From assembly GCA_020846435.1 (NCBI GenBank), contig JADLDY010000012.1, positions 1 to 64,000 on the forward strand: a stretch of DNA of 64,000 nucleotides. The letters are read 5' to 3'. The position numbers and the translations under genes were made by a program. The DNA comes from Deltaproteobacteria bacterium. GTDB lineage: Bacteria; Desulfobacterota; GWC2-55-46. Positions within the stretch are counted from its first letter, which is position 1. Each line of letters opens with the position of its first letter. Positions 1 to 64,000 of this stretch are shown in pieces. The notes beneath the pieces are model-generated. The model was not told where the DNA came from and made no database searches. It saw only the letters and a program-made list of their open reading frames with translations.

Positions 1-78
1 TCAGGCGCGCCAGGAATACTGGGTCTGAGGGTGAACGAGGGCCGGGTTCACAAGCTTTTCAACAACAGAATATGTCTT

Positions 79-154
<76 letters not shown>

Positions 155-158
155 AGTG

Positions 159-193
159 AAAGGGGTTACGGCATTGCCGTAGCCCCTTTTTAT
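159..193 (+). terminator. Rho-independent terminator after tRNA-Lys
   Basis: GGGGTTACGGCA and TGCCGTAGCCCC form a 12-bp stem with a single mismatch, followed by TTTTTA. It lies a few bases after the tRNA 3' end and so ends that transcript. Confidence 0.85.
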
Positions 194-385
194 TTTGATG
201 GTCAAGTCCCTGTCATGTTGATTTTTCAAGGATCAAAGAGGTTTTCAGGGCGGGCCGGGTTTCCAGAAGATAATGGAATTACGTTATTGTAAGCTTCCTT
301 CCTGTGATAGTATGAAAATCAGGCCGGCGTCTTTTCGCGACAGATCGAGATCAGAATAAAGTAGATTTTCCAGGTGAGCATACCA

Positions 386-838
386 ATGGATATTCTGTCA
401 ATCGGAGCTTTATCGTACAGCATAATATGGGCTATCCTTGGCATTATCCTGATCGCGGCTGAGCTGATGACGATGGCTTTTGTCCTTGTTTTTTTCGGTT
501 TGGGGGCTCTTTTGACCGCGCTCCTGACATGGATCGGGATCACCCCTGATTTTACAAGCCAGTTGCTGGTCTTTGCGATCGCTTCTTCAGGCATGCTCCT
601 GATTTTGAGGACTTTCGCTAAAAAGCAGTTTTTCAGGAAATTAGAAGTATCTCAGGAGTTCATCGGACAGAAAGTAAGGGTCACCAAGCCGATATCGGCT
701 AACACGGAAGGCTCTGTTTCATATAGAGGCTCTGAATGGATTGCGTTCAGCGACACAACTGAGGAGATCTCCGAAGGGAGCATGGTTGAGATAATCGGTA
801 CGGAAGGCATCAGGGTCAAGGTAAGAAAAATATCGTAA
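386..838 (+). CDS. Short NfeD-family membrane protein
   Basis: A 150-residue protein with about three hydrophobic segments in residues 8-75, followed by a soluble beta-rich tail (about 85-150) typical of the OB-fold of short NfeD proteins. NfeD proteins work with SPFH/stomatin-like proteins in membrane microdomains, and an SPFH gene follows 16 bp downstream, which is the classic pairing. I place the start at ATG 386 because AGGTGAG at about 372-378 is a good ribosome binding site for it; the in-frame GTG at 374 lies inside that site. The tail has no serine protease domain, so this is the short, non-proteolytic class. Its exact cellular role is not known from sequence. Confidence 0.85.
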   Translation: MDILSIGALSYSIIWAILGIILIAAELMTMAFVLVFFGLGALLTALLTWIGITPDFTSQLLVFAIASSGMLLILRTFAKKQFFRKLEVSQEFIGQKVRVTKPISANTEGSVSYRGSEWIAFSDTTEEISEGSMVEIIGTEGIRVKVRKIS

Positions 839-854
839 CTGTCACGGGGGATGG

Positions 855-1781
855 ATGGAATATGTTCTGATTGGCATTGTTCTTGTCGTTGTCATAATTA
901 TCTTTAAAGGCGTCAGGATCGTGCCGCAGCAAAGCGCGTATGTCATCGAGCGCCTGGGTAAATATTATGCCACGTTGCATGCCGGCATAAGCTACATAAT
1001 CCCTTTTGTCGACAGGGTCGCTTATCAGCACAGCTTGAAGGAGCAGGCTATCGACATCCCCGAGCAGGTCTGCATCACCAAGGATAACGTCCAGGTGGGG
1101 GTCGATGGAGTCGTATTCATACAGGTGATAGACGCGAAGATGGCGTCGTATGGGATACATAACTACTTCTTCGCCATAACCCAGCTTGCCCAGACGACGA
1201 TGCGAAGCGAAATGGGCAAGATAGACCTCGACAAGACCTTCGAGGAAAGGACGACCATAAACGCGTCGATCGTCGGCTCGATCGACGAAGCGGCCAAATT
1301 GTGGGGCGTCAAAGTGCTGCGCTATGAGATAAAAAATATCGTGCCGCCCAAGTCTGTATTGGTCGCCATGGAAAAACAGATGCAGGCTGAAAGAGAAAAA
1401 AGGGCAATAGTCCTGGAGTCTGAAGGCGCGAGGCTTTCCGCGATAAACGTCGCGGAAGGTCAGAAAAAGAAGGTCGAGCTGGAATCAGAGGCCTACAAGA
1501 TAAAACAGATAAACGAAGCCGAAGGGCAGGCCAGGGCGATTACCGAGATCGCGACCGCTACTGCCGAAGGGCTTAAAAAAGTAGCAGAGGCTATCACGGC
1601 AAACGGCGGCATGGAAGCGGTCCAGCTGCGCGTCGCGGAAAAAACGGTGGAACAGTTCGGACATCTTGCCAAGGCGACAAATACGCTGATACTGCCGGCT
1701 AATTTCGGGGACATGTCATCCATTATCGCGACGGCCATGAGTGTCGTCAAGCAGGTGCAGCCAAAGGTCAAGGCGCAGTAA
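855..1781 (+). CDS. SPFH/band-7 (paraslipin, QmcA-like) protein
   Basis: A 308-residue protein with one N-terminal membrane anchor (residues 1-20, rich in V and I) preceding an SPFH/band-7 domain (about 20-190) and a charged, alanine/glutamate-rich helical region (about 190-250) that forms the oligomeric coiled coil in this family. The stretch VPQQSAYVIERLGKY after the anchor is characteristic of paraslipins. Such proteins form large ring-like scaffolds in the inner membrane and often act as partners for membrane proteases. Here the gene sits directly downstream of the short NfeD gene and ends before a strong terminator, so the pair is a two-gene operon. Start at ATG 855; the upstream ATG at 851 is out of frame. 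Confidence 0.92.
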   Translation: MEYVLIGIVLVVVIIIFKGVRIVPQQSAYVIERLGKYYATLHAGISYIIPFVDRVAYQHSLKEQAIDIPEQVCITKDNVQVGVDGVVFIQVIDAKMASYGIHNYFFAITQLAQTTMRSEMGKIDLDKTFEERTTINASIVGSIDEAAKLWGVKVLRYEIKNIVPPKSVLVAMEKQMQAEREKRAIVLESEGARLSAINVAEGQKKKVELESEAYKIKQINEAEGQARAITEIATATAEGLKKVAEAITANGGMEAVQLRVAEKTVEQFGHLAKATNTLILPANFGDMSSIIATAMSVVKQVQPKVKAQ

Positions 1782-1830
1782 GACAAGGCGGCCGCAGGTT
1801 CGAGTTCTGCGCGTTCAGCCAGTGGGATGA

Positions 1831-1862
1831 AAGTGGCGGGAGATTTTCCCCGCCACTTTTCA
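1831..1862 (+). terminator. Terminator of the nfeD-SPFH operon
   Basis: AAGTGGCGGG (1831-1840) pairs with CCCGCCACTT across the loop AGATTTT, followed by a short T run. It lies 50 bp after the SPFH stop codon. Confidence 0.88.
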
Positions 1863-1945
1863 GTTTTGCCGGGTCGGTAACAGGCATTGCGGAGTTCAAG
1901 GTACTGGCCTGGCTGTCAGGCAAATTTTTGGAGGGATGTTAAAGC

Positions 1946-2851
1946 ATGGCTTCAGGTGTAGAGGCGGTAAAAGTCGCGTTTTTCGTAAATCTCGGGATTT
2001 TCATAATAAAGCTTGCCGCGGCTCTCATCACGCGAAGCGCCGGTATGCTGGCTGAAGCGGTCCACTCGTTCGCGGACACCGGCAACCAGGTATTGCTCCT
2101 CCTCGGTTATAAGCGCTCCCAGAAGACGGCTGACGATTCTCACCCGTTCGGCTACGGCAAGGAAGAATACTTCTGGTCATTCATCGTCGCCATCCTCCTG
2201 TTCACGCTCGGCGGCGTCTACTCGGTCTATGAGGGCATCCACAAGCTCCTGCACCCGGAGGAGTTGAAGCATCTGTACATCAACTTCGCCATACTCGGGA
2301 TCGCGGTGGCGGCTGAGGGCTACTCGTGGTGGGTTGCCAGGAAGGCTATCGGCGGCAATTCGGTCTCTCAGATATACGATGAGCTTGTGGACTCGAAGGA
2401 CGCTGGAAAGGTAGTCGTGTTCGTTGAGGACACTGGCGCGATGATTGGCCTGTTCGTTGCCCTCATGGGCAACCTTCTGGCGTTCCTGACTCATAACCCG
2501 GTCTATGACGCCGCTTCGTCCGTCATCATCGGCTTTCTCCTCCTGGGGTTGACGTACTTCCTCGCCAACGAGATGCGAAAGCTCATCATCGGCGAGAGGA
2601 TAGACGACGCGCACCTCGCGGTGGCGAAGCGGATAATAATTGAGCATCCGCACGTAAAGGCCCTGGGCGAGATAAAGTCGATGCAGCTTGGGTCAGGCGA
2701 GTGCATAATAGCGGCATGTGTGGACTTTGAAGACTCTCTCCGGGACATCGAGCTTGAGAAGACGATGCATTCGATCCGGACCGACATACTCAGCAAGGTC
2801 CCTTCAGCGAAGCACATCTATATTCAGCTGTCGAACGGCGCCTGTTTTTAA
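1946..2851 (+). CDS. Cation diffusion facilitator (CDF/SLC30) metal transporter
   Basis: A 301-residue inner-membrane metal/proton antiporter. Transmembrane segment 2 carries AEAVHSFADTGNQ, with H40 and D44 as expected metal ligands, and segment 5 carries VEDTGAMIG with E161 and D162, the second half of the transport site. The loop HPFGYGKEEYFWS is characteristic of the branch that includes eukaryotic ZnT9-like proteins. The C-terminal 90 residues form the cytoplasmic domain that senses metal and mediates dimerisation. It probably exports a divalent metal such as Zn, Mn or Fe, but the substrate cannot be fixed from sequence. GGAGG about 13 bases upstream supports ATG 1946. The gene stands alone between two terminators. 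Confidence 0.9.
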   Translation: MASGVEAVKVAFFVNLGIFIIKLAAALITRSAGMLAEAVHSFADTGNQVLLLLGYKRSQKTADDSHPFGYGKEEYFWSFIVAILLFTLGGVYSVYEGIHKLLHPEELKHLYINFAILGIAVAAEGYSWWVARKAIGGNSVSQIYDELVDSKDAGKVVVFVEDTGAMIGLFVALMGNLLAFLTHNPVYDAASSVIIGFLLLGLTYFLANEMRKLIIGERIDDAHLAVAKRIIIEHPHVKALGEIKSMQLGSGECIIAACVDFEDSLRDIELEKTMHSIRTDILSKVPSAKHIYIQLSNGACF

Positions 2852-2909
2852 ATTCAAGAGCAGGAAAGCCTCGCGGGTTTAACTGGTTTTTTTATGTATG
2901 GAAAATAAA

Positions 2910-2946
2910 AAGAGGGCCGGAAGATTTTCTCCCGGCCCTCTTTCGC
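2910..2946. terminator. Bidirectional terminator between convergent genes
   Basis: GAGGGCCGG (2912-2920) pairs with CCGGCCCTC (2932-2940). Read on the plus strand it is followed by TTT; on the minus strand by CTCTTTTTATTTT, a better tract. It separates the CDF gene from the converging minus-strand gene at 2969-3526. Confidence 0.85.
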
Positions 2947-2968
2947 GTTCATCTTCATCAGGCTCACT

Positions 2969-3526
2969 TTACTGTATCTTCGCTGTCACCTTGTTGACTA
3001 TGAGCTCTTCGACCTTCGAGGCAGGTTTTTTTACGAACGGCTGGTAGATGTTCGCCATCTTCGTCCGGTATTCGTTCCATGTGAGTATGCCCGCTTCCCT
3101 CGCTGTCTCAAGGGCCGCAAGCTTCGCCTGAAGCCCGGCGCGCTTTTCCTCGGGAAGGGTTTTTGCCCTCGCTTCGCTCAGCTCGATTTGCATCTCGCGG
3201 AAGGCTTTGAGCCCCTTTTGCACCGCGTAGGCAGTAAGGCCGGTAGCCAGAAGCGGCAGCGCAACTGAGAGGAACTTGTAGGTGTTGGAGCTGACCACGT
3301 GGGTGCCGCCCTGGATAAAGCCCCATTCGGCGAGAGTGCCTTTAATCGGGGAGGCGGTGAACGTCGACATCACCCACGCGCCGGCGAGGATGCCGGCAAG
3401 GGCGCTAACGCTCGGTATCTGGTTGAAGATCTGCCTGTTGATGAACTGCAGGAGCTCTTTCAGCTCGTTTCTGGTTTCGCCGGGCGGCTTGCGCGGTGTC
3501 TGAAAAAAATCGTCCATCCTGTCCAT
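2969..3526 (-). CDS. Unknown membrane protein, tandem paralogue 1 (SHOCT-like tail)
   Basis: I do not recognise a named family. The 185-residue protein has a charged N-terminus, two hydrophobic segments (about 38-62 and 82-105), a helical charged linker, and a short C-terminal module (about 135-160, LETAREAGILTWNEYRTKM) resembling SHOCT domains, short oligomerisation modules with a G-I/L-x-T/S-x-x-E/D-[YF] pattern. The downstream-numbered neighbour (3588-4145) is a clear paralogue of exactly the same length: both share PSxSALxGILAGA, SPxK and a closing IV.K.T motif. Both genes run on the minus strand and end at a terminator shared with the CDF gene. A membrane-associated role is all the sequence supports. 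Confidence 0.75.
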   Translation of the reverse strand: MDRMDDFFQTPRKPPGETRNELKELLQFINRQIFNQIPSVSALAGILAGAWVMSTFTASPIKGTLAEWGFIQGGTHVVSSNTYKFLSVALPLLATGLTAYAVQKGLKAFREMQIELSEARAKTLPEEKRAGLQAKLAALETAREAGILTWNEYRTKMANIYQPFVKKPASKVEELIVNKVTAKIQ

Positions 3527-3587
3527 TAAATCCCTCCGTTCGCCTGTGTTTGTTTTCAGGAAAATGTGAAAAGCCTTGCCCCGCGGC

Positions 3588-4145
3588 TCAGCTCGTAAGT
3601 TTTTTTACGATGAATTCCTGAAAGCCCGATGGCAGCTTGCCGCTGTGCGGCTGGTAGAGGCCCGCGAGCTTTGTTTCGTACTCGCCGTCGGTCAGAAGCC
3701 CCTTGTTCTTCGCTTCTTCAAGCAGGGCGCGCTTTGAGGCGAGCTCTGAGAGCTTTTCCTTTTCAAGCAGCGAGGAGGCCTCAATGTACCTTTCGAGACG
3801 CTTCTTCCGGTAGGACTTCAACGTTTTTTGCGCGACATAGATAGTCGCCGCCGCGGAAAAAAGCGGAAGGAAGACCGAAAGGAGGCTGTGCGCGACAGGG
3901 CTCGCTACCTTTGCGCCGGCGTCTGTGTTCACGATGCCGAAGAGCGCCATCATGGACTTTACCGGAGAAGTCGCGAACGCGGAGGAAACGAGCGCGCCGG
4001 CGAGGATTCCGGAGAGGGCGCTCATGCTCGGCACCTTGTTGAAAAAGTGCTTTGTCGCGAAGCTCATGAGCTCCCTCGACTCCCCTGAGAGCCTGCCCAT
4101 GTCAGCGCTTATCCTTGTCACGGCGTCAGTAAAATGCCTTTCCAT
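3588..4145 (-). CDS. Unknown membrane protein, tandem paralogue 2 (SHOCT-like tail)
   Basis: Paralogue of the gene at 2969-3526. The open frame extends further upstream, but starting at ATG 4145 (MERHFTDAV) gives exactly 185 residues and brings the shared motif PSMSALSGILAGA to the same distance from the N-terminus as in the sister protein, so I prefer this start. Layout is the same: amphipathic N-terminus, two membrane segments, helical linker, then a SHOCT-like module LLEEAKNKGLLTDGEYETKL (about residues 143-162) and a short conserved end. The gap between the two genes is only 61 bp, suggesting one transcript after a tandem duplication. No enzymatic motif is visible and no function is assigned. 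Confidence 0.72.
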   Translation of the reverse strand: MERHFTDAVTRISADMGRLSGESRELMSFATKHFFNKVPSMSALSGILAGALVSSAFATSPVKSMMALFGIVNTDAGAKVASPVAHSLLSVFLPLFSAAATIYVAQKTLKSYRKKRLERYIEASSLLEKEKLSELASKRALLEEAKNKGLLTDGEYETKLAGLYQPHSGKLPSGFQEFIVKKLTS

Positions 4146-4223
4146 AAGAAACACCCCGGTATATTTCGAGCCCATAGAAGAGCTGGGCCTCAATCTTTCA
4201 TCAGGCCCGTAATTTTAATTACT

Positions 4224-4293
4224 CCTCGAGCCGGAAAAATTCTGTGACTTGTGTTTCTCCGTTTTTTCCGGGGCGAGGTGTGTCAAAAGTCAC
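4224..4293. promoter_or_regulatory. Interleaved inverted repeats in a divergent intergenic region
   Basis: Arms 4224-4239 and 4263-4278 (CCTCGAGCCGGAAAAA / TTTTTCCGGGGCGAGG) match over 14 of 16 positions. A second pair, GTGACTT (4244-4250) and AAGTCAC (4287-4293), is perfect and overlaps the first in a crossed arrangement. The region lies between the divergent minus-strand paralogue gene and the plus-strand TPR gene, so it may be a double operator or a structured leader. No factor is known. Confidence 0.45.
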
Positions 4294-4357
4294 TTAAAAA
4301 GGTTTAAAAATGTCGCAGAATACTTACATAACGATATTTTACAGACGAGAGGCATGG

Positions 4358-5017
4358 ATGTTTTTTAAGCGCGAAAAGCCGTACGACCGCAAGACCTGCC
4401 TGGAGGCCGCCGCAAAGGCACAGGAGCGCGGCCGTTTGAAAAAAGCGGTGAGCCATTACATGCGCGCTCTCGACGCTGACCCTGAGGACCACTTTGTGCA
4501 CGCGAAGGTTGCCCCTTTGCTCGCGCAGATGAAAAAGTTCGAGGAGGCGTGGGCGAGCTTCAAGGCGGCGGCTTCCAACCACTTCGCGTCAGGTTTCGGC
4601 AACAAGGCGATAGGCGTATATTCGCAGGCCGTGAGGTTCATGCCGAGAAACCCTGAGGTCTGGGAGGCGATGGCCCATGTCTACATCCAGCAGGGCAGGA
4701 AGGCTGACGCTGTCGCAACCCTCTACAAGGGGCACGGATTTTTCAGGAACGGGCCTGACAGGGCTAAGGCCGTCTCGATGCTCAGGAAGGCCTTTGCACT
4801 GGAGCCCTGGAACTTCCATGTTACCTTTGATCTCGCCAGACTCGTGAAAAAACAGGACCCGGTGGAGGCTCTCGGCCTCCTTGAAGGGCTCTCTGGCCGC
4901 TCTGAAGGGCGCGACCTGAGGAAGGTGCGCTCCGCCATGTTCCGCGCCGAGCCGAGCGTCACGATGGCATGGCAATGGCTCAAGACCGCGTGGACCCACT
5001 CCCTCAGGGCCGCTTAA
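4358..5017 (+). CDS. TPR-repeat protein
   Basis: A cytoplasmic protein of 219 residues built of tetratricopeptide-like helices. Recognisable units include AAKAQERGRLKKAVSHYMRA followed by LDADPEDHF, then a second unit with VYSQAVRFMPRNPEVWEAM, and a third with FALEPWNFHVTFDLARL. Such repeats form a superhelical scaffold for protein binding; there is no catalytic domain and no signal peptide. I start at ATG 4358 because GAGAGG lies 6-10 bases upstream, whereas the longer frame from 4310 begins with an unlikely peptide and no binding site. The next gene's open frame overlaps the 3' end. Partner unknown. Confidence 0.75.
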   Translation: MFFKREKPYDRKTCLEAAAKAQERGRLKKAVSHYMRALDADPEDHFVHAKVAPLLAQMKKFEEAWASFKAAASNHFASGFGNKAIGVYSQAVRFMPRNPEVWEAMAHVYIQQGRKADAVATLYKGHGFFRNGPDRAKAVSMLRKAFALEPWNFHVTFDLARLVKKQDPVEALGLLEGLSGRSEGRDLRKVRSAMFRAEPSVTMAWQWLKTAWTHSLRAA

Positions 5018-5601
5018 GCTCTCAATCGGCTCTTCCGCCGCCTATCTTCCTGTTTTTACTACTCTTTTTGCCTTGTACGGCGCTATCAGCCGCCGTACAA
5101 GGCGTTCCCTCTGAAAAAAAACTTGTGTTGAGCCGGCCGCGCGGATATCCTGTATTGAACAGGATGAAAGAAAAAGTGCTCAAATATTTCCTCGTCAAGC
5201 CGGGCGGCCAGAAAAAGCGCGAGGACAAGGCTTTCTGGATGACCGACAACGGCGATAACTGGATAGATGTCGCCAGGAGCCGCTGGAAGGACAAGCACGC
5301 CGAGGACGAGGTTCTCGAGGTCGTCAGCGAAGAGCACTACACGCTTCTCGACTGGCGGAAGACGCCATATTACACGCAGGATATCGCATCCGGCTGGCTT
5401 TCAAGGGAGGGCAGGTTCTACGGCTGCCCGACCTACTGCCATGACGTCCTCGCGTGGTGCGTGCTTGGTATGAAGGTGCCTGAACTGGAAAAGCTCGGTT
5501 GGGTGCGCATCTACTCGGAGAGCTGGTACGTATGCCAGGTGAGGCTTTCCGCCGAGCAGAAGAACTGGCTCTCCATGAACGGTCATAAGATCATAGATTA
5601 A
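4969..5601 (+). CDS. Hypothetical exported protein (start uncertain)
   Basis: Not recognised. The frame has a strongly hydrophobic stretch IFLFLLLFLPCTALSAA (codons for about residues 26-42 of the longest form) that looks like a signal peptide core with an Ala-x-Ala end, followed by a basic region and a C-terminal half rich in Trp, Tyr and Cys (YGCPTYCHDVLAWCVLGMK). The longest start, ATG 4969, overlaps the TPR gene by 49 bp. The alternative ATG at 5164 would drop the signal and has no proper ribosome binding site. A perfect 13-bp inverted repeat lies exactly within the signal-peptide codons, so that part might instead be intergenic. The C-terminal 140 residues are the dependable part. Homologues would settle the start. 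Confidence 0.55.
   Translation: MAMAQDRVDPLPQGRLSSQSALPPPIFLFLLLFLPCTALSAAVQGVPSEKKLVLSRPRGYPVLNRMKEKVLKYFLVKPGGQKKREDKAFWMTDNGDNWIDVARSRWKDKHAEDEVLEVVSEEHYTLLDWRKTPYYTQDIASGWLSREGRFYGCPTYCHDVLAWCVLGMKVPELEKLGWVRIYSESWYVCQVRLSAEQKNWLSMNGHKIID
5070..5103. repeat. Perfect 13-bp inverted repeat
   Basis: GCCTTGTACGGCG (5070-5082) and CGCCGTACAAGGC (5091-5103) are perfectly complementary across the 8-base loop CTATCAGC. There is no T run on either side, so it is not a normal terminator. It falls about 50 bp after the TPR stop codon and inside the putative signal-peptide codons of the next frame. Confidence 0.8.
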
Positions 5602-5746
5602 TCCTCTCCTTTTCCTTTTCTGCCTCCGAACGCTCCTCAAGAAAACCCGATATAATTATAATCAGTTGCCGCGCATTGGCATGGTGAATCGCTTCGCGTT
5701 TTTTTTTAGCGGGGCGGCCGCGGCTTTCATATAGCGGGAGCATGAT

Positions 5747-6619
5747 ATGGCAAAGGTATGCGAGCTCCTCGGCAGCCTCTCGGAGATGGAAGAGACTGCC
5801 GCGAGAATATATTCGAAGGCGGCTTTGGCTGTAAAGGACGACACTGGCCTGAGGGAGCTCCTTGAAGGGCTCGCGCTCGAAGAGCTCGAGCACAAGAGCC
5901 TGCTCTCGGATTTCGGTGTGTTCATAAGCTCTTCCGGTGTAGAGTGCGTGCTCTCTCTTGACGAGGACGCGGTCAACAGGACAAGAGACTACCTGTCGGT
6001 CGCCGAGAAGAGGATAGACGCCGGACGGCTTACCAACGGCAACCTGATAGACTGCATCGCGACCACGGAGTCCTCCGAATGGAACAGGGAGTTCCTCAAA
6101 GTGGTGGACTGGTTCAAGCTGAGTTCAAGGAGCTTTATTCCGGGGATAGCCCGCGTCCAGCAGCACAAGAGGTCGGTCGAGAGATTTCTCGTCTCCAGGC
6201 CCGGCTTTGAAAGGTTCCTTGTTGGAATGAAGTCGCTCTCTGCGGCCTGGGTCGAGAAGCTTCTTGTCGTCGATGACGACGAGTCTGTTGCCGTCTCTGT
6301 CGCGGCCCTGCTCGCGGACGAGGGGAGGGTCGATATCGCGTCTGACGGAGAAGAGGCGCTCGAGAAGATAGGCTCTGGCTACTACGCCGCCATTGTAAGC
6401 GATTATTCGATGCCGCTGATGAGCGGGATGGAGCTTCTGGACAGGGCTGAAGAAAGGTTCCCCGGCATCTCCAGAAGGTTCCTTTTTTTCACTTCTGACG
6501 AAGAGATGGTAGATGTCTTCAGGGACAGGGGGGTGAGGGCGCTCCATAAGCGCGCGAGCCCGGCGGAGCTGTCCGCCGAAGTAGCGGCGATATTGAGCAG
6601 GGCGGCCCCGGCGCGCTGA
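5747..6619 (+). CDS. Ferritin-like domain fused to a response-regulator receiver domain
   Basis: A 290-residue fusion. Residues 1-150 are all-helical and resemble a ferritin-like/rubrerythrin four-helix bundle: an early E-rich helix (E13, E15, E16) and EELEH at 45-49, giving an ExxH pair as in diiron sites. The second half-site is not clear (E108 and E111 but no second ExxH), so the metal centre may be incomplete. Residues 170-285 are a CheY-like receiver: acidic D176-D178, phospho-acceptor D219 in VSDYSMP, T249 and K268. There is no output DNA-binding domain. The cognate kinase is not adjacent. It may be a phosphorylation-controlled iron, oxygen or redox sensor; this is inference. ATG 5747 is the only sensible start. 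Confidence 0.8.
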   Translation: MAKVCELLGSLSEMEETAARIYSKAALAVKDDTGLRELLEGLALEELEHKSLLSDFGVFISSSGVECVLSLDEDAVNRTRDYLSVAEKRIDAGRLTNGNLIDCIATTESSEWNREFLKVVDWFKLSSRSFIPGIARVQQHKRSVERFLVSRPGFERFLVGMKSLSAAWVEKLLVVDDDESVAVSVAALLADEGRVDIASDGEEALEKIGSGYYAAIVSDYSMPLMSGMELLDRAEERFPGISRRFLFFTSDEEMVDVFRDRGVRALHKRASPAELSAEVAAILSRAAPAR

Positions 6620-6650
6620 AAGAGGCACCTTGGAATAACTCCTGCTGGCG

Positions 6651-6926
6651 CTATTGCTTGAAAAGGTCCTTGAGAGAGGCGAGCGGGTCTTTATCGGGCG
6701 CTTTTCCCGGCGCGTTTGAGAGCTCGAAGAACTCGCAGAAGTTGGCCCTGTCCTTTTCAACGACCCTTTCGGCTGACGGCTCGCGGCACTGGTTGTACGC
6801 CCCGGAGTCGTAGAACCTGCAGTTGAGGCATACCTTTACGTTAGAGCCGCATTTGGGGCAGCTCTCGCCTCTGCCGGGCCTTGCTCCGGCATCAAGCTCT
6901 TTTTTGCAGTGGAAGCAGTTTGCCAT
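6651..6926 (-). CDS. Small zinc-ribbon protein
   Basis: A 91-residue protein with two cysteine clusters. C4-x2-C7 pairs with C23-x2-C26 to form a zinc ribbon, and a second set (C33-x2-C36, then single cysteines in NQCREP and ANFCEFF) looks like another metal-binding knuckle. The C-terminal tail is charged and ends in a short helix (LASLKDLFKQ). Function is unknown. It converges with the receiver-fusion gene (31 bp apart) and is divergent from the ahb genes, with its start 30 bp from the ahbA start, so the two share a very short regulatory region. Confidence 0.8.
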   Translation of the reverse strand: MANCFHCKKELDAGARPGRGESCPKCGSNVKVCLNCRFYDSGAYNQCREPSAERVVEKDRANFCEFFELSNAPGKAPDKDPLASLKDLFKQ

Positions 6927-6955
6927 TGACTTATCTTATCACCGGGGAAAATGAA

Positions 6956-7507
6956 ATGGAATACCTCCGGTGCCGGCGGCTGGAGGGCCTTGCTTTAAAA
7001 AATGTCCGTCATTTCCGGCAGCCTTATCCCATGCTTTACGCGGAGGAACTCATGTGCGGGGCGATAGGCGGACTCGAAGCGCTCGTTTTGAGCCGCATAC
7101 TCGGGGACTTCCCCATAGCAGAAGACCCTTACTCTGAGATCGGCCGCCCCCTCGGCATAAGCGCGGCGGAGGTCCTGTCTATTGTCCGCGGGCTTGTTGA
7201 AAGGGGCGTGGTGAGGAAGGTCGGCCCGTTTTTCAACCCCTGGAAGATGGGGCACGTCTCGACCCTGTGCGCGCTCGACGTGCCGGGCGAGGCAGTCAAG
7301 GAGGCCGCCTCCCTGATAAATTCCTACCCTGAAGTCACGCGCAACTGCCTCAGGGACGGGAGCCCGAACCTGTGGTTCACGGTAATGGCCGAGTCAAAGA
7401 CGGCCATGGGGAAGGTCATCGCTGAAATTGAGACAAAGGCAATGAGAGGCCCTGTGCGCGCCATTCCCGCCATCATGATGTTCAGGGTGAAGGCAGGGGT
7501 TAAGTGA
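6956..7507 (+). CDS. ahbA: Siroheme decarboxylase subunit A-like (Lrp/AsnC fold)
   Basis: A 183-residue AsnC/Lrp-type protein of the NirDLGH/AhbAB group, which removes two acetate carboxyls from siroheme to give didecarboxysiroheme in the alternative heme pathway (and in d1 heme synthesis). The winged helix portion (EIGRPLGISAAEVLSIVRGL) and the family motif VTRNCLRDGSPNLWFTVMA are visible; the usual HNYLRE-type motif reads RNCLRD here. ATG 6956 is preferred over the longer frame because GGGGA lies about 7 bases upstream and the longer frame would overlap the zinc-ribbon gene. A second paralogous subunit follows 10 bp later, the normal AhbA-AhbB arrangement. The later radical-SAM steps (AhbC, AhbD) are not in this window. 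Confidence 0.85.
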   Translation: MEYLRCRRLEGLALKNVRHFRQPYPMLYAEELMCGAIGGLEALVLSRILGDFPIAEDPYSEIGRPLGISAAEVLSIVRGLVERGVVRKVGPFFNPWKMGHVSTLCALDVPGEAVKEAASLINSYPEVTRNCLRDGSPNLWFTVMAESKTAMGKVIAEIETKAMRGPVRAIPAIMMFRVKAGVK

Positions 7508-7517
7508 GGTGGTCTGG

Positions 7518-8009
7518 ATGGATAAGAGGGACATCGAACTCATAAGGGCGCTGCAGAAAGGGGAGATATTCCTGACAGAGCGCCCCTTTCACGAGGCGGC
7601 CCGCCTCCTCGGCTGGACCGTCGACGAGGTGCTGGAGCGCACGAGGCGGCTTAAGGAAACGGGCGTCATAAGGAGGATTAGCGCGCTCCTCGCCCCTGGG
7701 AGCGCTGGCTCGACCAGGGGTACTCTCGCTGTCTTTGACGTGAGCGATTACAGGGCCGAAGAGACAGGCTCGCTGATGTCGGAGCACCCGAGAGTCACTC
7801 ACTGCTACATAAGGCAGAGGTTCGAGGGCTTTCCCTTCAACATATACGCTACAGTATGCGCCGAAACCGATGAAGGCCTGGCGCGCTCCGTTGAGGAGCT
7901 TGCTTGTGTTGCTGCCCCGTCCCCATACAGGGCTCTCAGGACCGTGCTTGAATTCAAGAGGAGCTCGCCGGTCTACTACACTCTTTCGCTCGACGCCCCT
8001 GCTTCTTGA
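7518..8009 (+). CDS. ahbB: Siroheme decarboxylase subunit B-like (Lrp/AsnC fold)
   Basis: A 163-residue second subunit of the heterodimeric siroheme decarboxylase, related to the preceding gene. It has a winged-helix start (DKRDIELIRALQKGEIFLTE), the segment GVIRRISALLAPG and the pair-diagnostic motif VTHCYIRQRFEGFPFNIYATV, where a histidine and tyrosine sit at the positions expected near the siroheme. I start at ATG 7518 with GAGGTG about 8 bases upstream rather than GTG 7509. It is followed after a short gap by a copper chaperone and a caa3 oxidase, so heme formation and heme-protein assembly are neighbours. It could in principle serve d1 heme synthesis, but no other nir genes are present. 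Confidence 0.85.
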   Translation: MDKRDIELIRALQKGEIFLTERPFHEAARLLGWTVDEVLERTRRLKETGVIRRISALLAPGSAGSTRGTLAVFDVSDYRAEETGSLMSEHPRVTHCYIRQRFEGFPFNIYATVCAETDEGLARSVEELACVAAPSPYRALRTVLEFKRSSPVYYTLSLDAPAS

Positions 8010-8039
8010 CTGAACAGTTTTACCTGATATATTCAGAAT

Positions 8040-8849
8040 GTGCGAACACTTGAGCCTATCGTGCATATGATCCGCCGCCATCTCCCCGGCCTTGTCTGCC
8101 TCTTTTTTTCCATATTTCTTCTCGCACAGCCGCTCTGCGCCCTTGAAACCGCTCCAGGCGTGACCGAAAGGACTGGGGAGAGAGTACCGCTCGATGCCCT
8201 GTTTACTGACGAGACAGGCAAAAGCGTGGCTCTCGGAGCCCTGCTTGGCAAGCCCGCCATACTCTCTTTCGCCTACTTCAGCTGCGAGGACCAGTGCAAT
8301 ACGGTGCTCTCGAACCTCGCTTCCTCTCTTGGCAGGATGTCTTCGGCCCCGGGGGATGATTTCCTTGTTCTGACGGTCAGCTTTGACGACGAGGACACCC
8401 GGGGAGAAGCCGCGTACAAGAAAAAGAATTACATGAGCGCGGCCGGAAGGCCAATGGATGAAGGGGCCTGGAAGTTTCTTACGGGCGACAAAACTTCGAT
8501 TGAGGCGCTCACTGGAGCAATAGGGTTCGGCTTCAGGAAGACAGAGAAGGGTTATGACCACCCTGCCGCCTTGGCCGTTCTTTCCGCCGACGGCAGGATA
8601 ATAAGGTATGTCTACGGCAGTTCGTATCTGCCGGCAGACCTTGAGATGGCGCTGATGGAAGCCCGCGAGGGCAGGATAACCGCCTCAATCAAAAAGGCCG
8701 CGCGCTTTTGCTTCAGCAGCGAACCCGGCGGCAGGGCCTATCTCGTTTCAGTCCTGAGGGTCGCCGGCCTTTCAACGCTCGTGGTGGTGGCAGGGCTCTT
8801 TATCTATCTTAAGGGTTTTGGCAGGCCCGGCAAAAAGGATAAGAGATAA
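8040..8849 (+). CDS. SCO1/SenC-type copper chaperone
   Basis: A thioredoxin-fold protein of about 269 residues that delivers copper to the CuA site of cytochrome oxidase subunit II. It carries the copper-binding CxxxC as C82-E-D-Q-C86 and the third ligand H174 in KGYDHPAAL. The N-terminus has a signal peptide (RRHLPGLVCLFFSIFLLAQ), and a C-terminal membrane helix (about 240-260) probably anchors it with the domain outside. The frame begins at GTG 8040, but ATG 8067 gives a more ordinary signal peptide; neither has a strong binding site. The stop codon overlaps the oxidase subunit I start (TAATG), so translation is coupled. Confidence 0.9.
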   Translation: MRTLEPIVHMIRRHLPGLVCLFFSIFLLAQPLCALETAPGVTERTGERVPLDALFTDETGKSVALGALLGKPAILSFAYFSCEDQCNTVLSNLASSLGRMSSAPGDDFLVLTVSFDDEDTRGEAAYKKKNYMSAAGRPMDEGAWKFLTGDKTSIEALTGAIGFGFRKTEKGYDHPAALAVLSADGRIIRYVYGSSYLPADLEMALMEAREGRITASIKKAARFCFSSEPGGRAYLVSVLRVAGLSTLVVVAGLFIYLKGFGRPGKKDKR

Positions 8850-10462
8850 TGGCAGCCGACAATACAAGGGGTATAAGGGAAGGGTATCTCGCCTCTGAGC
8901 CTGGCAAGGGTTTTATCGCCTCATGGCTCCTGACGACCGACCACAAGAGGATCGGGATACTCTACCTTTTTTCCATCCTCTCGTTCTTTCTCGTAGGAGT
9001 AGTCTTCGGCCTCCTGATGAGGCTCGAGCTCATCTCGAGGGGGCCGACCATAATGGAGGCCCACACCTATAACGCGTTTTTCACGCTCCACGGCGTTATA
9101 ATGCTCTTCTTGTTCATCATCCCTGTCGTGCCAAGCATCTTCGGCAACTTTCTCCTCCCAATAATGATAGGCGCGAGGGACGTCGCTTTTCCGAGGCTCA
9201 ACCTCCTCTCATGGTATTTCTACATGGCAGGGGCGCTTCTTGCCCTGACGACCCTTATCATAGGCCCGGCTGACACTGGCTGGACCTTCTACGCACCTTA
9301 CAGCTTGAGGACAGGTTCGAGCGTCTCACTCGCGGTCTTTTCAGTCTTTGTCCTCGGCATCTCTTCCATTCTTACGGGCCTGAACTTCGTCGTGACCGTG
9401 CACAGGCTCCGCGCCCCGGGCATGACATGGTTTCGCCTGCCCCTTTTCGTCTGGTCGCTGTACGCCACAGCCTGGATACAGATAATCGCGACCCCGATAC
9501 TCGGCGTCAACCTCCTCCTCGTCATGGCCGAAAGGTTCTTCGGCATAGGGGTCTTTGACCCGGCCAAGGGAGGCGACCCGATACTCTATCAGCACCTCTT
9601 CTGGATATACTCGCACCCTGCCGTTTACATAATGGTGCTCCCCGCGATGGGCGCGGTCTCCGAGATAGTGCCTGTTTTCGCCAGAAGGGTCATCTTCGGG
9701 TACAAGGCCATAGCATACTCTTCCATAGGCATAGCGGCGGTCGGCTCTCTTGTCTGGGGCCACCACATGTTCGTGAGCGGATTCAGCTACACGGCCGCCG
9801 TCTATTTTTCGCTCTTTACATTTTTTGTCGCCATACCGAGCGCGATAAAGGTCTACAACTGGGTGGGCACCCTTTACAAGGGCTCCATTGTAATGGACAC
9901 GCCATTCTATTTCGTGCTGGCCTTCATATTCCTTTTCTCGATAGGCGGGCTCTCAGGGCTCATCCTCGGCGCCCTATCTGTCAATGTCCATCTCCATGAC
10001 ACCTATTTTGTCGTAGCCCATTTCCACTACATAAAGTTCGGAGGCGCGGGGTTCGGTATGCTGGCCGCGCTACACTACTGGTTTCCCAAGATATCCGGCA
10101 GGATGTACAACAAAAGGGTCGCCAACTTCGCTCTCGTCTTTCTCTTCATAGGCTTCAACACGCTCTACTTCCCGATGTTCATCCTTGGTTATGAGGGCAT
10201 GCCGAGACGTTACTTTGATTACCTGCCGCAGTACGTGTTGTGGCAGCATGTCTCCATCGTCGGGTCGTGGATACTCGGGGCTTCAATATTCACCATGATA
10301 GGCAACCTTCTGGTTGCCGCGTTCAGGGGAGCGGCCGCCCCAATGAACCCATGGGGCGCCAGGACCCTCGAATGGCAGGTATCTTCCCCGCCTCCAAAGG
10401 AGAACTTCGAGACCATCCCAGAGGTGACTCGCGGGCCCTACGACTTCAGGGAGGGCGCATGA
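8849..10462 (+). CDS. ctaD: caa3 cytochrome c oxidase subunit I (A2-type)
   Basis: Heme-copper oxidase core of 537 residues with about 12 membrane helices. Metal ligands seen: H81 (heme a) in FTLHGVIM, H256 of the YSHPAVY motif with cross-linked Y260 (CuB), H305-H306 (CuB) in WGHHMFVSG, H391 (heme a3) and H393 (heme a) in VVAHFHYI. The motif reads YSHP rather than GHPE, which places it in the A2 group that lacks the glutamate at the end of the D channel. It reduces oxygen to water and pumps protons. The gene is flanked by the SCO gene (1-bp overlap) and by subunit III (4-bp ATGA overlap). Confidence 0.97.
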   Translation: MAADNTRGIREGYLASEPGKGFIASWLLTTDHKRIGILYLFSILSFFLVGVVFGLLMRLELISRGPTIMEAHTYNAFFTLHGVIMLFLFIIPVVPSIFGNFLLPIMIGARDVAFPRLNLLSWYFYMAGALLALTTLIIGPADTGWTFYAPYSLRTGSSVSLAVFSVFVLGISSILTGLNFVVTVHRLRAPGMTWFRLPLFVWSLYATAWIQIIATPILGVNLLLVMAERFFGIGVFDPAKGGDPILYQHLFWIYSHPAVYIMVLPAMGAVSEIVPVFARRVIFGYKAIAYSSIGIAAVGSLVWGHHMFVSGFSYTAAVYFSLFTFFVAIPSAIKVYNWVGTLYKGSIVMDTPFYFVLAFIFLFSIGGLSGLILGALSVNVHLHDTYFVVAHFHYIKFGGAGFGMLAALHYWFPKISGRMYNKRVANFALVFLFIGFNTLYFPMFILGYEGMPRRYFDYLPQYVLWQHVSIVGSWILGASIFTMIGNLLVAAFRGAAAPMNPWGARTLEWQVSSPPPKENFETIPEVTRGPYDFREGA

Positions 10463-11070
10463 GCAAGCCGCATGACATCTCTCACAGGGACTATACCGGC
10501 GCGAAGCTGGGCATGTGGCTATTTCTCTTTACGGAGTTTTTCCTGTTCTTCGGCCCGGTGCTCCTTTACGCTGTATTCCGTTTCAGGTACCCGCATGCCT
10601 TTATCGACGCGAGCCTCAAGCTCGACGCCGGGGTCGGCGCTCTCAACACGGTGATACTCCTGACGAGCAGCCTTTGCATGGCGCTCGCCATTACTGCCAT
10701 GCAGAGGGGCAGGAAAGGGCTCACGCTCTTTCTCCTCGCCCTCACAGTCACCCTCGGCTCCTTCTTCCTCGTGAACAAGTATTTTGAGTGGGGCGCGAAG
10801 TTTGCTCACGGACTGTATCCCGGCGGAGAGGCCCTTGCCGGCAACGCCGACGGCACGGCCATATTCTATGGCCTGTATTTCTTTACGACCGGGCTTCACG
10901 GCCTTCATGTGTTAGCTGGCATGGCCATAATCATAGGCGCGGCCCTGATGGTGCATGAAGGCAGGATAAACTCGACTGACTTTGTAAAGCTCGAGAACAC
11001 CGGCCTCTACTGGCATCTGGTCGATGTTGTCTGGATATTTTTGTTCCCGGTATTCTACCTTGTAAGGTGA
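10459..11070 (+). CDS. ctaE: Cytochrome c oxidase subunit III
   Basis: A 203-residue membrane protein with about five helices, of the shorter subunit III form found in caa3 and bo3 oxidases. Family features are the N-terminal KLGMWLFLFTEFFLFFGPV and the closing ENTGLYWHLVDVVWIFLFPVF, with FTTGLHGLHVLAGM in between. It supports the stability of the subunit I proton-pumping core. The open frame continues upstream inside ctaD, but ATG 10459 overlaps the ctaD stop as ATGA, a normal coupled start. Subunit IV follows after 3 bp. Confidence 0.95.
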   Translation: MSKPHDISHRDYTGAKLGMWLFLFTEFFLFFGPVLLYAVFRFRYPHAFIDASLKLDAGVGALNTVILLTSSLCMALAITAMQRGRKGLTLFLLALTVTLGSFFLVNKYFEWGAKFAHGLYPGGEALAGNADGTAIFYGLYFFTTGLHGLHVLAGMAIIIGAALMVHEGRINSTDFVKLENTGLYWHLVDVVWIFLFPVFYLVR

Positions 11071-11073
11071 CGG

Positions 11074-11367
11074 ATGGACGCAAAAGAGACAAAAGAGCGT
11101 ATCGTCGGGGCTCCGACGCTCTTTGCGGTCTGGGCGGCTCTCCTGGGGCTCACATGGCTCACGGTCGACCTTTCCGGCAAAGGCATGGCTATCTTTGTTC
11201 TGGCGGCCCCGTTCCTTATCGCCTCTGCCAAGGCGTTCCTTGTAGTCGACTATTTCATGCGCCTTAAATACGAGCCGAGCATTTTCAGGTACATCTTCCT
11301 GATCGTCTTCGGAACGATTGCCGTTGTTTCTTTTCTCGTGTATCAGGATGTGGCTTATAGACAGTAG
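11074..11367 (+). CDS. ctaF: Cytochrome c oxidase subunit IV
   Basis: A small 97-residue membrane protein with three hydrophobic helices, matching the prokaryotic cytochrome oxidase subunit IV family in size and in the segment AKAFLVVDYFMRLKYEPS, which lies between helices 2 and 3. It is an accessory subunit with no redox centre. The gene starts 3 bp after ctaE and precedes the subunit II gene by 33 bp, completing an I-III-IV-II order. Assignment rests on both sequence pattern and operon position. Confidence 0.9.
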   Translation: MDAKETKERIVGAPTLFAVWAALLGLTWLTVDLSGKGMAIFVLAAPFLIASAKAFLVVDYFMRLKYEPSIFRYIFLIVFGTIAVVSFLVYQDVAYRQ

Positions 11368-11400
11368 TAAAAGACATACGAGCAGGTAAGGTAATTGAAG

Positions 11401-12333
11401 ATGTTCTCAGCGGCAACCTCCATAGGTAAAGAGACCGACCTGGCCTTCTGGGTGATAACGGGCATCTCAGCCGTCTTGTTCATCCTTATCATCTTCTTCA
11501 TGCTCTATTTCGTCTACAGGTACCACCACAGGAGAAACCCTTCAGCCAGCGACATAGAAGGCAACTCCACGCTCGAGCTCTCGTTCATGGGGATATCCAT
11601 AGTCCTCGTGCTTGCCATGTTCTTCTGGGGCTGGGACGGCTACAAGACTATGAAAGGGGCGGCTCCCGCAGGCTCTCTTGAGGTGAAGGTTACAGGCCAG
11701 ATGTGGCTGTGGACCTTCGAGTATCCTGATGGACGGCGTTTGAACGAGCTCGTACTGATGAAAGGCGCTCCAGTGAAGCTCAGACTTTTCTCAAATGATG
11801 TCATCCACAGCTTTTATGTGCCTGCCTTCAGGATAAAGCAGGACATTATCCCCGGTTCCGAAAAGACCGTCTGGTTTACCCCTGACGCGGCCGGTTCGTT
11901 CGATCTTTTTTGCGCCGAGTACTGCGGCACCAATCATTCATCCATGATAACCAGGGCCATAGTCGTGGAAGAGGCGGACTATAACGCGTGGCTCGCCGGG
12001 AAAAAAGAGCTCGGCGCGGCTTCAAAGGCAAAGCCGTCGTCAAAGGCGGCCCTCGGCAAGGAGCTCTACGCTACAATGAGCTGCAGCGCGTGTCACTCCA
12101 TCGACGGCTCTTCCGGTATCGGTCCGACCTTCAAGGGGCTCTTCGGCAAGAAGGAGAGGGTCACGACGAACGGGAAAGAGCGCGTTGTCACGGTCGACGA
12201 GGCATACATAATGAAGTCCGAGCATGAGCCCACGGCCGATGTGGTCGTCGGCTTCCAGCCGGTTATGCCGCCTTCTCCTCTCACCGATGAGGAGATAGGG
12301 GCGGTCATCGAGTTCATCAAGACGCTCAAGTGA
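11401..12333 (+). CDS. ctaC: caa3 oxidase subunit II fused to cytochrome c
   Basis: A 310-residue subunit with two N-terminal membrane helices, a cupredoxin CuA domain outside the membrane and a C-terminal cytochrome c domain. CuA ligands are H136 in DVIHSFYVP and C171-A-E-Y-C175 with the following GTNHSSM (His and Met). Covalent heme c binds at C228-S-A-C231-H232 with M289 (FQPVMPP) as the likely sixth ligand. The fused heme domain is what defines caa3 enzymes: it takes electrons from the quinol:cytochrome c branch and passes them to CuA. ATG 11401 is preferred over TTG 11395 because AAGG lies about 8 bases upstream. CtaA, CtaB and CtaG genes are not nearby. Confidence 0.96.
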   Translation: MFSAATSIGKETDLAFWVITGISAVLFILIIFFMLYFVYRYHHRRNPSASDIEGNSTLELSFMGISIVLVLAMFFWGWDGYKTMKGAAPAGSLEVKVTGQMWLWTFEYPDGRRLNELVLMKGAPVKLRLFSNDVIHSFYVPAFRIKQDIIPGSEKTVWFTPDAAGSFDLFCAEYCGTNHSSMITRAIVVEEADYNAWLAGKKELGAASKAKPSSKAALGKELYATMSCSACHSIDGSSGIGPTFKGLFGKKERVTTNGKERVVTVDEAYIMKSEHEPTADVVVGFQPVMPPSPLTDEEIGAVIEFIKTLK

Positions 12334-12400
12334 GAACTTGTAATCGGTTTCCGTTATTTAGTCACGGATAACGGCCTCGGCTACGGTTTCATCTTCCCAC

Positions 12401-12429
12401 TTGACAAAATGGGCGTAAAAGATTAGTAT
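12401..12429 (+). promoter_or_regulatory. Sigma-70-type promoter of the aminotransferase-serA operon
   Basis: TTGACA (12401-12406), a 17-base spacer, then TAGTAT (12424-12429). Transcription would start near 12436, just upstream of the ZTP aptamer. A weak hairpin (CCGTTAT/ATAACGG, 12351-12374) precedes it after ctaC. The region 12334-12750 otherwise holds no gene. Confidence 0.75.
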
Positions 12430-12456
12430 AGGCCTCACAAAAAAGCGTACATCTTT

Positions 12457-12524
12457 CGCAACTGACGGAATCAAGGTGGGTTACCACCGGGGAGCGGGGG
12501 ATTATATATGTCGACCGTCTGGGC
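12457..12524 (+). promoter_or_regulatory. ZTP (ZMP/ZTP, pfl) riboswitch aptamer
   Basis: The conserved pfl core is present: ACTGACGGA, the hairpin GGTGGGTTACCACC, the strictly conserved GGGGAGC, a variable spacer and the distal CCGTCTGGGC. Pseudoknot pairing of ACGG (12464-12467) with CCGT (12515-12518) fits the known fold. These RNAs sense the purine intermediate ZMP/ZTP, which accumulates when 10-formyl-tetrahydrofolate is short, and turn on one-carbon genes. Here it precedes an aminotransferase-serA pair, i.e. serine synthesis. The aptamer's 3' strand doubles as the 5' arm of a terminator. Confidence 0.92.
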
Positions 12525-12576
12525 TTGCGCACTCTTCTACGGAGGAGTGTAACAAAGCCTGGGCGGTCTTTTTTTT
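12513..12576 (+). terminator. Riboswitch-controlled intrinsic terminator
   Basis: GACCGTCTGGGCTT (12513-12526) pairs with AAGCCTGGGCGGTC (12555-12568) over 14 bp, including three G-T wobbles, and is followed by eight T. An inner stem CACTC/GAGTG fills the loop. Because the 5' arm is the conserved CCGTCTGGGC of the aptamer, ligand binding and termination exclude each other: binding of ZTP should switch the operon on. Confidence 0.88.
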
Positions 12577-12750
12577 GAAAGGCCAGGCATCGCTGAAAAA
12601 GAAGTAAAATCAAGGGGATAGCGTCTCGGTTTCTACTGGCGCGGCCCTGTTTATGCCTTGTATCCCAGTTCAACCAGGCTTATCTGGCCTGTCGCTTTTG
12701 AGTTTTCATATATAATATAATTTCATAATCAAACCAGAGGAGTCTTCGTT

Positions 12751-13896
12751 ATGAAAAAAAGGTATCTTTTAGCGCCAGGCCCGACGCCAGTACCTGAGTC
12801 CGCTCTGCTTGCGATGGCTCAGCCCATAATCCACCACAGGACCCCGCAGTTCTCCGAGATCTTCAAGGAGACCGCAGAGCTCCTGAAGTACGTATTCCAG
12901 ACCAAGCAGGATGTCCTCATGCTGGCCGCTTCAGGCACCGGCGCGATGGAAGGCTCCATAACCAATCTGTTCTCGCCCGGAGACGAAGTCCTGGTCGTGA
13001 ACGGCGGCAAGTTCGGAGAAAGGTGGGGGAAGATCTCGGAAGCCTACGGCCTCAAGGCCCATTGGCTGACGGTTGAGTGGGGCAAGGCAATCGACCCGGC
13101 CGTAGTGAAGAAGGCCCTCGACGAGAACCAGAACATTAAGGCCGTGATGGTGCAGGCCTCCGAAACCTCGACCTGCGCGGCCCACCCGATAAAGGAACTC
13201 GCGGCCCTCACGAAGGACAGGGACTGCCTCCTCATAGTCGACGGCATAACCGGCGTCGGCGTCTTCGACCTGCCCATGGACGACTGGGGCATAGATGTCA
13301 TGGTCTCCGGCTCGCAGAAGGCTTTCATGCTTCCTCCGGGACTGGCCTTCGTGGCCCTTTCCGAGAAGGCGTGGAAGTTCCAGGAGACCGCGAAGGTCCC
13401 CAGGTTCTACTTTGATTTCAAGAAGGAGAGGAAGAACCTCAAGGACAACACCTCTGCCTACACCCCGGCCGTAACCCTCATAATCGGCCTGAGGCAGGCA
13501 CTTCTCATGATAAAGGAAGAAGGCCTTGAGAACACCTTCAAGAGGCACGACAGGCTCGCCAGGGCCACGAGAGCGGCGGCAGAGGCCCTCGGATTGAAGC
13601 TTCTGGCCCCTGAGAGCCCGTCGAACGCGGCAACCGGCTTTTTCGTGCCGGAAGGCGTTGACGGCGGCAAGCTCGTGAAGTACCTGCGCGACGAGATGGG
13701 CGTTACCATGGCCGGCGGCCAGGATCACCTCAAGGGCAAGATAGTCAGGGTCGCGCACCTCGGCTACTTCGACACCTTTGACATCATCGTAGCGATCGCC
13801 TCCATTGAGATGGCGCTCAGCAAGATGGGGCACAAGGTAGCGTTTGGCGCGGGAGTCGCGGCGGCCCAGCAAATTCTCTTAGAGGGATACAAATAA
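12751..13896 (+). CDS. Class V aminotransferase, probable phosphoserine/serine-glyoxylate type
   Basis: A 381-residue PLP enzyme of the serine-pyruvate/alanine-glyoxylate aminotransferase family. K190 in VSGSQKAFM is the Schiff-base lysine, D164 in LLIVDGITG binds the PLP ring nitrogen, and SGTGAMEGS binds the cofactor phosphate. It is translationally coupled to serA (TAATG overlap). In several bacteria and archaea without SerC, a class V enzyme next to serA transaminates 3-phosphohydroxypyruvate; the context makes that the likely role here. A serine-glyoxylate activity remains possible. AGAGGAG about 10 bases upstream supports ATG 12751. Expression is controlled by the ZTP riboswitch upstream. 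Confidence 0.88.
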   Translation: MKKRYLLAPGPTPVPESALLAMAQPIIHHRTPQFSEIFKETAELLKYVFQTKQDVLMLAASGTGAMEGSITNLFSPGDEVLVVNGGKFGERWGKISEAYGLKAHWLTVEWGKAIDPAVVKKALDENQNIKAVMVQASETSTCAAHPIKELAALTKDRDCLLIVDGITGVGVFDLPMDDWGIDVMVSGSQKAFMLPPGLAFVALSEKAWKFQETAKVPRFYFDFKKERKNLKDNTSAYTPAVTLIIGLRQALLMIKEEGLENTFKRHDRLARATRAAAEALGLKLLAPESPSNAATGFFVPEGVDGGKLVKYLRDEMGVTMAGGQDHLKGKIVRVAHLGYFDTFDIIVAIASIEMALSKMGHKVAFGAGVAAAQQILLEGYK

Positions 13897-15479
13897 TGAA
13901 GGTACTCATAGCTGACAGCATGTCTTCGAAGGCCGTCGAGATCCTGAAGGAAACCCCGGGGATCGACGTTGACGTAATAACCGGCCTCAAGCCCGATGAG
14001 CTCAAGGCCAAGATAAAGGACTACCACGGCCTCGTAGTAAGGAGCGCCACCAAGGCCACCGCCGAGATAATCGAGGCGGCCGAGAACCTCAAGGTCATCG
14101 GCAGGGCCGGCACCGGAGTCGACAATGTCGACACGGTCGCCGCGACGAAAAAGGGCATTGTCGTCATGAACACGCCCGGCGGCAACACCATAACGACCGC
14201 CGAGCACGCCGTCTCCATGATGATGGCGCTTGCCAGAAAGATCCCGCAGGCAACAGCCTCAATGAGGCGCGGCGAGTGGGAGAAGAAGAAGTACGAGGGC
14301 ACTGAGATAACCGGCAAGACCCTCGGCATCCTCGGCGTCGGCAACATAGGCGGCGTCGTCGCGAGCAGGGCACTCGGCCTTCGCATGACAGTCATAGCCT
14401 ACGACCCGTTCATCTCGGAAGAAGCCGCTGACAAGATGGGCATCTCGCTCGTCACGATGGACGAGCTCTTCAAGAAGAGCGATTTCATCTCGATCCATGT
14501 CCCTCTGACCAACGAGACGAAGAATGTCGTCAATGCCGAAGCCTTCAAGAAGATGAAAAAGGGCGTCAAGCTCATCAACTGCGCCAGGGGCGGCATCGTA
14601 AACGAAAAGGACCTCGCCGATGCCATAAAGGAGAAGATCGTCTCGGGTGCGGCCCTCGACGTCTTTGAAAAAGAGCCTGTCACGGCCGACAACCCGCTCC
14701 TCCAGATGGAAGAGGTCATACTGACCCCGCACCTCGGAGCTTCTACTTTCGAGGCCCAGGAGTCGGTCGCCATCGCCATCGCCCACCAGATATCCGACTA
14801 CCTCGTCAACGGCACCATCAGGAACGCCGTCAACGTGCCTTCAATACCGTCTGAGCTGCTCATCGCCTTGAGCCCCTACATCTCGCTCGGCGAGAAGCTC
14901 GGCAGCTTCCAGGGGCAGATTTTGAAGGGCGGCATTGAAGAGGTCACGATCGAGTACAGCGGAGACGTTGTCAACTATGACGTCGCTCCCATAACCATAG
15001 CGTGCCTCAAGGGGCTTCTTGACCAGCTCCTCGACATGTACGTCAACTTCGTCAACGCTCCGTTCGTGGCAAAGGAGCGCGGCATAAAGGTCGTCGAGGT
15101 CAAGAGCTCTAGGGCTACCGACTTTGCCAGCTCTATAACCATAAAGGTGAAGACAAAGGACGGCGAGAACGTCGTCGAAGGCGCCCTGTTCGGCAAGAAG
15201 GAGCCCAGGATAGTGAGGATCGACAAGTTCCTCCTCGACGCCGTGCCTGAGGGCAACCTCCTTCTCCTGCAGAACGAGGACAAGCCTGGCGTCATCGGCA
15301 ATGTCGGCACACTGCTTGCCGCCAACAACGTGAACGTCGCGAGGCTCCATCTCGGCCGTTCCTCTGAAGGCGGGGAAGCTGTCTCGGTCTGGAGCGTCGA
15401 CACGCCGGTCGCCAAGGGGCTCGTCGAGAAGATATTGAAGCTCCCGAACATGATAGCCGTTAACGTGATAGAGCTTTAA
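13896..15479 (+). CDS. serA: D-3-phosphoglycerate dehydrogenase
   Basis: A 527-residue cytoplasmic enzyme catalysing the first step of serine synthesis, oxidation of 3-phosphoglycerate with NAD+. The Rossmann motif is LGILGVGNIGGVVASRA, the catalytic arginine is in NCARGGIVNE, the glutamate in DVFEKEPV and the histidine in TPHLGAST. The length shows it is the long type with an intervening ASB domain (about 320-450) and a C-terminal ACT domain (about 455-527), the site of serine feedback inhibition. It is the second gene of the ZTP-controlled operon, overlapping the aminotransferase gene by one base and ending before a hairpin at 15599. Confidence 0.96.
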   Translation: MKVLIADSMSSKAVEILKETPGIDVDVITGLKPDELKAKIKDYHGLVVRSATKATAEIIEAAENLKVIGRAGTGVDNVDTVAATKKGIVVMNTPGGNTITTAEHAVSMMMALARKIPQATASMRRGEWEKKKYEGTEITGKTLGILGVGNIGGVVASRALGLRMTVIAYDPFISEEAADKMGISLVTMDELFKKSDFISIHVPLTNETKNVVNAEAFKKMKKGVKLINCARGGIVNEKDLADAIKEKIVSGAALDVFEKEPVTADNPLLQMEEVILTPHLGASTFEAQESVAIAIAHQISDYLVNGTIRNAVNVPSIPSELLIALSPYISLGEKLGSFQGQILKGGIEEVTIEYSGDVVNYDVAPITIACLKGLLDQLLDMYVNFVNAPFVAKERGIKVVEVKSSRATDFASSITIKVKTKDGENVVEGALFGKKEPRIVRIDKFLLDAVPEGNLLLLQNEDKPGVIGNVGTLLAANNVNVARLHLGRSSEGGEAVSVWSVDTPVAKGLVEKILKLPNMIAVNVIEL

Positions 15480-15598
15480 GGCAGGCCGCTGAGAGCGTAA
15501 CACCCCGCAATAGTTCGATTTTTCTGCTTCTGGCAGGCTCGGGCCGGACAGAGGGGCCCCCTTGAGGAGCCTTTAAAAAAAGAATAGACCAATCGGAC

Positions 15599-15636
15599 AA
15601 AGCCGTGTTATCTTAACGCTAACACGGCTTTGTTTT
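15599..15636 (+). terminator. Terminator between serA and hisZ
   Basis: AAAGCCGTGTTA (15599-15610) and TAACACGGCTTT (15620-15631) form a perfect 12-bp stem followed by GTTTT. It lies 120 bp after serA and only 10 bp before the hisZ start codon. Confidence 0.7.
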
Positions 15637-15645
15637 GGAAAGAGC

Positions 15646-17966
<2,321 letters not shown>

Positions 17967-17989
17967 GGGGTCTTTCATAGGGCATGAGG

Positions 17990-18022
17990 CGGGCCGGGGA
18001 GTGTTCCCCGGCCCGTTTTTTT
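17990..18022 (+). terminator. Terminator of hisZ-purA
   Basis: CGGGCCGGGGA and TCCCCGGCCCG form a perfect 11-bp stem with loop GTGT, followed by seven T (18016-18022). Confidence 0.93.
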
Positions 18023-18065
18023 ACGGGGCAAATCCATTCGGGCTTATTGGCCTGGATCGACACGG

Positions 18066-18104
18066 ACAAAAAAAGGGCAGGCTCATCAGGAGCCTGCCCT
18101 TTTT
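18066..18104. terminator. Bidirectional terminator
   Basis: GGGCAGGCTC (18075-18084) and GAGCCTGCCC (18090-18099) form a perfect 10-bp stem flanked by seven A on the left and five T on the right. It ends the minus-strand TPR lipoprotein gene (18127-18663) and backs up the purA terminator. Confidence 0.9.
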
Positions 18105-18126
18105 AGATTCTCAGGTAAACGGCGTC

Positions 18127-18663
18127 TTACTTCTTTGCCTTGGCCGGGGCCTTTCCTTCGAGCGCCTGTATGTGCTCCTGGGCCTTCATCCACCACTTGC
18201 TGTGCGGCTGGGAAAGGGAGGCGAACTGCTTCCAGTTCTCTATGGCTCCCTTCTTGTCGCCCTTGTTTTCGAGGGCGAGGGCCAGGCCGTAGTAGCCGTT
18301 GGCGAGGTTGGGGTTGGACTCTACCGCCAGCTTCTGGTGCTCTATGGCCTTGTCAATGTCGCCCTTGTCAAAGTAGGCGAAACCGAGGTTGTTGTGCGCT
18401 TCCGCGCTCTTCGGGTTGTATGTGAGGACAGCCTCATATTCCTTTATGGCGTCATCGAGCTGGCCCTTGAGCGAGAACTGCACGCCCTTGTCGAAGTGCT
18501 CCTTGCCGGGGTCGGCCGCGGGGGCCTGTACGGCTGTTTCCTGCTTGGGTTGCTCTTCTCCCTTTTTTGAGCAGCCGTAGGGGGCCGCGAGCATGAGCGA
18601 GAAAGCGATGAACGATGCTGTCGTGAGAAATCCTCTTTTTGAAAAAATTCCCGAGGTAGACAT
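18127..18663 (-). CDS. TPR lipoprotein (probable)
   Basis: A 178-residue protein with an N-terminal export signal (residues about 8-31) ending at C31 in AAPYGCSKKG, which resembles but does not perfectly match a lipobox, followed by a low-complexity Q/A/P linker and three tetratricopeptide units: EHFDKGVQFSLKGQLDDAI, HNNLGFAYFDKGDIDKAI and ANGYYGLALALENKGDKKGA. It ends with a lysine/alanine tail. It probably sits on the periplasmic face of a membrane as a protein-interaction scaffold. AAAGGAGG just upstream of ATG 18663 is a very strong ribosome binding site. The gene is monocistronic and converges on purA. Confidence 0.82.
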   Translation of the reverse strand: MSTSGIFSKRGFLTTASFIAFSLMLAAPYGCSKKGEEQPKQETAVQAPAADPGKEHFDKGVQFSLKGQLDDAIKEYEAVLTYNPKSAEAHNNLGFAYFDKGDIDKAIEHQKLAVESNPNLANGYYGLALALENKGDKKGAIENWKQFASLSQPHSKWWMKAQEHIQALEGKAPAKAKK

Positions 18664-18878
18664 ATTCCTCCTTTAAACGGGATGAATTTTGACGACAGAC
18701 TAACAAAAACAGGGGAAAATTGCAATCCTAATCAAATAGGCGGCCGCATCTTTAAAAAAAACTCCCAACGCCCTGTTTTTTCATGTTATAAGGTGCTTAA
18801 TCATCAAATGTGTGTATTTCTCCCTGGAGTATCGCGAAAAACCGGGGCCGTCTTTCTGCGGCCGAAAGGGGTCGTCAG

Positions 18879-19325
18879 GTGGAAAATAAGTTCACTGAAC
18901 TCAGCAGGGCCGAAAGGGTCGAGCTGCAGATACTCGGCAAGCTCACCATAGAAAAGAGCGCCGGGCCGTCTGAATCGTTCCTCTGCAATACGCTGAACAT
19001 CTCGACGAGCGGCGCGCTCATCGAGACAGGCTCCATGATATCCATCGGCTCGCTCCTCAGGTACTCTGTCAGTTTCCCGGGTTTTGACAGAACTTTCGAC
19101 ATCACGGGCGAGGTCGTGCGCGGGGAGAGGAAGGAGAAGGCTGCGTCAGATTCCGACTCAGAGCCGAGAAAGCTCATCCGTTACGGGATAATGTTCCTGG
19201 ACCTGAGTGAAGACGACCGGAAGGCCATAGAGAGCTTTTTCCTCCAGACGAGGCTCGGCGGCCAGAGCGAGAGCGCGGGACACTCTCCTGCCTGTATGAC
19301 TCGAAAGGACCTTTGTGACGGCTGA
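18879..19325 (+). CDS. PilZ-domain protein
   Basis: A 148-residue protein consisting essentially of one PilZ domain. The core motif LNISTSGALIETG matches the [DN]-x-S-x-x-G signature, and RYGIMFLDLSEDDRKAIESFF matches the domain's last strand and helix. The N-terminal arginine motif reads SRAERVEL (two rather than three residues between arginines), so c-di-GMP binding is uncertain. I start at GTG 18879, preceded by AAGGGG; the longer frame from 18810 begins with an implausible peptide. The gene overlaps the next PilZ gene by 11 bp, suggesting co-translation. Likely a c-di-GMP effector or adaptor for motility or polysaccharide. Confidence 0.75.
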   Translation: MENKFTELSRAERVELQILGKLTIEKSAGPSESFLCNTLNISTSGALIETGSMISIGSLLRYSVSFPGFDRTFDITGEVVRGERKEKAASDSDSEPRKLIRYGIMFLDLSEDDRKAIESFFLQTRLGGQSESAGHSPACMTRKDLCDG

Positions 19326-19980
19326 TAACGCGGGGTACACCCCTTTTCATCTTGCCATCGGCTCTGAAGTTCTCATCGAGATAGAAGCCCTGAAGCTTCG
19401 CATAAAGTGCACTCTCGTGGGGCTCGAGACAGGCCAGTACATCATCATAAGGCTCTCCGACAGGGACCTGGTCGGCAATTTCAGGAGCGAGCACATCAAG
19501 AGCGGCCAGCTCCTTGTCAGGTACCTCTACCAGAGCGCTGTCTACGGCTTCCGGGCCGAGCTTTTGAACGTCATCTCGACTCCGGCCAAGATATTCTTCC
19601 TCTCATACCCTTCAAAGATAGAAGAGTACGTCATGCGCGAGCGCGACAGGTTCGACTGCGTTCTGCCCGCGGGAACGATGCTCGATAACGAGATCGTCGA
19701 CATGGTCATAATCGACATAAGCACCGAGGGCTGCCAGTGCGTCATCAAGGCGGCCGCTGGCAGAGGCGAGCTCTACAATTACATGCAGGTCAACAAGGTG
19801 CTCGACATAAGTGTGCAGTTCCCGGGCAAGGAGGGCATCTACCGCCTCTCCGGGAGGGTCAGGAACCTGAGCAAGGGGGCTGATAAGATTACCCTCGGCG
19901 TGAAGTTCGAGGGGCTTGCCCCGGCCGCCTCCGAAAGGATAAAGGAGTTCATCTCCCTTGTCTCCTCGGCGCGCAAATAA
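19315..19980 (+). CDS. YcgR-like PilZ protein (flagellar-brake type)
   Basis: A 221-residue two-domain protein. The N-terminal domain (about 1-100, FHLAIGSEVLIEIEAL onward) resembles the PilZN/YcgR N-terminal beta-barrel. The C-terminal domain (about 105-215) is PilZ with the c-di-GMP motif RERDRFDC, containing RxxxR, and IDISTEGCQC matching DxSxxG. In the family, binding of c-di-GMP slows the flagellar motor or alters secretion. No flagellar genes are in this window, so the target is unknown. It starts at GTG 19315 inside the end of the previous PilZ gene, with AAAGGA upstream. Confidence 0.8.
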   Translation: MTADNAGYTPFHLAIGSEVLIEIEALKLRIKCTLVGLETGQYIIIRLSDRDLVGNFRSEHIKSGQLLVRYLYQSAVYGFRAELLNVISTPAKIFFLSYPSKIEEYVMRERDRFDCVLPAGTMLDNEIVDMVIIDISTEGCQCVIKAAAGRGELYNYMQVNKVLDISVQFPGKEGIYRLSGRVRNLSKGADKITLGVKFEGLAPAASERIKEFISLVSSARK

Positions 19981-20068
19981 AAGAGCGCCTTCAGTCCCTT
20001 GTGTGTCCTTCGCTTAAATCCCGATTTCAAGTTCTGATTATATTGCTCTGGCAGGAAGCTCGCGGAGC

Positions 20069-20875
20069 TTATTGTCCTTGCGGTTGGCCCGCGAGCTCGA
20101 TTATGGCTTGTTTCACTTCCTCTATCGCGACCCCTGTTTCCATGCAGTAGCCTCTCGGGCGTTTGTTGACTATGGCAAGCACCGGCAGCGGGTAGGCGTC
20201 CTGAAGGCCGCTCGCAAGGTCCCTTTCGCAGGCGACGGCTATGACCGCGTCCGGCCTCTCTTCATAGACCTTCCTTCTGGCGACCGTGCCGCCCGTCGAG
20301 ATGAAAAGTCCGACCTTGTATCTTTCGCTCAGGGACAAAAGCTCGCCTATCTCGCATTTGCCGCATCCGGCGCAGTTCTTGACGTTCCTCGTGACCTTGA
20401 TCTTGCAGTTGTCGAACTGTATGCAGTGGGGCATGAGGAGGAGGAGCTTTTCAGCGCGGAACTTCCTGCCCATCTTGCGCACCATCTCGTTGTTTATCGC
20501 GACGAAGGCCTGCTCCGTTTTTATCTTCGGTATCTTGAACACGGCCCCGGCGACGCTCATGACAGGCAGATAGAACTTCATGATTAGCCATCTGAGAGAG
20601 GGCGAATAGAAGGGGACAGTTCCTTTCAGGGCGGCGTTTATGATGATGGCGGCGCTGAAAAAGAGGGCGCCGGAGACGGCGATGACTATCGCGCCGAGGA
20701 CATAGGGCAGGGCAGGGTGGATGTTGCGAAGCCCTATCGTCGGCACGTACCAGAAGAAAAAGCCAGCGAGGGAAATTGTGACGGCAAGAGCCGCTATCAG
20801 GCCGAAAAAGAGCCCCTTGCCCGGCTTGTAGGCAACGCTTTCAGGGCTTCCGTGCCATCTGTCCTGTTCAGCCAA
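20069..20875 (-). CDS. DUF116 family membrane protein
   Basis: A 268-residue protein with two N-terminal membrane helices (about 22-45 and 58-83) and a cytoplasmic domain carrying a conserved cysteine group: MPHCIQFDNCKIKVT, then NCAGCGKCEIGEL, and later VACERDL and GYCMETG. The clustered cysteines suggest an iron-sulfur or zinc centre. DUF116 has no established function. Its gene overlaps fmt by 8 bp and forms the end of a minus-strand run priA-def-fmt-DUF116, an arrangement recurrent in Deltaproteobacteria, so it may relate to translation initiation or one-carbon use. ATG 20875 is the natural start. Confidence 0.82.
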   Translation of the reverse strand: MAEQDRWHGSPESVAYKPGKGLFFGLIAALAVTISLAGFFFWYVPTIGLRNIHPALPYVLGAIVIAVSGALFFSAAIIINAALKGTVPFYSPSLRWLIMKFYLPVMSVAGAVFKIPKIKTEQAFVAINNEMVRKMGRKFRAEKLLLLMPHCIQFDNCKIKVTRNVKNCAGCGKCEIGELLSLSERYKVGLFISTGGTVARRKVYEERPDAVIAVACERDLASGLQDAYPLPVLAIVNKRPRGYCMETGVAIEEVKQAIIELAGQPQGQ

Positions 20876-21809
20876 GAGTATCCCCCTTGAGAATCCTGTA
20901 ACCCTTTACAAAGTCGGCGGCGGACATTCTTTTCTTGTTCTCCGGCTGGAGCTCGGTTATCTCGTAGATGCCATTGGCGCAGGCGACTTTTATCGTCTCT
21001 TTCGCTTCCATTATAGTGCCGGGGCTGGCCCCAAGGGTGTCTCCTCCGGCAAGCCTGCCTTTGTGCACCTTGAGGAGGCCTTTCCATGCAGTGAAGGCCC
21101 CTGGCCAGGGATAAAAGCCGCGCACATGGTCGGCTATTTTTTTGGCGTCCGTCGCCCAGTTTATGCGTCCGTCCTCTTTTTTCAGTATCGGCGCGTTAGT
21201 CGCTTTATCATGCTCCTGAGGGGTCGGCTTGAGGCCGTCCTCCATGAGGAGGCCTATTGTCCTTGCGAGGAGCCCCGCGCCGAGTATCGAGAGCCTCCTG
21301 GCGAGGTCTTCGGCTGTCTCATTCGGGTCGATGGGCGTCTTTTCGCAGAAGTAGACCGGGCCTGTGTCCATGCCCTCGTCGAGGAGCATGGTGCAAGCGC
21401 CGGTCTCTTTTTCTCCGTTTATGATAGCCCAGTTTATCGGAGCCGCTCCCCTGTATTTGGGCAGTAAGGAGGCGTGCAGATTTATGCAGCCCTTCGGCGG
21501 TATCGATAGAATGGCAGGAGGGAGTATCTTGCCGTAGGCGACGACGGCTATGAACTCAGGCTTCAGTGCGGCAAGCTCGGCTATGAAGCCGTCTTCCCTT
21601 ACCTTCGCTGGCTGGAGAACGGGTATTCCGTGGGAAGCGGCCAGCTCCTTTACCGGACAGCTCTGGCTTATCTGCCCTCTTCCGGCGGGCTTGTCAGGCT
21701 GGGTCACGGCCGCGACTATATCATGGCCGTCTTTTATGAGGGCCTCGAGGGAGGCGGCCGCGAACGCCGGAGTCCCCATGAATACTATCCTCGCGCGTCT
21801 CCCCGTCAT
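20868..21809 (-). CDS. fmt: Methionyl-tRNA formyltransferase
   Basis: A 313-residue cytoplasmic enzyme that transfers a formyl group from 10-formyl-tetrahydrofolate to Met-tRNA(fMet). The N-terminal formyltransferase domain has IVFMGTPAFAAASLEAL, the signature LHASLLPKYRGAAPINWAI with catalytic N/H/D residues, and LLDEGMDTGPV. The C-terminal domain (about 205-313) binds tRNA. Length is normal. It lies next to def, which later removes the formyl group, the classic def-fmt pair, with a 13-bp gap between them. Confidence 0.96.
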   Translation of the reverse strand: MTGRRARIVFMGTPAFAAASLEALIKDGHDIVAAVTQPDKPAGRGQISQSCPVKELAASHGIPVLQPAKVREDGFIAELAALKPEFIAVVAYGKILPPAILSIPPKGCINLHASLLPKYRGAAPINWAIINGEKETGACTMLLDEGMDTGPVYFCEKTPIDPNETAEDLARRLSILGAGLLARTIGLLMEDGLKPTPQEHDKATNAPILKKEDGRINWATDAKKIADHVRGFYPWPGAFTAWKGLLKVHKGRLAGGDTLGASPGTIMEAKETIKVACANGIYEITELQPENKKRMSAADFVKGYRILKGDTLG

Positions 21810-21822
21810 CTGCCGCGGCCGG

Positions 21823-22353
21823 TCATATGGCGCGTTCCTCGGTTTCCATCGACTTCTTGTACTTCCTCTTGACCAGCTCTCTTTTGAGCCTCGAGAGCCT
21901 GTCGATGAATACTATGCCGTTGAGATGGTCTATTTCGTGCTGCAACGCTATGGCCAGAAGGCCTTCGGCCTCTATCTCGAGGGGCTTGCCGTTCCTGTCG
22001 AGCGCGCGCACCATGACCCTCGCCGCCCGTTCAACGTCGGCCGTTACACCGGGCAGGCTAAGGCAGCCTTCCTCATAGATGTGCTCTCCCTCCGCAAGGA
22101 CTATCTCGGGGTTTACGAGCGCCATCAGGTTCTTGCCCTTGGTGCGTTCCTTTTCGTCTTCGTCAGGCACGTCAAGCACGATGACACGCCGGCTGTCGCC
22201 GACCTGCACAGAGGCGAGTCCTATGCCTCGCGCGTAGTACATCGTCTCGATCATGTCGTCGATGAGCTTTTTTACGCTTTCGTCGACAGTCGCTACCTTC
22301 GCGGCGAGGGTCTTGAGGAATGGGTCAGGGTATTTAATTATCTCGAGTATCAT
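21823..22353 (-). CDS. def: Peptide deformylase
   Basis: A 176-residue metalloenzyme that removes the formyl group from new polypeptides. Motif 1 is GIGLASVQ (43-50), with S47 where alanine is usual; motif 2 is EGCLSLPG with metal ligand C97; motif 3 is QHEIDH with H139, E140 and H143. I start at ATG 22353 because AGGA stands 7 bases upstream and the protein then begins MILEIIKYPDP as in the family; the open frame extends 12 codons further. Located between priA and fmt on the minus strand. Confidence 0.95.
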   Translation of the reverse strand: MILEIIKYPDPFLKTLAAKVATVDESVKKLIDDMIETMYYARGIGLASVQVGDSRRVIVLDVPDEDEKERTKGKNLMALVNPEIVLAEGEHIYEEGCLSLPGVTADVERAARVMVRALDRNGKPLEIEAEGLLAIALQHEIDHLNGIVFIDRLSRLKRELVKRKYKKSMETEERAI

Positions 22354-22484
22354 GCGTCCATCCTTGATTCCCGGGCTTTTGCTGTTCAATTGAGCTCCTT
22401 TTATAATTATAACCCGAAAAGGAGGCGTTTTTTAAGTCTAAAATTACGGCGGCGGGCGTATCCGGCAGGCTTGCCTTCAGGGGG

Positions 22485-24878
22485 TCAGACGGTCGTGAGG
22501 GGGTCCATGTCGAGGGTAAGGGAGACGCCGGAGTCTTTTTGCCTCTCGAAGAGAGCCTTGAGGCCCGTTGCGAGAGAGTGTAGTTCTTTCAAGTCGCGGC
22601 CTTTGAGGAGGATCTGCCACCTGTGGCGGCCCCTTACCTTCGAGACGAGCGCAGGGGCTGGCCCGAGCGTCTGCATATCTATCTTCCTGCTTTTGAGGAG
22701 CCTGTCGCAGGCTGATTTAAGGCTGTTTATCGAACCTATCACGGCCGTTTCGTTCGTGCCGTCTACGCGCGCGACGCAGAGCCTCGTGAAAGGCGGGTAT
22801 GAGAGTTCCTCTCTTTCGATTATCTCCTTCGCGAAAAAAGAGTCATAGTCGTGGGCAAGGGCCGCCCCCAGGCAGTAGTGTCCGGGGTTCAAGGTCTGGA
22901 TGACTACCCTGCCGGGATATTCGCCACGGCCTGACCTTCCGGCGGCCTGCGTTATGAGCTGGAAGGTCCTCTCGGACGACCTGAAGTCCGGTATGTTGAG
23001 CGAAGTGTCCCCTGAGATGACGCCGACGAGCGTGACATTCGGGAAGTGGTGCCCCTTCGAGACCATCTGCGTGCCGATGAGTATGTCTATGGCGCCTTCT
23101 TCCATCTCATCTATCGTGCGCTTGGCCGCGCCTTTCAGCGATGCCGTGTCCCTGTCGAGCCTTCCCACGCGGGCCGAAGGGAAGAGCCTTCTGACCTCTT
23201 CCTCGACCCGCTCAGTGCCGGAGCCCGGCGTTATGAGGTCAACCCCCATGCACGAAGGGCACTCATTCGGCGCGGGCACTGTGAGGTCGCAGTAGTGGCA
23301 GACGAGGCTCCTTTTGCCCTTGTGCAGGGTCAGCGACACCGAGCAGTTGAGGCAGGTGAAGGTATGCCCGCAGTCGCGGCAGATGAGACAGCTCGAGAAG
23401 CCGCGCCTGTTGAGGAAAAGGACAACCTGTTTTTTCGCTTCGAGCGTCTCCCCGATGAGGTCCATGAGCCTCTGCGATATGACCTCTTTTTTGCCCTTCA
23501 TGTCGAGGACTTCGACTTCAGGAAGGCTCCTGTTGTCGACCCGGTTTATTATGTTGAGCGGCCTAATCTTCCCGGTCCTGGCGTTCTGGAAGGTCTCGAC
23601 AGACGGGGTCGCCGAGCCGAGCACGACAGTTATGCCGAGCTCGCGCCCTAAAACAAGGGCCGCGTCCCGCGCGTTGTAGCGGACGCCGTCTTCCTGCTTG
23701 TAGGAAGTCTCGTGCTCCTCGTCGACGATGATGAGGCCAAGCTCTTTTATGGGCGAGAAAAGCGCGCTCCTCGCTCCGACGACTATGTCGACTTCACCCT
23801 TCAAGACCCTGTTCCATTCGTCCATGCGCTCGCCGTCGGAGAGCCCGCTGTGGCTGAGGGCGACCCTGCCGGGGAAAAGGGTTTTCAAATAAGCGGCGGG
23901 CCACGGCGTGAGGGCGATCTCCGGGGCGAGGATTATCGCCTTTTTGCCGAGCCTCACGGCTTCTTCCAGAATTTTGAGATAGACGAGGGTCTTGCCTGAG
24001 CCCGTTACGCCGTAAAGGAGAAAGGGCGAGAAGCCGCCGTTTGAGAGGGCGGCCTTTATCTCAGCTATGGCTGTTGCCTGCTCCTCGTTGGGCGTGTGGC
24101 TCGAGTCCCTCGCTGTTATATCCGATATTGGGTCGCGCATGACCTGGCGGTCTTCGACCCTGACAAGCCCTTTGCTGGCGAGGCGGGCGAGAGCGTCCCT
24201 TGCTTCTCCCACGGCCACAGTTATGTCGGCGAGGCTCGCTTCCGTGTTCTCTAACAGATAGTTGTAGACCTTCTCCTGCGCCGGAGAGTTCTTGAATACA
24301 GGGCAGGGGGAGGCCGGGATAGCCGATGCGAAGATGGCCGTCTTGACACTGCCGCCGCCCTTCAATCCTTCTTCCTCGATGAGGAGCCCTTTTTTCTTGA
24401 GCCCCTCGACTGTGCTGTAAATCGGCTTGTTCTTGAACCGCCTTGTCAGGGATGAGAGAGTCACGCCTTTTTTCGCGGCCTCGAATATCTCGGCGGCGAA
24501 GGGGTTTTCAATGCCGTGTTCAGAGGGGACGGCCTTGAGGACGCGCGTGCTCTTGATATTGGCGGCTCCCGGGTGCGTGAGCGAGAGCACCTCTCCGAGA
24601 GGCGCGAAATAATATGACGAGACCCATTTGAGGAAGCGGAGCCGCTTCTCGTCGAAAAGCGCCTCGCTGTCGAGTATGTCGATTATGGGCTTGATGTTGG
24701 CGATCTCCGCTGGAGCGGAGGCTGTGAGGCCGAGGATATAGCCGGTGACTGTCCTTCTGCCGAACGGCACGAGGACACGCTTCCCGAGCCGGGCTTCGGC
24801 TTTAAGTTCCTCGGGGACGGCGTATGTAAACGCCGTCTCGACCGGCAGGGCAACGGCTATCTCTGCGAACTTTTTCAT
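22485..24878 (-). CDS. priA: Primosomal protein N' (replication restart helicase)
   Basis: A 797-residue 3'-5' DNA helicase that reloads the replisome at stalled forks. After the N-terminal DNA-binding domain (about 1-110, PVETAFTYAVPEEL) come helicase motifs: Walker A LYGVTGSGKTLVY, Walker B VDEEHETSYKQ and motif III LGSATPS. The inserted zinc module has eight cysteines in CLICRDCGHTFTCLNC, CHYCDLT and CPSC. The C-terminal domain includes GTQMVSKGHHFPNV and AGRSGRGEYPG. Length is slightly above that of E. coli PriA. It is the first gene of the run leading to def-fmt-DUF116. Confidence 0.96.
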   Translation of the reverse strand: MKKFAEIAVALPVETAFTYAVPEELKAEARLGKRVLVPFGRRTVTGYILGLTASAPAEIANIKPIIDILDSEALFDEKRLRFLKWVSSYYFAPLGEVLSLTHPGAANIKSTRVLKAVPSEHGIENPFAAEIFEAAKKGVTLSSLTRRFKNKPIYSTVEGLKKKGLLIEEEGLKGGGSVKTAIFASAIPASPCPVFKNSPAQEKVYNYLLENTEASLADITVAVGEARDALARLASKGLVRVEDRQVMRDPISDITARDSSHTPNEEQATAIAEIKAALSNGGFSPFLLYGVTGSGKTLVYLKILEEAVRLGKKAIILAPEIALTPWPAAYLKTLFPGRVALSHSGLSDGERMDEWNRVLKGEVDIVVGARSALFSPIKELGLIIVDEEHETSYKQEDGVRYNARDAALVLGRELGITVVLGSATPSVETFQNARTGKIRPLNIINRVDNRSLPEVEVLDMKGKKEVISQRLMDLIGETLEAKKQVVLFLNRRGFSSCLICRDCGHTFTCLNCSVSLTLHKGKRSLVCHYCDLTVPAPNECPSCMGVDLITPGSGTERVEEEVRRLFPSARVGRLDRDTASLKGAAKRTIDEMEEGAIDILIGTQMVSKGHHFPNVTLVGVISGDTSLNIPDFRSSERTFQLITQAAGRSGRGEYPGRVVIQTLNPGHYCLGAALAHDYDSFFAKEIIEREELSYPPFTRLCVARVDGTNETAVIGSINSLKSACDRLLKSRKIDMQTLGPAPALVSKVRGRHRWQILLKGRDLKELHSLATGLKALFERQKDSGVSLTLDMDPLTTV

Positions 24879-24946
24879 GCGTAGATTATACTAAATCAGG
24901 AGCAGGGAAACGAGGGGATTGAAGGGGGGCGTTTAAAGTCTGTGTT

Positions 24947-24985
24947 CCCCCTCTCCCCTTGTGGGAGAGGGCAGGGGAGAGGGGG
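24947..24985. repeat. CT/GA-rich palindromic repeat (class D)
   Basis: CCCTCTCCCCTTGTGGGAGAGGG followed by CAGGGGAGAGGGGG. A second copy stands at 25279-25316. It is the first element of the repeat cluster filling the gene-free stretch 24879-25324. Confidence 0.75.
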
Positions 24986-24989
24986 CGTA

Positions 24990-25025
24990 GTCATTGCGAG
25001 GAGCGAAGCGACAAAGCAATCTCGT
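24990..25025. repeat. Palindromic repeat, class A half unit
   Basis: Starts GTCATTGCGAG and ends GCAATCTCG, with AGCGAAGCGA between. ATTGC and GCAAT pair within the unit. Full-length class A copy at 36582-36666 and another half unit at 51607-51638. Confidence 0.85.
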
Positions 25026-25029
25026 TTTT

Positions 25030-25067
25030 ACATCCCCCTTTTCTAAAGGGGGAATGAGGGGGATTAT
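25030..25067. repeat. C/G-rich repeat (class C)
   Basis: ATCCCCCTTTTCTAAAGGGGG followed by AATGAGGGGGATTAT. A near-identical copy stands at 25205-25243; a diverged copy (CCCCCGGCCCCTCTTTAGGAAAG then AGGGGGGG) at 25083-25119. Confidence 0.8.
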
Positions 25068-25120
25068 TGTCTTTCAAGTTAATCTCCCCCGGCCCCTCTT
25101 TAGGAAAGAGGGGGGGAATT

Positions 25121-25197
25121 GTCATTCTGAGGGAGCGTAGCGACCGAAGAATCTGCTTTTATATTCATACGAGATTCTTCGCTTCGCTCAGAATGAC
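25121..25197. repeat. Palindromic repeat, class B full unit
   Basis: Left half starts GTCATTCTGAG with AGCGTAGCGA and AGAATCT; right half contains AGATTCTTCGCTTCGCT and ends CAGAATGAC. The ends are inverted repeats. Other class B copies: 29867-29948 and 39036-39123. Confidence 0.9.
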
Positions 25198-25204
25198 AGA
25201 GATG

Positions 25205-25243
25205 GAGCCTCCCCCTTTTCTAAAGGGGGAATGAGGGGGATTA
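25205..25243. repeat. C/G-rich repeat (class C), second copy
   Basis: Same sequence as 25030-25067 (CCCCCTTTTCTAAAGGGGG then AATGAGGGGGATTAT) within 150 bp, separated by the class B unit. Confidence 0.8.
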
Positions 25244-25278
25244 TCTGTTGCCGCTGATTGAAATATGCCTAAAAAAAA

Positions 25279-25316
25279 CCTCTCCCCGTGCGGGAGAGGG
25301 CAGGGGAGAGGGGGGA
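25279..25316. repeat. CT/GA-rich palindromic repeat (class D), second copy
   Basis: CCTCTCCCCGTGCGGGAGAGG followed by GCAGGGGAGAGGGG, matching 24947-24985. It directly abuts the 3' end of the BON lipoprotein gene and may act as its terminator on the minus strand. Confidence 0.75.
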
Positions 25317-25324
25317 AAGTGAGA

Positions 25325-25639
25325 CTACCTTACGACCAGGTTGTTCCTTACCGATTTGACGCCGGAGATTTTGGCCGCGACTTCCCCGGCTTTTCTGGCG
25401 CTATCGGCCGAGTCGACAAAGCCTGAGAGCTGGACTTCGCCCTTGTAAGTCTCGACATTTATTTGCAGGACTTTCAAGGACGGCTCGTTGAAGACCGCGG
25501 CCTTGACCTTTGTCGTGATTACGGAGTCGTCGAAGAATTGACCTGTGCTCTCCTGCTTGTCGGTGGACGCGCACCCGACGAATACGGCCATCATCAGGAC
25601 GCAGACAAGATAACTCAAAAAGCGATGAGCCTTTATCAT
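25325..25639 (-). CDS. BON-domain lipoprotein
   Basis: A 104-residue protein with a signal peptide (about 1-22) ending in the lipobox-like MAVFVGC, so C23 should be lipidated. The remainder is one BON domain, the phospholipid-binding fold of OsmY-like proteins: DSVITTKVKAAVFNEPS, INVETYKGEVQLSGFVD and VKSVRNNLVVR. OsmY-like proteins protect the envelope under osmotic or other stress. The gene is flanked by a repeat cluster on its 3' side and by the AT-rich RelA/SpoT gene on its 5' side. GGGGAGAAC precedes ATG 25639. Confidence 0.88.
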   Translation of the reverse strand: MIKAHRFLSYLVCVLMMAVFVGCASTDKQESTGQFFDDSVITTKVKAAVFNEPSLKVLQINVETYKGEVQLSGFVDSADSARKAGEVAAKISGVKSVRNNLVVR

Positions 25640-25778
25640 GTTGTTCTCCCCTTTTTCGTAAGCAATTCAGCTATATGGTTTAAGTTTATCTTGCGCTCCC
25701 GGCCTGTCAAGCGGCGCAGTATAGAGGGTGCGCAAAGCGCACGCGGTGGGGTAGAGGCAGACACGCAAAAATATGATT

Positions 25779-26816
25779 TTACGACTGTGAAATGATTATT
25801 TTTATTCTATCAAGGAACAATTCTGTATCCAAGAAGTAGTTGGGATAGGCGGAACGAAGAGCTTCTATTGATTCTGCCGAAACCAACACTACTTCAGCAC
25901 CTATTAATTCTTTTTCGTTTTTCAGATACTGTTCGGAGGCCTGAGCTAATTCGCTCTCCTTAAAACCGGTTATTTGCAGGCTACCCGGTTGTAAGGTAAG
26001 TAAATAGTAATGCGCTTTTTCAACCTGGCCCTCTTCAAAAACTTTCAATGTATTATGATAATCGCTAAGCTTGTTACAAACGTCCAATTCCAATGCCATG
26101 TTACTTACAATTTTCAGAAGTTCTCTCTCCGTTAGAACCTTGTGTAGTGGCTGAGTTCCTTCAATGTGGGCAAAAACTGAACTTGTGTAAGCAAAAAAAG
26201 TAAGCCAATCATCTGGTCCTTCGCTGGACTTTAACGATTCACGTAAAAAGAGGCCAACCGTTTCAACTGCAGTAGCCCATGCATGCTGAAGTCTTGTTCG
26301 GATTTGAATTTCAACACGACATTTGTTGTAGGTCTCAAAAGTTTTTGAATCTGAGTACTTTTTCCCCCTATAAAGATATACGAGATGAATCCCTCTATAA
26401 CCAGAATATTTTGGCTCTATTATGTAGTCTTTGGCCGTTACAAGTTTATGCTCGAAACGCGCTTTTTCATAATCATTGTAAAGCAGACGAACTTGGTCAA
26501 CTGTATTAACTATGGCACGGCACCCACCAATATCTTGCATCCTGGATAATGCCATCTTGGGATTACGCTTCAACTTTGTAATAATAGAAGGGATACGCTT
26601 CAATCGTTGTGCTACGAGAACATCTTTGTCAATTCCAGGAGCTTTCCTTCTTAGTCTCATCTGGAACGTATTTAGTGGATAACTGTGTGATGACCTCCAA
26701 TTGTTTAAAATATCTAAAGCGTCAGATTTGACACTGCTTGATACCGTTGGATCGATAAGAATTTGTCCTGCCTTATCTATACTTGATGCGCTATATTGCG
26801 GCTTTATCCATGTCAT
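25779..26816 (-). CDS. RelA/SpoT synthetase-domain protein, AT-rich accessory gene
   Basis: A 345-residue protein with a nucleotide pyrophosphokinase domain at about 50-200: RLKRIPSIITKLKR (RxKxxxSI, ATP binding), MQDIGGCRAIV with the metal-binding aspartate, SGYRGIHLVY and VEIQIRTRLQHAWA. There is no HD hydrolase, TGS or ACT domain, so it is a stand-alone synthetase; the C-terminal 140 residues are uncharacterised. It could make (p)ppGpp-like alarmones or belong to toxic small synthetases used in toxin-antitoxin or phage defence; no antitoxin gene is adjacent. Base composition is plainly lower in G+C than neighbours (21 of 60 bases at 26041-26100), a sign of transfer. The start MTWIKPQYSAS fits the family. 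Confidence 0.82.
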   Translation of the reverse strand: MTWIKPQYSASSIDKAGQILIDPTVSSSVKSDALDILNNWRSSHSYPLNTFQMRLRRKAPGIDKDVLVAQRLKRIPSIITKLKRNPKMALSRMQDIGGCRAIVNTVDQVRLLYNDYEKARFEHKLVTAKDYIIEPKYSGYRGIHLVYLYRGKKYSDSKTFETYNKCRVEIQIRTRLQHAWATAVETVGLFLRESLKSSEGPDDWLTFFAYTSSVFAHIEGTQPLHKVLTERELLKIVSNMALELDVCNKLSDYHNTLKVFEEGQVEKAHYYLLTLQPGSLQITGFKESELAQASEQYLKNEKELIGAEVVLVSAESIEALRSAYPNYFLDTELFLDRIKIIISQS

Positions 26817-26888
26817 TCTTATATATTATATTTTTTCCTTTAAACTTTCAAGCCAAGCAGTCTGATAGTTCGTTGATATATAAACAAA

Positions 26889-26922
26889 AAACAAAAAAAA
26901 GGCCGCGTCTTTCGACGCGGCC
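26889..26922 (-). terminator. Terminator of dnaB
   Basis: GGCCGCGTC (26901-26909) and GACGCGGCC (26914-26922) form a perfect 9-bp stem with a TTTC loop; on the minus strand it is followed by eight T. It lies 18 bp past the dnaB stop. Confidence 0.95.
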
Positions 26923-26939
26923 CCTTTCAAATTAATCTC

Positions 26940-28343
26940 TTACTCCACCCACGCGCCCTGATCATACTCAGCAGGGGCCTGGTCTTCGAACCGGGTGTAT
27001 TCGTTCATGAATGTCAGTTTGGCAGACCCTGTCGGGCCGTTCCTCTGCTTTGCGACGATAATTTCGGCGCCTTTTCTGAGGCCGCAGGTGCAAAGTTCCG
27101 CCGGGCATTCGCACTTCTTGTACGCGCCCTCGCGGTAGACGAACATGACCATGTCCGCGTCCTGCTCGATGGCTCCCGATTCTCTCAAGTCAGATAGTTG
27201 TGGGATGTTGCCTTCCCTCTGTTCGGCGCGTCTTGAGAGCTGGGAGAGGGCGATGACCGGTATGTGGATCTCTTTGGCGAGGGCTTTGAGCGACCTCGAT
27301 ATGTCGGATATCTCCTGCTCGCGGCTGTCGGTGTTCTTCTTGCCCCTCATGAGCTGGAGGTAGTCGACGACGACCATCTTTATGCCGTACTCCTCTTTCC
27401 ACCTTCGGGCCTTCGCCCTCATCTCGAGGACGGTCTGGGCCGGGGTGTCGTCTATGTATATGGGCGCTTCGTAGAGCGTGCCGACGGCTGTCGTCAGCTT
27501 GCCCCAGTCGTCGTCCTTCAAATGTCCGTTCCTGAGTTTCGACAGGTCTATCCTCGCCCTCGACGCAAGCATCCTCTGGACGAGCTGTTCCTTGCTCATC
27601 TCAAGGGAGAATACGGCGACCGGCGCGCCTGAGTCTATGGCCGCGTTCTCGGCGATGTTGAGGGCGAACGAGGTCTTGCCCATGCCAGGCCTTCCGGCCA
27701 CTATTACGAGGTCAGAGTCCTGGAGGCCTGATGTGAGCCTGTCGAGCTGGCTGAAGCCTGTCGAGATGCCTGTTACGCTGGACTTTTTCTCGTAGAGGCG
27801 CTCGATCGTCTCGAAGGCGTCTTTTATGATGTCTTTGAGCGCGAAGACCGATTTTTTGGCCCTGTCCTGCGCTATCTGGAATATCTTCTGCTCGGCCTGG
27901 TCTATGAAATCCTCGGCAGAGTCAACGCCTTCGTACCCGGCTGTGGCTATGTCGGTCGCGGCGGATATGAGCTTTCTTATTATGGATTTACTCTTGACGA
28001 TGCGAGCGTAGTACATGATGTTCGCGGCCGTCGGGATCGTCTCTACAAGGTCGATGATGTAGGAGATGCCGCCGACGGAGGCGAGCTCCTCAGAGCCGCG
28101 GAAGAGGTCCGAGAGCGTTACGACGTCTATCGGGGTGCTCTTGTCGAAGAGCTTTATCATGCCCTTGAATATCTTGGCGTGGGCGTCGTGGTAGAAGTCG
28201 CTCCCGTCAGGGGAGAGAGCTTCCAGCACCTTGTTTATCGCGTCTTTTTCAAGGAGTATGCCGCCAAGCACGGATTGCTCCGCCTCGAGGTTATGAGGGG
28301 GAGCTTTGCGGGTGGTGGTCTCTCTGGTGGACTGGATGGCCAT
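26940..28343 (-). CDS. dnaB: Replicative DNA helicase
   Basis: A 467-residue hexameric 5'-3' helicase. The N-terminal domain begins PPHNLEAEQSVLGGILLEKD; the RecA-like core has Walker A VAGRPGMGKTSFA, Walker B MVVVDYLQLM, and ALSQLSRRAEQR plus DLRESGAIEQDAD. Near the C-terminus, before IVAKQRNGPTG, there is a short cysteine-rich insertion (KKCECPAELCTCG, four Cys) not present in E. coli DnaB. The gene follows rplI, but a strong hairpin with a T run lies 7 bases before ATG 28343 and there is no Shine-Dalgarno sequence. Conserved residues begin about 15 codons in. Confidence 0.96.
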   Translation of the reverse strand: MAIQSTRETTTRKAPPHNLEAEQSVLGGILLEKDAINKVLEALSPDGSDFYHDAHAKIFKGMIKLFDKSTPIDVVTLSDLFRGSEELASVGGISYIIDLVETIPTAANIMYYARIVKSKSIIRKLISAATDIATAGYEGVDSAEDFIDQAEQKIFQIAQDRAKKSVFALKDIIKDAFETIERLYEKKSSVTGISTGFSQLDRLTSGLQDSDLVIVAGRPGMGKTSFALNIAENAAIDSGAPVAVFSLEMSKEQLVQRMLASRARIDLSKLRNGHLKDDDWGKLTTAVGTLYEAPIYIDDTPAQTVLEMRAKARRWKEEYGIKMVVVDYLQLMRGKKNTDSREQEISDISRSLKALAKEIHIPVIALSQLSRRAEQREGNIPQLSDLRESGAIEQDADMVMFVYREGAYKKCECPAELCTCGLRKGAEIIVAKQRNGPTGSAKLTFMNEYTRFEDQAPAEYDQGAWVE

Positions 28344-28349
28344 AGGGGT

Positions 28350-28382
28350 AAAAAAAAGGGGCCGCCGGTGAGGGCGGCCCCG
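28350..28382 (-). terminator. Terminator/attenuator between rplI and dnaB
   Basis: GGGGCCGCC (28358-28366) and GGCGGCCCC (28373-28381) form a perfect 9-bp stem; on the minus strand eight T follow (28357-28350), then ACCCCT and the dnaB ATG. It terminates the rpsF-rpsR-rplI transcript but also sits where the dnaB ribosome binding site should be. Confidence 0.9.
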
Positions 28383-28393
28383 TGGTTAGTGGG

Positions 28394-28840
28394 TTATTCT
28401 TCTTTTGTTACGTCTACGGTGACGCTGGCGACTACCTGGGAGAGGAGCTTCACTGATACCTTGTGCTGCCCGAGAGCCTTTATGTGGTCGGGGAGGACTA
28501 TGCTCTTCCTCTCGACCTCAAAGCCCTTGGCCTTGAGCCCTTCCTCAATGTCGTGAGCCGTGACCGAGCCGAAAAGCTTGCCTTCATCGGAGGTCTTTCT
28601 CGCGAACGAGAGAGATACCGCGTCGAGCTTCGCCTTCAACGCCTCGGCTGACTCCCTCAGTACCTGCAGCTTCTTGAGGTGCGCGCCTTTTTCCGCTTCG
28701 AACTGCTTCAGGTTGCCCGGAGTCGCTTCAGCCGCCAGACCCCTCGGTATGAGGTAGTTGCGGCCGTAGCCCGGGGCGACCCTTACTATGTCACCGAATG
28801 TGCCGAGGTTTTCGACCTCGCTCTTCAATATTATCCTCAT
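28394..28840 (-). CDS. rplI: 50S ribosomal protein L9
   Basis: A 148-residue large-subunit protein that binds 23S rRNA near the L1 stalk. The N-terminal domain MRIILKSEVENLGTFGDIV and the signature GYGRNYLIPRGLA are typical, followed by a long connecting helix (about 42-75) and the C-terminal RNA-binding domain. I start at ATG 28840, preceded by AGGAG; the open frame extends 15 codons upstream into the rpsR end. It is the third gene of the rpsF-rpsR-rplI operon and ends before a strong terminator. Confidence 0.97.
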   Translation of the reverse strand: MRIILKSEVENLGTFGDIVRVAPGYGRNYLIPRGLAAEATPGNLKQFEAEKGAHLKKLQVLRESAEALKAKLDAVSLSFARKTSDEGKLFGSVTAHDIEEGLKAKGFEVERKSIVLPDHIKALGQHKVSVKLLSQVVASVTVDVTKEE

Positions 28841-28850
28841 GGCAAAGCTC

Positions 28851-29174
28851 CTAAATGCTCGTAGTGGTGAACGGCAGGATGGCAAGGCTTCTCGCCTGCT
28901 TTATGGCGTTGCATACCACCCTCTGGTGCTTGGCGCAGGTTCCGGAGATCCTGCGGGGGACTATCCTGCCCCTTTCGGTAACATAAGGCCTCAGGGCCTT
29001 CGCGTCCTTGTAGTCAATGCCGAGTTCCCTGTTCTTGCAGAAACGGCATACCTTTTTCCTCTGATAGGGCCTTCTGTCGCCGCCCGGGCCGCCCGGACGT
29101 CCGCCCGGCCTGTCGCCTCTCGGTCTTTCCGGTCTATCGGGCCTTTCGGGCCTTGATGGTCTCTCGTCAGCCAT
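28851..29174 (-). CDS. rpsR: 30S ribosomal protein S18
   Basis: A 107-residue protein, longer than usual because of an N-terminal tail of about 38 residues rich in Arg, Pro and Gly (repeated RPERP and RPGG units). The conserved part has [28 protein letters not shown] and [16 protein letters not shown]; cysteines in CxxC and TCAKH suggest a zinc-binding form. S18 binds the 30S platform as a heterodimer with S6, whose gene is immediately upstream and shares one base (TAATG). The tail is probably disordered and positively charged. Confidence 0.96.
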
Positions 29175-29587
29175 TATGCCTGCCCTCCTTCTACTTTTAC
29201 TGCCGCTGCCGCTGTCACAGATCCTGCCTTGGCGTCGGCTTTCGCCTTGGCCTTGGCCGCTCTCGCTTCAGAGTCGGCTTTCGCCTTCACAGCCTTCTTC
29301 GTCGTGATTATCCTGACGGTCTGCTGGCGCAGCACGTCCTCGTTGAGGCCCAGGATTCTGTCGACTTCCTTGCTGGCTTCCGGAGCGCTCATGTAGTCGA
29401 GGACGAAGTAGAAGCCCTCGTTCTTTTTCTGAATGGGATAGGCAAGCCTTCTCCTGCCCCACTCGTCGACCTTTGTTACGGTCGCGCCAGAGCCCTCGAG
29501 CGATGACGTGGCTTTCTGGATGATGCCTTTGATGACATCTTCCGCCGCGTCGGGCCTGACGATACAGACTGTCTCGTACCTGTTCAT
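29174..29587 (-). CDS. rpsF: 30S ribosomal protein S6
   Basis: A 137-residue protein with a normal S6 core (residues 1-95: [36 protein letters not shown]) and a C-terminal extension of about 35 residues rich in Ala and Lys ([19 protein letters not shown]). It pairs with S18 on the small subunit. The gene opens the rpsF-rpsR-rplI operon; AAGGAGG upstream of ATG 29587 is very strong. The leader before it is about 118 bases and structured, fitting the feedback control by the S6:S18 complex known in other bacteria. Confidence 0.96.
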
Positions 29588-29705
29588 GTTTCCTCCTTCT
29601 GGTTCCCCGGGTACTTCCGGGTTCGCCCCATGGGGGGCAAGGTGGTGGTTGGTATTTTCCGGCGGCAGAGCTTGCCGGGGTGCGTGCCTTCACGCACTCA
29701 TGGAA
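29588..29705 (-). promoter_or_regulatory. rpsF leader, candidate S6:S18 autoregulatory RNA
   Basis: The minus-strand leader contains several hairpins: GCGTG/CACGC near its 5' end, CCGGC..GCCGG-type pairing in CCGGCAAGCTCTGCCGCCGG, and GCCCC/GGGGC around GCCCCCCATGGGGC. In other phyla S6:S18 binds an rpsF leader that mimics its 16S site. I see a plausible structure but cannot match the consensus by eye. Confidence 0.45.
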
Positions 29706-29711
29706 ACAAGT

Positions 29712-29740
29712 TTTATACTATTTCCGGGAGAAAGTAGCAA
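29712..29740 (-). promoter_or_regulatory. Promoter of rpsF-rpsR-rplI
   Basis: On the minus strand TTGCTA (29740-29735), a 17-base spacer and TATAAA (29717-29712), placing the transcription start near 29705. The stretch 29588-30046 contains no gene: it holds this promoter, the rpsF leader and a repeat cluster. Confidence 0.68.
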
Positions 29741-29866
29741 GGTTTTTGTTTAAAAAGGCAAGACGGGGGGATATCCTGAAACAGCGTAGAAAAAGCTGTT
29801 TTCCCAGCCGTGGAGGAAAAAGGTCTTTAAAAAGGGGCGTTAGGGTGGGCGCCGCCCACACTGTCT

Positions 29867-29948
29867 GTCATTCTGAGCGTAGCGAAGAATCTGCTTTATA
29901 TTCAGCCAGATACGAGATTCTTAGGTCGCTGCGCTTCCTCAGAATGAC
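29867..29948. repeat. Palindromic repeat, class B full unit
   Basis: Begins GTCATTCTGAGCGTAGCGA then AGAATCT, and ends with AGATTCTTAGGTCGCTGCG and CTCAGAATGAC. Second copy of the family seen at 25121-25197. Confidence 0.9.
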
Positions 29949-29951
29949 AAT

Positions 29952-30036
29952 TCTACCCCTCTTTTTTAAAGAGGGGATAGGGGAGGTTAGTCTGAAAAAT
30001 CGATAATCCCCCTCAATCCCCCTTTAGAAAGGGGGA
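29952..30036. repeat. C/G-rich repeats (class C), two copies
   Basis: ACCCCTCTTTTTTAAAGAGGGG at about 29954-29976 followed by ATAGGGGAGG, then CCCCCTTTAGAAAGGGGG at 30018-30036 preceded by AATCCCCCTCAAT, the reverse complement of the copies at 25030 and 25205. The second copy abuts the DUF2127-like gene's 3' end. Confidence 0.75.
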
Positions 30037-30046
30037 AGTTAAACGC

Positions 30047-30535
30047 TCAGATGCCTTTGGCCCTTTGGCGCGCTTTTTTCCCGAAGAGCTCCTTGTGCTT
30101 GCCGAGGTAGTAGACGACCGCGATGTTGATGACGAGGATCGTGACCTTTAGCGCGCTTACGCTCTCCATGACCTCGTAGAGCTCAAAGGGTATGAGGGCC
30201 CCTGTCGCGGCGACTGTAAGCCATTCTGCCCACCGCTGCCTGTAATGCAGCCCGACCGCCTCGACGCAGTTCACGACCCCGATGGCGAAGACGGTGATCG
30301 TTATGCCGAGCATCGTGTCGTTTCCAAGGGCTCCGGCCCTGTCGATGAGCGAGCTTATCAGTCTGTTGTCAGGGTCGATGTTGAAGTTTATGGCGAGAGT
30401 GGTGAATGAATCAATAGTGCCTTTGGCGTCGAGGAAGTAGTAGAAGCTCGCGGCGGCCGAGGCCTCCATGAGCCCCATGAGGGCCTTGTAGGCGATTATG
30501 AAACGCAGGAAGTTTTCGCCTTTGCGTTTTCGCAC
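30047..30535 (-). CDS. DUF2127-like membrane protein
   Basis: A 162-residue membrane protein with about four helices; the N-terminal FLRFIIAYKALMGLMEAS and the central AVGLHYRQRWAEWLTVAATG match the general pattern of the DUF2127 family, which has no known function. It starts at GTG 30535, overlapping the hisF stop codon by one base (TAGTG), so it is translated by coupling to the histidine operon although it is no histidine enzyme. The open frame upstream lies within hisF and is not used. The lysine/arginine-rich C-terminus ends beside a repeat. Confidence 0.72.
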   Translation of the reverse strand: MRKRKGENFLRFIIAYKALMGLMEASAAASFYYFLDAKGTIDSFTTLAINFNIDPDNRLISSLIDRAGALGNDTMLGITITVFAIGVVNCVEAVGLHYRQRWAEWLTVAATGALIPFELYEVMESVSALKVTILVINIAVVYYLGKHKELFGKKARQRAKGI

Positions 30536-31302
30536 TATTTCTCCGGCGGCCTTACGCGTATCCCCCTTTTCAGGAGGTACTCCTTTGTCTCCGGTATGGT
30601 AAAGACGCCAAAGTGGAATATCGAGGCCGCGAGCGCGGCGTCGGCAAGCCCTTCGGTGAAGGCCTCTCTGATATGTTCGAGGGTACCGGCTCCGCCTGAG
30701 GCGATTATCGGTATTGAGGTCGCTTTTGAAACGGAGCTTGTGAGTTCGAGGTCGTACCCGTCTTTTCTTCCGTCCCTGTCCATGCTGGTAAGGAGTATCT
30801 CTCCGGCGCCGTATGACTCCATCTTCTTCGCCCATTCGACTACATCGAGGCCCCGGGCTTTTCTGCCGCCGTGAGTGTAGACCTCCCAGCCTGCGTCAAC
30901 GCGCCTCTTGGCGTCTATCGCGACGACTATGCACTGGCTGCCGAAACGCTCGGAAGCCCTCCTGACGAAGTCCGGGTCTTCGACCGCCGTGGTGTTTATC
31001 GATACCTTGTCCGTGCCTGCCCTTAGGAGCTCTTTTATATCGTCGAGCGTTCTTATCCCTCCGCCGACGGTCAACGGCATGAACACGTCAGATGCGGTCT
31101 TCTCGACGACATCGAGTATGGTCTTCCTTTTTTCATGGGAAGCCGTTATGTCGAGGAAGACGAGCTCGTCCGCGCCCTGGGCCTCGTATGCCTTGGCAGA
31201 CTCGACCGGGTCTCCGGCGTCCCTGAGCTCGACGAAGCTCACGCCCTTTACGACCCGTCCGTCCTTGACATCAAGGCACGGTATTATGCGCTTTGTAAGC
31301 AT
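30535..31302 (-). CDS. hisF: Imidazole glycerol phosphate synthase subunit HisF
   Basis: A 255-residue TIM-barrel cyclase that joins ammonia from HisH to PRFAR, giving imidazole glycerol phosphate and AICAR. Catalytic aspartates lie in [14 protein letters not shown] (D11-type) and [15 protein letters not shown] (D130-type); [11 protein letters not shown] and [11 protein letters not shown] bind phosphate. The start codon overlaps the hisA stop (TGATG). It precedes a coupled DUF2127-like gene at the operon's end. Confidence 0.97.
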
Positions 31303-32024
31303 CAGAGTTTTGTTGCCGTCCTTATAGCTTCGCCAAGGTCGAGGTTGCCTGAGTAGAGAGCCTTGCCGACTATTATGCCCTCAAGGGGCACGCCTTTGTA
31401 TGATTCGATGTCCTTGAGCGATGATATTCCGCCCGATGCCACGACAGGGATGTTGACCGACTTTGCCATCTCGGCCGTCGCTTCGACATTGGGCCCTTTG
31501 AGCATTCCGTCGCGGGATATGTCGGTGTAGATTATGCAGGCGACCCCCGCGCCTTCGAGCTTTTTCGCGAGCTCGGTCGCTTTCTGGCCTGTCACGGCCA
31601 CCCACCCTTTTATGGCGACAAAGCCGTCTTTGGCGTCGATGCCGACGGCGACCCTGCCCGGGTATCTGGCGGTAAGAGCGGTCACGAGAGCGGGGTTTTC
31701 AATTGCCGCGGTCCCTATGATGATGCGCTTGACCTTCGGGTTTGAAAGGTACGCCTCGGCTGTCTTCTCGTCCCTTATGCCGCCGCCTATCTGCACGGGC
31801 ACATCGATAGAGGAGGTTATCTTTTCTACCACGCCGAGGTTTTTAGGGTTGCCTTCGACGGCGCCGTCAAGGTCTACGAGGTGTATGACCTCTGCGCCGA
31901 GAGAGGCCCATTTTTTAGCGACTTCCCAGGGCTCGTCGGAATAGACGGTCTCCGCGTCCATCCTGCCCTGCGTGAGGCGTACGCACCTGCCGCCTTTTAT
32001 GTCTATGGCCGGAAATATGATCAA
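31302..32024 (-). CDS. hisA: ProFAR isomerase HisA
   Basis: A 240-residue TIM-barrel isomerase acting on ProFAR to give PRFAR in histidine synthesis. It shows the duplicated half-barrel pattern shared with His[17 protein letters not shown] with the catalytic Asp and [15 protein letters not shown] with the second, plus phosphate loops QIGGGIRDE and [12 protein letters not shown]. Standard length. It lies between hisH (13-bp gap) and hisF (1-bp overlap). Confidence 0.97.
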
Positions 32025-32037
32025 GTGGAGAAGCCTC

Positions 32038-32646
32038 CTAACGGATTGAGCTGAAGTTTTTCAGTACCCTGAGCCCGGCCTTCTGGCTCTTTTCAGGGTG
32101 GAACTGGCAGGCCATGACATTGCCGGCTTCTACGCTGCTCGTGAAATCTATCCCGTAGCCGGTCGTCGTGAGGTCGACAGACCTGTCTTTCGGCACGGCA
32201 AAGTAAGAATGCACAAAGTAGAAGAACTCACCGTCTTTTATGCCTTCGAGGAGGAGAGAGTCCTTGGATTTTTTTATCTCATTCCAGCCCATGTGAGGCA
32301 CCTTGAGGCCTGGCGTGTCCTTGAACCGCTCGACGCGCCCTTTTATGACGCCGAGGCCCTTGTGCACGCCGAACTCGTCAGACTCCTCAAAGAGGAGCTG
32401 GAGGCCGAGGCAGATGCCGAGAAAGGGTTTTCCCTTTTCGATGGACTTCAATATGGGCTCCACGAGGCCGTACTCTTCGAGGTTCCTCATGCAGTCCTTG
32501 AACGCGCCTACTCCGGGCAGGACAATATGGCTCGCGTCCGCTATTACCGATGGGTCGCGCGTGACAACCGCCTCGCTCCCGACCTTTTCAAAGGCCTTCG
32601 AGACGCTTCGGACATTGCCCATGTCGTAGTCGATTATGGCAATCAC
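32038..32646 (-). CDS. hisH: Imidazole glycerol phosphate synthase subunit HisH
   Basis: A 202-residue class I glutamine amidotransferase giving ammonia to HisF. The nucleophile is C79 in FLGICLGLQLLFEES and the His-Glu pair lies in CQFHPEKSQ; the oxyanion segment is LPGVGAFKDCM. I start at GTG 32646, overlapping the hisB stop by four bases (GTGA); the longer frame upstream is inside hisB. The protein then begins VIAIIDYDMGNVRS, matching the family. HisH and HisF are separated by hisA in the usual order. Confidence 0.96.
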   Translation of the reverse strand: MIAIIDYDMGNVRSVSKAFEKVGSEAVVTRDPSVIADASHIVLPGVGAFKDCMRNLEEYGLVEPILKSIEKGKPFLGICLGLQLLFEESDEFGVHKGLGVIKGRVERFKDTPGLKVPHMGWNEIKKSKDSLLLEGIKDGEFFYFVHSYFAVPKDRSVDLTTTGYGIDFTSSVEAGNVMACQFHPEKSQKAGLRVLKNFSSIR

Positions 32647-33269
32647 AGCTTGCCCTTGGTGGAAAGCACTCCCTTTATCCTCGGGTCCTTGGCGACGGCC
32701 ATGCACAAGGCCCTTCCAAGGGCTTTGTATATAGACTCTATGGCGTGGTGGATGTCCTCGCCGTAATGCACCGTCACATGCAGGTCGAGCCCCGCGCTGT
32801 TCGAGAGGGCCTTCATGAACTCTTTCATGAGGCCCATGTCAAAGGCCTCTTCGACCTTGCCGGCCTTTATCGCCGCGTAGACCTTGTCGATTGCGAAGCT
32901 CGTAGCGCCGTTGTTGAATTTGAAGTACGGGCGGTTGCTTATGTCGAGTATGACGGTCGAAAGGGAGTCCATCATCGGGACGTTCGACGAGCCGCACCTT
33001 TTTATGCCGGTGTTGTTGCCGAGAGCTTTTTTGAGCGCTTCGCCGAGCGTTATGCCGATGTCCTCGACGGTGTGGTGAAAGTCTATTTCAGTGTCGCCGG
33101 CAGCGCGCACCTTGAGGTCAAAGAGGCCGTGCCTCGCGAAGTTAGTGAGCATGTGGTCGAGGAAGGGCACCGGCGTCTTTATGTCGCCCTTGCCGCTGCC
33201 GTCGAGGTTCAGCTCGACTGTTATGTCCGTCTCTCTCGTCTTCCTTGAGACCTTGGCCTTCCTCGCCAT
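32643..33269 (-). CDS. hisB: Imidazoleglycerol-phosphate dehydratase
   Basis: A 208-residue monofunctional dehydratase; it lacks the histidinol-phosphatase half found in enterobacterial HisB. The metal-binding motifs are DFHHTVEDIGITLGEAL and the repeat-related HHAIESIYKALGRAL, and FLDHMLTNFARHG is also conserved. Mn ions held by these histidines dehydrate imidazole glycerol phosphate. It starts 3 bp after hisD. A separate histidinol-phosphate phosphatase and HisC are not in this window. Confidence 0.96.
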   Translation of the reverse strand: MARKAKVSRKTRETDITVELNLDGSGKGDIKTPVPFLDHMLTNFARHGLFDLKVRAAGDTEIDFHHTVEDIGITLGEALKKALGNNTGIKRCGSSNVPMMDSLSTVILDISNRPYFKFNNGATSFAIDKVYAAIKAGKVEEAFDMGLMKEFMKALSNSAGLDLHVTVHYGEDIHHAIESIYKALGRALCMAVAKDPRIKGVLSTKGKL

Positions 33270-33272
33270 AGT

Positions 33273-34571
33273 TTATCCCTTCCTCTTTTTAGCGAGCCTT
33301 GCGGCCGCGCTCAAGCCGTGGGCCTCCAGCCCTTCGAGGTCTGAAAACCTCAATATGTCAGCCCCGTGTTTTTGTATGGCGTCTTTTGACAACCCTATGA
33401 CGCTGGTCCTCTTCACGAAGTCGTAGACCCCGAGCGGAGAGGAAAAGCGCGCCGTCCCGCCTGTGGGCAGGGTGTGGTTCGGGCCTGCGAGGTAATCCCC
33501 CGCGGCTTCCGGCGTGTTCCGGCCGAGGAATATCGCTCCTGCGTTTCTTATGGAGCCGAGGAGCTCGAAAGGCTTTTCAACGAAGAGCTCGAGGTGCTCA
33601 GGGGCTATGCTGTTGGATATGGCGGCGGCGTTTTTCAAGTCTTTCGCGACGATGATGAGGCCGTACCTGTCCAGCGAGGCTTTTGCTATGTCGCGCCGCT
33701 TGAGCTTCTTGACCTGTCTGCCGACTTCCTTTGAGACGGCTTTTGCCATCTCCAGAGAGGTGGTGACGAGGATGCTTGACGCAAGCTCGTCGTGCTCCGC
33801 CTGTGAAAGAAGGTCGGCCGCGATCCAGGATGCGTCCCCTGTGCCGTCGTTTATGATGAGTATCTCGCTCGGCCCGGCTATCATGTCGATGTCCACCGCG
33901 CCGAAGACGAGCCTCTTGGCTGTGGCAACAAAAATGTTGCCCGGCCCGGTTATTTTGTCGACCCTGGGAATTGACCTGGTGCCAAAAGCCAGGGCCGCTA
34001 TTGCCTGCGCCCCGCCGACCCTGAATATCCTGTCTACACCCGCAAGACAAGCCGCGGCCAACACATGGGGGTTGAGCCCGTCCTTGCCAGGAGGCGTGAC
34101 CATTATTACTTCGTCGACTCCGGCCACTTTAGCGGGGATGGCGTTCATGAGCACTGTCGATGGATAGGCGGCCTTGCCGCCCGGCACATATATTCCGGCC
34201 CTCTGCAAAGGGGTCACCCTTGAGCCTAAAATAGTGCCGTCGTCTTCGGTCGTGAACCAGGAATTCTCTATCTGTTTTTTGTGGAAGGATTCAATGCGGT
34301 TTGCCGCGAGCCTCATTAAATCGAGGTCGCTTTTAGAGACGGAGCGAAGCGCCTTTTCAGCCTCGGCCCGGGATACTTCGATAGACCCTTTGATGTCGGC
34401 CTTGTCAAAGCGCTTGGTGTACTCGACAAGGGCTTTGTCGCCTCTGGCCTTTACGGCGGCGATTATCTCTTTTACGGCCTCTTCAACGAGGGTCGTGTCC
34501 TGCTCGCCCCGCTTGAGTATCTCTGAAAGTAGGGGCTTGAAGCCCGCGTCAGTTGAGCCAATTATCCGCAT
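33273..34571 (-). CDS. hisD: Histidinol dehydrogenase
   Basis: A 432-residue Zn/NAD enzyme catalysing the last two steps to histidine. Motifs: GIYVPGGKAAYPSTVLMNA, VDMIAGPSEILI, SQAEHDELASSILVT (catalytic/zinc His) and NHTLPTGGTARFSSPLGV. Length is standard. It is second in the operon, 34 bp after hisG. Confidence 0.97.
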   Translation of the reverse strand: MRIIGSTDAGFKPLLSEILKRGEQDTTLVEEAVKEIIAAVKARGDKALVEYTKRFDKADIKGSIEVSRAEAEKALRSVSKSDLDLMRLAANRIESFHKKQIENSWFTTEDDGTILGSRVTPLQRAGIYVPGGKAAYPSTVLMNAIPAKVAGVDEVIMVTPPGKDGLNPHVLAAACLAGVDRIFRVGGAQAIAALAFGTRSIPRVDKITGPGNIFVATAKRLVFGAVDIDMIAGPSEILIINDGTGDASWIAADLLSQAEHDELASSILVTTSLEMAKAVSKEVGRQVKKLKRRDIAKASLDRYGLIIVAKDLKNAAAISNSIAPEHLELFVEKPFELLGSIRNAGAIFLGRNTPEAAGDYLAGPNHTLPTGGTARFSSPLGVYDFVKRTSVIGLSKDAIQKHGADILRFSDLEGLEAHGLSAAARLAKKRKG

Positions 34572-34605
34572 AATGGAAAGAGAGCCTTTTCGAGTTTTTC
34601 CGGAG

Positions 34606-35265
34606 TCAGAGCTTTGCCGCTTCGGCTACGGCCTTGCCAAGAGAATCGACGAGCGTCTTTACCATCCTGGGCTTTGTCTTGAGGCTCGCCCTGTTGCACA
34701 CGAGCTTTGATGTGATGTTCATTATGTGCTCGACCTCGACAAGGCCGTTTTTTTTCAGTGTCTCGCCTGTCTGCACGAGGTCGACTATCCTCTCGGAAAG
34801 TCCGAGCAGCGGGGCGAGCTCTATGGAGCCGTAGAGCTTTATTATCTCGACCTGTATGCCCTTGGAGAGAAAATGCCTCAGGGTTATGTTCGGGTACTTG
34901 GTGGCGACCCTTATGTGCGTCCAGTGCTTCGGGTTGTCTTCTTCGCTCAGCTCTTTGGGCTCGGCGACCATCATCCTGCATACGCCTATGCCGAGATCGA
35001 GCGGCTCGTACAGGTCCTTGTCCTGCTCGAGCAAAACGTCTTTTCCGGCTATCCCGATGTCAGCCGCGCCGTACTCGACATAGGTCGGCACATCCTGGCT
35101 TCTTATTACCATGAACCTCAAGCCTTCCGCAATGCCCTCGAAGATGAGCCTGCGGTCGTCTTGCATGACCGGAGTTATGTCGATGCCGGCTTTCTTGAAG
35201 AGCACTGAGGCTTCTTTCAAGATCCTGCCCTTTGGAAGGGCTATCGTAAGGACGTCCTGACCCAT
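34606..35265 (-). CDS. hisG: ATP phosphoribosyltransferase, short catalytic form
   Basis: A 219-residue enzyme for the first step of histidine synthesis (ATP plus PRPP). It is the short HisG form, lacking the C-terminal histidine-binding domain of the roughly 290-residue long form. Seen are IALPKGRILKEA at the N-terminus, the central AADIGIAGKDVLLE and the PRPP loop DLVQTGETLKKNGL. Short HisG is active only with HisZ, which is encoded at 15646-16656. It begins the his run hisG-hisD-hisB-hisH-hisA-hisF and follows murA by 21 bp. Confidence 0.96.
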   Translation of the reverse strand: MGQDVLTIALPKGRILKEASVLFKKAGIDITPVMQDDRRLIFEGIAEGLRFMVIRSQDVPTYVEYGAADIGIAGKDVLLEQDKDLYEPLDLGIGVCRMMVAEPKELSEEDNPKHWTHIRVATKYPNITLRHFLSKGIQVEIIKLYGSIELAPLLGLSERIVDLVQTGETLKKNGLVEVEHIMNITSKLVCNRASLKTKPRMVKTLVDSLGKAVAEAAKL

Positions 35266-35286
35266 TTATCTTCCTTCCCGGTGTGG

Positions 35287-36546
35287 TTACGCCTTGACCC
35301 TGTCTATTTTAGCGCCGAGGGCTCTCAGCTTGTCTTCTATCTTTTCGTAGCCCCTGTCGAGGTGGTATATCCTCGAGACTTCCGTCTTGCCGTCGGCAAC
35401 CAAGCCGGCGAGTATGAGGGAGGCGCTGGCTCGCAGGTCGGTTGCCATGAGAGGCGCGCCTGAGAGGTATTTTACGCCCCTCACGACAGCGCACTTGCCG
35501 TCTATGGTAATGTCCGCACCCATCCTCTTGAGTTCGCTTACATGCATGAACCTGTTCTCGAATACCGTCTCGGTTATGACGGAAAGGCCGTTCGCGATCG
35601 TCATCATGGCCATTATCTGCGCCTGCATGTCGGTCGGGAACCCGGGGTGGGGGTGCGTTTTGACGTCGACGCTCCTTATCGGCCAGTCGCCGATGACGCG
35701 CACGCCGCCTTCTTCCTCTATGACCTCGGCCCCGGCTTCCCTGAGCTTCATGTTGAGGGCGTCGAGGCTCTTGTATGGGCAGTCTTTGATGAGGACATTG
35801 CCCCTTGTCATTGCGGCGGCGACCATGAAGGTTCCCGCTTCTATCCTGTCGGGAATGACCCTTATCTCCACGGCGTTGAGTTTTTCCACGCCTTCGATCT
35901 TTATCGTGTCTGTTCCGGCACCTGTTATCCTCGCGCCCATGGCGTTCAAGGCGTCGGCGAGGCAGACGACCTCTGGCTCGAGCGCGCAGTTCTCAAGTAT
36001 GGTCGTACCTTCGGCGTGCACTGCCGCGAGCATGAGGTTCTCCGTGCCCGTGACGGTTATGGTGTCCATGTAGATTTTCGCGCCCTTGAGCTTTTCCGCC
36101 GTAACCGTCACATAGCCGTGCTCGATGACGATTTCCGCGCCCATGGCTTTCAAGCCTTTGAGGTGCAGGTCAATGGGGCGCGCGCCTATGGCGCACCCGC
36201 CCGGCAAAGAGACCCTCGCCCTCTTGAAGCGGGCGACAAGCGGGCCGAGGACCAGGACAGACGCCCTCATGGTTTTCACCAGCTCGTACGGGGCCTCAGG
36301 GGACGCGACATCCTTTGTGCGTATCTTTAAAATGTTGTTGCCCGGGTCTGTCTCTATGTCAGAGCCGAGGTGGTTGAGGAGTATCTTGAAGGTCTCTATG
36401 TCGCGGAGCTTGGGGACATTGGTGATGGTCAGCCAGCCGTCGACCAGAAGGGACGCCGCCATGAGCGGGAGTACCGCGTTTTTGGCCCCGCTTGCCGTTA
36501 CTTCTCCTACGAGGCGGTTTCCGCCTTCGATGATTATCTTGTCCAT
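35287..36546 (-). CDS. murA: UDP-N-acetylglucosamine 1-carboxyvinyltransferase
   Basis: A 419-residue cytoplasmic enzyme that adds enolpyruvate to UDP-GlcNAc, the first committed step of peptidoglycan synthesis. The N-terminus [19 protein letters not shown] carries the conserved K22-type residue, and C118 in [11 protein letters not shown] is the fosfomycin-target cysteine (not aspartate, so fosfomycin sensitivity is expected for this form). It lies between prfA and hisG in a conserved Deltaproteobacteria-type order. A class A palindromic repeat stands between prfA and murA. Confidence 0.97.
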
Positions 36547-36581
36547 GTTTAACCGTGATCCGTGTTTAGTTGAAGTTATTT

Positions 36582-36666
36582 GTCATTGCGAGGAGCGCAT
36601 TCGCGACGAAGCAATCTCAGACTTATCTGGTAAGAAGCGAGATTGCTTCGCTGCGCTCGCAATGAC
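36582..36666. repeat. Palindromic repeat, class A full unit
   Basis: Left half GTCATTGCGAGGAGCGC..GAAGCAATCTC; right half GAGATTGCTTCGCTGCGCTCGCAATGAC. The outer 11 bases and the inner GCAATCTC/GAGATTGC are perfect inverted repeats. It lies between murA and prfA. Confidence 0.92.
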
Positions 36667-36680
36667 GGTCTGCGTGGCTC

Positions 36681-37754
36681 TTACGCCGCGCCCTGTTCCT
36701 TTAACGCTTCTGTCTGGTAGAAGCCTATGAGGTTGTCGGTCATCTCGTCGAGATCGCCTTCCATCACCTCTGAGAGCTTGTGAAGAGTGAGCCCTATCCT
36801 GTGGTCAGTGACCCTGTTCTGCGGGAAGTTGTATGTGCGTATCTTCTCCGACCTGTCTCCGGTGCCGACCTGGCTTCTTCTGTCGGCGGCTATCTGCTTT
36901 TGCTGCTCCTGCACCTTGGCGTCGAGTATCCTTGCCTTCAACACCCTGAACGCCTTTTCCCTGTTCTTGTGCTGGCTCTTCTCTTCCTGGCAGGTCACGA
37001 CCGTGCCAGTGGGAAGGTGGGTCATCCTGACGGCGGTCTCGACCTTGTTTACGTTCTGGCCGCCGTGTCCGCCGGAGCGGTAGGTGTCGACTTTTATGTC
37101 GTCCATGCGGACATCGACCTCGACGTCTTCGGCTTCGGGCATGACCGCGACCGTGACCGTCGAGGTGTGCCTCCTGCCTGAGGCTTCAGTCTCGGGGACG
37201 CGCTGTACTCGGTGCACTCCGCTCTCGAACTTGAAGCGCGAATACGCGCCCTTGCCGATTATCTCGGCTATTACTTCCTTGACGCCGTTCAATCCGGTGG
37301 GGTTGATGTTCAATACATCGACCTTCCAGCCCTTGACCTCTGCGTACCTCGAGTACATCCTGAAGAGCTCGGCCGCGAAGATGGCAGATTCGTCCCCGCC
37401 CGCGCCGGCCCTTATCTCGACGACTATGGAGCGGTCGTCGTTGGGGTCTTTGGGAAGGAGCATGACCTTGAGCTTTTTCGAGAGCTCTTCTTTGGCCTTC
37501 TGGAGGTTCGGGATCTCTTCCTTGGCGAGCTCCCTTAACTCTTCGTCGCGGCCTTCGAGTATCTGTTTGTTGCCCTCGAGCTCGCGGTCGACGGCTTTCA
37601 TCTTCCTGTAGATCTCGACGATGTCATGCAATGAGGCGTGCTCTATGGCGTACTTCTGGTACAGCGCGGCATCTCCCGCCACATCGGGCAGGCCGAGGAG
37701 TTCTGAGAGTTCGTTATATCTTGCTTCGAGGTCTTCGAGTCGTTTTTCGATCAT
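36681..37754 (-). CDS. prfA: Peptide chain release factor 1
   Basis: A 357-residue release factor decoding UAA and UAG. The codon-recognition motif is PET (187-189) in [12 protein letters not shown], equivalent to the PxT of RF1, and GGQ (231-233) in [12 protein letters not shown] hydrolyses peptidyl-tRNA. Length is standard. No Shine-Dalgarno sequence is visible before ATG 37754; the preceding 25 bases (minus strand) read CCACTAACCCCGGCC then ACAACTATTT. The prmC/hemK methylase that often follows is absent here. Confidence 0.97.
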
Positions 37755-37845
37755 AAATAGTTGTGGCCGGGGTTAGTGGCCGTGATGAAAGGGTTCGATT
37801 GCGAAATAATATTTAACGCTGAAAGATATTTTAATTTTTCCGGTT

Positions 37846-38532
37846 TTAAAGGCTCCTGAACTTCTCCCTTATCTCTTTGGGCCTGCCGCAGGTCATCTCG
37901 CCCTCTGAACACTTGCCTCCGACGCACGCCGGGCCTGAGTCTTTGAAGATGAACGGGGCCGCGCCCTTGGCGAGCTTTAGCATCATCGTCGCCATGTCCC
38001 TTATCTCCCACTGGGCCCTTTCGCAGCAGCGCAGGTTGAAGAAGTGGATGAGCTCTCTCGCGTTCATCGTGACGATTATCTTCGTGTGGGCCGCGTTCGG
38101 CAAAAGGTACCTGGCGTCCTCGGCTGGGATGCCTTCTTCAAGGAGCCTGGCGTACTCGCGGTATATCTTTTTCACCGCTGAGTCGAACTTCTTTTTCCTT
38201 GCCTCGTCTTTTGCTATGGAGGGCGGGACTACGAACTCGGGTTCTGATGCCGCCACATACCGCTGGCTCTGCTGGGAGTAGGAGGCGAGCCTGTGGCGGA
38301 CGAGCTGGTGCGAAGTCGCCCTCGAGATGCCCTCTATACCGAAGGTAAAGGAGGCATGCTCGAGGACGGAAAGGTGGCCCATTTTGAGGATTTTGCCGAG
38401 GAACTGCTCGAAGGAGATGCCAGCTACCTTGTCTTCCAGCTCCCTGATGGATGACCCTGAATAACAGAGCCGCGCGGCCATGGCAACCGTTTTTTCCGGT
38501 TCGGGAGTGTTTTTAAGGAGGACTACCTTCAC
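37846..38532 (-). CDS. thyX: Flavin-dependent thymidylate synthase
   Basis: A 228-residue tetrameric FAD enzyme that makes dTMP from dUMP using methylene-tetrahydrofolate and NAD(P)H. The signature RHR-x7-S appears as RHRLASYSQQS, and the C-terminal region has CVGGKCSEGEMTCG, commonly seen in the family. I start at GTG 38532, 13 bp after the rpmE stop; the longer frame runs back into rpmE. It stands between rpmE and prfA. ThyA is not in this window, so this may be the cell's only thymidylate synthase. Confidence 0.95.
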   Translation of the reverse strand: MKVVLLKNTPEPEKTVAMAARLCYSGSSIRELEDKVAGISFEQFLGKILKMGHLSVLEHASFTFGIEGISRATSHQLVRHRLASYSQQSQRYVAASEPEFVVPPSIAKDEARKKKFDSAVKKIYREYARLLEEGIPAEDARYLLPNAAHTKIIVTMNARELIHFFNLRCCERAQWEIRDMATMMLKLAKGAAPFIFKDSGPACVGGKCSEGEMTCGRPKEIREKFRSL

Positions 38533-38545
38533 GGCCCTGAGCCTG

Positions 38546-38758
38546 TTACTGCTTGCTCTGGTGCTTGGCGTACTTCTTGTTGAACTTGTCGATTTTTCCG
38601 GCGATGTCAAGCATCCTGTGCTCGCCCGTGAAGAACGGGTGGCAGTTGGAGCATATCTCGACCGAGATGTCCTTTTTCGTGGAGCCGGTCGCGACTATGT
38701 TGCCGCAGGCGCAGGCGATCTTCGTCTCCAGATAGTTCGGGTGGATACCTTCTTTCAT
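38546..38758 (-). CDS. rpmE: 50S ribosomal protein L31 (zinc form)
   Basis: A 70-residue ribosomal protein bridging the subunits. It keeps zinc-ligand cysteines in [10 protein letters not shown] and [15 protein letters not shown], so it is the zinc-containing (C+) form rather than the zinc-free paralogue. AGGAGG about 7 bases before ATG 38758 is strong. A long hairpin lies in the leader just upstream of this site, suggesting autogenous control. First gene of rpmE-thyX-prfA. Confidence 0.97.
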
Positions 38759-38763
38759 GGTGA

Positions 38764-38830
38764 TTCCTCCTGTATTTACTCATGTTGCTGAAAAAGTCCC
38801 ATCTGTAACTTTTTGAGCGACATGAGTAAA
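38764..38830 (-). promoter_or_regulatory. Long leader hairpin upstream of rpmE
   Basis: On the minus strand TTTACTCATGT (38830-38820) pairs with ACATGAGTAAA (38785-38775) over 11 bp; an inner AAAAAGT/ACTTTTT pair adds 7 bp, and GCT/AGC joins them with single mismatches either side. The apical loop is TACAGATGGG. The base of the stem ends 6 bases before the AGGAGG ribosome binding site. It resembles in position the L31 leaders known from other phyla. Confidence 0.7.
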
Positions 38831-38887
38831 ATCTGTTTTTTTCTCTCCCTCTGCATGGACAAACTGCTCCCTGAAGGGGAATAGTCC

Positions 38888-38916
38888 ATATTAGCAACTA
38901 TGTTACGGGAGTTCAA
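38888..38916 (-). promoter_or_regulatory. Promoter of rpmE
   Basis: Minus strand: TTGAAC (38916-38911), 17-base spacer, TAATAT (38893-38888) preceded by TGC (extended -10). Transcription would begin near 38881, giving a leader of about 120 bases. The gene-free stretch 38759-39133 holds this leader, the promoter, a hairpin and a repeat. Confidence 0.6.
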
Positions 38917-38948
38917 GCAAAAAAAAGGAGAGGCGGGCTTTGAAACGA

Positions 38949-38979
38949 ACAGGGCCGGAAGGGTTGCTTCCGGCCCTGT
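38949..38979 (-). terminator. Hairpin, probable terminator of rho
   Basis: ACAGGGCCGGAAG (38949-38961) and CTTCCGGCCCTGT (38967-38979) form a perfect 13-bp stem with a 5-base loop. The minus-strand tail TCGTTTC is only weakly T-rich, so termination strength is uncertain. Confidence 0.6.
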
Positions 38980-39035
38980 TGATAATCAGGCTGCTTTTAA
39001 AAATCAGCATGACACTGTGATTGATTTTGAAAAGT

Positions 39036-39123
39036 GTCATTCTGAGCGAAGCGAAAAATCTTGTATTTAAACAAATCAGCAAGTTGCGAGATTCTTCGGT
39101 CGCTAACGCTCTCTCAGAATGAC
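39036..39123. repeat. Palindromic repeat, class B full unit
   Basis: Begins GTCATTCTGAGCGAAGCGA with AAAATCT, ends with AGATTCTTCGGTCGCTAACG and CTCAGAATGAC. Lies immediately 3' of rho. Confidence 0.88.
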
Positions 39124-39133
39124 AGAAAATATT

Positions 39134-40396
39134 TTACTTGCTCATTGATTCGAGGAAGCCTTTATTGCTCGGCGTATGCTGCATCTTGTCGAGCAAAAAC
39201 TCCATCGACTCGATGGGGTTCAAGGGCTGGAGCACCTTTCTGAGGATCCAGATCCTGTTGAGCTCTTCCTTAGTGAGGAGCAGGTCTTCTTTCCTCGTGC
39301 CGGACTTGTTCAAGTCGATTGCCGGGAATATCCTTCTTTCCGCGAGCTTCCTGTCGAGGACGATTTCCATGTTGCCGGTACCCTTGAACTCTTCGAATAT
39401 GACCTCGTCCATACGGCTTCCGGTCTCTATAAGGGCTGTGGCGATGATGGTGAGGGAGCCGCCTTCCTCGATATTCCTGGCCGCTCCGAAGAACCTTTTG
39501 GGCTTGTGCAGGGCGTTGGAGTCGACGCCGCCGGAGAGGACCTTGCCTGAGGGCGGTACGACTGTGTTGTAGGCTCTGGCGAGCCTCGTTATCGAATCAA
39601 GGAGTATTACGACGTCCTTCTGGTGCTCGACAAGCCTCTTGGCCTTCTCGATTACCATCTCGGCTACCTGCACGTGCCTCTGCGCCGGTTCGTCGAAGGT
39701 AGAGCTTATTACTTCGCCGTTGACCGACCTCTGCATGTCCGTGACCTCTTCAGGCCTCTCATCTATGAGGAGGACGAGGAGGACGACATCGGGGTGGTTG
39801 GTGGTTATCGAATTGGCTACCTTCTGGAGGAGTATGGTCTTACCTGCTCTCGGCGGGGAGACGATGAGTCCCCTCTGTCCCTTGCCTATGGGGGTAAAGA
39901 GGTCCATTATCCTCATGGATATGTCGCTTGGGGCGCCCTTTTCGCTCTTGAGCTCGAGGTGGAGCTTCTCCTGCGGGTAAAGGGGCGTGAGGTTGTCGAA
40001 GAGGATCTTGTCTCTGGCGACTTCCGGGTCTTCGTAGTTTATCTTTTCGACCTTGAGGAGAGCGAAGTACCTTTCGCCTTCCTTCGGGGGCCTTATCTGT
40101 CCTGAGACTATGTCGCCTGTGCGCAGGTTGAAGCGCCTTATCTGCGAGGGTGAGACATATATGTCGTCAGGGCCTGGCAGGTAGTTGTAGTCAGGGGCCC
40201 GGAGGAAGCCGAACCCGTCAGGCAGGGTCTCGAGAACGCCTTCGCCGTAGATCATCCCGTTCTGCTCGCTCTGCGACTGCAGGAGCGCGAAGATGAGGTC
40301 CTGCTTTCTCATGCTCGAGGCTGACTCGATGTTGTATTTCTTCGCGAGCAAAGTGAGCTCGTTGATCTTTTTCTCCTTAAGTTCCTTAAGGTTCAT
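39134..40396 (-). CDS. rho: Transcription termination factor Rho
   Basis: A 420-residue hexameric RNA helicase. The N-terminal Rho_N helices ([20 protein letters not shown]), the cold-shock RNA-binding domain ([20 protein letters not shown]) and the ATPase core with Walker [13 protein letters not shown], Walker [19 protein letters not shown] and the R-loop segment [16 protein letters not shown] are present. Length is standard. CAGGAG about 8 bases upstream supports ATG 40396. A leader of about 170 bases lies between the gene and its promoter; Rho commonly attenuates its own leader. Confidence 0.97.
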
Positions 40397-40574
40397 ACAA
40401 TACTCCTGAGGGATTTGAAATTGGAAGGCGGAATATGAGCGTAAATATTCCAGGCCTGACGGTTGAGAAGGGGTGATTTCACTTTTGTAGGTTTAGTTGT
40501 CCTCTGGACTTAAATCTTCTGGATTGAACCTTTTGAGGGTATGCGTTGCGATTATTGCTTGAAAGGGTATTTCG

Positions 40575-40603
40575 ACATTAGCATGGAAGGAATAGGCTGT
40601 CAA
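40575..40603 (-). promoter_or_regulatory. Promoter of rho overlapping the coaE stop codon
   Basis: Minus strand TTGACA (40603-40598) contains the coaE stop TGA; 17-base spacer; TAATGT (40580-40575), a weak -10. Transcription would start near 40568. Confidence 0.5.
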
Positions 40604-41214
40604 GTGCCTTTTTTTATATTTCCCAGTCCGTCCAGTTCGCTGAATAAAGCCCTTGTCTGCTCTATCGTCCTGTCCTTCGAGCCGCTGTTGTCTATGACGT
40701 AATCGGCGTATTTGACCTTTTCATTTATGTCCATCTGGCAGGAGAGCCTTTTCAACGCCTCCTCACGGGTGAGGCTGTCGCGTTCCATCAGCCTCTCGAT
40801 CTGCTGAGAGTTTTCGGCGAAGACGACTATTATCTTGTCGACCTCGTACCTGACCCCTGTTTCGATGAGGAGGGCCACGTCGAGCACGATGAGCAGAGCG
40901 CCCTCTGACATGAGGCGCTCTGTCTCCTCTTTTATCCGCTCCCTTATCCTCGGGTGCGTTATGGCGTTGAGCTTTTCACGGGCCGCGGGGTCTGAAAATA
41001 CGATCCTGCCGAGAGCCTTCCTGTCGATTGCGCCGTCTGGCTTGAGTATGCCGGGGCCGAACTCCTTTACTATCTCATCAAAGGCCGGCCTGCCCGGCTC
41101 GACTACCTCTCTGGCTACTCTGTCTGCGTCTATTACAGCCGCGCCAAGACGCCGGAGCTCGTCGGCCACGAGGCTTTTTCCAGTAGCTATGCCGCCAGTG
41201 AGCCCGGCTATCAT
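40600..41214 (-). CDS. coaE: Dephospho-CoA kinase
   Basis: A 204-residue enzyme for the last step of coenzyme A synthesis, phosphorylating the ribose 3'-OH. It has the P-loop GLTGGIATGKSLVADEL, the following VIDADRVAREVVEPG and the LID segment with MERDSLTREEALKRLSCQM. The gene overlaps pgeF by four bases (ATGA). With panB, panC and panD at 59.6-61.7 kb, much of the pantothenate-CoA route is in this window. Confidence 0.95.
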   Translation of the reverse strand: MIAGLTGGIATGKSLVADELRRLGAAVIDADRVAREVVEPGRPAFDEIVKEFGPGILKPDGAIDRKALGRIVFSDPAAREKLNAITHPRIRERIKEETERLMSEGALLIVLDVALLIETGVRYEVDKIIVVFAENSQQIERLMERDSLTREEALKRLSCQMDINEKVKYADYVIDNSGSKDRTIEQTRALFSELDGLGNIKKGT

Positions 41215-41996
41215 CCGTTGGTCCCGTTGTTGAGCATTATGAAGCTCAATTGCCTGCCTGTCCTGCCGTTATCCTTCCTGTACGAGAAGAAGAGGTCGGA
41301 GTTGCACGCGGTGCAGACTGCGTCGTTTGAGATGTTCTCTTTTTTCAAGCCGAACAAGGCTAGCTGAATGGTGTTCGCCAGGTTTATGTCCATGCGAAGG
41401 CCGTCTTTTTCCGTAAAGCAGTCGGCTTCTTTGTGTCTTGCCATGTATTCGTCCAGGACATTCCATCCGACCTTGTAGCAGCACGGCCCAATGCACGGGC
41501 CTGTGCTGGCCATGAGCTCTTCGGGATTGGTGCCGTAGAGCCTGTGCATCTCCAGTACGGTCTCAACTACAATGCCGAGGGCACTACCTTTCCACCCGGC
41601 GTGGACCGCGCCAATTGCCCTGTTCACAGGGTCGAAAAGGAGTACCGGCTGGCAGTCTGCGGTCATCATGCCGATGGCGACGCCTGTTTGATTGGTCACT
41701 ATGGCGTCAGCCTCGATTGGTTTCTCAGGCAGGCCGCCTTCGATCGCGAAAATCTCTTTGCCGTGGACCTGGCTTACGGTGACAAGCTTTCCGGCAGGGA
41801 CATTGAAGGCCTCATGGAAAAGCGCCCTGTTCTTCTCGACATTTTCGGTCGTGTCGGTGTCCCTCGCGTCGAAGTTCAAAGAGGCGTAAGAATCCTTACT
41901 CACCCCGCCGACCCTCGTCAGAAAGCCGTGAGTCACGGGCTTGCCTTGAAGCAGGGTTGAGGCGACATATTTTATGCTTTTCGCGTCACATATCAT
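41211..41996 (-). CDS. pgeF: Purine nucleoside phosphorylase/laccase-domain protein (YlmD/PgeF family)
   Basis: A 261-residue protein of the multicopper-polyphenol-oxidase-like DUF152 family. Zinc/catalytic residues appear in VSQVHGKEI (His), MMTADCQPVLLFDP (Cys) and AVHAGWKGSALG (His). Family members act as purine nucleoside phosphorylases/adenosine deaminases or help edit muropeptides (PgeF). It is encoded between rluD (11-bp overlap) and coaE; rluD-pgeF adjacency is a widespread arrangement. The precise substrate cannot be chosen from sequence. Confidence 0.9.
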   Translation of the reverse strand: MICDAKSIKYVASTLLQGKPVTHGFLTRVGGVSKDSYASLNFDARDTDTTENVEKNRALFHEAFNVPAGKLVTVSQVHGKEIFAIEGGLPEKPIEADAIVTNQTGVAIGMMTADCQPVLLFDPVNRAIGAVHAGWKGSALGIVVETVLEMHRLYGTNPEELMASTGPCIGPCCYKVGWNVLDEYMARHKEADCFTEKDGLRMDINLANTIQLALFGLKKENISNDAVCTACNSDLFFSYRKDNGRTGRQLSFIMLNNGTNG

Positions 41997-42951
41997 TTGA
42001 TGAGGCCCCCTCGAGCGCGGCTGTGAGTCCTTTCATGTCAGGCGGAGGCGGGGCTGAAAACTCCATCCACTCGCCTGTCGACGGGTGGGTGAAGCCAAGG
42101 GTGGCCGCGTGGAGCATCTGGCGCTTGATGCCTTTGAGCCTGTCCGCCGCTACTTTAGGGAGGGCAGGCGGGATATCCCTTTTCCCGTATACCTGATCCC
42201 CTACGACCGGGTGTTTGACCTCTGAGAGGTGCACCCTTATCTGGTGAGTCCTGCCGGTCTCCAGCTTGAGCTCAAGGAGAGATATCAGCGGGAATCTTTT
42301 GAGTACCTTGTACTTCGTGACAGCCTCTTTTTTGTTGCGCGCCTTTGTCGATATCATCTTCCTGTGAACGCTGTCCCTGCCTATGGCGATGTTGATGGTG
42401 CCTTTGTCCTCAGGCATCATGCCCCATACCAGGGCCAGGTACTTTCTCGAAGTCCTGCGCTCCTTGAACTGCCCCACGAGCGAATGGTAGCTTTTGTCGT
42501 TCCTCGCCACGACTAATACGCCGGTCGTGTCCTTGTCGAGCCTGTGGACTATCCCAGGCCTCAATGGGCCGCCTGTCGGCGCGAGAGGCTTTTTCATGCC
42601 GAGGAGGGCGTTGACGAGCGTGCCGCTGCTTCTGCCGGCTCCCGGGTGGACTGCCATGCCAGCGAGCTTGTTGACGACCACGACGTCGTTGTCGTCGTAG
42701 AGGACGTCGAGTTCGATCTCCTCTGCCTCGGCCATGGTCCCGTCAGGCTCTGGCACCGAGATAGTGATGTCGTCGCCGCTTTTGAGCTTGTGGCCGGCCT
42801 TCACGGATTTGGCGTTCACGAGGACGAGGCCGTCCTCTAAAAGGGCCTTTATCCGCGAGCGTGAGATGTCCGGGAACCTTCCTGTGAGGAAGATGTCGAG
42901 CCTTGTCAGGGCGTCTTCAGCCGCGGCAATAAATGTATGGAGTGTATTCAT
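41986..42951 (-). CDS. rluD: Ribosomal large-subunit pseudouridine synthase, RluD-type
   Basis: A 321-residue RluA-family enzyme. An N-terminal S4-like RNA-binding domain (about 15-80, RLDIFLTGRFPDISRSRIKAL) precedes the catalytic domain with the aspartate motif HRLDKDTTGVLVVA and the segment RTHQIRVHLSEVKHPVVGD. RluD modifies helix 69 of 23S rRNA. Length and position before pgeF support RluD over RluC, though this is not certain. Start at ATG 42951. Confidence 0.9.
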   Translation of the reverse strand: MNTLHTFIAAAEDALTRLDIFLTGRFPDISRSRIKALLEDGLVLVNAKSVKAGHKLKSGDDITISVPEPDGTMAEAEEIELDVLYDDNDVVVVNKLAGMAVHPGAGRSSGTLVNALLGMKKPLAPTGGPLRPGIVHRLDKDTTGVLVVARNDKSYHSLVGQFKERRTSRKYLALVWGMMPEDKGTINIAIGRDSVHRKMISTKARNKKEAVTKYKVLKRFPLISLLELKLETGRTHQIRVHLSEVKHPVVGDQVYGKRDIPPALPKVAADRLKGIKRQMLHAATLGFTHPSTGEWMEFSAPPPPDMKGLTAALEGASSNDM

Positions 42952-43018
42952 CAGGAGTTGTCAGAGTGGGGCGATTGGCCGGTTTAAAGGGGAAAAAGAG
43001 AATATAAAGGAGCGCGTT

Positions 43019-43285
43019 CTACCAGATCTCTGACTCTATGTTGCCGTTTCTTTTTATGAGGACGTCCACTATGGCCCTGTTGTAGATGCTGTTCTTCCTG
43101 TCGGTATCAGGCGCGAGGCGGCTCCTGTAGAGCTCGAGCCCTTCCTTCAATTCCTTGTCGAGGAGCTCGAAGATGTTGTCGTGCTTTATGCCGTCAAGGA
43201 CCTTCTCCTTGTTGTAGAGGGCTATGTCCGAGACTATCGTGCGGGCGAGCCTGCCGGCCGCTTCCGGGCTATCGATTAATTTCAT
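43019..43285 (-). CDS. Small protein of unknown function
   Basis: Not recognised. An 88-residue charged, mainly helical protein (ARTIVSDIALYNKEKVLDGI, LLDKELKEGLELYRSRLAP, IYNRAIVDVLIKRNG) with no signal peptide, cysteine cluster or enzyme motif. It begins inside the last codons of the gntR gene (17-bp overlap), so it is probably co-translated with the regulator. A cytoplasmic partner of that regulon or of the following rluD is possible. Confidence 0.7.
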   Translation of the reverse strand: MKLIDSPEAAGRLARTIVSDIALYNKEKVLDGIKHDNIFELLDKELKEGLELYRSRLAPDTDRKNSIYNRAIVDVLIKRNGNIESEIW

Positions 43286-43970
43286 GTCTGCCCTTTTCCC
43301 TGGATATCTGCTCGACGAGGATGTCCCTGCCCTTTTCGGCGTTTGCGCGAACCAGCCCTTCGACGATTGCAGAGTTGCCTTCTCTGAACGCCTCTATTAT
43401 CTCGGTGTGCTGCCTTACCGAGTCAGACATGCGCCCCGGAAGAGAGAGCGCCGTTATCCTGAACCTCTCGAACTGCTGTACGAGCTGGTGCACGAGGACG
43501 CAGAGCTTCTCGTTGCCGCAGGACTTGAGGAATGTGTCGTGGAACTGGTTGTCGAGCTTGAAAAAGCCCTTTACGTCGTTCCTTTCAGCGCACTTTTCCA
43601 TCTGGCTGTTGAGGCTCTCGAGCTTCTTGATGTCCTTGGAGGTGAGCTTCACGCAGGCCGTCTTGGCGGCGTAGCCTTCCAGCAGGCTCTTTATCTCGTA
43701 GAACTCGCTTACGTCCTTGTCGGTTATCGGGCTTACTACCGCGCCCTTTCTCGGCGTCACCGTGATGAAGCCCTCGGACTCGAGCTGCCTGAAGGCCTCC
43801 CTTATGGGGGTCCTCGAGATGCCGAAAGACTCGGCTATCTCCTGCTCAGGGACCCGCTCGCCGGGTTTCAAACGGCCCGATACGACCGAATCTTTTATGA
43901 AGTCGACTATCCTCTCCCTTAAGGTAAGGGGCTTTTCTACCGGATAGTCGAGAACTCTCATCTTGTCCAT
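43269..43970 (-). CDS. GntR-family regulator, FCD (FadR) subfamily
   Basis: A 233-residue transcription factor. The N-terminal winged helix (about 12-75) reads RERIVDFIKDSVVSGRLKPG and QEIAESFGISRTPIREAFRQL, typical of GntR. The C-terminal helical FCD domain (about 85-215) has DNQFHDTFLKSCGN and RQHTEIIEAFREGN, where His/Asp residues usually bind a metal that holds the carboxylate ligand. AAGG upstream supports ATG 43970; the longer frame runs through the promoter. A palindrome overlapping its promoter suggests autoregulation. Its ligand and other targets are unknown; the divergent isomerase gene at 44231 is the nearest candidate. Confidence 0.9.
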   Translation of the reverse strand: MDKMRVLDYPVEKPLTLRERIVDFIKDSVVSGRLKPGERVPEQEIAESFGISRTPIREAFRQLESEGFITVTPRKGAVVSPITDKDVSEFYEIKSLLEGYAAKTACVKLTSKDIKKLESLNSQMEKCAERNDVKGFFKLDNQFHDTFLKSCGNEKLCVLVHQLVQQFERFRITALSLPGRMSDSVRQHTEIIEAFREGNSAIVEGLVRANAEKGRDILVEQISREKGRHEINR

Positions 43971-44040
43971 TTGCGCCTTCCGGATTGCTTGAAGAGCCCT
44001 TGCATGCCATGAAGGCAAGGCAGGGCACTCCAACTCATAT

Positions 44041-44069
44041 TGTATACTGTGTACATAGTGGAAAGTCAA
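44041..44069 (-). promoter_or_regulatory. gntR promoter with overlapping palindromic operator
   Basis: Minus strand TTGACT (44069-44064), 17-base spacer, TATACA (44046-44041). The 15-bp palindrome TGTATACTGTGTACA (44041-44055, one mismatch) covers the -10 and part of the spacer and resembles FCD-type GntR sites (TTGTATAC). Binding would block the promoter. Confidence 0.68.
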
Positions 44070-44230
44070 GGGTTTTTTGGAAAGCTTAAAGACATTGTGA
44101 AGTGGAAAGACGCCTCCTGTCAGGGCGTTTTATTATCCGCCTGGCGCTCAGGCTCAAGGCGGATAGAATGGAGTATTTCCCTTGAAGGCCGCCCTTTTTT
44201 AATGTTAAATGTGTCTTCCGGAAGGCTGAT

Positions 44231-45004
44231 ATGGCAAACGAAAAGACAGTGCAGGTACACGTACCCTACCCGTACCTCATGGAGAAGTCCGAGCGGCTCA
44301 TAGAGGCCGGGATAAACCCGGAGATCTATATGGACGGCTTTTTCATAGAGGAGGCCGTCCCGTCGGATCTCGAGCGGATAAGGGACGCCTTTGCGAACAA
44401 GGGGCTCTCCATCACCCTCCACGGCCCGTACATAGACATGAACCCAGGGAGCGCTGACGAGCCGGTGAGGGTCTCGACAGCGGCCATGTACGCCAAGGTC
44501 CTTCGAGTCATGGAGAGCCTCAGGCCCAAAACAGTCGTCCTTCACGCGGGCTATCATGAGAAAAGGTACAGGGGCAATTATGAGCTCTGGCTCTCCCAGA
44601 GCCTCAAGACCTGGCCATCGCTCGTGGCCGAGGCCGAGCGGATAGGCTCGGTAATAGCCGTCGAGAACATATTCGAGAGGGAGCCTTCCACCTTGAAGCT
44701 CCTCATGGACAACATAGTGTCAAAGAACTTCGGCATCTGCATCGACGCCGGGCACCTCCGGGTATTCTCGGATGTAGACATGGAAGAGTGGTTTCGCGCG
44801 CTCGGGCCGAGGATAGCCGAGGTGCACCTGCATGACAACCACGGCAAGCACGACGAGCACCTCCCTCTTGGCGAGGGCTCCATAGACATACCCAGGTTCC
44901 TGAGCCTTGTCGCCGAGTACGCCAATGATCCGGTTTACACCATAGAGCCGCACGGGGAAGAAACCATGCGGCGGGCGGTCGAGGCTGTAAAGAAGTATTT
45001 GTAA
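44231..45004 (+). CDS. Sugar phosphate isomerase/epimerase-like TIM-barrel protein
   Basis: A 257-residue protein of the xylose isomerase-like/AP endonuclease 2 superfamily. Probable metal ligands are seen at strand ends: LHAGYHEK (His), VIAVENIFER (Glu), CIDAGHLRVF (Asp, His), EVHLHDNHGKHDEH (His/Asp) and TIEPHGEE (Glu). Such enzymes isomerise or epimerise sugars, inosose or hydroxypyruvate; others cut DNA at abasic sites. The shortness and the HxHDNxG pattern favour an isomerase. GGAAGG upstream supports ATG 44231. It lies between the divergent gntR gene and the cobalamin riboswitch, and is possibly the regulator's target. Substrate unknown. Confidence 0.78.
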   Translation: MANEKTVQVHVPYPYLMEKSERLIEAGINPEIYMDGFFIEEAVPSDLERIRDAFANKGLSITLHGPYIDMNPGSADEPVRVSTAAMYAKVLRVMESLRPKTVVLHAGYHEKRYRGNYELWLSQSLKTWPSLVAEAERIGSVIAVENIFEREPSTLKLLMDNIVSKNFGICIDAGHLRVFSDVDMEEWFRALGPRIAEVHLHDNHGKHDEHLPLGEGSIDIPRFLSLVAEYANDPVYTIEPHGEETMRRAVEAVKKYL

Positions 45005-45012
45005 AATTAGCC

Positions 45013-45042
45013 TTGACTCAGGCCAGCCTTAACTGTTAGCCT
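45013..45042 (+). promoter_or_regulatory. Candidate promoter of the cobalamin operon
   Basis: TTGACT (45013-45018), 18-base spacer, TAGCCT (45037-45042). The -10 is weak but the position just upstream of the riboswitch is right. Confidence 0.4.
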
Positions 45043-45054
45043 GATTTAAATTTG

Positions 45055-45216
45055 AGCGTCAGGTGCCCGCCTCAAGGCGGGCTAAAAAGGGAATCCCGTT
45101 AAATCCGGGAGCTGCCCCGCAACTGTATGCGGCGACGAAATCTTTTAAACCACTGGCTTTTTGCCGGGAAGGTAAGAGAGTAGGACGACCCGCGAGCCAG
45201 GAGACCTGCCAGGCGC
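45055..45216 (+). promoter_or_regulatory. Cobalamin riboswitch
   Basis: Conserved elements in order: AGGTGCC, AAGGGAATCCCGTTAAATCCGGGAGCTGCCCCGCAACTG (given here in parts AAGGGAATC, GGGAGCTGCCCCGCAACTGT), CCACTGG, GCCGGGAAGG, and the B12 box GAGCCAGGAGACCTGCC near 45193-45210. It senses adenosylcobalamin or related cobamides. Downstream lies a terminator hairpin (45287-45319), so control is likely transcriptional, repressing the operon when cobamide is plentiful. Confidence 0.97.
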
Positions 45217-45286
45217 TTTTGTTCTGTACCTTCCGAGGGAGAGGGTCGGCAATAGCGCTGGACAATATCTCCAGTAGCGTTTGCTG

Positions 45287-45319
45287 CCCATCCTTATACT
45301 TCAAGGGGTGGGTTTTTTT
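45287..45319 (+). terminator. Terminator of the cobalamin riboswitch expression platform
   Basis: CCCATCCTT (45287-45295) pairs with AAGGGGTGGG (45303-45312) with one bulged base, followed by seven T (45313-45319). It lies 20 bp before cobA. Confidence 0.8.
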
Positions 45320-45339
45320 CGTTCATGGAGGTTTGAGTC

Positions 45340-45873
45340 ATGGGAGCGGCAAAAGCATTGGTGCACATATACACCGGAGAGGGCAAGGGCAAGACGACCG
45401 CCTCGATAGGACTTGCCGTAAGGGCCGTGGGCTCCGGCATGAAGGTCCTGTTCGTGCAGTTCTTCAAGGAGGACAGCGCGCCGTCCGGAGAAAAAGAGGT
45501 GCTCAAGGCCGTCGGGGTCGACCTGGTAAGGTCGAACTGCCGCCATCCGCTCTTCACGGGAGCGAGGACAGACCTCGAGGCTGTCAGGGCTTCTGTGGTA
45601 GGCACTTATGAGGCGGCAAAGGAAAAGCTCATGAGCGGCGGCTATAATCTTGTCGTCTTCGACGAGATTATGTCGGCAATAAACGGCGGCTGGATAAAGA
45701 CAGACGACATATTGAGCTTCCTCGATTCGAGGCCAGAAGGCCTTGAAGTCGTACTGACCGGCAGGAACGCGCCTGTCGAGCTCATGCAGTCGGCCGACTA
45801 TGTCACGGAGATGCTAAAGATAAAGCACCCGTTCGACAACGGCGTGCAGGCAAGGAAGGGGATAGAGTATTGA
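45340..45873 (+). CDS. cobA: Cob(I)alamin adenosyltransferase (CobA/BtuR type)
   Basis: A 177-residue enzyme that attaches the 5'-deoxyadenosyl group of ATP to corrinoids. Its unusual P-loop is YTGEGKGKTTASIG, followed by VLFVQFFKEDS and VFDEIMSAINGGWI, all typical of CobA/CobO. A good GGAGG lies upstream of ATG 45340. It is the first gene after the cobalamin riboswitch and overlaps cobU by four bases. Confidence 0.95.
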   Translation: MGAAKALVHIYTGEGKGKTTASIGLAVRAVGSGMKVLFVQFFKEDSAPSGEKEVLKAVGVDLVRSNCRHPLFTGARTDLEAVRASVVGTYEAAKEKLMSGGYNLVVFDEIMSAINGGWIKTDDILSFLDSRPEGLEVVLTGRNAPVELMQSADYVTEMLKIKHPFDNGVQARKGIEY

Positions 45874-46394
45874 AGACGGGCGGCTTCGTATTCATCGTAG
45901 GCGGGGCTCGCTCAGGCAAAAGCAGCCACGCACTTTCATTGGCCTCGGCGCATGAGGCGTCAGAGAAGGTCTTTATCGCCACGGCCCAGGCCTTTGACGC
46001 GGAGATGTCAGTAAGGATAGAGGCCCACCGTCTTGAAAGAGGAGATAACTGGAAGACTATCGAAGAGCCGCTTGAGGTCGCAAGGATTGTCGAAAGTCTC
46101 GGAGCCGGCAAGGTCATAGTCATAGACTGTCTTACCCTGTGGCTATCGAACCTTATTCATTCAGAAAAGGACGACGCGAAGATAAAAGAAGAGATTGCGG
46201 CCCTTGCCAAAGCCTTTTGCGACTCGCCCTCTGCCGTTATCGGGGTGTCGAACGAGGTCGGGCTCGGGCTCGTGCCTGAAAACGCTCTTGCGAGGAGGTT
46301 TCGCGACCTCTCAGGGCTCATGAACCAGATGATGGCGTCAAATGCGGCTGAGGCGTGGTTCATAGCCTCAGGCCTGCCCTTGAAGCTCAAGTGA
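45870..46394 (+). CDS. cobU: Adenosylcobinamide kinase/guanylyltransferase
   Basis: A 174-residue bifunctional enzyme (CobU/CobP) that phosphorylates adenosylcobinamide and then transfers GMP. The P-loop is IVGGARSGKSSHAL and the guanylylated-histidine region lies in RIEAHRLERGDNW; VIDCLTLWLSNL and GVSNEVGLGLVPEN are family signatures. It starts with TTG 45870 overlapping the cobA stop (TTGA), preceded by GGAAGGGG. The next gene, cobT, supplies the lower-ligand half. Confidence 0.94.
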   Translation: MKTGGFVFIVGGARSGKSSHALSLASAHEASEKVFIATAQAFDAEMSVRIEAHRLERGDNWKTIEEPLEVARIVESLGAGKVIVIDCLTLWLSNLIHSEKDDAKIKEEIAALAKAFCDSPSAVIGVSNEVGLGLVPENALARRFRDLSGLMNQMMASNAAEAWFIASGLPLKLK

Positions 46395-46424
46395 ACAAGG
46401 ATAAAAAATTTTCGGAGAAGAACA

Positions 46425-47495
46425 ATGTCAATTCTTGAAGAAACGCTAAAGGCGATAAAGCCGGTTGATCCGGCTCTCATGGCAAAGGCGCAAGCCCGCC
46501 TCGATATCCTCACAAAGCCCAAGGACAGCCTCGGCAGGTTAGAAGAGTTCGCGAGGCGCATGGTCGCCATAACAGGCGAGATGAGGCCGTCGATCGCGAA
46601 AAAGACCATATTCACATTCGCCGGAGACCATGGGGTCGCCGACGAGGGCGTCTCCGCCTTCCCTAAGGAAGTGACCCGCCAGATGGTATTGAACTTCCTT
46701 TCAGGAGGAGCCGGGATAAACGCTCTGGCCAGGCACGCAGGTGCCGATGTCGTCGTCGTCGACATGGGTGTTGATTTTAATTTCGACGACGCGCCCGGCC
46801 TTGTGAAAAGGAAGGTCGTCCGCGGCACGGCGAATATGCGGCAGGGCCATGCCATGACAAGGGCTGAAGCGATTAAATGCATCGAGGCAGGGATAGAGCT
46901 TGCCGCTGATTATGGCGTAAAGGGCGCGATCTTCGGCACAGGCGAGATGGGCATAGCCAACACCACGCCTTCGAGCGCGATAATAGCGGCATTCTCTGGC
47001 GCTTCAGTCGAGTCTGTCACAGGCAGGGGCACCGGCATAAATGACGCTCTCTTCGCTCACAAGGTGCAGGTGATAGAGGACGCTCTCGCGCTCAACAGGC
47101 CCGACCCCAAAGACCCGATAGATGTCCTCGCCAAGGTCGGCGGGGCCGAGATAGCCGGGATAGCCGGGCTCATACTTGGCGCGGCTTCCAGAAGGGTACC
47201 TGTCGTTATCGACGGCTTCATCTCGACCGCGGGCGCGCTCATCGCCTTTGAGTTGAAGCCAGAGACTAAAGACTACATGTTCTCGGCCCACAGGTCGGTC
47301 GAGAGAGGGCACGCTGTCATGCTCGAGAGGATGGATCTCAGGCCGTTCGTCGATCTCGACTTGAGGCTCGGCGAGGGCACTGGCGCCGCCATAGGCATCT
47401 CCCTTATCGAAGCGGCCCTCAGGGTGTATAATGAGATGGCGACCTTCGGCGACGCGGGCGTCTCCGAAGAGAACACTCTGGAGAGCTCACTGTAA
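46425..47495 (+). CDS. cobT: Nicotinate-nucleotide-dimethylbenzimidazole phosphoribosyltransferase
   Basis: A 356-residue enzyme that activates the lower-ligand base by moving phosphoribose from nicotinate mononucleotide, giving alpha-ribotide. Motifs include [45 protein letters not shown] and the C-terminal [18 protein letters not shown] with the catalytic glutamate. CobT accepts several benzimidazoles, so the true base depends on the organism; the operon's last gene points to 5-hydroxybenzimidazole. GGAG upstream supports ATG 46425. Confidence 0.97.
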
Positions 47496-47498
47496 AAT

Positions 47499-48257
47499 AT
47501 GAACAGGTTCTTTATCGCGCTGCAGTTCCTTACTGTTTTCAGGGTCAGAAAAAATCTGTCCTTTGACGAAGCCGAGTTTGGCCGCTCCATGTACCTCTTT
47601 CCGGTCATCGGCGCGCTTCAGGGGCTGATCCTTCTTTTTTCATGGTTTCTCCTCTCGACCCTGCTGCCTGAGACGGTCGCGACGGCTATCCTCATACTGA
47701 TACTCGTACTTACCAACGGCGGGCTCCACCTCGACGGCTTCGCCGACACTGTCGACGGTCTGGCAGGCGGAAAGACGCCTGAGGAGAGGCTCCGCATAAT
47801 GAAGGACAGCTCGACCGGCGCCATCGGCGTCGTCTTCGTGGTTTTAATCCTTCTTATAAAGTACCTCGCCCTCCTGGAGATGCCGTACGAGGCAAAGGCC
47901 AGGGCTATCGTCGCTTTTCCGATAATCGGCAGGTGGGCGATGGTGCCGCTTGCCGCCTGGCTTCCATACGCGAGGCCCGAGGGCGGGCTCGGCGCGGCGT
48001 TTGCCGGTTGCGGACGGGGGGTCCTGCTGAAGGCTACGGCTGTTACAGCCGTCATAGCCGCGCTGCTCTTCGGCCTCTTCTCCCTGGCGCTCATCGGGGC
48101 CATCGGCGTCATGGTCTATCTGTCGTCGAGGTTTTTCAGGAGAAAGGTCGGAGGGGTCACCGGCGACGTATTCGGCTTTCACAGCGAGGCGGCCGAGGTG
48201 GTTTTCCTTGTCCTTGTCCTGGCCCTGATGAACATGCTCACAATGGAGGAGTACTGA
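47499..48257 (+). CDS. cobS: Adenosylcobinamide-GDP ribazoletransferase (cobalamin synthase)
   Basis: A 252-residue inner-membrane enzyme joining AdoCbi-GDP to alpha-ribazole (phosphate). The active-site signature in the first loop is GGLHLDGFADTVDGLAGG with the metal-binding aspartates, followed by MKDSSTGAIGVV. About six to seven hydrophobic helices follow. It starts 3 bp after cobT and its stop overlaps the cobC start (TGATG). Confidence 0.95.
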   Translation: MNRFFIALQFLTVFRVRKNLSFDEAEFGRSMYLFPVIGALQGLILLFSWFLLSTLLPETVATAILILILVLTNGGLHLDGFADTVDGLAGGKTPEERLRIMKDSSTGAIGVVFVVLILLIKYLALLEMPYEAKARAIVAFPIIGRWAMVPLAAWLPYARPEGGLGAAFAGCGRGVLLKATAVTAVIAALLFGLFSLALIGAIGVMVYLSSRFFRRKVGGVTGDVFGFHSEAAEVVFLVLVLALMNMLTMEEY

Positions 48258-48892
48258 TGCGCGCGACGAGGATTTATCTGGTAAGGCACGGACAGGTGGC
48301 AAACCACCACGAATACCGCTATAACGGCCACTTCGACGTAGACATAACAAATACCGGCGTCGAGCAGATGCACAGGGTCTGCGAGTTTATCTCTTCCCGG
48401 GAGATAGGCGCTGTCTACTCCTCGGATTTGCAGAGGACCGTCAAGGGCGCGCGCATAATCGGCAAAAAGCTCGGGGTCGAGCCGGTCATGATGAAATCGC
48501 TCCGCGAGCTCAACCTCGGCAGGTGGGAGGGGCTCACGCGGGCCGAGGCCGTGGCAAAGTACCCGGACGACGCGCACTTCAGCTTCCAGGACCTCGCCAC
48601 CGGCAGGATAAAAGAGGGAGAGAGCCTTCTGGAGCTGCGCGCCAGAGTCTTGCCGGCGATCGAGGAGATACTCGCCAGACACGCGAGCGAGTCCGTGTGC
48701 GTGGTCGCTCACGGAGGGGTCAACAGGGTGATACTGAGCGAGGCCATGAACCTGCCGCTCGAGAACTTCTTCAGGATAGAGCAGGACTACGGCTGTCTTA
48801 ACATAATCGACTACCTCGAGGACGGCATGAAGGTCGTCAAGCTCCTCAACGGAGGGCCTAACCAGGACATGAGGCCGACAGAGATATATTGA
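48257..48892 (+). CDS. cobC: Alpha-ribazole phosphatase (histidine phosphatase family)
   Basis: A 211-residue phosphoglycerate-mutase-like phosphatase. The phospho-histidine motif is YLVRHGQVANHH; further family residues are YSSDLQRTVKGA (Arg), LRELNLGRWEGL (Glu) and VVAHGGVNRV (second His). In the cobalamin context it should remove the phosphate of alpha-ribazole-5'-phosphate or of adenosylcobalamin phosphate. The open frame extends upstream into cobS; ATG 48257, coupled by TGATG, is right. Confidence 0.9.
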   Translation: MRATRIYLVRHGQVANHHEYRYNGHFDVDITNTGVEQMHRVCEFISSREIGAVYSSDLQRTVKGARIIGKKLGVEPVMMKSLRELNLGRWEGLTRAEAVAKYPDDAHFSFQDLATGRIKEGESLLELRARVLPAIEEILARHASESVCVVAHGGVNRVILSEAMNLPLENFFRIEQDYGCLNIIDYLEDGMKVVKLLNGGPNQDMRPTEIY

Positions 48893-50271
48893 TGGCCGCG
48901 CTGAAAAAGAACCGCCCTATCCCCGCCTTTGTCATATCCGGCACTTCCAGCGGCTCAGGCAAGACGCTCATCTCCCTCGGTATAATGGAGGCTCTCAGGC
49001 GGCGCGCTCTCATCGTGCAGCCGTTCAAGACAGGCCCTGATTACATAGACCCGGGCCTCCACAGCCTCCTTCTCGGAAGGCCTTCATACAACCTCGACAC
49101 ATGGATGATGGGAGTAAAAGGGGTGAGGCAGGCCTTTGCAAGGGCATCGTTCGCTTCAGGCTGCGCCGTCGTCGAAGGCGTCATGGGCCTCTTCGACGGC
49201 AGGGGCGGGCTCTCTGAGGAGGGCTCCACGGCCCATCTTGCAAAGACGCTCGGCCTGCCAATTGTGCTCGTCGCCAACGCTGAAAAGGCCGCCCGTTCCA
49301 TGGGCGCGGTCGTGAAGGGTTTTGAGACATTCGATGAGTCTGTCAGCGTCAAGTGGGTCATATTCAACAAGGTCGGTAGCCTCAGGCACGAGAAGATACT
49401 CCGTGATTCTCTTCGCGGCTCGAAGGTCAAGGTGTTGGGCTGTGTGCCGAGGGACTCATCCCTTGTTTTGGAAAGCCGCCACCTGGGGCTCATGACGGCC
49501 TCTGACATTGGAAGCGGCTGGAGAGATTTCGTAAAGAGGGCTGGAGATGTAATGGAAGAGTCCATAAACCTCGAGCTGCTCCTTCGCGGCTCGAAGACTC
49601 TCGTTCCGGCGATAGAACCAAATCCCGCTCCAGCAAAGAGGGTAAGGATAGCCGTCGCTCTCGACAGGGCTTTTTCTTTCTATTATCAGGAGAACCTCGA
49701 CATACTCTCTAACGCTGGAGCCGAGCTCGTGCCTTTCAGCCCTCTTTTGGACAAAACATTGCCCGAAGGTATCGGAGGGATATATCTGGGCGGCGGTTAC
49801 CCTGAGATGCACGCGAAGGCTCTGGAGGATAACAGGTTCCTGCGGGACGAGGTGAGGCGGGCGGTCGAGGCAGGCATGCCTGTTTACGCGGAGTGCGGCG
49901 GCCTCATGTACCTGGGCAAGGCCATAGAAGCAGATCGCAGGGTCAGCAGGATGGCCGGGGTCTTCCCGTGGACGACGAGGCTCCTTCCAAAGAGAAAGGC
50001 TCTCGGCTACAGGGAAGTTTTCCTGAATGAAAACTGCCCGTTCCTCAAAAAGGGAAAGATAAGGGGTCACGAGTTCCATTATTCCGAGATGTCAGGTGCG
50101 CCTTCCGGTGCTTTGGCCTACACGGTCTCTGGCGGGGATAAGAATTACGAAGAGGGCTTTGTCTACAAGAATGCTCTCGCGAGCTACATACACCTTCACT
50201 TCGCTTCAAATCCGGCCTTTGCCGCTGGTTTTGTCAAAGCTTCGGAAGGATTCAGAGGGAGAAAGTCATGA
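48892..50271 (+). CDS. cbiA: Cobyrinate a,c-diamide synthase
   Basis: A 459-residue enzyme that amidates the a and c side chains of the corrin ring using glutamine and ATP. The N-terminal domain has a deviant Walker A SGTSSGSGKTLISLG and QPFKTGPDYIDPG; the C-terminal glutamine amidotransferase-like domain has the nucleophile in VYAECGGLMYLG. Start ATG 48892 overlaps the cobC stop (TGATG). It works earlier in the pathway than the other operon genes; ring-building cbi genes are outside this window. Confidence 0.95.
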   Translation: MAALKKNRPIPAFVISGTSSGSGKTLISLGIMEALRRRALIVQPFKTGPDYIDPGLHSLLLGRPSYNLDTWMMGVKGVRQAFARASFASGCAVVEGVMGLFDGRGGLSEEGSTAHLAKTLGLPIVLVANAEKAARSMGAVVKGFETFDESVSVKWVIFNKVGSLRHEKILRDSLRGSKVKVLGCVPRDSSLVLESRHLGLMTASDIGSGWRDFVKRAGDVMEESINLELLLRGSKTLVPAIEPNPAPAKRVRIAVALDRAFSFYYQENLDILSNAGAELVPFSPLLDKTLPEGIGGIYLGGGYPEMHAKALEDNRFLRDEVRRAVEAGMPVYAECGGLMYLGKAIEADRRVSRMAGVFPWTTRLLPKRKALGYREVFLNENCPFLKKGKIRGHEFHYSEMSGAPSGALAYTVSGGDKNYEEGFVYKNALASYIHLHFASNPAFAAGFVKASEGFRGRKS

Positions 50272-51569
50272 ACTTACTTGAAGCGGCAAAGAACGGTATT
50301 GTAACGGACGCGATAAAAGAGGTCGCCTCGATTGAAGGCGTTGACGCATCAACGCTCCTCGAACACATAGCGCATGGCAGGTGCGTGATACCTCTCAACA
50401 AGAACAGGCCGTCAAGGTTCGTCGGCATAGGCAAGGGCCTTCGCACGAAGATAAACGCGAGCATAGGCACTTCATCCGACATAATAGACCCTTCGGCGGA
50501 GGTTAAAAAGGCATTGGCGGCCCAGAAGGCGGGCGCGGACACCCTGATGGAGCTCTCCGTCGGGGGCGATCTTGACGCCATAAGAAAAGAGGTGCTCTCT
50601 GCGGTGAGCCTCCCTGTTGGCAGCGTGCCTCTGTATCAGGCTTTCAAGGAGGCGATAGAGAAGTACCACGACCCGAACAAGATGCCTGAAGAGCTCCTCT
50701 TCGATGTGCTGGAGAGGCAGTGCGCTGACGGGATATCTTTCATGGCCGTACACTGCGGCATAAACAGGCTCACCATCGAGCGGCTCCGGAAACAGGGCTA
50801 CCGTTACGGCGGCCTCGTTTCAAGGGGAGGTGCCTACATGGTCGGCTGGATGCTCAGCAACAACAAAGAAAACCCGCTCTATGAGAAGTTCGACAGGGTC
50901 GTGGAGATACTCCGCAAATACGACTGCGTCCTGAGCCTCGGCAACGGCCTCAGGGCAGGGGCAATTCACGACAGCCTCGATAGGGCGCAGGTCCAGGAGC
51001 TTCTCATCAACTGTGAGCTCGCCGATATCGGCCGGAAGATGGGCTGCCAGACTATGTGCGAGGGGCCCGGACATCTGCCGCTCGACGACATCGAGGCCAA
51101 TGTGAAGCTCCAGAAGAGGATGAGCAACGACGCCCCCTTTTATGTGCTCGGCCCTTTGACGACGGACATAGGCGCGGGCTACGACCACATATCAGCCGCC
51201 ATAGGCGCGACCGAGGCGGCCAGGTACGGCGCTGACCTGATATGTTATGTTACCCCGGCAGAGCACCTCGCTCTGCCCGATGAGAATGACGTCGTCGAAG
51301 GCGTGAGGGCCGCGAGGGTTGCCGCCCATGTAGGCGACATGGTCAAGCTCGGCAGAAAAGGGCGCGACATGGATATGTCAAAGGCCAGGCGTGACCTTAA
51401 ATGGGAAGAGCAGTTCTCTCTTGGCCTCTTCGGGGAGAAGGCCCGCGAGATAAGGGATTCGCGCGCGCCGATGGAAGAGGACACCTGCACCATGTGCGGC
51501 AGCTTTTGCGCCATGGACAATGTCGAGGCCTACTTCAGGGATAGCCTCAGCGAGAGCCCGAAACGGTAA
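50268..51569 (+). CDS. bzaF: ThiC-like radical SAM enzyme, probable 5-hydroxybenzimidazole synthase
   Basis: A 433-residue member of the ThiC family, which rearranges aminoimidazole ribotide by radical SAM chemistry. The C-terminal cluster motif is C407-T-M-C410-G-S-F-C414 (CX2CX3C); metal/substrate motifs CEGPGHLPLDDIEAN and VLGPLTTDIGAGYDHI are clear. ThiC proper makes the thiamin pyrimidine, while BzaF makes 5-hydroxybenzimidazole for cobamides without oxygen. This gene ends the cobalamin-riboswitch operon, overlaps cbiA by four bases (ATGA), and no thi gene or TPP riboswitch is near, so BzaF is the better call. Sequence alone, by eye, does not exclude ThiC. Confidence 0.78.
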   Translation: MNLLEAAKNGIVTDAIKEVASIEGVDASTLLEHIAHGRCVIPLNKNRPSRFVGIGKGLRTKINASIGTSSDIIDPSAEVKKALAAQKAGADTLMELSVGGDLDAIRKEVLSAVSLPVGSVPLYQAFKEAIEKYHDPNKMPEELLFDVLERQCADGISFMAVHCGINRLTIERLRKQGYRYGGLVSRGGAYMVGWMLSNNKENPLYEKFDRVVEILRKYDCVLSLGNGLRAGAIHDSLDRAQVQELLINCELADIGRKMGCQTMCEGPGHLPLDDIEANVKLQKRMSNDAPFYVLGPLTTDIGAGYDHISAAIGATEAARYGADLICYVTPAEHLALPDENDVVEGVRAARVAAHVGDMVKLGRKGRDMDMSKARRDLKWEEQFSLGLFGEKAREIRDSRAPMEEDTCTMCGSFCAMDNVEAYFRDSLSESPKR

Positions 51570-51606
51570 ATAGTATTCAGGGAACCTCTGATTAATTCAT
51601 TTGTTC

Positions 51607-51638
51607 GTCATTGCGAGCGCAGCGAAGCAATCTCGTCG
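51607..51638. repeat. Palindromic repeat, class A half unit
   Basis: GTCATTGCGAGCGCAGCGAAG then CAATCTCGTCG. One half only, downstream of bzaF. The stretch 51570-51750 shows no convincing terminator. Confidence 0.82.
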
Positions 51639-51750
51639 CTTTCTTGGAATTGTTCCATCTTGTAGCCCGGGATGATTCCTGATATCATTATTTCCTCCGG
51701 ACCTCTCTTTCTAAAAAAGCCGGAAACCTAAAGACGACCGTGAGAGATGA

Positions 51751-53277
51751 ATGTTATCAAGGGTCCTGACCGCTTCGACGCTCGGCATAGACGCCTTTCA
51801 GGTAGAGGTGGAAGTTGACATATCAAGGGGCCTGCCTTCTTTCTCAACGGTAGGCCTTCCTGACAACGCGGTAAAAGAGAGCAAGGACAGGGTCAGGTCG
51901 GCTATAAAGAACTCCGGGTACAACCTCCCAGCGAAAAAAATAACGGTAAATCTCGCGCCAGCAGATATAAAAAAGGAAGGCACGACATTCGACCTGCCTG
52001 TCGCGGTAGGCATATTGAAGGCTGAGGGCGTTGTCACGGCTGAAAACCTCGAAGAGTACCTGATCCTGGGAGAGCTTTCCCTTGACGGCTCCATAAGGCC
52101 GGCAAGGGGCGCTCTTTCGGTCGCGGTCCTCGCGAGGGATACAGGCAAGAAGCTCGTTTTGCCGGTCGAGAACAGGGGGGAAGCCGCCATAGTCGACGGC
52201 GTAGAGGTCTACGGCGTGGCAAGCCTCTCCGAGCTCATAGAGTTTCTCAACGGCAACGCGTCGGTCGCCCCGTTCAGGATAGACGCGGGCTCTGTCTTCG
52301 GAGCCTCGACCGAGACCCATCTCGACATATCAGACGTAAAGGGCCAAGAGCATGTCAAGAGGGTCCTGGAAGTGGCGGCGGCAGGCGGCCACAATGTCCT
52401 CATGATAGGCCCGCCCGGCTCCGGCAAGACGATGCTCGCCAAGAGGTTCCCGACGATACTGCCGGACATGACCCTCGAAGAGGCGATAGAGACGACGAAG
52501 ATACACTCTGTTGCCGGGACGCTCGCGCATGGAGAGGCCATCGTGAAGGCCAGGCCTTTCAGATCGCCGCACCATACCGTATCCGACGCGGGTCTCATCG
52601 GCGGCGGCAGGGTGCCGAGGCCCGGGGAAGTGTCGCTCGCGCACAACGGCGTGCTCTTTCTCGACGAGTTGCCCGAGTTCAAGAAAAATGTCCTCGAGGT
52701 CTTGCGCCAGCCGCTCGAGGACGGACAGGTGACCATAGCGAGGGCGGCCGTCTCTCTCACCTATCCGGCTGATTTCATGCTCATCGGCGCCATGAACCCG
52801 TGCCCGTGCGGCCATCTTGGGGACAGCCATAAGGAATGCGTTTGCACCCCGATGCAGGTCCAGCAGTACAGGTCGAAGATATCCGGGCCTCTCCTCGACA
52901 GGATAGACATACACTGCGAGGTGCCTGCCGTAAGGTTCCGCGAGCTCTCGGGCGAAAGGTCGGGCGAGAGCTCGAAAGAGATAAAAAAGAGGGTGGACAG
53001 GGCAAGGAGAACCCAGGCCGAACGCTTTACCGGCGCAGGCATCCACTCGAACAGCCAGCTCCCTTCGAGGCTCATGAAAAAATATTGCGCCTTGAATGGC
53101 GAGGCCTCGAGGCTTTTGGAGATGGCTGTCGAGCGGCTTGGGTTCTCGGCGCGCGCGTACACCCGGGTGCTCAAGGTGGCGAGGACGATCGCCGACCTCG
53201 ACGGCGCGCAAGGCATCGAGGCTTCCCACGTCTCCGAGGCGATACAGTACAGAAGCCTCGACAGGCAGCTTGTATAA
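51751..53277 (+). CDS. comM: ComM/YifB-type Mg-chelatase-like AAA+ ATPase
   Basis: A 508-residue protein with an N-terminal Lon-like domain (about 1-180), a central AAA+ Mg-chelatase domain with Walker A GPPGSGKTMLA and Walker B VLFLDELPEF, and a C-terminal domain (about 410-508) typical of ComM. ComM is a helicase promoting branch migration during natural transformation; in many species it is present without known competence. The cysteine set NPCPCGHLGDSHKECVC near the middle is conserved in the family. ATG 51751 has GAGAGATGA upstream. Confidence 0.92.
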   Translation: MLSRVLTASTLGIDAFQVEVEVDISRGLPSFSTVGLPDNAVKESKDRVRSAIKNSGYNLPAKKITVNLAPADIKKEGTTFDLPVAVGILKAEGVVTAENLEEYLILGELSLDGSIRPARGALSVAVLARDTGKKLVLPVENRGEAAIVDGVEVYGVASLSELIEFLNGNASVAPFRIDAGSVFGASTETHLDISDVKGQEHVKRVLEVAAAGGHNVLMIGPPGSGKTMLAKRFPTILPDMTLEEAIETTKIHSVAGTLAHGEAIVKARPFRSPHHTVSDAGLIGGGRVPRPGEVSLAHNGVLFLDELPEFKKNVLEVLRQPLEDGQVTIARAAVSLTYPADFMLIGAMNPCPCGHLGDSHKECVCTPMQVQQYRSKISGPLLDRIDIHCEVPAVRFRELSGERSGESSKEIKKRVDRARRTQAERFTGAGIHSNSQLPSRLMKKYCALNGEASRLLEMAVERLGFSARAYTRVLKVARTIADLDGAQGIEASHVSEAIQYRSLDRQLV

Positions 53278-53287
53278 AGGAAAAGGC

Positions 53288-55735
53288 ATGGAAGACAAAA
53301 GGACAAAGACAGAGCTGCTCGCAGAGATAGCTTTGCTGAAGGCAAGCCTCAAGGAGGCTGCGGGAGCAAGGCCGCCAGGCCGGGTCAGGTCCGACGAGAT
53401 AATCCATAAGGTGCTCGAGGCGACCTCGACGGTGGTGGGCGAGGAGTTTGTGCGCACCCTCGTGCGCCAGCTCGCCTCGTACCTGGGGATGAGCTTTGTC
53501 TTCGTCTCCGACCTCCTTGACCAGGATACGGGCAGGACTATCGCCATCTGGGCGAACGGCACCTTCCTCGACAACATCGAGTACGCCCTTGCCGGCACGC
53601 CTTGCAAAGAGGTGCAAAGTGGCGAGGTGTGCACCTATGCGCGCGATGTGCAAAAGACGTTCCCCGATGATCACATCCTCCGCGACATGGGCGTGGAGAG
53701 CTATATCGGCATACCGCTCGTAGGCGTCGACGGCAGGCCCATAGGCATACTCGCTGGCATGGACACCGGGCCCATCGAGGACGAGGAGGAGGCCCGCACC
53801 ATATTGCGCCTCTTCGCCCTGAGGGCTTCCCTCGAGCTGGAAAGGAAGGCGGCGGAGGATGAGAAAAAAAAGAGCATGGACCTCCTCCAGGCCGTCATGG
53901 ACAACTCCTCGGCGGTCATCTATATCAAAGACGCCGACGGCCGGTTCCTCTTCATGAACAGATGCTACATCGAGAGGTTCAAGGTGACAAGGGGCGAGAT
54001 ACTCGGCAAGACCGACTATGACATCTTCCCGAAGGAGATAGCCGATACCTTCAGGGCCAACGACAGGAAGGTGCTTGAGGCCGGTCGGCCGCTTGAGTTC
54101 GAGGAGCATGCCCTTGAGCCTGACGGGCAGATGCATACCTATTTCGCTGTGAAGTTTCCTTTATCCGGTATGCCTGGCGTGGTATGCGGCATATCGACCG
54201 ACATAACCGAGAGGAAGCGCACGGAAGAGTCGCTGAAAAAGAGCGACGAGCGTCTTCGGGAAGCCCAGGCGATGGCTCACATAGGCAACTGGGACTGGGA
54301 CATAAAAGGCAACACGCTGTACTGGTCGGATGAGATATACAGGATATTCGGTTTGAAGCCGCAGGAGTTCGGCGCCACCTACGAGGCGTTCTTCTCGCTC
54401 GTCCACCCTGACGACAGGGAATCCGTCGGCGCCGCGGTTTCCGACTCTCTCAACAACAGGCGCGCATACGAGATAAACCACAGGATAGTGCGCCCCGACG
54501 GGACCGAACGGACGGTCCACGAGATGGCGGCCGTTACCTGCGACGCGTCCGGCAAGGCCGTGCGCATGGCGGGCACGGTGCAGGATGTGACCGAGCAGAG
54601 GAAGATGGAGGCCGAGATATTGAAGGCCCAGAAGCTCGAATCCATAGGCGTGCTCGCCGGCGGCATAGCGCATGACTTCAACAACCTGCTCCTCGGCATC
54701 CTCGGCAACGTTTCCGTGGCAAAGACCTACTGCAGGCCCGGCGAAAAGGTCGTCGGGATACTCGACGAGATAGAAAAGGCGGCCCTCCGCACAAAGGGGC
54801 TCACCCGCCAGCTCCTTACCTTTTCCAAGGGAGGGCAGCCCGTGAGGGAGCCTGTCTCGATAGAGCAGGTCGCCCGCGACACCGCCCACATAGTGCTGAG
54901 GGGTTCGAGCGTCGGCTGCGGCTACTCTTTCCCAGAGGGCCTGTGGCCGGTCGAGGCTGACCAGGGGCAGATAGCGCAGGCTTTCAACAACATCATCCTC
55001 AACTCCATGCAGTCGATGCCCGAGGGCGGGGAGTTGAAGATAAGCTCCGAGAACATCGAGGTCACCCCTGACGCCCCATTGCCATTGAGCCCGGGCAGGT
55101 ACGTCAAGACTACGATAAAGGACAACGGCGCGGGCATACCTCACAAGGCCCTGTCAAAGGTCTTTGACCCGTTCTTCACGACCAGGCAGAAGGCGAGCGG
55201 CCTGGGGCTGTCGGTCACCTACTCGATAATAAAAAAGCATCAGGGGCACATCGGCATAGACTCAGTTGAGGGCGAAGGCACCTGTGTCCACGTGTACCTG
55301 CCAGCTTCCAGGGAAGAGCCCGCAGGCAGGACGGACGAGACATTGTGCAAAGGCTCGGGCAGGATACTCGTCATGGACGACGAGGAGCTTGTAAGGGATG
55401 TTGCCTCCGAGATGTTCAAGGTCCTCGGCTATGACGCTGATTTCGCCACCGAAGGGAGAGAGGCCCTCGAGCTTTACGCAGCCGCGCGCGAAGAAGGCAG
55501 GCCGTTTGACCTCGTTATACTCGACCTTACCGTCCCCGGCGGCATGGGCGGCAGGGAGACGATGCAGAAGCTACTCGAGATCGAGCCCGGCGTCAGGGCG
55601 ATAGTCTCGAGCGGCTATTCCAAAGACCCGATACTCTCTGATTTCAGAAAGTTCGGCTTCTCCGGAGTAATAGCCAAGCCTTACAGGGTCTCCGAGTTCT
55701 CCAAGGTGGTAAAGGACGCGCTCAAAGGCCTTTGA
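53288..55735 (+). CDS. Hybrid sensor histidine kinase (GAF-PAS-PAS-HK-REC)
   Basis: An 815-residue cytoplasmic kinase without membrane helices. Order: short coiled coil (1-30), GAF domain (about 35-195), PAS 1 (about 200-310, AVMDNSSAVIYIKDADG), PAS 2 (about 325-440, IGNWDWDIKGNTLYWSD), HisKA with H462 in GGIAHDFNNLLLGILGN, HATPase with NNIILNSMQSMPEGG and SGLGLSVTYSIIKKH, and a C-terminal receiver with phospho-acceptor D746 in VILDLTVPGG. The HDFNN motif marks the NtrB-like group common in Deltaproteobacteria. AAGGA upstream supports ATG 53288; no partner regulator is adjacent. Signal unknown. Confidence 0.92.
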   Translation: MEDKRTKTELLAEIALLKASLKEAAGARPPGRVRSDEIIHKVLEATSTVVGEEFVRTLVRQLASYLGMSFVFVSDLLDQDTGRTIAIWANGTFLDNIEYALAGTPCKEVQSGEVCTYARDVQKTFPDDHILRDMGVESYIGIPLVGVDGRPIGILAGMDTGPIEDEEEARTILRLFALRASLELERKAAEDEKKKSMDLLQAVMDNSSAVIYIKDADGRFLFMNRCYIERFKVTRGEILGKTDYDIFPKEIADTFRANDRKVLEAGRPLEFEEHALEPDGQMHTYFAVKFPLSGMPGVVCGISTDITERKRTEESLKKSDERLREAQAMAHIGNWDWDIKGNTLYWSDEIYRIFGLKPQEFGATYEAFFSLVHPDDRESVGAAVSDSLNNRRAYEINHRIVRPDGTERTVHEMAAVTCDASGKAVRMAGTVQDVTEQRKMEAEILKAQKLESIGVLAGGIAHDFNNLLLGILGNVSVAKTYCRPGEKVVGILDEIEKAALRTKGLTRQLLTFSKGGQPVREPVSIEQVARDTAHIVLRGSSVGCGYSFPEGLWPVEADQGQIAQAFNNIILNSMQSMPEGGELKISSENIEVTPDAPLPLSPGRYVKTTIKDNGAGIPHKALSKVFDPFFTTRQKASGLGLSVTYSIIKKHQGHIGIDSVEGEGTCVHVYLPASREEPAGRTDETLCKGSGRILVMDDEELVRDVASEMFKVLGYDADFATEGREALELYAAAREEGRPFDLVILDLTVPGGMGGRETMQKLLEIEPGVRAIVSSGYSKDPILSDFRKFGFSGVIAKPYRVSEFSKVVKDALKGL

Positions 55736-55768
55736 CAGGGCCGGTTCTTTCAAGGATGGGATTTTAAC

Positions 55769-56896
55769 ATGATATATCTCGACAACGCGGCCACTTCGTT
55801 CCCCAAGCCCGAGAGGGTGTACAAGAGGATAGACGAGGTACTGCGCACTATCGGCGGCAACCCCGGACGCTCGAGCCACACGATGGCCATAGAGGCCGCG
55901 AGGGTGGTCTTTGGCGCGAGGGAGGCGGTCGCCTCCCTCATAGGTGTGTCCGACTCCGGAAGGATCGCCTTTACCAAGAACGCGACAGAGGCCATAAACA
56001 TCGCCCTCAAGGGGCTTTTGAAGCAGGGCGACCACGTGATCACCTCGGCCTTTGAGCACAACTCTGTCGTAAAGTCGCTCGCGAGGCTTGAGGCGGCGGG
56101 GGTGGAGGTCACGAAAGTCGCCCCTGACGACGAGGGCTTTTTGCACCTTTCTGACATAGAGGCGGCGATGCGCTCTAACACGAAGATGGTCTGCCTCGCG
56201 CACGCGTCCAATGTCTTCGGCGCGATCCAATCGCTCCCGGAGATAGGGCGGGTATGCAGGTCAAGGGGAGTTCTTTTCATGGTAGACGGCGCGCAGACGA
56301 TCGGCGCGATGCCTTTTGATGTCACGTCAACCGGCGTCGACATACTCGCCGCGACCGGTCACAAGGCTCTTTTCGGCCCGCAGGGAACCGGTTTCCTCTA
56401 TCTGGCCGAGGGAACAGAGCCGCTTCCTCTTGTCGACGGCGGCACGGGTGAGGCAGGAAGCCCCCAGGAGATGCCCGAGAGGCTGGAATCCGGCACCATG
56501 AACACTCCCGGTATAGGCGGGCTTGGGGAAGGCGTGCGCTTTCTTATCGATGAGACGGTCGAAAAGGTCCGCGAAAAGGAAGAGGGGTTCGTAAGGGCGC
56601 TCATCAAAGGGCTCTCCTCCATCAAGGGCGTAAGTATAATAGGGCCAAGGGACGCTTCCCGAAGGGCGGCCCTCGTTTCGTTCAACATAGAAGGGAAAAC
56701 TCCGGGAGAAGTCGGCCTCAGGCTCGATGAGGATCACGGCATAATGATAAGGTGCGGCACCCACTGCGCCCCGGACGCGCACAGGTGCGCTGCTACATTC
56801 CCTGACGGCGCGGCCAGGGTAAGCCCCGGGTATTTCAACACTGAGAATGAGATAGAAGAGTTCTTGAAGGCCGTAGCGGCCATGGCGGGGCGCTGA
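55769..56896 (+). CDS. Cysteine desulfurase family protein
   Basis: A 375-residue class V PLP enzyme. K199 in ATGHKALFGPQGTG binds PLP, DGAQTIGAMPFDV supplies the ring-binding Asp, and the active-site cysteine is probably C333 in MIRCGTHCAPDAHR (C329 also present). The RCGxHCAP pattern matches the group of SufS/CsdA-like desulfurases often annotated as cysteine desulfurase family proteins. It may supply sulfur for iron-sulfur clusters or tRNA thiolation. No iscU or sufBCD is adjacent; tsaD begins at the next base after its stop. Confidence 0.9.
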   Translation: MIYLDNAATSFPKPERVYKRIDEVLRTIGGNPGRSSHTMAIEAARVVFGAREAVASLIGVSDSGRIAFTKNATEAINIALKGLLKQGDHVITSAFEHNSVVKSLARLEAAGVEVTKVAPDDEGFLHLSDIEAAMRSNTKMVCLAHASNVFGAIQSLPEIGRVCRSRGVLFMVDGAQTIGAMPFDVTSTGVDILAATGHKALFGPQGTGFLYLAEGTEPLPLVDGGTGEAGSPQEMPERLESGTMNTPGIGGLGEGVRFLIDETVEKVREKEEGFVRALIKGLSSIKGVSIIGPRDASRRAALVSFNIEGKTPGEVGLRLDEDHGIMIRCGTHCAPDAHRCAATFPDGAARVSPGYFNTENEIEEFLKAVAAMAGR

Positions 56897-57916
56897 ATGG
56901 TCGTCCTCGGGATAGAATCGTCCTGTGACGACACTGCCGCCGCTATAGTCGAGAACGGCAGAGTAGTCCTGTCGTCTGTCGTATCTTCGCAGGATAATAT
57001 ACACGCCAGGTACGGCGGCGTCGTCCCCGAATTGGCTTCAAGGCGGCACATCGAGATGATAGTGCCTGTCGTCGACGAGGCGCTCAAAAAGGCTGGCGTC
57101 ACCCTTGACAACATCGACGCCATAGCCGTAACCCAGGGGCCGGGACTCGTCGGCTCGCTCCTCATAGGCCTTTCATTCGCCAAGAGCCTTTCTTATGTAC
57201 GCAATTTGCCGCTTACAGGCGTCAACCATATAGAATCGCACCCGCACGCCGCGTTCCTCGTTGACAAGGGGGAGGAAAAAGAGGCCCCTTCTTTCCCGTT
57301 CGTCGCCCTCATAGTCTCTGGCGGACACACTACGCTTTTGCTCTTCGAAGGTTACACAAAATACTCGATACTTGGACAAACGCTCGACGACTCCGCTGGG
57401 GAGGCCTTTGACAAGGTGGCAAAGCTCCTCGGCCTCGGCTATCCCGGAGGGGCGGTCATCGACTCTCTCGCCAAAGAGGGCGACCCATTGTCGAGAGCCT
57501 TTCCGAGGCCGCTTCTCGGCAAGGGCAACCTCGACTTCAGCTTCAGCGGCCTCAAGACGGCTGTGTTGACTGCCGTCAAGGCGTCTGGCGGCCCGTTGAC
57601 CGGTCAGGCCCTGAATGATATCGCCGCGAGCTTTCAGGAGGCTGTCGTAGACTCTCTCGTCACAAAGGGCTTGTGGGCAATGAGGGCGACAGGCGCTAAA
57701 AACCTCGTCGTGGCAGGGGGAGTAGCCTCGAACTCGAGGTTTCGGGCGAAGCTGGCAGAGGCGGCCGAAACCGAGGCGTTGCGCCTCTTCATCCCTCACC
57801 CCAAATACTGCACGGACAACGCGGCGATGGTCGCGGCCCTGGGGACCCGCCAGATACAGGCCGGCCTTGTCGCCGGGCCTGACCTCAACGCCCTGCCCAC
57901 ATGGGAGGGCTTCTGA
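56897..57916 (+). CDS. tsaD: tRNA N6-threonylcarbamoyladenosine transferase
   Basis: A 339-residue enzyme of the ASKHA fold that transfers threonylcarbamoyl to A37 of ANN-decoding tRNAs. It has the N-terminal LGIESSCDDTAAAIV, the metal ligands H111 and H115 in VNHIESHPHA, and VSGGHTTLLLF. The C-terminal GGVASNSRFR segment is also present. Length is standard. ATG 56897 follows directly on the desulfurase stop; rsmA follows 2 bp after it. Confidence 0.97.
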   Translation: MVVLGIESSCDDTAAAIVENGRVVLSSVVSSQDNIHARYGGVVPELASRRHIEMIVPVVDEALKKAGVTLDNIDAIAVTQGPGLVGSLLIGLSFAKSLSYVRNLPLTGVNHIESHPHAAFLVDKGEEKEAPSFPFVALIVSGGHTTLLLFEGYTKYSILGQTLDDSAGEAFDKVAKLLGLGYPGGAVIDSLAKEGDPLSRAFPRPLLGKGNLDFSFSGLKTAVLTAVKASGGPLTGQALNDIAASFQEAVVDSLVTKGLWAMRATGAKNLVVAGGVASNSRFRAKLAEAAETEALRLFIPHPKYCTDNAAMVAALGTRQIQAGLVAGPDLNALPTWEGF

Positions 57917-57918
57917 CC

Positions 57919-58770
57919 ATGATGGATGAAAAGGTCTTTCACGGGACGAGGGCTAAAAAGAAGTTCGGCCAGCACTTCCTCAATGACAGGAACATCATAA
58001 AGAAGATAGTCGAGACGGCATCCATTAAAGAGGGCGATCTCGTCCTTGAGATAGGCCCGGGGACAGGCATGCTCACAAGAGAATTGCTTGACGCCGGAGG
58101 CCGGGTGATTGCCCTGGAGGTCGACGACGACCTCATAGGCCCGCTTGAAAAGCGCTTTCACGGCAGAGAGCTTACCATCGTGAAGAGCGATGCCTTGAAA
58201 GTCTCCTACGAGGCGCTTTCAAACGAACACGGAGGCCGCTTCAAACTGGTCGCCAACCTTCCGTATTACATATCAGGCCCGCTCCTTTCAAAGCTTTTGA
58301 CTGAAAGGGCGGCCTTCTCGATAATGGTGCTGATGTTCCAGAAGGAGGTCGCGGTAAGGATAGCTTCCGGCCCGGGCAGCCGCGACTACGGCAACCTCTC
58401 TGTCCTATCCCAGGCCTTTACAGAGGTCAAAAAAGAGTTCGATGTTCCCTCTCACCTTTTCTCGCCCAAGCCCAAGGTCGACTCTAGCGTCGTCAGCTTC
58501 CGGGTGCTCCCCTCCCCGAAGATCGAGATAGACGATGAGCTGTTCTTCAGGTCTGTCGTTCGGGCCGCCTTTGGAACGAGGAGAAAGACCCTCCTCAACT
58601 CGCTCTCGTCCCTGGGGCTTTCCAAGGCCGACACTGCGGCGGCGCTCCATGAGGCGGGGATCGACCCGATAAGGCGCGGCGAGACCCTTGACCTCGAAGA
58701 ATTCGGCCGTTTGAGCCGCGTACTGTACCGCAGGAGTGGACGGGCTGAAAACACCGGAACCATGCCTTGA
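57919..58770 (+). CDS. rsmA: 16S rRNA dimethyladenosine transferase (KsgA)
   Basis: A 283-residue methyltransferase that dimethylates A1518 and A1519 of 16S rRNA. SAM-binding motif I is VLEIGPGTGMLTRELL and the catalytic motif IV is VANLPYYISGPLL; FGQHFLNDRNIIKKIV is the family N-terminus. The frame begins inside tsaD at 57901, but ATG 57919, preceded by GGAGGG, gives the normal N-terminus. Its stop TGA is part of a probable promoter for the next gene. Confidence 0.96.
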   Translation: MMDEKVFHGTRAKKKFGQHFLNDRNIIKKIVETASIKEGDLVLEIGPGTGMLTRELLDAGGRVIALEVDDDLIGPLEKRFHGRELTIVKSDALKVSYEALSNEHGGRFKLVANLPYYISGPLLSKLLTERAAFSIMVLMFQKEVAVRIASGPGSRDYGNLSVLSQAFTEVKKEFDVPSHLFSPKPKVDSSVVSFRVLPSPKIEIDDELFFRSVVRAAFGTRRKTLLNSLSSLGLSKADTAAALHEAGIDPIRRGETLDLEEFGRLSRVLYRRSGRAENTGTMP

Positions 58771-58795
58771 CTTTTGGGCTTGCCTGAGATAATTT
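58767..58795 (+). promoter_or_regulatory. Candidate promoter of the deoxynucleoside kinase gene
   Basis: TTGACT (58767-58772) overlapping the rsmA stop codon, 17-base spacer, TAATTT (58790-58795). The alternative -10 GATAAT (58788) is closer to consensus but leaves a 15-base spacer. Confidence 0.38.
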
Positions 58796-58816
58796 GTTTG
58801 TGCTCAAACCCCTCAA

Positions 58817-59458
58817 ATGGAAAAATCAAGATACATAGCGATAGAAGGCCCGATAGGCGTTGGAAAGTCCAGCCTCGCGGAGCTCCTTGCCAGTGAACTG
58901 GGCGGCCGGACCCTCCTCGAAGAGGTGGAGGATAACGCCTTTTTGCCCAAGTTCTACTCTGACATGAAGAAGTACGCCTTCCAGACACAGCTCTTCTTCC
59001 TCCTCAGCCGCTATCAGCAGCAAAAGGACATGTTCCAGCCCGAGCTCTTCAAGACCTCCGTAGTCTCGGACTACCTTTTCGCCAAGGACAGGATATTCGC
59101 CTATTTGAACCTTGACGAGAACGAGCTGTGCCTTTACGAGCAGGTCTACCGCCTTCTCGACACCCGCATACCCAAGCCTGACCTTGTCATCTACCTTCAG
59201 GCCTCGACCGGGGTCCTCCTCGACAGGATAGGCAGGAGGAACTTCGACTATGAAAAGGGCGTCAAGGACGAATACCTCGAAAAGCTCATCGACGCGTACA
59301 ACAGGTACTTCTTCTATTACAGCGATACTCCTCTTCTCGTCGTCAATACCTCGGAGATAGACTTCGTCAACAACCCCGAGGACCTCGCCAACCTGGTCAA
59401 GGAAATAAAGAACATGAAGGGCGGCTCCCAGCACTACATCCCTCTTTCATCGAGGTAG
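58817..59458 (+). CDS. Deoxynucleoside kinase family protein
   Basis: A 213-residue dNK-family kinase phosphorylating deoxyadenosine/deoxyguanosine-type nucleosides. The P-loop is AIEGPIGVGKSSLAE, followed by EEVEDNAFLPKFYSDM, the substrate-site segment VSDYLFAKDR and the LID arginines in LDRIGRRNFDYE. The dNK-panB-panC order is common in Deltaproteobacteria, often with folK before it. No clear ribosome binding site precedes ATG 58817. Substrate preference cannot be read from sequence. Confidence 0.88.
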   Translation: MEKSRYIAIEGPIGVGKSSLAELLASELGGRTLLEEVEDNAFLPKFYSDMKKYAFQTQLFFLLSRYQQQKDMFQPELFKTSVVSDYLFAKDRIFAYLNLDENELCLYEQVYRLLDTRIPKPDLVIYLQASTGVLLDRIGRRNFDYEKGVKDEYLEKLIDAYNRYFFYYSDTPLLVVNTSEIDFVNNPEDLANLVKEIKNMKGGSQHYIPLSSR

Positions 59459-59475
59459 GCCGCCCGTAGAGGGTA

Positions 59476-59504
59476 TTGTCTGAACGCCTGTTTTGGTCTA
59501 TAAT
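59476..59504 (+). promoter_or_regulatory. Promoter upstream of panB
   Basis: TTGTCT (59476-59481), 17-base spacer, perfect TATAAT (59499-59504). Transcription start near 59511, upstream of a hairpin and an intrinsic terminator. Confidence 0.65.
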
Positions 59505-59515
59505 AACAATACCCG

Positions 59516-59572
59516 GCGCCCTTCTTTAGGGGGGCGTGTCTGAAACCTTCCGGTTCCCCCGGAGGGTTTTTT
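59516..59572 (+). terminator. Hairpin plus terminator in the panB leader (candidate attenuator)
   Basis: First hairpin CGCCC/GGGCG around TTCTTTAGGG (59516-59535). Then AACCTTCCGG (59544-59553) and CCGGAGGGTT (59559-59568), a 10-bp stem with one G-T wobble, followed by TTTTTT. GGGGGG (59530-59535) could alternatively pair with CCCCC (59556-59560), disrupting the terminator. It could also simply end the dNK transcript. Confidence 0.6.
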
Positions 59573-59628
59573 CAGTTCAGGCCGTTATTCTTTCGAAAGT
59601 CCATTGAAGCGTGCACGAGGGGGTTCAG

Positions 59629-60426
59629 ATGAAAAAGGTCACTGTCGTTGACATCGCGAGGATGAAGGCGGAGGGCAAAAAAATCCCTGTCCTGACGGCG
59701 TACGATTTTGCCACCGCCAGGATACTCGACGAAGCCGGAGTGCCAATCCTACTTGTGGGAGATTCCGCGGGCATGGTCGAGGCCGGCTACGAAACGACGC
59801 TCCCGGTGACTGTCGACGAGATAATCTATCACACGAGGGCCGTCGTAAGGGGCAGGGAGGCCGCCTTTGTCGTCGCTGACATGCCGTTCGGTTCATACCA
59901 GGCTTCCCTTGATGACGCCAGAAGGAACGCGGTGCGCCTTATCAAGGAAGGCGGGGCAGAGGCAATAAAGCTGGAGGGCGGCAGGAGGATGGCGGAGGTT
60001 GTCCGCGCAATCGCCGCGATGGATGTCCCTGTCATGGGCCATGTAGGACTCACACCTCAGTCTGTCCACAGGATGGGCGGCTACAAGGTGCAGGGAAGGA
60101 ACAGGGGGGACGCAGATGAGATATTCGAGGACGCGCTTGCCATAGAGGAAGCCGGTGCTTTCGCCATCGTGCTCGAGGGCGTCCCGGCCCAGCTCGCTCA
60201 GGAGATAACGGAGAAGCTCTTGATACCGACTATCGGCATAGGCGCTGGCCCTGATTGCGACGGCCAGGTGCTTGTCATAAACGACATGTTAGGGCTCACG
60301 GGGAACAAGGTGCCCAGGTTCGTTAAAAGGTACGCCGACCTTCATAACACTATTTTCCTCGCGGCTTCCGAGTTCGTCAAAGATGTCGAGGAGGGAAAAT
60401 TCCCTTCTAAAGAACACTCTTATTAA
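59629..60426 (+). CDS. panB: 3-methyl-2-oxobutanoate hydroxymethyltransferase
   Basis: A 265-residue TIM-barrel enzyme transferring a hydroxymethyl group from methylene-tetrahydrofolate to ketoisovalerate, the first step to pantoate. Motifs: VLTAYDFATARILDEAGV, LLVGDSAGMVEAGYE (metal Asp), DMPFGSYQASLDDARRNA and MGHVGLTPQSVHRMGG. ATG 59629 has GAGGGGG 7 bases upstream; the open frame begins slightly earlier at 59611. panC follows 3 bp after. Confidence 0.97.
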   Translation: MKKVTVVDIARMKAEGKKIPVLTAYDFATARILDEAGVPILLVGDSAGMVEAGYETTLPVTVDEIIYHTRAVVRGREAAFVVADMPFGSYQASLDDARRNAVRLIKEGGAEAIKLEGGRRMAEVVRAIAAMDVPVMGHVGLTPQSVHRMGGYKVQGRNRGDADEIFEDALAIEEAGAFAIVLEGVPAQLAQEITEKLLIPTIGIGAGPDCDGQVLVINDMLGLTGNKVPRFVKRYADLHNTIFLAASEFVKDVEEGKFPSKEHSY

Positions 60427-60429
60427 GCC

Positions 60430-61275
60430 ATGCCAAAGATTATCAAAACTCTAAAAGAGATGCGCGAGGAATCCATAGCCTTGCGGGAAGGCGGCGAGAC
60501 AATAGTCTTCGTGCCGACAATGGGGTTTTTGCACGACGGCCACAGGGCCCTTCTCAAGGTCGGAAGGCGGCTCGGGTCGACCCTCGTCATGTCCATATTC
60601 GTCAACCCAACGCAGTTCGGCCCGAAAGAGGACCTGGCCTCTTATCCGAGGGATCTTGAGAGGGATTTGAAAATGGCGGACGAAGAGGGCGTTGACATCG
60701 TCTTCACCCCGTCTGCCCTTGAGATGTACCCTGAGGGCTTCTCTACCCATGTCGAGGTAACAGGCCTCTCTGACATCCTCTGCGGTGCGTCAAGGCCAGG
60801 CCATTTCAGGGGCGTAGCGACCGTAGTTTTGAAGCTCTTTAATATCGTCATGCCGCACCGGGCGCTTTTCGGCCGCAAGGATTTTCAACAGCTCCGTGTC
60901 ATCGAGCGGATGGTCAAAGACCTTGATCTGCAAGTGGAAATCGCCGGAATAGAGACAATCAGGGAAAAAGACGGCCTTGCCATGAGCTCGAGGAACTCTT
61001 ATCTTGGAAAAGAGGAGCGGCGAGCGGCCCAATGCGTGCCCAGGGCAATGGAAGAGGCCAGGCGCATTGTCGCCGATGGCGAGGCCCAGAGCTCTGTCGT
61101 AACGGAAAAGGTGAAAAAAATCATAGAGAATGAGCCCCTTGCCGTGGTAGACTATATAAAGGTATGCCGGGCGGACAACCTTTTGGACGCGCCCGTCATA
61201 GACGAATGCTCCATGCTTTTTCTGGCTGTGAAAATAGGCAAAGCCAGGCTAATAGACAACACGAGGCTCAGGTAA
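60430..61275 (+). CDS. panC: Pantothenate synthetase
   Basis: A 281-residue ATP-dependent ligase joining pantoate and beta-alanine. Motifs: [16 protein letters not shown] (HIGH-like), [36 protein letters not shown] and AMSSRNSYL (KMSKS-like). Length is standard. It lies between panB and panD, completing the route from ketoisovalerate and aspartate to pantothenate apart from ketopantoate reductase. Confidence 0.97.
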
Positions 61276-61304
61276 CGGCCTCAAATTCAGGAGGAACAGG
61301 CAAG

Positions 61305-61685
61305 ATGCAGCGGATGATGCTCAAAAGCAAGATCCACAGGGCGACCGTCACGGACGCCAACATTGATTATGAGGGGTCGGTCGCCATTGACGAGGCCCTT
61401 ATGGAAGCTGCCGGCATATACGAGTTCGAGCAGGTCCAGATATACGACATCGCCAATGGAAATCGGCTCACGACCTACGCTATAAAGGGCGAGAGGGGCT
61501 CCGGCGTCATCTCCATTAACGGCGCGGCCGCGCACCTCGCTAAAAAGGGCGATCTCGTCATCATCGCCACCTACTCCGTGTTCGAAGAGGCAGAGGCCGC
61601 GAGGCACGCCCCTGTGCTCGTCTATGTCGATGAAAACAACTCAATAAAGAAGGTGAGCTCGGCTTTGTCGGCGCACTGTCTATGA
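61305..61685 (+). CDS. panD: Aspartate 1-decarboxylase proenzyme
   Basis: A 126-residue pyruvoyl enzyme making beta-alanine from aspartate. Self-cleavage between G24 and S25 in [11 protein letters not shown] creates the pyruvoyl group; other family features are [31 protein letters not shown] and LVIIATY. GGAGG lies upstream of ATG 61305; the longer frame back to 61164 lies inside panC. The stop overlaps the DUF502 gene by four bases. Confidence 0.97.
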
Positions 61686-62341
61686 CCAAGATATTCAGAA
61701 GATATTTCATGACGGGGCTCCTTGTCGTGGTGCCCCTTTATTTTTCCTATTATGTCCTTTCCGCCATCGTCAACTACATGGACAGCATATTGACGCTCCT
61801 GCCGGTTTCCTTGCGGCCGGACACCTTTTTGCCATTCCATGTGCCCGGCCTCGGCATAATATTCACGGTCGCTGTCATATTCCTCATAGGCCTTCTTACC
61901 GCCAACTTCCTCGGCAGGAGCGTCGTAAGCCTTACTGAAAAGATAATGGCCAAGGTGCCTGTGGTGAGGATGGTCTACAACGCCACCAAGCAGTTCATGG
62001 AGACTTTCTTTGCCCAGGAGCACCAGGGTTTCAGAAAGGTCGTCCTTGTCGAGTTCCCCAGGAAGGGCATATACTCCATGGGCTTTCTGACCAGCAAGGT
62101 TACGGGCGAGATGAAGGACAAGACGACGAACGAGCCGATGGTCTGCGTTTTTGTCCCGACTACCCCGAACCCGACCTCCGGGTTTTTCGTGGTGCTGCCT
62201 GAAAAGGAAGTCATCAACCTTGACATGAAGGTCGAGGACGCTTTCAAGGTCATCATGACCGGCGGCATGGTCATACCCAACAACGACGAGTTCAAGGCCC
62301 ACATCCCGAATAACAAGGACAAGGGCCTCGCCAACAGCTGA
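61682..62341 (+). CDS. DUF502 family membrane protein
   Basis: A 219-residue protein with two N-terminal membrane helices (about 9-35 and 55-75) followed by a soluble domain with [33 protein letters not shown] and [20 protein letters not shown], all characteristic of DUF502. The family has no established function but is widespread in bacteria and plants. Start ATG 61682 overlaps panD by four bases (ATGA), a panD-DUF502 neighbourhood I have seen in related genomes. About 170 non-coding bases follow. Confidence 0.92.
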
Positions 62342-62447
62342 CCCCTGTTGAGTCCAGCAGACTTCGCGGTGCGGGACGTACCTTTATCTTTTGAGAAAGC
62401 CGTAAAAACAAGCCCATTCCCCCTTCGATCGAAAAGATAATTTTGCA

Positions 62448-62475
62448 TTGTCTTTTTCCCCAAATCTGTTAAGAT
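62448..62475 (+). promoter_or_regulatory. Candidate promoter of the transketolase gene
   Basis: TTGTCT (62448-62453), 16-base spacer, TAAGAT (62470-62475), 35 bp upstream of the ATG. No terminator is visible between the DUF502 gene and this site. Confidence 0.42.
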
Positions 62476-62509
62476 TCTTTCTCCGAAAACCCCCGTAAAA
62501 GAGGCTCAG

Positions 62510-64000
62510 ATGGAAAAGAAATCCAGGTCCTACAAGTCCGAATCCATTGATGAATTGTCAATTAATACAATACGCTTCCTTGCCATAGACGGCGTCGAGG
62601 CGGCCAACTCGGGGCACCCCGGCATGCCGATGGGGGACGCTCCCATGGCCTATGTGCTCTGGAAGAACTTCCTCAGGCACGACCCCTCTGACCCGAAGTG
62701 GCTCTGCCGCGACAGGTTCGTGCTCTCGGCGGGCCACGGCTCGATGCTCCTTTACTCTCTCCTGCACCTTACCGGATACAATTTGCCGCTCGATGAGCTC
62801 AAAAAGTTCAGGCAGTGGGGCAGCCACACGCCGGGACACCCCGAGCGCGACCAGAACATAGGCATTGAGACGACGACCGGCCCGCTGGGGCAGGGCTTTG
62901 CCAACGGAGTTGGCATGGCGATGGCGCAAAGGTATCTCGCCCACAGGTTCAACAGGCCGGGGTTCCCTCTTTTTGACTACCATGTCTACGCCATTTGCAG
63001 CGATGGCGACCTGATGGAAGGGGTCTCCAACGAAGCCGCCTCGATGGCCGGACACCTCAAACTCGGCAACATGATCTATCTGTACTCAGACAACAAGATA
63101 ACGATAGAAGGCAAGACCGACATCGCCTTCTCCGAAGATGTAGGCATGAGGTTCGAAGCCCTCGGCTGGCACGTCCAGAAGGTCGGCGGCAATGACACCG
63201 TTGGCATAGCCAAAGCGATAGAAGCGGCCAGGGCTGAAACCTCGAGGCCGTCCCTCATAATGGCCAGGACGATAATAGGCTTCGGCAGTCCCGCCAAGCA
63301 GGACACCGAAGAAGTCCACGGAGCCCCTCTTGGCAAGGACGAGGTTAAGGCCACGAAAGAGGCTCTCGGCTGGCCTCTTGAGCCCGACTTCTTCGTGCCA
63401 GAAGAGGTTAAAGCCCACATGAGCGCGCTCTCGGACGGCAAGGCCAGCCACAAGGCCTGGCATGACATGGTCAAGAGGTATTCGAAGGAGTACGCTGAAG
63501 AGGGTAGAGAACTACATGCCATCATAGATGGAAAGAGGTCAGGGGAGTGGGAGAAGGCTTTGCCTGTCTTCACTGAAAAGGACGGCAACATTGCCACAAG
63601 GAGCGCGTCAGGAAGGGTGTTGAACGCCATATCGTCGGCCGCGCCGTTCCTCATCGGAGGCTCGGCAGACCTCGCGCCATCGACCAACACGATAATGAAG
63701 GGCATGGGCCATTTCCTGAGCGACCGCACGGGACGCAACCTTCACTTCGGCGTAAGGGAGCACGCCATGGGCTCTGTCATGAACGGCATGGCGCTGACCG
63801 GCGGCATAGTGCCTTACGGCGCGACCTTCCTCATATTCTCGGATTATATGAAGCCCCCCATAAGGCTCGCGGCCTTGATGCATCTTCAGGCCGTGTATGT
63901 CTTCACACACGATTCCATCGGCCTCGGCGAGGACGGCCCAACGCACCAGCCAATAGAGCAGTTAGCGGCCCTGCGTTCGATACCGAACCTCACGGTCATA
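62510..64000 (+). CDS. tkt: Transketolase (5' part, runs off the window)
   Basis: The frame is open for 497 codons to the last base of the window, so the C-terminal part of a roughly 660-700 residue enzyme is missing. The TDP-binding N-terminal domain has [38 protein letters not shown] and the GDG...N motif as [16 protein letters not shown]; substrate-binding SHTPGHPE is present. The middle domain begins about residue 365 with [13 protein letters not shown] and includes [17 protein letters not shown]. It interconverts sugar phosphates in the pentose phosphate pathway. ATG 62510 has GAGGCTC upstream. Confidence 0.95.

Follow-up and report, generated by a model that had tools for sequence, protein, structure and literature searches.

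To our knowledge, the diiron sensors known from bacteria have hemerythrin or flavodiiron-like folds, and ODP has a metallo-beta-lactamase fold. The ligand set E, ExxH, E, ExxH is not present in every member of the ferritin-like superfamily. In Treponema denticola, ODP serves as a diiron O2 sensor that is coupled to a chemoreceptor (PMC7666581). Sulerythrin (SulE), a rubrerythrin-type four-helix bundle, coordinates its metals through Glu20, Glu53, His56, Glu92, Glu95, Glu126 and His129 (PMC12851003). In the E126A variant of sulerythrin, the two irons are kept, a hydroxo bridge and open sites are gained, and a peroxo ligand is trapped upon exposure to O2 (PMC12851003). Iron moves upon oxidation in sulerythrin and in other bundle proteins, including rubrerythrin (PMC12851003).

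The window, that is, the whole stretch of 64,000 nucleotides analysed here (Deltaproteobacteria bacterium, contig JADLDY010000012.1), carries a gene that joins a ferritin-like domain to a receiver and is called FLD-REC in the following (Table 1). It belongs to a little-noticed bacterial family in which a predicted iron-binding ferritin-like bundle is fused directly to a CheY-type switch, probably for the input of iron, oxygen or peroxide status into two-component signalling. The gene shares 67-68% identity with its two nearest relatives over 285 residues or the full length. The NG86 estimates of dN (0.24-0.25) and dS (1.2-1.5) give a ratio of about 0.2, alike for both domains; judged by these substitution rates, it is a genuine coding gene under purifying selection.

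Table 1. Features of the FLD-REC gene and its downstream neighbours, with positions in the window.
Feature	Position	Strand	Basis
FLD-REC gene (ferritin-like domain + receiver)	5747..6619	+	ATG to stop, 290 aa
N-terminal ferritin-like domain, residues 1-163	5747..6235	+	AlphaFold2, VIA, hhalign
E15, predicted metal ligand, helix A	5789..5791	+	E in 62 of ~68 members; SulE Glu20 equivalent by alignment
E46-x-x-H49, ExxH of helix B, predicted ligands	5882..5893	+	E46 in 67 of 68, H49 in 62 of 68 members
E108-x-x-E111, ExxE of helix C, predicted ligands, rubrerythrin-type	6068..6079	+	E108 in all, E111 in 65 of 68 members
V137-x-x-H140, helix D	6155..6166	+	H140 in 67 of 68 members; 137 hydrophobic where rubrerythrins carry the bridging Glu
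CheY-like receiver, residues 170-287	6254..6607	+	Pfam PF00072; VIA Z 18.4 to NtrX receiver
D176-D178, receiver acidic Mg site	6272..6280	+	Translation; 176/177 acidic in most members
D219, predicted phospho-acceptor	6401..6403	+	Asp conserved in 45 of 49 members
T249 and K268, receiver switch residues	6491..6550	+	T/S249 in 44 of 49, K268 in 46 of 49 members
Zinc-ribbon-like small protein, convergent neighbour	6651..6926	-	Weak Pfam zinc-ribbon matches; tblastn
Two siroheme-decarboxylase-type (NirDL/AhbAB-like) genes, downstream	6881..8009	+	Pfam PF22451, PF17805
SCO1 and cytochrome c oxidase genes	8040..12333	+	Pfam SCO1; tblastn linkage to FLD-REC in several genera

Structurally, the N-terminal domain is modelled with helices at residues 4-28, 33-63, 73-91, 97-110, 114-126, 128-149 and 155-162. 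The AlphaFold2 models have a pLDDT of 90.6 for the full protein and, for the N-terminal domain alone, a pLDDT of 89.8 and a pTM of 0.85. In VIA-align, the best PDB match of the N-terminal model is TM1526 (1vjx), a ferritin-like diiron-carboxylate protein, over 142 residues at 2.7 A, with a Z of 13.4, a value near the borderline for helical bundles; the next ranks are mainly YciF, ferritin, Dps-like and bacterioferritin chains. Foldseek gave no significant match for the same model (best E 0.19), and its list also included 3ezu, a GGDEF protein.

The sequence profiles point to the same superfamily. The Pfam Rubrerythrin profile (PF02915) matches the window protein with E 0.099 and 13.5 bits, below the gathering score of 22.8, and is matched at E <= 1 by 17 of 29 family members, with a best value of 1.6e-5. 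A profile built from 30 N-terminal domains retrieved ferritin-like, rubrerythrin-like and designed diiron four-helix proteins from the PDB (best E 8.6e-7). In hhalign, the family N-terminal profile matched canonical rubrerythrin-like proteins with E 3.3e-8 and a standalone ferritin-like set with E 3.6e-15, and the predicted ligand residues line up with those of rubrerythrin-type proteins. Pfam detected neither an HHE-type Hemerythrin match (PF01814) nor the rubredoxin-like domain of classical rubrerythrins in the window protein. Taking fold, profile and ligands jointly, the modelled N-terminal domain is ferritin-like. The first-pass annotation had proposed a ferritin-like N-terminus, which the profiles, the confident models and the match to TM1526 support; the predicted structure of residues 1-163 is the opposite of the non-ferritin bundle that it had named as a refutation. 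Assignment as a rubrerythrin proper was rejected, because the window protein lacks the bridging Glu and scores under the Pfam cut-off.

The ExxH at E46 and H49, noted in the first pass, is present at both positions, and the metal-ligand pattern extends beyond it to E15, E108xxE111 and H140, which are also invariant or nearly so. By alignment, E46 and H49 are the equivalents of SulE Glu53 and His56, and we infer that E108 and E111 correspond to SulE Glu92 and Glu95. Over 69 family sequences, conservation of the N-terminal domain is highest in nine columns: E108, Y22, E46, H140, N113, E111, L42, H49 and E15. All six candidate ligands thus lie within the top nine of 163 columns, with a chance probability of about 3.5e-9 for positions that were chosen from rubrerythrin homology and with some hindsight. 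Position 137 is occupied by I, V, M or L in 45 of 49 members and by T or S in the remainder. The family set consists of four Glu and two His, the rubrerythrin set minus the glutamate of the last ExxH; relative to the standard diiron set of iron-binding ferritin-like members (E, ExxH, E, ExxH), the second ExxH glutamate is absent and E111 is extra. Every sulerythrin ligand except Glu126 has a counterpart in the FLD-REC family, which by analogy is a natural counterpart of sulerythrin E126A. Because both irons stay bound in that variant and a peroxo ligand is trapped, it is plausible that the four-Glu, two-His site, as a predicted metal site, would be able to react with O2. A bundle minus one standard ligand could also hold one metal, another metal, or none.

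The C-terminal receiver is matched by the Pfam Response_reg profile (PF00072) at residues 173-279 with E 2.7e-11 and 44.1 bits, the curated cut-off being 30.2, and the match lists of full-length fold searches were taken up by receivers. No DNA-binding or other output domain besides the receiver was detected by Pfam in the 290-aa protein, which agrees with the earlier description of a complete CheY-like receiver lacking a DNA-binding output. The residues listed there (D176-D178, D219, T249 and K268) were correctly placed, with the acidic pair, the phospho-accepting Asp, the Thr and the Lys all present. The genome carrying the window has 35 HATPase_c matches (HATPase-containing proteins), with no cognate partner evident among them.

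A first search, run over 59 relatives, detected the N-terminal domain in 37 genomes. By profile, 41 of the 63 genomes in the host's class carry FLD-REC, often in at least two copies per genome and in up to five (G008), and there are a few strong members elsewhere in the phylum (G133, G320, G334, G151). Nearly all strong matches lie within open frames of about 280-390 aa, that is, with the receiver included, and the extracted members have both domains; the search for the same architecture proposed at first pass therefore shows a fusion that recurs as a family and is not a one-off. Three other phyla were sampled with 398, 195 and 199 genomes, the latter two sets without a positive control; the profile had one weak match there (E 6.5e-11), in a protein that stands alone and has no receiver. 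This single receiver-less match in the sampled genomes speaks against a family that is widespread among phyla. The first pass had known of no described protein with this domain order, and we likewise found no description of a ferritin-like bundle fused to a receiver in the open-licence literature.

Both domains are readable in 67 members. Both sites are intact in 47 of these; in 10 the ligands occur together with a receiver that is not canonical, 5 have kept the receiver but an incomplete ligand set, and in the other 5 both sites are incomplete. The association between the intactness of the ligand set and that of the receiver is weak (Fisher p 0.04, on sequences that are related and in some cases fragments). 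Because of the 10 and 5 members that keep one site without the other, bundle and receiver are not always coupled. A tandem pair in genome G037 (L101, G037:C32) comprises genes at 7523-8431 and 8517-9389, separated by 85 bases. The first gene keeps the EEHEEH ligands and has lost the phospho-Asp; in the second, the receiver is intact and the ligand site is gone. As one case, this split pair suggests that the two functions may be separable yet retained together.

No partner or operon conserved across the whole FLD-REC family was found, and most members are orphan genes; a conserved operon partner was accordingly rejected, none being common to the family as a whole. In the window, a convergent small gene separates FLD-REC from downstream siroheme-decarboxylase-type, SCO1 and cytochrome c oxidase genes. 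A small zinc-ribbon-like gene lies beside FLD-REC at L088, L094, L095, L096, L178 and L179 (tblastn), its position being kept in several genomes from two groups. Linkage to SCO1 and cytochrome oxidase genes was also seen by tblastn in G012 and G019, both of them syntenic with the window, as well as in several genomes of genus g6, some of which have SCO1 alone near FLD-REC, and in G151, which represents another class. In G001, FLD-REC adjoins cytochrome D1 (heme d1), radical SAM and cytochrome c genes. The G151 locus (L124, G151:C242, 875-5168) holds a run of Fur, hemerythrin, FLD-REC, a small rubrerythrin, a rubrerythrin with a rubredoxin domain, AhpC and Rrf2, and the cytochrome oxidase genes come after Rrf2. 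The AhpC gene of this run is seemingly split by a frame change. At loci of G008 (L171, 5763-8928) and G027 (L167, 5176-8373), a chemoreceptor (MCP) gene, in G008 confirmed by Pfam as MCPsignal plus HAMP, lies immediately 5' of FLD-REC and on the same strand, which suggests a chemoreceptor as the partner for this subgroup. As a whole, the neighbours give hints of respiration and of iron, oxygen and peroxide or oxidative-stress signalling.

Upstream of FLD-REC, the window also contains two adjacent paralogues of about 185 and 201 aa (2969-3526 and 3588-4193, both on the - strand) without a significant Pfam family, a pair that is also found in G001. The gene just upstream of FLD-REC (4969-5601, + strand) has no Pfam match and is kept beside FLD-REC in G001 (82%) and G005 (55%).

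We postulate that FLD-REC would act as a soluble adaptor in signalling, with a rubrerythrin-type bundle for the input and the C-terminal receiver as the switch. E15, E46, H49, E108, E111 and H140 are predicted to form a dinuclear iron site, and since V137 stands in place of the second bridging glutamate, this site would be expected to have open coordination positions like those of sulerythrin E126A. The packing of the bundle would change once iron is loaded or the site reacts with O2 or peroxide, and this change would be transmitted via the conserved linker to alter the phosphorylation, dephosphorylation or protein contacts of the receiver. The phosphorylating kinase would be one among the cell's ~35 HATPase-containing proteins. 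In the manner of single-domain regulators, the receiver would then contact a partner protein, such as a kinase or a chemoreceptor, and so convey the iron or oxygen status. To the core of this proposal, a diiron sensor bundle for Fe, O2 or peroxide that modulates its receiver, with its predicted metal identity, ligand chemistry, direction and partners, we assign a probability of about 0.5. Ligand conservation, the ferritin-like fold, the alignment of the ligands with rubrerythrin-type proteins, a receiver that is intact in most members, iron- and O2-related neighbourhoods, the chemoreceptor genes preceding the G008 and G027 copies and the split pair of G037 argue for it. Against it stand the missing standard ligand, the lack of a partner common to the family, and the members in which one site is kept and the other is not. 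More tentatively, the family may form an undescribed two-component class, in which an open-coordination rubrerythrin-type diiron site detects iron, O2 or peroxide and gates the receiver directly, and kinase and metal together make a two-input switch.

Control could also run in the reverse direction, with a kinase-phosphorylated receiver switching a ferritin-like enzyme (a peroxidase or ferroxidase) on or off and the bundle as the output. A single effector domain is the classical response regulator layout, the ligand set resembles that of peroxide-reducing rubrerythrins, and rubrerythrin and AhpC genes are neighbours of the copy in G151. We nevertheless regard this direction as rather unlikely: neither a rubredoxin nor another electron-donor domain is fused, the ten members with degenerate receivers keep all ligands, and the missing bridging Glu speaks against ordinary peroxidase chemistry. 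Between sensor-to-receiver and receiver-to-bundle control, we tentatively prefer the former. The functional part of the first-pass reading, a receiver gating a metal or redox module or a bundle reporting iron or oxygen status, is plausible. About as improbable, and slightly more so, is a bundle of ferritin-like descent that acts as a structural dimerisation or partner-docking module, its Glu and His residues binding a structural metal without any signal. Ferritin-like proteins often form dimers or cages, and a structural metal would explain the conserved ligands equally well, but the residues kept are those of the redox-active site, including the ExxE of helix C, and the neighbouring genes concern O2, iron and peroxide.

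The weak Foldseek E-values and the middling Z-scores that are usual for helical bundles would fit a ferritin-like resemblance arising by chance in, for example, an Hpt-like or dimerisation domain. This explanation is largely refuted and appears very improbable, as the profiles, the ligand spacing, the near-invariance of the six ligands and the mostly ferritin-like list of structural matches concur. An Hpt-like or generic dimerisation bundle as such was ruled out by ligand conservation, profiles and structural matches.

If the sensor reading is true, a ferritin-like diiron bundle with a receiver would be a further sensor fold, and metal or oxygen status would reach two-component signalling with no dedicated sensor kinase. 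A direct prediction on O2 chemistry follows from the natural lack of one bridging glutamate, and the dependence of the domains on each other can readily be tested on natural split pairs and degenerate copies.

Compared with known systems, FLD-REC shares with rubrerythrin and sulerythrin (PF02915) the four-helix bundle and the E, ExxH, ExxE and helix-D His aligned with the SulE ligands. Unlike these proteins, it has a hydrophobic residue in place of the helix-D bridging Glu, a fused receiver and no rubredoxin domain. With single-domain and other CheY-like response regulators it has in common a complete receiver without a DNA-binding output, but it carries a predicted metal-binding domain N-terminal to that receiver. 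Hemerythrin-type diiron sensors, such as BRUTUS (PMC12022348), are work-alikes in that a diiron helical bundle senses iron or oxygen, but they differ in fold family and ligand set and have no receiver fusion. ODP is likewise a work-alike: the coupling of this diiron protein to an MCP at the genetic level is comparable to that of the FLD-REC copies of G008 and G027; in contrast to FLD-REC, it is a separate protein and has no receiver. The closest sequence relatives found for the bundle are the standalone ferritin-like proteins L071, L145 and L070 (alignment A4). They share with it the E, the ExxH, the helix-C E (which sits in ExSExN in L071 and L145), the helix-D His and the absence of the last ExxH Glu, but are 160-217 aa long and have no receiver. 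Standalone proteins of this type are a possible source of the fused domain.
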